From a virus, in IMG/VR virus record IMGVR_UViG_3300037504_000324, positions 1 through 20,760 of that record: a stretch of DNA of 20,760 bases; one strand, given 5' to 3'. The notes under the pieces are model-generated. The model was not told the DNA's origin. It was given only the letters and a program-made list of their open reading frames with translations, and did not search any database. Made by a program: the position numbers and the translations under genes. Positions 1 to 20,760 of the stretch are shown here, one piece after another (positions within the stretch are counted from its first letter, which is position 1; each line of letters opens with the position of its first letter).

Positions 1-2
1 GT

Positions 3-230
3 GGGCACGTCTCAGTGGAGATTGAGCACAGCCCCGACGGCGAAACCTGGTACGCATACGAGCCGCCGCTGATCTACCAGACAACGAACGCGGGCGAGAC
101 GGCATATATTGATATGACGCGGGCGGAAGATGTGCCAGCGTCAACGATTGCGCTACGGGCTGTCATTCGTGGGTGGTTTCAAGAGAACTGGCAGCACGCC
201 GGGGTGGAGGTGGTGTGTCGCTATGTCTAA
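3..230 (+). CDS. C-terminal part of an unidentified phage protein (5' end outside window)
   Basis: The reading frame is open from the left edge of the window to the TAA at 228-230, so this is the 3' end of a longer gene. A GTG at 15 lies inside the frame, but the residues before it (GHVS) read on smoothly into SVEIEHSPDGETWY. The 75 visible residues are rich in aromatic, acidic and beta-prone residues and contain no cysteine-rich or membrane segment apart from one late Cys. The position, upstream of the tail tube in the head-to-tail part of a late operon, suggests a virion structural or connector protein, but I do not recognise the family. The stop overlaps the start of the next gene by 8 bases, which suggests translational coupling. 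Confidence 0.6.
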   Translation, partial: GHVSVEIEHSPDGETWYAYEPPLIYQTTNAGETAYIDMTRAEDVPASTIALRAVIRGWFQENWQHAGVEVVCRYV

Positions 231-918
231 TGTTTTGATTGCCATCCCCATCCATACCGGTATTCATCGCCGCACCCTGGATAGTCTGTTCCAGTTGCAA
301 CACAGCCGCGCATACCAGTCTGATATTGTGATGTTGCGAGGTGGTGACGAACACATAGCCGACGCGAAAACACGCATCGCCTGGAAATACAATCAAGCTC
401 GCGATCTCTGCTTACGTGGTAACTATGACTACCTACTGACGGTTGAGCAGGATATCGTATTCGAGAAAGACGTGCTCACCCGGATGCTTGCAACGCTGGA
501 CAAGCACGACGCGGATGTTGGCTATGCCCTCTACTGTTTTCGGCAGCCGCCATTCTTTCGCTGGAATGCGTTCCCAGCAATGGATAACGTGACGTTCACA
601 GGTCAATCGCTCTCATTTTTCCCAGAGCGGGCGCGGGCCGCGTGGGGCAAGGTTATCGAATGCGAGGGCCAGGGCAATGGCTTCACGCTCATTCGCCGCC
701 GTGTCCTGGAGCGCATTCGCTACCGTGCAGAGCATCGCATTGGAGAAGGGGCGCATAGCTCGCAAGATACGTATTTTGCATTCGATTGCCGGATGGCAGG
801 TGTCAAACAGGTGTGCGACACCAGTATCGTCTGTGGGCATATCGACATGCAGGAAGGCGCGTTCGTGACACTCTGGCCGGATATAAACGAAGAGAAGATG
901 TACAGGATTGAGGCATGA
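223..918 (+). CDS. Glycosyltransferase, GT-A fold, family 2-like
   Basis: Predicted 231-residue glycosyltransferase that would transfer a sugar from a nucleotide-sugar donor. The frame is open upstream to 130, but the ATG at 223 begins the expected N-terminal strand (MSNVLIAIPIHTG), lies behind a purine-rich stretch (GGGGTGGAGG at 201-210) and overlaps the previous stop. A GT-A-like metal-binding motif is VEQD (about residues 74-77), EQD in place of the usual DxD. Later come GNGFTLIRR, a DTYFAF stretch and CGH (204-206), a pattern seen near the C-terminus of phage-borne family 2 enzymes where the His helps bind metal. No membrane segment or signal peptide is visible. It overlaps the next gene through ATGA and is followed by a second glycosyltransferase. 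Possible targets are virion proteins or host surface sugars; the sequence does not decide between them. Confidence 0.75.
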   Translation: MSNVLIAIPIHTGIHRRTLDSLFQLQHSRAYQSDIVMLRGGDEHIADAKTRIAWKYNQARDLCLRGNYDYLLTVEQDIVFEKDVLTRMLATLDKHDADVGYALYCFRQPPFFRWNAFPAMDNVTFTGQSLSFFPERARAAWGKVIECEGQGNGFTLIRRRVLERIRYRAEHRIGEGAHSSQDTYFAFDCRMAGVKQVCDTSIVCGHIDMQEGAFVTLWPDINEEKMYRIEA

Positions 919-2024
919 GCGAGTACCCAACACTAACCATTATCACCGCATTGAGCAGGCCGGGATACCTACCGGGCATATTCGACAGCCTGAACGCTGC
1001 CGAGGGCCACAACTTGGATATTCGGCATTACATCATCCATCCACATGGCGCCACACATCCGGGTAATGGGCGGGCCGATATGGCGCGCAACGTTGACGCG
1101 GCACTCTCCAGCATCCGTGATGGGTGGGTCTGGATACTGGACGATGACAACAGTGTACACCCATCGTTTTTTCGGCGGCTCGAGGAGGAAATCGCAGCGC
1201 ATCCGGATGCGCGGGCGTTCGTGTTTTCGCAGGAACGTGCGGATGCGCGACGGTTGTTGAAAGCTGCGCCGGAGAACGTTCGCATCGGCAGTATCGATAC
1301 AGCGCAGTTCGTGCTGCGTCGTGATCTGATTGGCGACCTGCGGTGGTGCGAACTGCCCGTGCACGATGGGATTTTCATCCAGGAATTGTACGAGCAATGT
1401 CCCGAGGATTTCCGCTTTGTGGACGAAGTTTTGTGTTATTTCAACCGTCAATCATTCGGCGCGCCGCGTCACGTGATGGTAAACCTGGGATGCGGGAGCG
1501 ACGTGCGTGATGGCTGGATTAACATTGACAGCGCGCCCCGTGCAGGCGTCAAGGCGCACGATATCCGCCAGGGGTTGCCATTTTTCAATAACAGCGTTGA
1601 CTACATCTATGCATCGCACGTCCTTGAGCATCTCGACTATGCCGTCGCGTTGAAACTGATTGACGAGTGCCACAGGGCGCTGTTGCCTGGTGGCGTCGTG
1701 CGGCTCGTGCTGCCAGATGTGCCGCGCCTCCTCGCTGACTATGTGCGTGGGGATGTGTCTGACTGGACAGGCTTTACGCAGTTCGTGTGCTCTGCCATTC
1801 CCGGCGTGGAAGAGCCGCAACCGATTGATTACGTCAACGCTGTCATTTTTAACGTGGCGCGTGACCCGCATCGTTACGTCTGGGATGTGCCGCGCCTGTG
1901 CGATGTGCTACTGGCGGCGGGCTTTGCCACAGCGGAGCCGGTCGCGTTCGACAGCCACATCGATATCGATGACCCATTCAGAATTGATCATTCATTCTAT
2001 GTAGAAGCTCACAAGGAGGGCTAG
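915..2024 (+). CDS. Glycosyltransferase-methyltransferase fusion protein
   Basis: A 369-residue two-domain enzyme. Residues about 1-180 look like a glycosyltransferase: an N-terminal strand LTIITALSRPGYL, a run of DDD at 76-78 in WILDDDN (DxD-type metal and nucleotide-sugar site), and a C-terminal HDGIFIQELYE acidic motif. Residues about 187-369 are a class I SAM-dependent methyltransferase of the Methyltransf_11 type: motif I NLGCGSD at 190-196, an NIDS acidic strand end, DIRQGLPF, and ASHVLEHL at 233-240, followed by a LPGGVVRLVLPD strand. It starts at an ATGA overlap with the upstream glycosyltransferase, so the two are probably co-translated. The fusion implies a sugar added and then methylated, or one enzyme modifying both parts of a glycan. 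The acceptor is unknown. Confidence 0.78.
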   Translation: MSEYPTLTIITALSRPGYLPGIFDSLNAAEGHNLDIRHYIIHPHGATHPGNGRADMARNVDAALSSIRDGWVWILDDDNSVHPSFFRRLEEEIAAHPDARAFVFSQERADARRLLKAAPENVRIGSIDTAQFVLRRDLIGDLRWCELPVHDGIFIQELYEQCPEDFRFVDEVLCYFNRQSFGAPRHVMVNLGCGSDVRDGWINIDSAPRAGVKAHDIRQGLPFFNNSVDYIYASHVLEHLDYAVALKLIDECHRALLPGGVVRLVLPDVPRLLADYVRGDVSDWTGFTQFVCSAIPGVEEPQPIDYVNAVIFNVARDPHRYVWDVPRLCDVLLAAGFATAEPVAFDSHIDIDDPFRIDHSFYVEAHKEG

Positions 2025-2026
2025 AT

Positions 2027-2410
2027 ATGGCGACGATTACCGTAGTGGAGGGCGTAGGGACGTACCCATCGCTGGCGTCGGCAAATGGCGCGGCCACAGG
2101 CGCGTGGGTTGATCTGGACACGGGCGCCAGCGCGAATAGTTTTAGTGCCAAAAAAGGCGACGTGTTGATCGTCTGGAACGATGCCGCGTCTACCGGCGAT
2201 ACCATCAGCGCGACCGTGGAAGGTACCAACAATCCCTATGGTGTGCAGGCCGACAAGGTGAAAGAGGTCAACGGTATGGACTTCTGCATCTTTGAACTTG
2301 AGGTACTCGAAGGGTGGGTACCTGACGGCGGCTCGCTCGTGTACCTGACGGTTGAGGAAACTGGCACCGCAACGGCGAAGGCGGCAGTATTCCGCCCCAA
2401 CCAGGGCTAA
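2027..2410 (+). CDS. Small beta-rich virion protein, function unknown
   Basis: A 127-residue protein with a strong ribosome binding site (AAGGAGGG at 2013-2020) before its ATG at 2027. The composition is Ala/Thr/Gly/Val rich with alternating beta-like strands (ANSFSAKKGDVLIVWNDA, TISATVEG), no membrane segment and one Cys. This resembles the small jelly-roll or Ig-like proteins often encoded between head and tail genes, with the pattern N-x-F-x-(x)G-D-x-L-x-V-x-N-x-A, generally of unknown function and sometimes thought to decorate capsids. It sits directly upstream of the tail tube gene, so a decoration or head-tail role is an inference from position and composition only. Confidence 0.6.
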   Translation: MATITVVEGVGTYPSLASANGAATGAWVDLDTGASANSFSAKKGDVLIVWNDAASTGDTISATVEGTNNPYGVQADKVKEVNGMDFCIFELEVLEGWVPDGGSLVYLTVEETGTATAKAAVFRPNQG

Positions 2411-2421
2411 AGGAGGGCATC

Positions 2422-2874
2422 ATGGCAAACTGCCCAACAACAGGGGATGCCATCTGGGCATACGGTATGACGCTGTGGCGCTCCGATGGCGACGCGAACA
2501 ACCCGCAGTGGACACGTGTCACATTTATCAATCAGATCAACCCGCCCGGCGGCTCGACCGCCGAGATCGAGACAACCCATCATGACACGCCTGATGGTTT
2601 CACGACGTTCATCAGTGGTCTGAAAACCACCGATGATATCGAGATGGTAGTGAACTGGCAACCGACCGAGACATCACACCGGATGCTCTATGACGACTGG
2701 ATTGCGGGATGCAACCACGACTGGAAAGTCGAAGTCAAGAACAATGGTGGTAATATAATCGCAACGTTTGAAGTTACGGCGTTTGTTATGTCATTCAGTA
2801 TCGAAACGCCAATCGATGGTCGGGCTGTGGCAAACATCACGCTCAAGCCGTTGGGCAGCCCAAGACTATATTAG
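2422..2874 (+). CDS. Major tail tube protein
   Basis: A 150-residue protein placed just before the chaperone pair and the tape measure gene, the usual position of the siphovirus tail tube gene. Typical tail tube features are the N-terminal strand region, a TAEIETTHHDTPDGF segment (the 'type of target, then loop' stretch common in tube proteins), a central EMVVNWQPTE strand, an F-E-V-TAFV strand and a C-terminal IDGRAVANITLKPLG beta strand, which is very characteristic of these families. The length fits the family (about 130-200). The ribosome binding site AAAGGAGGG at 2409-2417 gives a clear start. It should polymerise into the hexameric tail tube around the tape measure protein. Confidence 0.85.
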   Translation: MANCPTTGDAIWAYGMTLWRSDGDANNPQWTRVTFINQINPPGGSTAEIETTHHDTPDGFTTFISGLKTTDDIEMVVNWQPTETSHRMLYDDWIAGCNHDWKVEVKNNGGNIIATFEVTAFVMSFSIETPIDGRAVANITLKPLGSPRLY

Positions 2875-2883
2875 GGAGGAACC

Positions 2884-3255
2884 ATGCTGCTCACACGCGA
2901 GCAAATCGAGGCACGAGAGCAGCGGTACTGCGATATCCCTGTCCCTGAGTGGGGCGGGGATGTTCGCATTGTGCCGATGTCAGCGGCAGACTTGCAGGTA
3001 TTTTTGAAGGCAAAAGAGGGCGGCGATGTGGCGCGGGCGGGCGTGCAGGTATTGGCACGCGTCATGGTTGGCGAAGATGGTGAGCGGCTCTACTCTGATA
3101 AGGATGTTGACTTGCTCTACAGCCTGCCAGGGACAGCGGCAGTCATGGCAACACTGCTGCCGGAGATTTTGGAGTTCAGCGGCGTCGATAAGGCGCGCCA
3201 GGAAGAGCTAGCAAAAAAATCCGCGAGCCTCAACGGCGTCTCCTCTACCGACTAG
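2884..3255 (+). CDS. Tail assembly chaperone, G-like (zero-frame product)
   Basis: A 123-residue protein with the ribosome binding site AGGGAGGA at 2872-2879. It begins with a short acidic/Arg-rich helix (LLTREQIEAREQR), then VPEWGGDVRIVPMSAADLQVFLKA, which matches the usual start of siphovirus tail assembly chaperones, and it ends with LPEILEFSGVDKARQEELAKKSA. It lies between the tail tube and tape measure genes. A heptamer A AAA AAA at 3213-3219, in frame with this gene, precedes its stop by 33 bases, and the -1 frame then stays open to 3581. This is the arrangement of the lambda G/GT pair, in which a minority of ribosomes shift to make a longer chaperone that holds the tape measure protein during tube polymerisation. 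Confidence 0.8.
   Translation: MLLTREQIEAREQRYCDIPVPEWGGDVRIVPMSAADLQVFLKAKEGGDVARAGVQVLARVMVGEDGERLYSDKDVDLLYSLPGTAAVMATLLPEILEFSGVDKARQEELAKKSASLNGVSSTD
3213..3219 (+). other. Programmed -1 ribosomal frameshift site (slippery heptamer A AAA AAA)
   Basis: In the zero frame the codons are gcA AAA AAA Tcc, a perfect X XXY YYZ slippery heptamer. An AGGAAGAG stretch at 3200-3207, just upstream, could act as a Shine-Dalgarno-like stimulator. A weak downstream stem is possible (CAACG at 3231-3235 with CGTTG at 3256-3260, 20-base loop), but I do not see a strong hairpin. The zero-frame stop is at 3253-3255. Confidence 0.75.
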
Positions 3256-3581
3256 CGTTGCAGGCGGGCGGGCGTTACATCGTCAATCCATACGCGTTGC
3301 TCGAGGAGATGAGTGCAGAGGCGTGGGTGCTGTGGCAACTGTACTACGATCTCGATCCGTGGGGTGAAGAGCGCGCCGATCTGCGCTCTGGAATGATCGC
3401 GGCGGTGATCGCCGAAACAAACCGCGACAAGAAAAAACGTCGCAAGCCGTACGCGCCAGAAGACTTTATGCCTAAATTCGACAGGCCACCACCCAAGCCG
3501 CAGACGCCTGAAGAGCAGGCCGCTATTTTACGGATGTGGGTACAGGCCCTCGGTGGCGAGGATAGGACACAGACTGCATAA
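3219..3581 (+). CDS. T-like part of the tail assembly chaperone, expressed by -1 frameshift as a G-T fusion
   Basis: The reading frame from 3219 to the TAA at 3579-3581 encodes about 120 residues. Reading begins after the slip with IREPQRRLLYRLALQAGG, then NPYALLEEMSAEAWVLWQLYYDLDPWGEERADLRSG, a pattern typical of lambda gpT and DUF4035-type tail proteins. An independent start is unlikely: the first start-like codon is a TTG at 3258 without a ribosome binding site, while the shifted frame joins family-like sequence from its first residues. Joined to the first 112 residues of the upstream gene, this gives a fusion of about 232 residues. The stop overlaps the start of the tape measure gene by one base (TAATG), consistent with translational coupling. 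Confidence 0.75.
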   Translation: MREPQRRLLYRLALQAGGRYIVNPYALLEEMSAEAWVLWQLYYDLDPWGEERADLRSGMIAAVIAETNRDKKKRRKPYAPEDFMPKFDRPPPKPQTPEEQAAILRMWVQALGGEDRTQTA

Positions 3582-5878
3582 TGGCTGATGTTTTAGAACA
3601 ATTGAATGTCCTGCTTTCTCTGGACGCGTCCGAGTTTGATCGTGGCACGCGTGATGTTGCTAACCGTGCGGAGCGCAGCGGCAACCGCATCAGCGGCGCG
3701 CTGTCTGCTGGGATGGGCGCGGCGGCAACAGGCATCGCGGCAAGTGCGACCATTGCTGCGGGCGCCATTGCGGGCGTCGGCGCAGCGGCGATTACGGCAC
3801 AAGGGCGCGTTGCAACGCTCGAAAAGGCCTTCGGCGGTGCGCTTGACGAGGCGACGGCGGATGCATTATTTCTAGCCGATGCGTATGATCAGGATCTCAC
3901 AGAGGCGGCACGCAGCGCACAGCGTGTGCAGGATGAATTCGGAACATCGGCAGAAGAAGCGTTCCTCGTGCTCACCGAAGGCCAGGAAATGGGCCTTGAT
4001 CGGTTCGGCGATCTTAACGACACGCTGAACGAATACTCCGATGATTTTGCCGATCTCGGTGTCACCGGTTTTGATTCCCTCGCATTGATCAACGAGGGGC
4101 TTGAGGCCGGATTTATGAACACCGACAAAGTCGGGGATGCCTTCAACGAATTCGGCATCCGCCTTCGCGATCCGGCAGTTGTCAAAAACATCCGCGACAT
4201 TGACGAGAGCACCGCCGATCTCTTTGATCAGTTCGCACGCGGCGAGATTACGCAGCGACAGGCGTTCGAGCGCATTGCAGATAGCATCGAAAGTATCGAA
4301 GATCCCCTGCTTCGGCAAGAGGCGGGCGTGCAGGCGTTCGGCGTTACCTTTGAAGACTTCGGTGCCGAAGCTACGTTCGCGCTTGGGGAGGCGCTAGAGG
4401 GGGTAGAGGCGCTCGGTACAGAGATCGAGGAGAGCGGGCGGCAGTACGGCACATTCGGCGCGCTATGGGCAGGCATCACGAGCGAGGCCACGGCTGCGCT
4501 GGCACCGCTTGGGGATAAACTCCTCGAAATTGCCAATGAGGCCATGCCGCATATCATATCGGCTATTGAGTGGTTCGGTACGAACGCGCCCGGGTGGATT
4601 GATATGGCAGTGGGTGCCCTTGATGGTTTGATGGCAGTGCTTGTGCCATTGGGGCAATATCTTAGATTTGTTTTTGAAGATGGCGATTATCTTAACGACT
4701 GGCTTTGGCACCTCCCCGACGCGATGCAACCGGCGGTGCAGTTTATTGGTGAGTTGATATTTCAATTTCAGCAATTGGCAAGCCAGATAACGGCAGTCAT
4801 TGGGCCGATTGCCTCAACTATCCAGGGCGCATTCCAGGGCGCGCAAACAGCAACGCAGAGTTTCAGCATGGCGACCATCGGGCTGGGCGAGCAATGGGCC
4901 ATGTTGCAGCAGACATTCGGCGCGGTTGTCACTGCCATTACCAGCATCGTGCAGAGTGGGTTCGGGATTATTCAGGCGTTCCTCCAGGAGAACGGTGCCA
5001 GTATTCAGATGTTTTTCCAGACGACATGGCAGCAGATCACGACGATTATATCGCTTGCTATCCAGTTGATAGATGCAACGATTGTGCCAGCGCTCCAGGG
5101 CGTTGCAGCATTTATCGCTGCCCACGGCGATGAGATTGTCAGCATCTTGACCATGGCATGGGAACAAATCAGCACTGCCGTCGGATTGTTTTTGGACGCC
5201 ATCACAGCCGCGATTACGCTGGCACTCCAGATCATCGATGGCGACTGGCGCGGCGCGTGGAATACTATTCAGCAGTTCAGCCTCCAGTTCGTGCTGACCT
5301 TCGCGCAAATGTTTGAAAATGGATTTCAGATGATCGTTGAGATTGTGCGCCTGGCTATGGCTGCGTTCGGGATTGATATCGATGCCGCGTTCGCGGCGGC
5401 AGTGGCAGGGTTCCAGGTGTTTCGCTCCAATTTCATCGACCCGATCATTAATGCATTCAACGCCATCGGGCAGGCCATTCAGAACGCTATTGGGAACATC
5501 CTCAATTTGGGCGAGAAGTTACGCAACATTAAACCACCTGAGTGGCTCTCGCAGTGGGGTACTGATCTTCGAGAGGGTGCCGGGGTTGTGGCGTCGCAAT
5601 TTGATCAGCGCGCTATGGGCGGCACAGGCTCCGGCTGGACGGTTGTTGGGGAGCAGGGGAGGGAACTCGTCAACCTTGGGCGGGCATCAGCGGTACTTCC
5701 GGCGGGCGTCACAAGTAGCGCGATGGGGCGCGGTAATGCGAGCGTGTCTATGAATATGAACATCGGCAGCGTGGATAGTGCCGAGCGAGCGCAGCAGGTT
5801 GCGGACATGGCAGCGGCGCGCATTATGGCAGCGCTCGAATACGGGCAAGATGATGTGCTGAAGCAAGGGGTGCGCTAG
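3581..5878 (+). CDS. Tail tape measure protein
   Basis: A 765-residue tape measure protein, the rod-like ruler that sets tail length and is later ejected. Evidence: it is the longest gene immediately after the chaperone pair. The N-terminus has MADVLEQLNVLLSLDASEF and then a Gly/Ala-rich hydrophobic helix (about 45-75). The region after this is acidic and helical (LADAYDQDLTEAARSAQRVQDEFG...), as in phage minor tail/TMP families. The middle (about 385-560) has long amphipathic, Gln- and Ile-rich helices with hydrophobic stretches. The C-terminus has GWTVVGEQGRELV, the 'VGExGpEl' motif typical of TMP ends. At roughly 0.15 nm per residue, a tail of about 110 nm is a rule-of-thumb inference. It starts at the TAATG overlap with the chaperone T frame. 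Confidence 0.9.
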   Translation: MADVLEQLNVLLSLDASEFDRGTRDVANRAERSGNRISGALSAGMGAAATGIAASATIAAGAIAGVGAAAITAQGRVATLEKAFGGALDEATADALFLADAYDQDLTEAARSAQRVQDEFGTSAEEAFLVLTEGQEMGLDRFGDLNDTLNEYSDDFADLGVTGFDSLALINEGLEAGFMNTDKVGDAFNEFGIRLRDPAVVKNIRDIDESTADLFDQFARGEITQRQAFERIADSIESIEDPLLRQEAGVQAFGVTFEDFGAEATFALGEALEGVEALGTEIEESGRQYGTFGALWAGITSEATAALAPLGDKLLEIANEAMPHIISAIEWFGTNAPGWIDMAVGALDGLMAVLVPLGQYLRFVFEDGDYLNDWLWHLPDAMQPAVQFIGELIFQFQQLASQITAVIGPIASTIQGAFQGAQTATQSFSMATIGLGEQWAMLQQTFGAVVTAITSIVQSGFGIIQAFLQENGASIQMFFQTTWQQITTIISLAIQLIDATIVPALQGVAAFIAAHGDEIVSILTMAWEQISTAVGLFLDAITAAITLALQIIDGDWRGAWNTIQQFSLQFVLTFAQMFENGFQMIVEIVRLAMAAFGIDIDAAFAAAVAGFQVFRSNFIDPIINAFNAIGQAIQNAIGNILNLGEKLRNIKPPEWLSQWGTDLREGAGVVASQFDQRAMGGTGSGWTVVGEQGRELVNLGRASAVLPAGVTSSAMGRGNASVSMNMNIGSVDSAERAQQVADMAAARIMAALEYGQDDVLKQGVR

Positions 5879-6243
5879 TGGCATGGACATTCACCGTGGG
5901 TAGCACAACCGCAACATTCGAGCCGCAAGCAGGCGATAATGCGAAGTTGACACCGCAGCGAGAGGCGCGTTACGAAACGAATATGTTCATTGGCGGCATC
6001 GCGGGACGTGTTGATGTGTTCGGATACGGCCCGCTCGTGTTCAAAGGCGGCGATTTCCAAATCCGTTGCTCGACTGCCGACGCGCTGAAGTTGCGCAACG
6101 TCTCGCAACTGTATGGCAAGCCGGGGCAACTCAGCGATGGCACAAACACGTATGACGTGACGTTGGTCGGCGTGACGCTCACCGAATTGCTCGCGAGTTG
6201 CACGGATTATGAGTATGCAGGTACACTGAGGTTTGAAGGTTGA
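5878..6243 (+). CDS. Small distal/minor tail protein
   Basis: A 121-residue protein starting with a GTG at 5878 that overlaps the tape measure stop (TAGTG). It is beta-rich: MAWTFTVGSTTATFEP, then a FKGGDFQIRCSTADALKLRNVSQLYGKPGQLSD segment and VTLVGVTLTELL, ending in YEYAGTLRFEG. It has no membrane segment. In long-tailed phages the gene just after the tape measure encodes a distal tail protein (Dit or lambda gpM-like) that links the tube end to the hub. The position and length (lambda gpM is about 109 residues) support that role, but I recognise no family motif. Its stop overlaps the start of the following hub gene. Confidence 0.6.
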   Translation: MAWTFTVGSTTATFEPQAGDNAKLTPQREARYETNMFIGGIAGRVDVFGYGPLVFKGGDFQIRCSTADALKLRNVSQLYGKPGQLSDGTNTYDVTLVGVTLTELLASCTDYEYAGTLRFEG

Positions 6244-9200
6244 CCATTCCATTTCCTGTTACAGATCGGCACGTCACGTGGAATGCTGCCGTCTATATTG
6301 ACGGCGTGTACTATCGTTGCGTGACGTTCCCACGGCGCCGCATTGGATACAATCAGCAGCGCAGCAATTGCACGGTGGTACTCGATAGGTATGTCGAGAT
6401 CACGACAGGCGAGCCGCTGTCTGCCTACGTGGTAATCAATGCGGCGGGCGTTGATGGAGTGACGGCGCGGCGTCGGTTTTTTACCGGGTTTGCCGATCAG
6501 CCCGTGGTGAGCGTGGCGCCGTTCGGCTTTCGCCTTACACTGATTGATATCCTCGGGCAAATCGACAAACCTCTAAGTAGTGACCTCACCTGGAATGATC
6601 GCCCGTTTACCGACGCCGTTACGGATCTGCTCACCGATGCGGGCATTGATAGTGCGTTGATAGGCGACATTTACGATCCAGGGACTGACTTCAATCTTTG
6701 CCCAGTGGAGAGTATCACGCTGGAGGCGGGCGCTGAGAACGTTGCGAAGTTGATAGACGAACTAATGAAATTCGCGTCGTGTGCCATCTGGGTAACGCCG
6801 GGGGGCGTCATTCGCGTCTCGTATGATCTGGACATTCCACAAGAGACGGGCGCGCACACCTATATCTATGGCGATCCGACAGGTGATCAGCGCGGCATCT
6901 ATGCGGGCTATAGTGACGAGGCGGGCAGCTTCGAGAGCGTTATTGCCGGATGGGTGGCACGGGGCCGAAAGTTGAGCGACGGCACGACGCCAAATTTCAC
7001 CTTTACCGCGACAGGTGTGTCAGGTAAGACAGGCAGCGGGACGTATCGCTTTGCGCAGTCTAATGCCGTTTGCGAGTTGATTGCAAAACGCGAGACGGCG
7101 AAGGGCATCCGGGCAAAACGCACACTTCAGATCCCGTGCGCGATGGATGCTGATCTGCTACCAGCGACAACGATTACACTGGACATCCCCAATCGACAGG
7201 GCTATGTTGTCGCCACGACGGCGATTGTTCGGAGTGCCGATACCAGCCAGGGAACAATGACCCTGAACTGCTCGCTCGGCGTTCCGGATTTGACAGGCAC
7301 CGGGTTCAGCGACGATGATAAGGAAAAAATTGGTATCACCGATCCTGGTTACCCCGAAGAGCCGCCGCTGTTTGTTGATTTCACGCTCACCGTGGACACC
7401 GAACCCATCGACACAGGCGCGGGCCTGGCAGATAGATTGTTCGTGCACGTTGACGCAACGCAATCAGACGATGGCACACGCACATGGACGGTCACGGGCG
7501 CCACGCCGACGCCTTCCACACCCGTGACGGGCAACACGGCATCGTTTGTCTTGGACACAGGCGATCCCACCAGTGTCACGATCAGTCTGGAGGTTGACGA
7601 CGGCGTAAAGACACCACAGAGCATCAGCAAATCGCTGGACACCGTTGACGTGCAATCGTTGTTCAGGCCGCTGTCAACGGCAACAGGCAGCAATGGGCAT
7701 CGGCTCCTGACCGTCGATGGCTGGACGGCGCATACCAGGGCGGGGCAAACCTGCACGGCGGTGTCAAAATTTAATCCCAACGGCGCGTGGTCGGGTTGGG
7801 ATGACGGCGCGCTGTATCAATGGCTGTATCCAGACCCTACCGCGCTCATATGGACGCACCCATCGAATACACAGATTGACGTTATCTGGATACCGGAGGA
7901 AGAGCAGACCATTGTGCTCGTTGCGGCGGGGAGTGATTTATACCTCTCGACTGACGAGGGCGCATCGTTCACCCTGCTGCGCTCCAATGCTGCCATTGCC
8001 GACGTGAGCACGCCACCTGACAATGCAGACTACATTCGTATTTGCGAGGGTGCCAATGTGCTGGAGAGTTTTGACGGGGGCGCGTCGTGGGCTACCGCAA
8101 TCGCCGGGGCCGGGGGCAGCACAGCCGAGCAACTTGCAGATGCGCCGTGGGGCAACGCCGCGGCATTCAGCAGCGCTGGGAGCAGCACAGATGCGCTCAA
8201 AATTCAGCAGGGCTATACTGTGGATTGGAGCGCGGTGGGCGCCGCGCCTACGTCACTCACGGCGATCACGCCGCTTGCTACCGAGCCGGGCTACATCGCC
8301 GGGGACGCGTCGGGCAACCTCTACCTGTTGCTGCAAAACGGCGTCAATTTTGACGCGACTGATATTGGCACGAACACGAGCGGGAATACTGCATCGCTGC
8401 TGCGAGACGGCGCCGTCGGGGGCGACAGCCCCTTTAACGATCTCTGCTACATTGGGGATGTTGGCACAGGAACGAACCAGGGCACGCTAAAAATTATCAA
8501 TAACGACATCACCACGCTGTTGCGGATTGACGATGTGAGCACCGCTACTACTGCCATTGGATACCTGCCAGTGGGCGCAACGAAGCTCGAATTTGCATAC
8601 ATGTTTTTCTTGGCACAGCAGGGCGTTGCATCGGCGGGCATCTATGAGTATAACAGCGCAACGGGCGGCACGCCGACGCTACGCAATAGCGGCATTCCGG
8701 CGGCGCTCACGCATGTGCTCTGGCTCTCTGGTAATCCGATTAACACTGACGAATTGATCGCCGTTATCCATGCCGGCGCTGCTGCCAGTGTCAGCGATAG
8801 CGGCGGCAAACTGCGAACAGGAACCACGTCGCACAGCCCGCTGTGGCGCTATACAATCAGTACACAGACGTGGAGTGAGATCGTCATTTCTGTTTCCTCG
8901 ACTGTGTCGGGTAATCTGTACCGTGCTGATTACGACCCGGAGACGCTTGGGCGGTGGGTATCCAATGTGGAAACGACAGGCTATGACGTGTACGCGCTTA
9001 TTGGCACAGATCTTACAGGCAGCGAAACAACGGTCGCGGCAACATCGCCGCTGCGGTATCTCTCATTCGGCCCCGGCCAGGATGGCGATCTGGTTCTTAG
9101 TCAAAATTTCCCGCTCGATCGGGTTGCATATCTCACGTCAAGCGGTACGCTCGTAGAGCCATCGCCAGCAGGCGGAGCGGATAACGCATGGTTCCTGGCA

Positions 9201-9680
9201 GATCGATACCCGGACAATCGCCAGATGGTCTTCACCGATGACGAGGGTAATTTATTAGCAAAAGAAGATTATCGCGGGAGTGCCGCGGTAATTAACCTGA
9301 CAGCATTCTTTCCATTTGCTTTTGTCGAGGTTGCGACATGGCCGTCATCCTCTACATCATCGGCACCGGCGGCATTTACCATCCCGACAACGATCAATAA
9401 TCGCCTCGTGTATGCGGCAGGATCAGCCGGGCCGACAGCATCGGGCATTTACGAGGTGACAAACCCGTTCAGCGCGTCGCCAGGCTATAGCATTGTAGCG
9501 CTCTCTGGCGAAACGATTGGATGGATACGAGCAGATCGGGCGACGAATAGCCTGGTGTCACTCATGCTCGATTTCTCTGGTACGCCGGAAGTCGGGATTT
9601 GGAACGGCGCCACAGTGTCGCGGGTTGACGTGTCGTCACTCTCGAATATCGCGGCGCTGGTGGAGGTTGTCAAACAATAA
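6240..9680 (+). CDS. Tail hub/spike protein with C-terminal propeller-like region
   Basis: A 1146-residue protein. The start is a TTG at 6240 in a TTGA overlap with the upstream stop, with GAGG at 6228-6231 as a ribosome binding site; an in-frame stop at 6234-6236 rules out an earlier start. Residues about 1-370 have the look of a tail hub (gp27/gp44-like): a VYIDGVYYRC entry, a VFVGF-like domain (RRFFTGFADQPVV), then ILGQIDKPLSSD and a sheet-rich remainder. A PGYPEEPP linker precedes a PKD/Ig-like domain (about 385-475). The rest contains two clear Asp-box motifs, STDEGASF (570-577) and SFDGGASW (610-617), typical of sialidase/BNR-type beta-propellers. It therefore probably combines the hub at the tail tip with a receptor- or glycan-binding head. 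Propeller completeness and any enzymatic activity cannot be judged here. Confidence 0.7.
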   Translation: MTIPFPVTDRHVTWNAAVYIDGVYYRCVTFPRRRIGYNQQRSNCTVVLDRYVEITTGEPLSAYVVINAAGVDGVTARRRFFTGFADQPVVSVAPFGFRLTLIDILGQIDKPLSSDLTWNDRPFTDAVTDLLTDAGIDSALIGDIYDPGTDFNLCPVESITLEAGAENVAKLIDELMKFASCAIWVTPGGVIRVSYDLDIPQETGAHTYIYGDPTGDQRGIYAGYSDEAGSFESVIAGWVARGRKLSDGTTPNFTFTATGVSGKTGSGTYRFAQSNAVCELIAKRETAKGIRAKRTLQIPCAMDADLLPATTITLDIPNRQGYVVATTAIVRSADTSQGTMTLNCSLGVPDLTGTGFSDDDKEKIGITDPGYPEEPPLFVDFTLTVDTEPIDTGAGLADRLFVHVDATQSDDGTRTWTVTGATPTPSTPVTGNTASFVLDTGDPTSVTISLEVDDGVKTPQSISKSLDTVDVQSLFRPLSTATGSNGHRLLTVDGWTAHTRAGQTCTAVSKFNPNGAWSGWDDGALYQWLYPDPTALIWTHPSNTQIDVIWIPEEEQTIVLVAAGSDLYLSTDEGASFTLLRSNAAIADVSTPPDNADYIRICEGANVLESFDGGASWATAIAGAGGSTAEQLADAPWGNAAAFSSAGSSTDALKIQQGYTVDWSAVGAAPTSLTAITPLATEPGYIAGDASGNLYLLLQNGVNFDATDIGTNTSGNTASLLRDGAVGGDSPFNDLCYIGDVGTGTNQGTLKIINNDITTLLRIDDVSTATTAIGYLPVGATKLEFAYMFFLAQQGVASAGIYEYNSATGGTPTLRNSGIPAALTHVLWLSGNPINTDELIAVIHAGAAASVSDSGGKLRTGTTSHSPLWRYTISTQTWSEIVISVSSTVSGNLYRADYDPETLGRWVSNVETTGYDVYALIGTDLTGSETTVAATSPLRYLSFGPGQDGDLVLSQNFPLDRVAYLTSSGTLVEPSPAGGADNAWFLADRYPDNRQMVFTDDEGNLLAKEDYRGSAAVINLTAFFPFAFVEVATWPSSSTSSAPAAFTIPTTINNRLVYAAGSAGPTASGIYEVTNPFSASPGYSIVALSGETIGWIRADRATNSLVSLMLDFSGTPEVGIWNGATVSRVDVSSLSNIAALVEVVKQ

Positions 9681-11023
9681 TGGATTTTCAGCAGCGCGCC
9701 GCAGAGATTGAGCGCAAAAGGCAACAGCGCATTCAGCGCGATCAGGACGAGCAAACCGACGCGGTGTTGGCACAGGCGAACGATATTGCTGAAAACGTCG
9801 TTAACTCTGCCGGTATCCGGCTCAACCAACTCCTCCAGACAGGCGCCACAGCGGGCCAGGTCGTCACGTGGGACGCTGTAGCAGGCGAGTGGGTGCCCGA
9901 TGATGCGTCAAGTTTGATAGATCCGACGACAACCGAAGGGGATGTTATTTACCGCGACGGCTCTGGGTTGCAGCGGCTCGGCATCGGCACAGCAGGGCAG
10001 CGGCTCACCGTCAACAGCGCAGAGACGGCGCCGGAATGGGCTGATGACACGGCATTTCGAAATATTGTGCTCAATCCGAATGGGGCTATTACACAGAGGT
10101 TGGACACTCCTACTACGTCTACAACAATAGATGATACTGACTATGGTTATGATCGTTGGAAAATATTATCAGAGATTGCTAATAGCGTAGATATACAACG
10201 CATCGGTGGCAATACACAAAGATATGCGGCAAGGTTGGGTCAGGTTGATTCCACATCCCAACAAATAGGAACGGTACAGTATATAGAGGGGGTAAACTGC
10301 CAACACCTGAGAAGCAATGAAGTGACGCTATCCGGATCTTTGCGTTGCAGTGCTAATGTGACAATAAAAGTAGTTGTTGTGCAATGGGGTGGCACCGAGG
10401 ATGTTATAACAAACGATCTCATATCCTCCTGGGGTTCTACCGTAACACTTGCCGCTAATTTTACTGTAGCAGGGACAGAGGGGTCTGTCAGTCTGACTGC
10501 GAATACATGGCAAGATTTCAGTCATACCGTTACGTTAAATAGTAGTTTTAATAATCTCTGTGTATTGCTTTATGTGACAACTGACATAGCACAAAACACT
10601 CTACTGGATTATGAGACGATAAAGGTAAGCGAAGGTAACTTTACCACACCATTCGAGCCGCGCCCGATTGGTATGGAGCTTGCGCTGTGTCAATGGTATT
10701 TTGAACGCATACGAGCCGAAGATCCAAGCGGCATATTGCCCGGCAGTACAGGCAGGGTTCAGACCTCCACAGAAGCCAGGATACCGTATGCATTTACTGA
10801 GAAACGAGTGGCCCCATCCATTACAAGCACCACTGATGGTTTTGATGTTCAACAGGTAACGTCAGGGACGAATGATCCTGTCTTGACTTTTGGGCCGATA
10901 TCAACACGAGGTTGTCAAATAACCGTTACCATTACCGGCACGATGACAGTAGGTGAAGCCATCTACCTCAGAGAAAGTTCTAGCGTCACTGGTGCTGTTA
11001 TTGACATAGATGCGGAGTTATAG
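9680..11023 (+). CDS. Tail fibre / receptor-binding protein
   Basis: A 447-residue fibre starting at a TAATG overlap. The N-terminus is a charged, Gln-rich helix (about 1-40) that may trimerise. Residues about 50-115 carry the usual fibre-linker pattern GQVVTWDAVAGEWVPDD and GDVIYRDGSGLQRLGIGTAGQRL, then the receptor-binding body. GMELALCQWYFER (about 331-343), preceded by PRPI, is a motif common near the C-terminal end of phage fibres with a carbohydrate-binding head. From about 10065 the base composition drops sharply: by hand count, 20 G+C among the 60 bases of 10141-10200 against 43 for 9841-9900. The C-terminal two-thirds is therefore probably a horizontally acquired domain joined to a resident stem. 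Whether the protein trimerises is inferred. Confidence 0.7.
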   Translation: MDFQQRAAEIERKRQQRIQRDQDEQTDAVLAQANDIAENVVNSAGIRLNQLLQTGATAGQVVTWDAVAGEWVPDDASSLIDPTTTEGDVIYRDGSGLQRLGIGTAGQRLTVNSAETAPEWADDTAFRNIVLNPNGAITQRLDTPTTSTTIDDTDYGYDRWKILSEIANSVDIQRIGGNTQRYAARLGQVDSTSQQIGTVQYIEGVNCQHLRSNEVTLSGSLRCSANVTIKVVVVQWGGTEDVITNDLISSWGSTVTLAANFTVAGTEGSVSLTANTWQDFSHTVTLNSSFNNLCVLLYVTTDIAQNTLLDYETIKVSEGNFTTPFEPRPIGMELALCQWYFERIRAEDPSGILPGSTGRVQTSTEARIPYAFTEKRVAPSITSTTDGFDVQQVTSGTNDPVLTFGPISTRGCQITVTITGTMTVGEAIYLRESSSVTGAVIDIDAEL

Positions 11024-11025
11024 CC

Positions 11026-11250
11026 ATGTACCAACTCCTCGAAGGCGGCGGCGGGTACCACGTTCCAAGCGGGCGTCACATTCCAGACGAGCCGCGCAAT
11101 CGACACTGGCAGGAGTATCAGCGATGGCTCGCAGCAGGCAACACGCCGGAACTGGCGCCGTCTGCCGTGCGCGAACCGCAACCGTTTCGGATGATGCGCC
11201 CGGCTGGTGTGGCGCGGGAGTTCTATCAGAGAGAGAGGATCTATGGATAA
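11026..11250 (+). CDS. Small fibre-associated protein, function unknown
   Basis: A 74-residue protein with an ATG at 11026, 2 bases after the fibre stop. The IPDEPRNRHWQEYQRWLAAGNTPE segment matches a pattern (h-W-x-x-Y-x-x-W-L-x-x-G-N-x-P) seen in small phage tail and fibre-associated proteins, sometimes as the C-terminal part of a longer fibre-assembly protein. It is basic and has no membrane segment. It directly follows the fibre gene and overlaps the next small gene, so a role in fibre assembly or fibre-tip structure is plausible but not shown. Confidence 0.65.
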   Translation: MYQLLEGGGGYHVPSGRHIPDEPRNRHWQEYQRWLAAGNTPELAPSAVREPQPFRMMRPAGVAREFYQRERIYG

Positions 11251-11533
11251 GGCAACATTAGTACAATCGATGGTCAATTCAGGCACGGCGATTGCACAGG
11301 CACACGAGGCACTCCAGGCGGCGTACAGCATCTACTTTGACAACGGCTACAACAGTGGGGGCGCGCTTCCGATTAGCGACGCCGATTTGACTGGCGCAGG
11401 GTTCCCATTCACGGCGGCGCAGTTGGGAAGCCTGGTAACGTTCGCAGAGCAGTTAAATAACCTTATGGAAGGGCAGGCGACGACACCGGCAGATTACAGC
11501 GCGACGTTGAATGTTATTCGGAGTGTGGTATAA
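11243..11533 (+). CDS. Small phage protein at the end of the tail operon, function unknown
   Basis: A 96-residue protein. The frame is open from a GTG at 11207, but the ATG at 11243 (MDKATLVQSMVNSG) is the better start: it overlaps the preceding stop and follows a GAGAGAGAGGA-type ribosome binding site at 11230-11240. The sequence is a short helical N-terminus, then YSIYFDNGYNSGGALPISDADLTGAGFPFTAAQLGSLVTFAEQLNNLM, resembling small proteins found at the end of siphovirus tail modules (TLNxIR ending). I cannot assign a function. The stop codon is part of a promoter-like TATAAT for the downstream short RNA region. Confidence 0.65.
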   Translation: MDKATLVQSMVNSGTAIAQAHEALQAAYSIYFDNGYNSGGALPISDADLTGAGFPFTAAQLGSLVTFAEQLNNLMEGQATTPADYSATLNVIRSVV

Positions 11534-11534
11534 T
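11507..11534 (+). promoter_or_regulatory. Sigma70-type promoter P1 (TTGAAT - 16 bp - TATAAT, extended -10)
   Basis: TTGAAT at 11507-11512, a 16-base spacer and TATAAT at 11529-11534, preceded by TGG (extended -10). It overlaps the 3' end of the upstream gene, so it would transcribe the short RNA region ending at the terminator at 11577-11606. A second TATAAT with a similar surrounding sequence follows at 11611. Confidence 0.55.
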
Positions 11535-11540
11535 AGCCCT

Positions 11541-11606
11541 GTGGATGATACTTCCTGATGCTACCTTCACCGCGAGACGCCGCCCTAGAGAGAGGGGCGG
11601 CGTTTT
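11541..11606 (+). ncRNA. Candidate short RNA 1, from promoter P1 to intrinsic terminator
   Basis: Predicted transcript of about 65 bases starting 7 bases after the P1 -10 box and ending in the intrinsic terminator (stem 11577-11585/11595-11603, then TTTT). It has no good reading frame and contains a CTACCTTCACC stretch that resembles an anti-Shine-Dalgarno. This is inferred only from the promoter, spacing and terminator; it could equally be a read-through leader or decay product of the operon end. Confidence 0.3.
11577..11606 (+). terminator. Intrinsic terminator T1 for the late operon
   Basis: A 9-bp GC-rich stem ACGCCGCCC (11577-11585) with GGGCGGCGT (11595-11603), a 9-base loop and a T run starting at 11603. 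It ends the rightward late operon and the candidate short RNA 1. Confidence 0.85.
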
Positions 11607-11607
11607 G

Positions 11608-11616
11608 TGTTATAAT
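11608..11616 (+). promoter_or_regulatory. Extended -10 promoter-like element P2 (TGTTATAAT)
   Basis: TGTTATAAT at 11608-11616, directly after terminator T1, without a recognisable -35. The sequence around it (TGTGTTATAATGGGGCTGTG) matches the P1 region (TGTGGTATAATAGCCCTGTG) at 16 of 20 positions. It could start the candidate short RNA 2. Confidence 0.35.
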
Positions 11617-11622
11617 GGGGCT

Positions 11623-11695
11623 GTGCCATCGGATATGGCGCAATGCATGTGGAAAGCAGGGCGCGGCGGGAGCATACCCTCGCCGCGCTTTGTGT
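11623..11695 (+). ncRNA. Candidate short RNA 2, from P2 to terminator T2
   Basis: Predicted transcript of about 70 bases with a GCCAT/ATGGC hairpin near its 5' end, ending in the GC-rich terminator T2. It is supported only by the P2 -10 element, the hairpins and the length; there is no -35. Confidence 0.2.
11661..11695 (+). terminator. Intrinsic terminator T2
   Basis: An 8-bp stem GCGCGGCG (11661-11668) with CGCCGCGC (11681-11688), loop 11669-11680, followed by TTTGTGTT, as after T1. The U-tail points rightward, so it protects the convergent leftward genes from read-through. On the minus strand no comparable T run follows, so it is weak in that direction. Confidence 0.7.
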
Positions 11696-11699
11696 TGTC

Positions 11700-11984
11700 T
11701 TAAATAACCAACGCCCGACGCAAGGTGTCAAACTGCAACTTGCTCAGATTTATTTCCTGGATAATGTCACCATTACTATCCAGGATATCCACGCTATAGC
11801 GGCTAACAATGTTTGGTTGCTCGCCAAACACATATGCCTGTCGGAGCGTCTGGCAGCATCCAACGTATGGGCCATCGGGGAATGTTACTGCGTCGTCACA
11901 AATGAACGTGTTGTTTTCCACATCTGTCTCAACCAGACGCAGCGCGTGTGCGGTTGTGTTGAGAAAATGAAGGTCGGGTTTCAT
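11700..11984 (-). CDS. Small protein, function unknown
   Basis: A 94-residue protein starting with MKPDLHFLNTTAHALRLVETD, behind an AGAGAGGA-type ribosome binding site. It has a beta-rich middle (FICDDAVTFPDGPYVGCCQTLRQAYVFG, three Cys) and ends with LSKLQFDTLRRALVI. No membrane segment or domain is recognised. It is the last gene of the three-gene leftward operon that starts at the promoter/operator at 12837-12863. Its stop is at 11700-11702, next to terminator T2. Confidence 0.6.
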   Translation of the reverse strand: MKPDLHFLNTTAHALRLVETDVENNTFICDDAVTFPDGPYVGCCQTLRQAYVFGEQPNIVSRYSVDILDSNGDIIQEINLSKLQFDTLRRALVI

Positions 11985-11994
11985 AATGTCCTCT

Positions 11995-12396
11995 CTACTC
12001 CACCGCTTCTGCCGCCTGCTCTCGCACCGTCTGTGCCCATTCGATCAGGCCCCGTTCTTCGCTTGTCGCAATTACCTGCCAGGACGTGGAATGGCACCAA
12101 TCGTAGTCAATAAGTTCATGCCAATATGGACGAAGCTTGGGCGAGTTCTGGACGCGGGTTTTTGCGATGATCTTGTATGCCTCGATATCGCCATCCTCCA
12201 GATGGTACGCCTTGCGTACCTTTGGATGACGGGCGCGCAATGCTTCTCGAAAACCCGGCTCGCTCAACATTGGCGGGCCATCCTCTACCCATGCATCTCG
12301 CAGAGCGCGGCGCGTGAACTGCAAAACACGTCCAATCAAATCGCCATCCTGATCTACCATCTCTGAGCCGTAACGGTGTTCGATTGCGTAAAACAT
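11995..12396 (-). CDS. Small protein, function unknown
   Basis: A 133-residue protein starting with MFYAIEHRYGSEMVDQDGDLIGRVLQFTRRALRDAWV. The frame is open to 12573, but the ATG at 12396 is well supported: AGGAGG at 12400-12406, and an adjacent hairpin (12409-12429) that would fit a short intergenic leader. It is acidic-basic mixed, has no membrane segment and ends in IEWAQTVREQAAEAVE. It is the middle gene of the small leftward operon. No function is recognised. Confidence 0.65.
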   Translation of the reverse strand: MFYAIEHRYGSEMVDQDGDLIGRVLQFTRRALRDAWVEDGPPMLSEPGFREALRARHPKVRKAYHLEDGDIEAYKIIAKTRVQNSPKLRPYWHELIDYDWCHSTSWQVIATSEERGLIEWAQTVREQAAEAVE

Positions 12397-12408
12397 TCTA
12401 TCCTCCTG

Positions 12409-12429
12409 GCCCGTTACAATGCCACGGGC
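12409..12429 (-). other. Hairpin just upstream of a ribosome binding site
   Basis: GCCCGT (12409-12414) pairs with ACGGGC (12424-12429) around a 9-base loop. In the minus transcript it sits 2 bases before the AGGAGG that starts the gene ending at 11995. It could affect translation or mRNA stability; there is no T run, so it is not a terminator. Confidence 0.4.
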
Positions 12430-12452
12430 GGGGCTACTATGTGTGTGGTCAT

Positions 12453-12812
12453 CTACATCCACCGTTCGCCTGCATTCCAACGATCCACCAATTCCTGTAC
12501 TTCCGCTTCTGTTTTGTTGAAATACTTCAACGTCTGCGGGTTTGTGTGCAAAACCAGCTTGCCAGTGTCCCAATCGGGCTTAGCGAAAATGCCTGCCACT
12601 TCCTGGTAAATCGAACGCTTGCCTTCGGGAACCTCGGCCCATTCGCGCAGGCCGATTTTCTGGCGATGCACACGGGTGGTGCGGGTCTTTTTGCTTGTGC
12701 TGCCGAACTCGCCTTTGATTGTGTTTTCGCTGCTGGGAAGAAACTGACCGCCCTGATAAAATTCACCGTTCTTACCGTACTGTCCGCCTGCCTTTGCTTT
12801 GCCGTTTGCCAT
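12453..12812 (-). CDS. Small basic protein, function unknown
   Basis: A 119-residue protein starting with MANGKAKAGGQYGKNGEFYQGGQFLPSSEN. The frame is open upstream to 12929, but the ATG at 12812 has AAGGAG 8 bases before it and gives a sensible N-terminus rich in Gly, Tyr, Phe and Lys. The middle is basic (KKTRTTRVHRQKI) and the C-terminus ends in an EVQELVDRWNAGE helix. The N-terminal GG-QFLPSS pattern occurs in many phage and plasmid hypothetical proteins. It is the first gene behind the shared promoter/operator, so it is likely an early, regulated gene. Confidence 0.65.
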   Translation of the reverse strand: MANGKAKAGGQYGKNGEFYQGGQFLPSSENTIKGEFGSTSKKTRTTRVHRQKIGLREWAEVPEGKRSIYQEVAGIFAKPDWDTGKLVLHTNPQTLKYFNKTEAEVQELVDRWNAGERWM

Positions 12813-12836
12813 TGTTTTGTCTCCTTGTGTGTGTTC

Positions 12837-12863
12837 GTTGTCTCTCAACTGACTCCAGTATAC
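12837..12863 (-). promoter_or_regulatory. Promoter/operator element, copy 1 (shared with 18210-18236)
   Basis: In plus-strand reading: GTTGTCTCTCAACTGAC (12837-12853), three variable bases, then AGTATAC (12857-12863). Read on the minus strand this is a GTATACT -10-like element followed by a small palindrome GTTG-AGAGA-CAAC near the expected transcript start. Copy 2 is identical at 24 of 27 positions, and both lie exactly 24 bases before the start codon. No good -35 is visible. Confidence 0.65.
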
Positions 12864-12879
12864 TCCAGATGCGTCGCCA

Positions 12880-12923
12880 GTTCTATGATAAATGCCTGAT
12901 AAATACCTGATAGAATTATGATA
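12880..12923 (-). repeat. Iteron array: four tandem 11-bp units ending in TGATA
   Basis: Units (plus strand): GTTCTATGATA, AATGCCTGATA, AATACCTGATA, GAATTATGATA, with TGATA beginning at 12886, 12897, 12908 and 12919. The 11-bp period places the boxes on one face of the helix. The array lies directly upstream of the promoter/operator copy 1, so an activator or repressor site is likely. An iteron-type origin is an alternative, but no Rep gene is seen. Confidence 0.65.
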
Positions 12924-12943
12924 CGACACAAGAGACAGGGCAA

Positions 12944-12969
12944 CAAAAAAGCCCGCGGGAGTGGCGGGC
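12944..12969 (-). terminator. Intrinsic terminator of the ParM-to-ASCH operon
   Basis: Read on the minus strand: stem GCCCGC / GCGGGC (12964-12969 with 12951-12956), a 7-base loop and then six Ts (12945-12950). It lies 37 bases after the ASCH gene stop and ends the leftward operon. Confidence 0.85.
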
Positions 12970-13005
12970 GGTGGCGGTGGCAGCAGTGGGAGTTGGCGAG
13001 GCGGG

Positions 13006-13500
13006 CTACGTCCTATCTACCCACTCCCATAGGCCCTGCCTGCCTGTTGCTGGGATGGGCGGATTAATCGGGCGCACGTCGGCCAGGAGCCAGGCGTAAC
13101 GCCCTGGGGTGTAATCGCCGAAGGCACGCTCGCTGTCTGCGCTAAAATAGACGACGTGACCGCGATAACTGCGTTGCACGCGATACCCATCAATAACAGC
13201 CTCTGTATTGGTAATACCGACAAGATTACACACCGCCACGATGACACCCAACGGCAACGGTAACGGAGTGGCATATCCAGGAATTTGTACAACATACCCG
13301 TGGTGAGCCAGGGCACGGGCGAATAACTCGGTATAGCAGAGTTCTATCAATCCATTGGTGCCGCCCACCGGCATCAAACTCTTCGCAGCGTGGATAGCGA
13401 GCGGGCCGCGATAGCGCGTGCTCCAGCTACGGGTTTCGATGCGTTTTGCGCCTATCGCTATTAGCGTGGCGTAGGGTTGCGTCAATGTCAGTGCCTTCAT
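13006..13500 (-). CDS. ASCH-domain (PUA-like) protein
   Basis: A 164-residue protein with AGGAGG 5 bases before the ATG. The N-terminus MKALTLTQPYATLIAIGAKRIETRSW carries the ASCH signature (QPxAxLIxxGxKxxExRxW), followed by GPLAIHA and, later, a GRYAWLLADVRPI strand and ATGRQGLWEW, typical of ASCH proteins. The domain has the PUA/RNA-binding-like fold and is thought to bind RNA or modified nucleotides; some members act on modified cytidines. Here it is the last gene of the operon that begins with parM. A role in RNA handling or translation control is inferred from family only. Confidence 0.75.
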   Translation of the reverse strand: MKALTLTQPYATLIAIGAKRIETRSWSTRYRGPLAIHAAKSLMPVGGTNGLIELCYTELFARALAHHGYVVQIPGYATPLPLPLGVIVAVCNLVGITNTEAVIDGYRVQRSYRGHVVYFSADSERAFGDYTPGRYAWLLADVRPINPPIPATGRQGLWEWVDRT

Positions 13501-13512
13501 ATATTCCTCCTC

Positions 13513-14370
13513 TTACGGCTTCACGGCTAGCATACATATCTCTGGCACAACGTTCTGGCGTGCAATGCTGTAGCCATCTGGCACGGCGCCGCTAAAGCAC
13601 TCGCACGCATCAGCATTGCACGCAATCGTCCAGCCGACCGAGATTGCCGTCGCTGCCACCTCAACCTCAACGCCTGCCGATGTTCGCACGGTGGCGGGCG
13701 GCAGTATGGGCGCGGCGGTAGCGGTTGGCGTGGGTGCCTGCACAGGCGGTGCAAGCGGTGCGGGTTGCTCTACGACAATGACATGCGGCGTCTGTGTTGG
13801 CGCTGGCGTCGGCTCTGCGAGATCGGGCGCCTCTATCCAGAGATGGCCGTCAATCTGGACATAGCGCCCGTATGTGCCGGTTACAGGCCCGCCGATGGGG
13901 ATATCCTGTGCATACTCCCCACCTGGCGCGTAGTATGCCGCGATCATCGGCACATTTGTCGGGGTAGCAGTGGGCGCCGTTGTGGGTGTCGGCTGGACGG
14001 CTACAGGCTCATTCTGTCGAGTGAGCGCCACGAACGACGCCACAGCAGCTACCACGAGCGCACACGCGATGCCTGCTACAATCCAGGGCATAGGGGTGCG
14101 GTACGTGCGTTGCGTGTGCACGCTCGCGGGCGCGGACGCGTGCATCTGTCCGTCTGTCTGGTTTGTCGCTGACACGGGTTCGTCGGCTGCCCACGCGCAT
14201 ACCTGCGCCGTACTAGAGTATCGCACGACGATATATCCTGCAATTTCCCATTCCCGAATTAAATTGCCCGCCTTTGTCTGTTTTATGTTAAGCACGCGCT
14301 GCAAGTCGGCGCGGCGCCATTCTCCATACAACTCGCGGCGGGCGGTGGCTAGTCGCTGATCGTCTGTCAT
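13513..14370 (-). CDS. HTH - membrane - Pro/Thr stalk protein
   Basis: A 285-residue single-pass membrane protein. Residues about 5-60 form a winged-helix-like DNA-binding region (ARRELYGEWRRADLQRVLNIKQTKAGNLIREWEIAGYIVV). Residues 95-117 (PWIVAGIACALVVAAVASFVALT) are a membrane span with no signal peptide cleavage site, so the N-terminus is probably cytoplasmic. Outside follows a Pro/Thr-rich stalk (QPTPTTAPTATPTNV; PTPAPTQTP; APTPTATAA), a short YVQIDGHLWIEA SH3-like segment and a Cys-containing C-terminus (CNADACECFSG). It overlaps the two-TM gene through ATGA and lies in the partition operon. It may couple DNA binding to the membrane, as in anchored transcription factors, or anchor the element; the function is not known. 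The stalk composition resembles Chloroflexota proteins. Confidence 0.6.
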   Translation of the reverse strand: MTDDQRLATARRELYGEWRRADLQRVLNIKQTKAGNLIREWEIAGYIVVRYSSTAQVCAWAADEPVSATNQTDGQMHASAPASVHTQRTYRTPMPWIVAGIACALVVAAVASFVALTRQNEPVAVQPTPTTAPTATPTNVPMIAAYYAPGGEYAQDIPIGGPVTGTYGRYVQIDGHLWIEAPDLAEPTPAPTQTPHVIVVEQPAPLAPPVQAPTPTATAAPILPPATVRTSAGVEVEVAATAISVGWTIACNADACECFSGAVPDGYSIARQNVVPEICMLAVKP

Positions 14371-15038
14371 CGGAGTACCCTCGGCATTGTTAAATTCAAA
14401 AATTCCTCCAGCGTTTGCGGTTGCAAGCGGCGCGTGCTGCGCTCGCCATTGCCTGAGAGTAGGCGGGCGCTTTCCAGGCGGGCCGCAATTTGCTGGGCGT
14501 GTTCTCGCGTCGGCACCTGTCCGAGGTGGATTTGTGCCGTCCCAAACACGCGACGATCAACACTCAGGTATTGCGGCCCTTCCAGGCTGCGCACAGACCA
14601 TGGTGTCGGGTGTTCGTTCCGTCGCTGCCAGAGCGAGAACAGCAGCAGCAGCAGCCGGGCCGGGTCGTCTGCCGTGATCGTTGTTTCGCTGGCGGTGATT
14701 GTTGTAGTGACGCCTTGCTTTTCCTCGTATGCATCAAGCATCAGGGCGCGGCGATCAGCCTCGTAGTCCAGATCGGAGCGCCACTTTTTATAGGTGAAAT
14801 ACGGGATCAGGAACGCCAGAAACGACAACGCGCACAAGCCGAAACCGAACGGATACCATTGCCACGCGCCCGCAGGGATTGCAGCAGACAGCACGAAAAG
14901 CCCCAGCGTGCCCTGGAATGCAAGCACGGTAGATGCTCCCGCCGTGAGCACGGTTTGTTTCGCGTCAATATACAGCCGCTCGGCTGCGAGTTCTTGCACG
15001 GCCTGCGTTGCGGTGGCCTCTTTGTGCTGTAGGTGCAT
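14367..15038 (-). CDS. Two-TM membrane protein, function unknown
   Basis: A 223-residue protein with GGGAGGGG just before the ATG at 15038. The N-terminus is helical (MHLQHKEATATQAVQELAAERLYID). Two membrane spans follow (about 30-55: VLTAGASTVLAFQGTLGLFVLSAAI; 61-83: FGFGLCALSFLAFLIPYF). The rest (84-223) is hydrophilic and mostly helical with a run of positive residues, so the C-terminus is probably cytoplasmic (positive KKWR after TM2). It overlaps the HTH-membrane gene by ATGA and lies 12 bases after the 74-aa gene of the partition operon. It may place the operon products at the membrane; I do not recognise a family. Confidence 0.6.
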   Translation of the reverse strand: MHLQHKEATATQAVQELAAERLYIDAKQTVLTAGASTVLAFQGTLGLFVLSAAIPAGAWQWYPFGFGLCALSFLAFLIPYFTYKKWRSDLDYEADRRALMLDAYEEKQGVTTTITASETTITADDPARLLLLLFSLWQRRNEHPTPWSVRSLEGPQYLSVDRRVFGTAQIHLGQVPTREHAQQIAARLESARLLSGNGERSTRRLQPQTLEEFLNLTMPRVLR

Positions 15039-15050
15039 AGTCCCCTCCCG

Positions 15051-15275
15051 CTAATCCAGGTTGACCATGTGATCAGGAGCCTGAATGACCCTCACACTAT
15101 GGTACGCATACCCCTTTGTGGTAGGGTATTCTTTGTATGCCTGTTGCATCGCGTGCTCACGTGCGTCTGTGTCATTCGCTGATAGGAATAGGATGACCCC
15201 AAATCCAGCATCGTTTGTGTTCATGTTCCGTGCCAGTAGCGCGGCAGCGTACAGGTGTTGTGTGTGTTCGCTCAT
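15051..15275 (-). CDS. Small protein, function unknown
   Basis: A 74-residue protein starting with MSEHTQHLYAAALLARNMNTNDAG. The frame is open to 15377, but AGAGGAGG lies 4 bases before the ATG at 15275, and the previous gene (parR-like) stops 10 bases upstream. It is predicted to be mixed helix/strand, with GVILFLSANDTDAREHAMQQAYKEYP and a YHSVRVIQAP strand. It has no membrane segment. It is the third gene of the partition operon and could be an accessory factor; no family is recognised. Confidence 0.6.
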   Translation of the reverse strand: MSEHTQHLYAAALLARNMNTNDAGFGVILFLSANDTDAREHAMQQAYKEYPTTKGYAYHSVRVIQAPDHMVNLD

Positions 15276-15285
15276 GATACCTCCT

Positions 15286-15585
15286 CTAGTATCGTTTTCC
15301 CACATCGATAGGAAAATCATCATCATCGTCGTCGTGCTGTTCGGGTGCCTGTGGTGCTGTGTAGCGCTGTGGCGCACTCATGACGCGCTTCAATTCGGCC
15401 CGTGTGGCGTCGTCTAGCGGCTCCTTTAATGCGTGTGCCGCCTCTCTGTCAAGCCCCTGGATAGGTTGCCCAGCGTGATGCGCGCCAATGACCACAAGCG
15501 CCCGCAATCCGGCTGCAATGTTCCCGCCGCCGATGCGGCGTAATAATGCGCGCATCTCTGGAGAGAGCCGGAATCCTGTTATCAT
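15286..15585 (-). CDS. ParR-like DNA-binding adaptor (ribbon-helix-helix), partner of the actin-like protein
   Basis: A 99-residue protein that overlaps the parM-like gene stop by ATGA, the usual parM-parR arrangement. The N-terminal ITGFRLSPEMRALLRRIGGGNIAAGLRALV (residues 2-31) is a good ribbon-helix-helix candidate: a short strand (FRLS) and two helices with a G-N turn. The C-terminus is acidic (DDDDDD at 85-90, then FPIDVGKRY); acidic or flexible C-termini of ParR proteins contact ParM. Together with the operator upstream of parM, this gives a complete set of partition parts: adaptor, motor and DNA site. The assignment rests on order, size and fold pattern, not on sequence identity to a known ParR. 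Confidence 0.55.
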   Translation of the reverse strand: MITGFRLSPEMRALLRRIGGGNIAAGLRALVVIGAHHAGQPIQGLDREAAHALKEPLDDATRAELKRVMSAPQRYTAPQAPEQHDDDDDDFPIDVGKRY

Positions 15586-16538
15586 TGCGCCGCAATCCGG
15601 GCCGCGAGACGCGCATACCCGCGAGCGACAGCCATCTGAGGCTCTGGCACGATGACGGCATGCCCGTATCTCGCCTGGATTACATCCGTGAGTTGCGGCA
15701 ATTCTGCACCGCCACCGCCGATGAGAATAGCATCGTATCCCTTACCATTACCCCATCGCTCTGTGAGGTACGACAGGATAGTGTTGGCGTGCTGATCAAG
15801 CGGTGCATCCCATCCTGGCGGCAGTTTCACAAACTGGCCTGCAATCGTGACGCCGCCAGCACGCACCGCCTGATCAGTCTGGTAGAGCGTCAACTCGCGG
15901 CCTAACGCACTCGATAGAAACGAGCGGATAGCCTTGAGCGGCTGCGCTGTGCCAAGTTCGCGGGCGTCCATACCCGTGCTCACGGGGCGCATCTTCTGCA
16001 CCTCGGACACGTCCAGCGTGAGGTGCCCGATATCGGCAACGGCGACGCTGCCCTTGAGTGCTGTATCGCCCGTCGTTTTACCATTGTTGTCGAGTAACAG
16101 GCTGTAGAGCAGCCCAACCGGCTCGGCGATGACCGTGATATCGCCCTCCCACAGAGCACTCGCCTCGCGCAATCGCGCTGCCAGCGCCCGCCCGTACTCC
16201 TCATTCTCTGCCTGATGCGCTGGCAAGCCAGTCACCAGGGTTCCTGTGTCGCTTATTCCCGCCGTCGCGTGCTTGACCATCGCGGGGATCAAAGCAGGAT
16301 GCGTCAGACGTGCCTCAGACAGGTCTGTGAGCGGGTGTGCGGCCATTTCTGCATCCAATCCCACCCAATACTCAGATCCGTTAATCGTGACGGTTGTGGC
16401 CCGTTCCAGGGCGCCTGCAACCGCACGCGAAGCGGGAGCGATCATCGAGGGAAACGAGACGTTAACAATCTCCTCTCCATTGCTCAGGCCGATCAGTTTG
16501 GTGTACCCATAGCCTCCGTTGTATCCATACGCGTGCAT
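15582..16538 (-). CDS. Actin-like ATPase, ParM/Alp-type partition motor
   Basis: A 318-residue actin-fold protein (ALP/ParM-like). Phosphate-1 loop: GYNGGYGYTK (5-14), where the usual Asp (DxGxxxxK) is replaced by Asn7. Phosphate-2: ADIGHLTLD (168-176), with both expected Asp positions. The connect motif is EPVGLLYSL (139-147), and the adenosine motif is LIGGGGAEL (272-280). The length fits the family (about 320-350). A GAGGAG ribosome binding site lies 5 bases before the ATG. It is the first gene of the operon, directly behind a palindromic operator/promoter (16574-16614), and is followed by a ParR-like gene. It is likely to polymerise and move plasmid-like DNA at cell division, but a cytoskeletal role in phage replication is possible. 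The D-to-N change may alter ATP hydrolysis. Confidence 0.72.
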   Translation of the reverse strand: MHAYGYNGGYGYTKLIGLSNGEEIVNVSFPSMIAPASRAVAGALERATTVTINGSEYWVGLDAEMAAHPLTDLSEARLTHPALIPAMVKHATAGISDTGTLVTGLPAHQAENEEYGRALAARLREASALWEGDITVIAEPVGLLYSLLLDNNGKTTGDTALKGSVAVADIGHLTLDVSEVQKMRPVSTGMDARELGTAQPLKAIRSFLSSALGRELTLYQTDQAVRAGGVTIAGQFVKLPPGWDAPLDQHANTILSYLTERWGNGKGYDAILIGGGGAELPQLTDVIQARYGHAVIVPEPQMAVARGYARLAARIAAQ

Positions 16539-16573
16539 ACTCTCTCCTCGTGTAAGTTCGTATCGCTGCTGCT

Positions 16574-16614
16574 ACTATAGCATATGTGCAACAAACGTGC
16601 AACACGTGTTGCAC
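16574..16614 (-). promoter_or_regulatory. Promoter and palindromic operator of the partition operon
   Basis: An 18-bp perfect palindrome GTGCAACACGTGTTGCAC lies at 16597-16614, with a further GTGCAAC half-site at 16586-16592, one helical turn away. Read on the minus strand, TTGCAC (16597-16602) and TATAGT (16574-16579) form a promoter with a 17-base spacer, so the palindrome covers the -35 and the extra half-site lies between -35 and -10. This is the arrangement expected for autorepression by a ParR-like protein, and the site could also be part of a parC-type centromere. Confidence 0.65.
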
Positions 16615-16628
16615 AATCCGGGCAAAGC

Positions 16629-16648
16629 AAAACCCCGCCGAAGCGGGG
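16629..16648 (-). terminator. Intrinsic terminator of the DHH operon
   Basis: Read on the minus strand: stem CCCCGC (16643-16648) with GCGGGG (16633-16638), a TTCG loop, then TTTT (16629-16632). It lies just after the stop (TAG at 16673-16675) of the DHH phosphoesterase gene, so it ends that operon before the parM promoter. Confidence 0.8.
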
Positions 16649-16672
16649 CTGCGAGATATGGGCGGATCTTTC

Positions 16673-17617
16673 CTAGCGCTCCCACGCTGCATCAATGGTG
16701 CGAGCCACAGCGTCAACCGTCAACCCTCCCGGAACCGGGTCAAAGCGCGTGGCCTTGCCTGTGCCGCGCCCGGCAAAGAAGCCCGCCGGATGTCGGAACC
16801 AATCATCAGCCTGCATTGCACTATCCAACGCGGAGTCCGCAAGGACACTCCCAACGTGCGGGAACTCAGCAGCCTGATTGCGTTGGATGCCGATGGCGTA
16901 AGACGTGCCGTTCTCTGTTGGAATGTCGCTGCGGAACACGACCAGCGTTGCCCCGGCGGCGAACGCGGCTTGACTGTGGCGCGGCTGTCCGTGCTCAATG
17001 GCAACGACTTTGCCATCTTCGGAACGCCACACAAGTTTCTCCGCAAGCTCGGCGGCGGCTTCTGCCTGTCGCTGCAAGCGTGCTGCCAGCAGATCAAGCT
17101 CCTGGCATCCCCATTCCATTAATGCGGCGTCCGTCCAGCCTGCCGCCTTACGGGCGCTGAGTTGCGCGTGCAGACCAACCTGGCGACTGTAGCCCGCACC
17201 AAAGTGGTTACGGCCCGTATCGCCTGCGTAGATGAGCATGACGAGCGGCTCCAGATGAGCCGCAACGCCATTGTGCCCGCCGAGCCATTCCCAAACGAGC
17301 AACGCAGCACACGTTTCATTCGCGGCGCCCTCCGGCAGGTGATGGTGGTCGAAGCGGCGCCCAAGCGGGTCAAGGATACTGCCACAATCCACAATAGCGG
17401 CGTGCGTGTCTTTGTATTCCTCGACTTGCTCACGACTAGCGCAAACAATCTCAGCGTGCCTGTAATGATCGTCGTAGCGCTGCAACAACCACGCGGCTCC
17501 GATAGCGTCCCAATCTGGCGATGTGTGTGTGATGATTTTATTCATTGCAGTTTCTAGCCCGATACAACGCCTCGGGCTATGATTACTTTTTTTGCCGCCT
17601 GTACCGTTGCCGCTCAC
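16673..17617 (-). CDS. DHH-type phosphoesterase, phage-encoded
   Basis: A 314-residue protein with the motifs of the DHH superfamily (MYG1/RecJ/pAp phosphatase-like): THTSPDWDAIG (30-40; D35 and D37), VDCG (76-79) and FDHHH (89-93), followed by YAGDTG and a basic C-terminal half. These enzymes use paired metals to hydrolyse phosphodiesters, for example 3'-phosphoadenosine phosphate, nanoRNA or single-stranded DNA; the substrate here cannot be assigned. Start: the GTG at 17617 is in a GTGA overlap with the upstream stop and has GAGG 6 bases before it. An in-frame ATG at 17545 would begin the family-like sequence (MNKIITHTS) but lacks a ribosome binding site. The 24 extra residues look non-homologous. 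Confidence 0.7.
   Translation of the reverse strand: MSGNGTGGKKSNHSPRRCIGLETAMNKIITHTSPDWDAIGAAWLLQRYDDHYRHAEIVCASREQVEEYKDTHAAIVDCGSILDPLGRRFDHHHLPEGAANETCAALLVWEWLGGHNGVAAHLEPLVMLIYAGDTGRNHFGAGYSRQVGLHAQLSARKAAGWTDAALMEWGCQELDLLAARLQRQAEAAAELAEKLVWRSEDGKVVAIEHGQPRHSQAAFAAGATLVVFRSDIPTENGTSYAIGIQRNQAAEFPHVGSVLADSALDSAMQADDWFRHPAGFFAGRGTGKATRFDPVPGGLTVDAVARTIDAAWER
17555..17579. other. Hairpin between the two possible starts of the DHH gene
   Basis: TAGCCCGA (17555-17562) pairs perfectly with TCGGGCTA (17572-17579) around a 9-base loop, followed on the plus strand by TGATTAC and TTTTTTT (17587-17593). In the minus-strand mRNA it lies between the GTG start at 17617 and the ATG at 17545 and could influence which start is used; on the plus strand it resembles a weak terminator. 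Confidence 0.4.
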
Positions 17618-17814
17618 TCAGTTCCTCTAGCGGCTTTCGCGCCCGCTGCCCTCGCTCGGCGGCGCTCCACCGAGGCGCGGGTGACGCGGCCACGGTTGCC
17701 GACGGCGGGCGCGGCCTTTAGCCGCCCGCGTTGTACCAGTTTGCGCACGTAGTCAGTGCGCACGCCCAGGTGCTTGGCGGCTCCCTGGTAGGTGAGGGTG
17801 TTGTCAGTAGTCAT
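17614..17814 (-). CDS. Small HTH (excisionase/MerR-like) DNA-binding protein
   Basis: A 66-residue protein with a single HTH of the excisionase/HTH_17 type: LTYQGAAKHLGVRTDYVRKLVQRGRLKAAP (about 7-36), followed by a basic C-terminal tail RVTRASVERRRARAAG. The start ATG overlaps the upstream stop (ATGA), and its own stop overlaps the DHH start (GTGA). It lies in an operon behind promoter/operator copy 2, so it could be the regulator that binds the shared operator; that link is only positional. Confidence 0.65.
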   Translation of the reverse strand: MTTDNTLTYQGAAKHLGVRTDYVRKLVQRGRLKAAPAVGNRGRVTRASVERRRARAAGAKAARGTE

Positions 17815-18185
17815 CGCACACCTAACCTATCAAACTCACGTTGCGCCCAATCCTGAGCGTCCGACCGAGACTGCAATAATACGCTATCCGACTCAATACG
17901 ATAGCCGTTTGGCAGTACGACGCACACCCTGTACCCGCCGTCAAAACAACTGAAAATCCGCCCTTGGTATGTCTCGTTGTTGCGCTGGCGATAGCACACC
18001 AGTGCTCTCCCCTCCTCGTGCCAGGATGCGTCACGGATGGCACTTTCCAGTGCTGCAAGGCCGCTGTGCGCTGCGATAAACCCCTCCGTGTCGATGTACA
18101 AGTCCTCTTCGGTGTCCAGTGTTTCGATTTGCCCGATGATGTCGCGGGCTTGTTTCAGTAGCTCAAGTGCTGTTGCGTGTGTCAT
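17811..18185 (-). CDS. Small protein, function unknown
   Basis: A 124-residue protein starting with MTHATALELLKQARDIIGQIETLDTEEDLYID, with AGGAGA 6 bases before the ATG. The N-terminal half is helical and acidic, followed by a QRNNETYQGRIFSCFDGGYRVCVVLPNGYRIESDS strand-rich part (two Cys) and a WAQREFDRLG helix. No known domain is recognised and no membrane segment is seen. It is the first gene of the operon behind promoter/operator copy 2, with the same 24-base leader as the gene starting at 12812. Confidence 0.65.
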   Translation of the reverse strand: MTHATALELLKQARDIIGQIETLDTEEDLYIDTEGFIAAHSGLAALESAIRDASWHEEGRALVCYRQRNNETYQGRIFSCFDGGYRVCVVLPNGYRIESDSVLLQSRSDAQDWAQREFDRLGVR

Positions 18186-18209
18186 TGTGTCTCTCCTGTG
18201 TTGCTACCA

Positions 18210-18236
18210 GTTGTCTCTCAACTGACATTAGTATAC
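18210..18236 (-). promoter_or_regulatory. Promoter/operator element, copy 2 (shared with 12837-12863)
   Basis: In plus-strand reading: GTTGTCTCTCAACTGAC (18210-18226), ATT, then AGTATAC (18230-18236). The palindrome here extends to AGTTG-TCTCT-CAACT (18209-18223). It is identical to copy 1 at 24 of 27 positions and lies exactly 24 bases before the ATG at 18185. A TTGACA (minus strand) lies upstream of the GTATACT, but only 10 bases away, too close for a standard -35. Confidence 0.65.
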
Positions 18237-18288
18237 ACGATTGTGTGTCAAGAGGTTCGGGAGATATGATAGGAGATTACTGCAAAAC

Positions 18289-19398
18289 CTACCGCATGGA
18301 CATCAGCATAATGACGTGCGTGTAGTGATCATCCCCGACAGGACGCAGCACGAGCGGCGAATGGGCGCCCATCAATTCCAGCGCTACCTGCTGCGTCTCT
18401 GTTGCCTCTAGCACATCAGCGAGAAACCGCACATTGACGGCGATCTCGTTGTCGGCGCCTTCGATCATCGCGCCGATGGTACCCTGGTTATCGCCAACGT
18501 CGGCAGCATTGGCGCTGAGTGTTAGTCCTTCTTTCTCCTGCACCTGAACCTTCAGAATACCCTGACTGGCGAGCGCAAAGTGAGACGCGAGCTTGACGGC
18601 TTTCGCCAGCTCCCGTGTGTCCACAAGGCAGCGCGTGGTGTGCTCTTTGGGAATGATGCGCTCGAAATCGGGGAACTGGCCGTCAATCAGACGTGAGACA
18701 AGCGTAGTTGCGCCTGTCTCAAAAACAACCTGATTGTCGCTAACTGCCATCCTGATGGCACCTTCTGCATCCCCGATGATGTTAGCCAACTCGCGCAATG
18801 CGCGGGCAGGGATGATCAGGTCTGGACGGGACTGCATGCTCTCTGTGCCCAATACGTACTTAGCCAGGCGAAACCCGTCTGCTGCCGCCAGTTTGACACC
18901 TTCCGGGCCAATGCCAACATAGACGCCCGTGAGTACCGGGCGGCTCTCGTCTGTGGCGGCGGCGAATGCGGTGCACTTTATCGCGTCGCGCAATGCGGGT
19001 GCCGGGAATGAGATACCCTCCCCGGTTGTGGTAGGAATGCGCGGAAACTCATCAGCGTCTAGCCCGGCGATGTTGGTTACGAAACGCCCGCATTCCAGGC
19101 GCAGGGACGTGCCATGCATTCGGAGCGTTACCATATCATTCGGCAAGCCGCCCACCACATCCGCCAGCAGGCGAGCGGGCACACTGATACTGCCGTGCGT
19201 CCCGGAGAATATCGAGACACGGGTAGTAATGCTCATTTCCAGGTTTGTAGCAGCCAACCTGAGCCTACCAGCGGCCACCGTCAGAAGAATGTGAGTGAGA
19301 CTAGGGATAGATGATTTACCTGCCACAGCGGGGCGCACAGTGGCTATAGCGCGCCTTAGTTCGGATTGTGGTACGGTGGCTTGTAGTTCGTTCGTCAT
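18289..19398 (-). CDS. dnaN: DNA polymerase III beta-like sliding clamp
   Basis: A 369-residue sliding clamp. The length and the three-domain repeat pattern match bacterial DnaN (about 366-378). Features: N-terminal ELRRAIATVRPAVAGKSSIPSLTHILLTV, LAATNLEMSIT, SVPARLLADVVGGLP, DADEFPRIP, then RPVLTGVYVGI and LAAADGFRLA, DGQFPDFERIIP, and the C-terminal HVIMLMSMR (the usual MPMR end). It encircles DNA and holds the replicative polymerase. It may recruit a phage polymerase or divert the host one. The TAATG overlap shows it is coupled to the dCTP deaminase gene upstream. Phage-encoded clamps of the DnaN type are uncommon compared with host-encoded ones. Confidence 0.93.
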   Translation of the reverse strand: MTNELQATVPQSELRRAIATVRPAVAGKSSIPSLTHILLTVAAGRLRLAATNLEMSITTRVSIFSGTHGSISVPARLLADVVGGLPNDMVTLRMHGTSLRLECGRFVTNIAGLDADEFPRIPTTTGEGISFPAPALRDAIKCTAFAAATDESRPVLTGVYVGIGPEGVKLAAADGFRLAKYVLGTESMQSRPDLIIPARALRELANIIGDAEGAIRMAVSDNQVVFETGATTLVSRLIDGQFPDFERIIPKEHTTRCLVDTRELAKAVKLASHFALASQGILKVQVQEKEGLTLSANAADVGDNQGTIGAMIEGADNEIAVNVRFLADVLEATETQQVALELMGAHSPLVLRPVGDDHYTHVIMLMSMR

Positions 19399-20000
19399 TA
19401 CATCCTCGCTTCTGTTACGTCGGTTTGCCCCTGGTACTTGCCCTTTTTATCTGCATACGACACCTCGCACGTCATGCTTGCCTGCCAGAACTGCACCTGT
19501 GCGATGCCCTCCCCGATGTGGATGATCGACGCCAGGGGTGTCGTGTTGCTAATCTCAATCGTGACATGGCCTTCCCATTCAGGTTCGAGCGGTGTCACGT
19601 TGACGATGGTACCATTGCGAGCGTACGTGCTCTTTCCCAACACCGTGCACGTCACGTTGCGCGGGATGCGGAACCGCTCTACAGAGCGCCCGAGCACAAA
19701 CGAGTATGGCGGCATGACCAGAAAGATCGGTTGCCCGTCCGCCTGGAAAACATACGGATCTATGGCGTATGGCACGTCCTGCCCATGCGTCTGCACGTCA
19801 ACCCATTGTGCCAATTCAGGCCGTTTCGGGTCGAGCGCCACACCGCGCTGTGGATAGCGAAACACGGCGTCAATCCGCATATCGTAGCCATAGGACGTAA
19901 GCCCGTACGAAACAGCCGGCGCGCCTACAGCTTCGCTGTACGGCGTGATCATGCCGCCGTGAGCGAGCGCGCGGATCTGATGATCTGCAAGTGGTGTCAT
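19398..20000 (-). CDS. dcd: dCTP deaminase
   Basis: A 200-residue dCTP deaminase, converting dCTP to dUTP, which is then taken to dUMP and thymidylate. Key motifs: the KSTYAR segment (123-128), corresponding to the RSSxAR nucleotide-binding motif, then NVTPLEPEWEGHVTIEISN, whose E149 is at the position of the catalytic Glu of E. coli Dcd, and GEGIAQVQFWQA at the C-terminus. The length matches the family (about 190). It has GAGGAG before the ATG. It lies directly upstream of dnaN and is translationally coupled to it, which suggests supply of thymidylate precursors during phage DNA synthesis. A bifunctional DCD-DUT activity cannot be excluded. Confidence 0.92.
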   Translation of the reverse strand: MTPLADHQIRALAHGGMITPYSEAVGAPAVSYGLTSYGYDMRIDAVFRYPQRGVALDPKRPELAQWVDVQTHGQDVPYAIDPYVFQADGQPIFLVMPPYSFVLGRSVERFRIPRNVTCTVLGKSTYARNGTIVNVTPLEPEWEGHVTIEISNTTPLASIIHIGEGIAQVQFWQASMTCEVSYADKKGKYQGQTDVTEARM

Positions 20001-20027
20001 ACTCTCCTCTCTTTTGTTTACATAGCT

Positions 20028-20378
20028 TCAATCATCCCAGATGTACCAGATGTTGCCGATTTTCTTACCCACTACTTTGCCGTCGACGAGCCAGTCTCGC
20101 GCCGTACACTCTGGTATATCGTGCTGGCGCGCCCATACTGAGCACCGCATCCATTTCCCGCGCACGCGTTGCGCGTACTCTTGCACATCCGCATTGGCTA
20201 TGTTCTCTGCGCTCCACCGATGCCAGTGCTCAGGATTGCGCAGAAATCCGATAATATCATCTGCGCTGATGTACGCAGGCGAGCGTTGTTGACACGGTAG
20301 CATGCCGTGTTGCACCCATCGCTGAACGGTTCGTTCACCGACCCCTAAAATCTCTGCTACCCTTCGAGTAGTAGTCAT
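20028..20378 (-). CDS. Double helix-turn-helix DNA-binding protein
   Basis: A 116-residue protein (from ATG 20378; GTG at 20399 in GTGA overlap with the upstream small gene is an alternative start). Residues 2-30 (RRVAEILGVGERTVQRWVQHGMLP) are an excisionase/MerR-like HTH with an ISADDIIGFL wing. A second HTH-like block is near the C-terminus (VWARQHDIPECTARDWLVDGKVVGKKIGNIWYI). No cofactor domain is seen. It lies upstream of the dCTP deaminase gene and is probably the local regulator or a replication-initiation accessory protein. The two-HTH layout is less usual than a single excisionase-like domain. Confidence 0.7.
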   Translation of the reverse strand: MTTTRRVAEILGVGERTVQRWVQHGMLPCQQRSPAYISADDIIGFLRNPEHWHRWSAENIANADVQEYAQRVRGKWMRCSVWARQHDIPECTARDWLVDGKVVGKKIGNIWYIWDD

Positions 20379-20395
20379 CCGAGCAACCCCAGACC

Positions 20396-20452
20396 TCACA
20401 GCGCGATGTAGGCAAAAAAGCCAGCGAGCACCCACCACTTCCCATCACCCAT
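20396..20452 (-). CDS. Possible 18-residue hydrophobic peptide
   Basis: ATG at 20452 with AAGGAGAGGG 3 bases upstream. It encodes MGDGKWWVLAGFFAYIAL and then TGA at 20396-20398. The peptide is hydrophobic (WWVLAGFFAYIAL), so a single membrane-inserted peptide is possible. It overlaps the zinc-ribbon gene stop and the alternative GTG start of the next gene. The ribosome binding site and overlaps support translation; the short length makes it uncertain. Confidence 0.4.
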   Translation of the reverse strand: MGDGKWWVLAGFFAYIAL

Positions 20453-20594
20453 TATCCCTCTCCTTCCTCAACTCGCGTCGCTCGCGTTGCATTGCCGTTT
20501 CGTGGCATCGTTTACAGCGGTGGCGCTGGCTGCGTCGGCTGATAATATACACGGTTCCACATGAGCACCGTCGGTATTCCTGGTATGGTTTCAT
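20445..20594 (-). CDS. Small zinc-ribbon-like protein
   Basis: A 49-residue protein beginning MKPYQEYRRCSCG at an ATGA overlap with the upstream stop. It has two metal-binding pairs, C10-x-C12 and C27-x-x-C30 (RCKRCHE), fitting a compact zinc ribbon, and a very basic helical tail (RERRELRKERDN). It is probably a nucleic-acid- or protein-binding accessory factor in the phage replication operon; no family name is assigned. The N-terminal CxC in place of CxxC makes the zinc site slightly irregular. Confidence 0.55.
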   Translation of the reverse strand: MKPYQEYRRCSCGTVYIISRRSQRHRCKRCHETAMQRERRELRKERDNG

Positions 20595-20760
20595 CGCTCA
20601 CCCGTAGCCTTCCTGATTGCTGCTTGTGCCTTTGTGAGCAGCGCAACCCATTCAACGGTACTACCATTGCGAATGCCAGATACTACCTGATTGACAGTTT
20701 CTTCCATTGCCTCTAACGCCTCAAGCAGTTCAGGCGCGGCGGCTAGTAAATCTGCGTCGT
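20591..20760 (-). CDS. Partial gene, small Ala/Leu-rich phage protein
   Basis: The minus-strand frame is open from the right edge of the window to the TGA at 20591-20593. The visible 56 residues include ADLLAAAPELLEALEAMEETVNQVV and end WVALLTKAQAAIRKATGER. This LLAAAPELLEALE pattern is very common in small helical phage proteins of unknown function. Start and length are unknown because the 5' end lies outside the window. The stop overlaps the zinc-ribbon start through ATGA, so the two genes are in one operon. Confidence 0.6.
   Translation of the reverse strand, partial: DADLLAAAPELLEALEAMEETVNQVVSGIRNGSTVEWVALLTKAQAAIRKATGER

Follow-up and report, generated by a model that had tools for sequence, protein, structure and literature searches.

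A run of four TATCA boxes, repeated every 11 bp in the 20,760-base virus record of a tailed phage (here called the window, over its whole length), probably serves as the docking site of a protein that turns on accessory genes of the phage. From the sequence comparisons assembled here, we lean, with slightly better than even confidence, towards the array being the upstream half of an activator-dependent σ70-type promoter for a small accessory operon. The same architecture, (TATCA-N6)n-TATCA-N23-TATnnT-N6-A(+1), with exactly 23 nt between the last box and the −10 hexamer, was found in 14 promoters from 12 virus records. Its carriers are tailed phages and three circular filamentous-like genomes, with local GC contents of 34–64%. 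Together, the fixed distance, the conservation of the start site and the weakness of the −35 hexamer favour contact with an activator or with RNA polymerase.

The array and its promoter in the window

The rightward strand of the window carries the tape measure, tail and tail-fibre genes, and the leftward strand carries the genes for a sliding clamp, dCTP deaminase and actin-like ParM along with small genes. The leftward gene block is separated from a terminal leftward operon by a terminator-like hairpin, the array and the promoter. The last gene before the terminator (13006–13500) encodes an ASCH-domain protein (PF04266). No Rfam families were found in the window. The features of the region, with offsets relative to the inferred start, are:

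12951–12969, minus strand: intrinsic-terminator-like hairpin with a T-run, placed between the leftward genes upstream and the array promoter; conserved in the relatives L004 and L006
12919–12923, minus strand: TATCA box 4, −73 to −69, from the sequence
12908–12912, minus strand: TATCA box 3, −62 to −58, kept in 14 of 14 array promoters
12897–12901, minus strand: TATCA box 2, −51 to −47, from the sequence and the aligned promoters
12886–12890, minus strand: TATCA box 1, −40 to −36, abutting the −35 position and exactly 23 nt before the −10
12880–12885, minus strand: weak −35 hexamer TAGAAC, 3/6 to TTGACA, 17-nt spacer
12857–12862, minus strand: −10 hexamer TATACT, conserved across the promoter class
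12850, minus strand: transcription start, an A preceded by C, inferred from the aligned promoters
12837–12849, minus strand: GTTGAGAGACAAC, short inverted repeat among the first transcribed bases, common to promoter copy 2 and relatives
12453–12812, minus strand: first gene, MANGKAKAGG..., 119 aa, no family match in scans covering the segment 12453–12791
11995–12396, minus strand: second gene, MFYAIEHRYG..., an orphan family found behind the array in five phages
11700–11984, minus strand: third gene of the leftward group, 94 aa, no family

The boxes, TGATA on the plus strand, are TATCA on the minus strand, where the promoter reads TATCATAATTC TATCAGGTATT TATCAGGCATT TATCA, 23 nt, TATACT (12862–12857), an inferred +1 at 12850 and an ATG at 12812. 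The measurements in the preliminary description were borne out when the sequence was re-read: TGATA starts at 12886, 12897, 12908 and 12919 with an 11-bp period, the middle units (TGATAAATGCC and TGATAAATACC, with the plus strand's first two spacers) are identical at 10 of 11 bases, and the boxes span −36 to −73, given the −10 and the inferred +1. When the whole window was shuffled 100 times with its dinucleotides preserved, no 5-mer ever occurred four times at a constant period of 8–25. The GC content is 27% in 12880–12923 against about 57% in the window. The second copy of the promoter (−10 at 18235–18230) does have a single TATCA at a different spacing, 31 nt before its −10 instead of 23 nt. 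This copy (18229–18260) lacks 8 bp between TTGACA and TATACT, where L004 and L007 have TATCGATA and TATCGACA, respectively, so that just 10 nt separate its hexamers, and it may be impaired. The inverted repeat (CA)GTTGAGAGACAAC(TG), a candidate 5' stabilising hairpin or operator, occupies the first transcribed bases at 12837–12849 and 18210–18222 as well as in L004, L006 and L007.

The MFYAIE proteins of the five phages are 36–81% identical to the window protein. A pattern scan returned no further members, which counts for little, as its patterns were drawn from those same five sequences. In searches for function, no family was matched and no fold could be assigned with confidence, only one of the five models being confident. 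Other arrays precede different small genes, and we infer that the array-driven gene groups are accessory operons.

Recurrence of the promoter and strength of its −35

Members of the class were retrieved by TATCA patterns, which relatives with other boxes would escape. A first scan of 2.9 million virus contigs, with three boxes and no −10 in the pattern, gave 62 stretches that collapse, together with the window, to 52 distinct arrays. TAT[AG][AC]T lay exactly 23 nt past the last box in 11 of these 52, compared with three matches in total at the other distances from 8 to 44 nt; the upstream side of the arrays had three scattered matches. A second scan, with two boxes plus the −10 in the pattern, recovered the same members, in which the unsearched third box is TATCA, as against 0 of 5 in the remaining matches, which were judged to be chance. 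A third scan, permitting any spacer sequence, added three related circular genomes of 10–12 kb with the spacer GCAAAT. Sites at a fixed distance upstream of the −10, as activator-dependent σ70 promoters have them, were thus found in 11 arrays and, over all scans, in 14 promoters. Conservation in the 14 aligned promoters extends to further unsearched positions, namely A at +1, mostly C at −1, and A at −32; one row (L038) is shifted in the alignment, which accounts for its single exceptions, including that at A(+1). The records studied have one or two 23-nt arrays with perfect boxes each and at most three matches at any other tested distance (the few seen were at 18, 19, 22 and 28 nt), while one 12/15 match at 23 nt comes from reading the G007 array out of register.

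The −35 hexamer matches the consensus at three to four of six positions in 11 of the 14 array promoters, against four and six of six in array-less orthologous promoters, which are taken to be factor-independent. The orthologues of the first gene in L003 and L004 are preceded by TTGACA-17-TATGAT and TTGCAA-17-TATAAT, respectively, with no array. The exception is provided by the three small circular genomes, which combine the array with a good −35, TTGAAA. These comparisons bear on whether the boxes are instead repressor operators that silence the accessory operon, as the position of the array next to the −35 would allow. Arrays of repressor sites are common in phages. A repressor, however, has no need of one invariant distance to the −10, and both the poor −35 and the better −35 of the array-less orthologous promoters point to activation, leaving repression a very unlikely explanation. 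In 11 of the 14 promoters, the array looks like a portable upstream module standing in for the −35. The window and L004 align at the terminator and again at the start region, so that the intervening segment seems to have been exchanged; L006 has an array and promoter core nearly identical to those of the window, with a different gene downstream.

The three small genomes (L130, L131 and L133) are circular, 10–12 kb long and filamentous-phage-like, and their terminal repeats of 71–84 bp indicate that they are probably complete. L130 encodes a Rep_1-like initiator, a CysH-like protein, a weak Zot-like ATPase and, by eye, a DNA methyltransferase; the Rep_1-like, methyltransferase and CysH-like genes are present in all three. 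One 101-aa protein is 96–99% identical among them while the rest diverge, and the array-driven gene changes mostly at third positions, as in a coding gene. A CysH-like protein was also noted by eye, together with type IV-B CRISPR-like genes, at about 37127–40104 of the array-bearing record G005 (IMGVR_UViG_3300037848_000009).

Elsewhere, a search of 84,980 bacterial and archaeal species genomes with the strict promoter pattern yielded no genuine instance, the two isolated Bacteroidales matches lacking a third box and being judged chance. Named phages gave no DNA match to 12000–18400 and only weak partial matches to the consensus array. Plasmids likewise gave only weak array matches, that in a Leptolinea plasmid falling inside a predicted gene. 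The core string was found only in unrelated papers, and no such site is described in the literature searched. AT-rich phage contigs (L010, L014, L022, L024, L061 and others) also contain TATCA arrays with an 11-bp period, such as TATCATTAAAATATCATCTTTTTATCAT, with no −10 at 23 nt; these are a different repeat class.

Candidate proteins for the boxes

The preliminary description proposed cooperative binding by an activator, a repressor or a replication initiator, on an equal footing, and a possible origin role. That unrelated phages carry the array, always 23 nt from the −10, supports the cooperative activator far more strongly than the window by itself could. The initiator and the origin fared poorly: among the window proteins scanned, including those near the array, no replication initiator gene was recognised, and the array tracks the promoter, at its fixed distance, across viruses with unlike replication modules. 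Only the small circular genomes have a Rep_1-like gene adjoining the array, and “iteron” is no more than a descriptive term. The array, being AT-rich, could also be imagined as the parC centromere of a ParM/ParR-like partition system (15286–16538), as the window has a gene for an actin-like ParM, followed by a small gene placed as one for ParR would be. The parC of plasmid R1 likewise has 11-bp repeats. The array does not follow ParM, however: no ParM family match was obtained in the array-bearing records G005 and G007–G012, and ParM is present in G001, G002 and G004, which have no array. This contradicts the centromere, and we regard parC and origin roles alike as extremely improbable. Upstream of parM, at approximately 16585–16615 on the minus strand, GTGCAACACGTGTTGCACGTTTGTTGCAC contains three copies of the half-site GTTGCAC, of which two are direct at an 11-bp interval. 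They overlap a TTGCAC-17-TATAGT promoter and are a better candidate than the TATCA array for a ParR operator or centromere. Integrase arm sites, suggested by an integrase-like gene beside the array in G012, were rejected because elsewhere the array keeps its promoter spacing with no integrase nearby.

A regulator encoded by the phages themselves is a further possibility. The 66-aa window protein encoded at 17614–17814 matches HTH_17 and is BldC-like; proteins of the BldC type assemble cooperatively on direct repeats as head-to-tail multimers (PMC5859096). In G008 and G011, small Cro-like HTH genes adjoin the array divergently. The distribution of HTH_17 does not follow that of the array, however, with homologues in G002 and G004, which are records lacking the array, none seen in the array-bearing G003 record and none found in the G007–G010 records, and the window protein was rejected as the regulator. 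The Cro-like genes of G008 and G011 are unlike each other and have Pfam matches below the cut-off only. A phage-encoded OmpR/PhoB regulator was also rejected, as no Trans_reg_C (PF00486) match was obtained in the 12 array-bearing virus records. Finally, no transcription-factor family was detected among the proteins tested from the circular 10-kb L130, which points to a host regulator. Phage-encoded control is thus distinctly unlikely in our estimation, and the host is a likelier source of the activator than the phage, a reading drawn from the absence of recognisable factors in genomes that are fragmentary. A host-owned regulator would be expected to have chromosomal sites, yet the strict pattern gave none among the bacterial and archaeal genomes; the hosts may be unsampled, or the host sites may differ.

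These data have led us to propose a model for the array promoter whereby a sequence-specific, oligomerising activator presumably binds at the TATCA boxes, each box, every 11 bp on one helical face, holding one head-to-tail protomer. As box 1 ends at −36, against the −35 position, the bound protein would contact σ region 4 and/or α, and this contact would make up for the poor −35. The effect is presumably activation, with the operon driven leftward from 12812 to about 11700. We suggest more tentatively, as a possibility that we would not yet bet on, that (TATCA-N6)n-TATCA-N23-TATnnT is a previously undescribed, strictly conserved promoter code, common to tailed and filamentous-like phages because they obey one host activator, which would control the accessory genes of many different viruses infecting that host group. 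If this is true, a rigid code in their promoters puts the accessory genes of viruses that are not related to one another under a regulator of an uncultured host. Such a code is easily searched, flags accessory operons of undefined function and connects viruses whose hosts may belong to one group; the array itself is a defined 40-bp bait for isolating the regulator.

Comparison with known systems

A serious rival to an activator is an UP element, in which the α-CTD of RNA polymerase would read phased AT patches directly. Published α-CTD subsites are centred at −42 and −52 in phased AT tracts (PMC4496709), and the array, with phased AT-rich patches about −42 and −52, matches this register in promoters that are otherwise σ70-like; this coincidence keeps the reading alive. 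Unlike an UP element, the array has an invariant TATCA whose C persists even in third boxes that the search pattern did not include, in contrast to the differing spacers (GGTATT, GCAAAT, CCTAAA, GATAGT), and its boxes extend to −73 and as far as −84. Since the α-CTD recognises minor-groove shape and not a fixed C, we consider direct reading by polymerase unlikely, although it deserves weight.

Among activator systems, the array resembles the tandem sites of OmpR/PhoB-type regulators, including SARP promoters, in having short direct repeats 11 bp apart that compensate for a poor promoter. In SARP promoters, the repeats stop 8 bp short of the −10, and those of afsS overlap the −35 (PMC10936776). 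In contrast to SARP/PhoB-type spacing, where the proximal repeat lies about 8–11 bp from the −10 and over the −35, the last TATCA box ends 23 nt from the −10 in all members, upstream of the −35. BldC provides a second parallel, as a small wHTH protein whose protomers line up head to tail on direct repeats of varying number (PMC5859096); the TATCA repeats are also variable in number, and an HTH_17 protein is encoded in the window. The BldC repeat, however, is AATTXXXX(C), with a 9-bp period in whiI, as opposed to TATCA-N6 of 11 bp, and a BldC-like protein does not consistently accompany the array. The promoters activated by λ CII share with the array short direct repeats on one face of the helix accompanying a weak −35. 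The CII repeats (TTGC) flank the −35, whereas all three to five TATCA boxes lie upstream of it.
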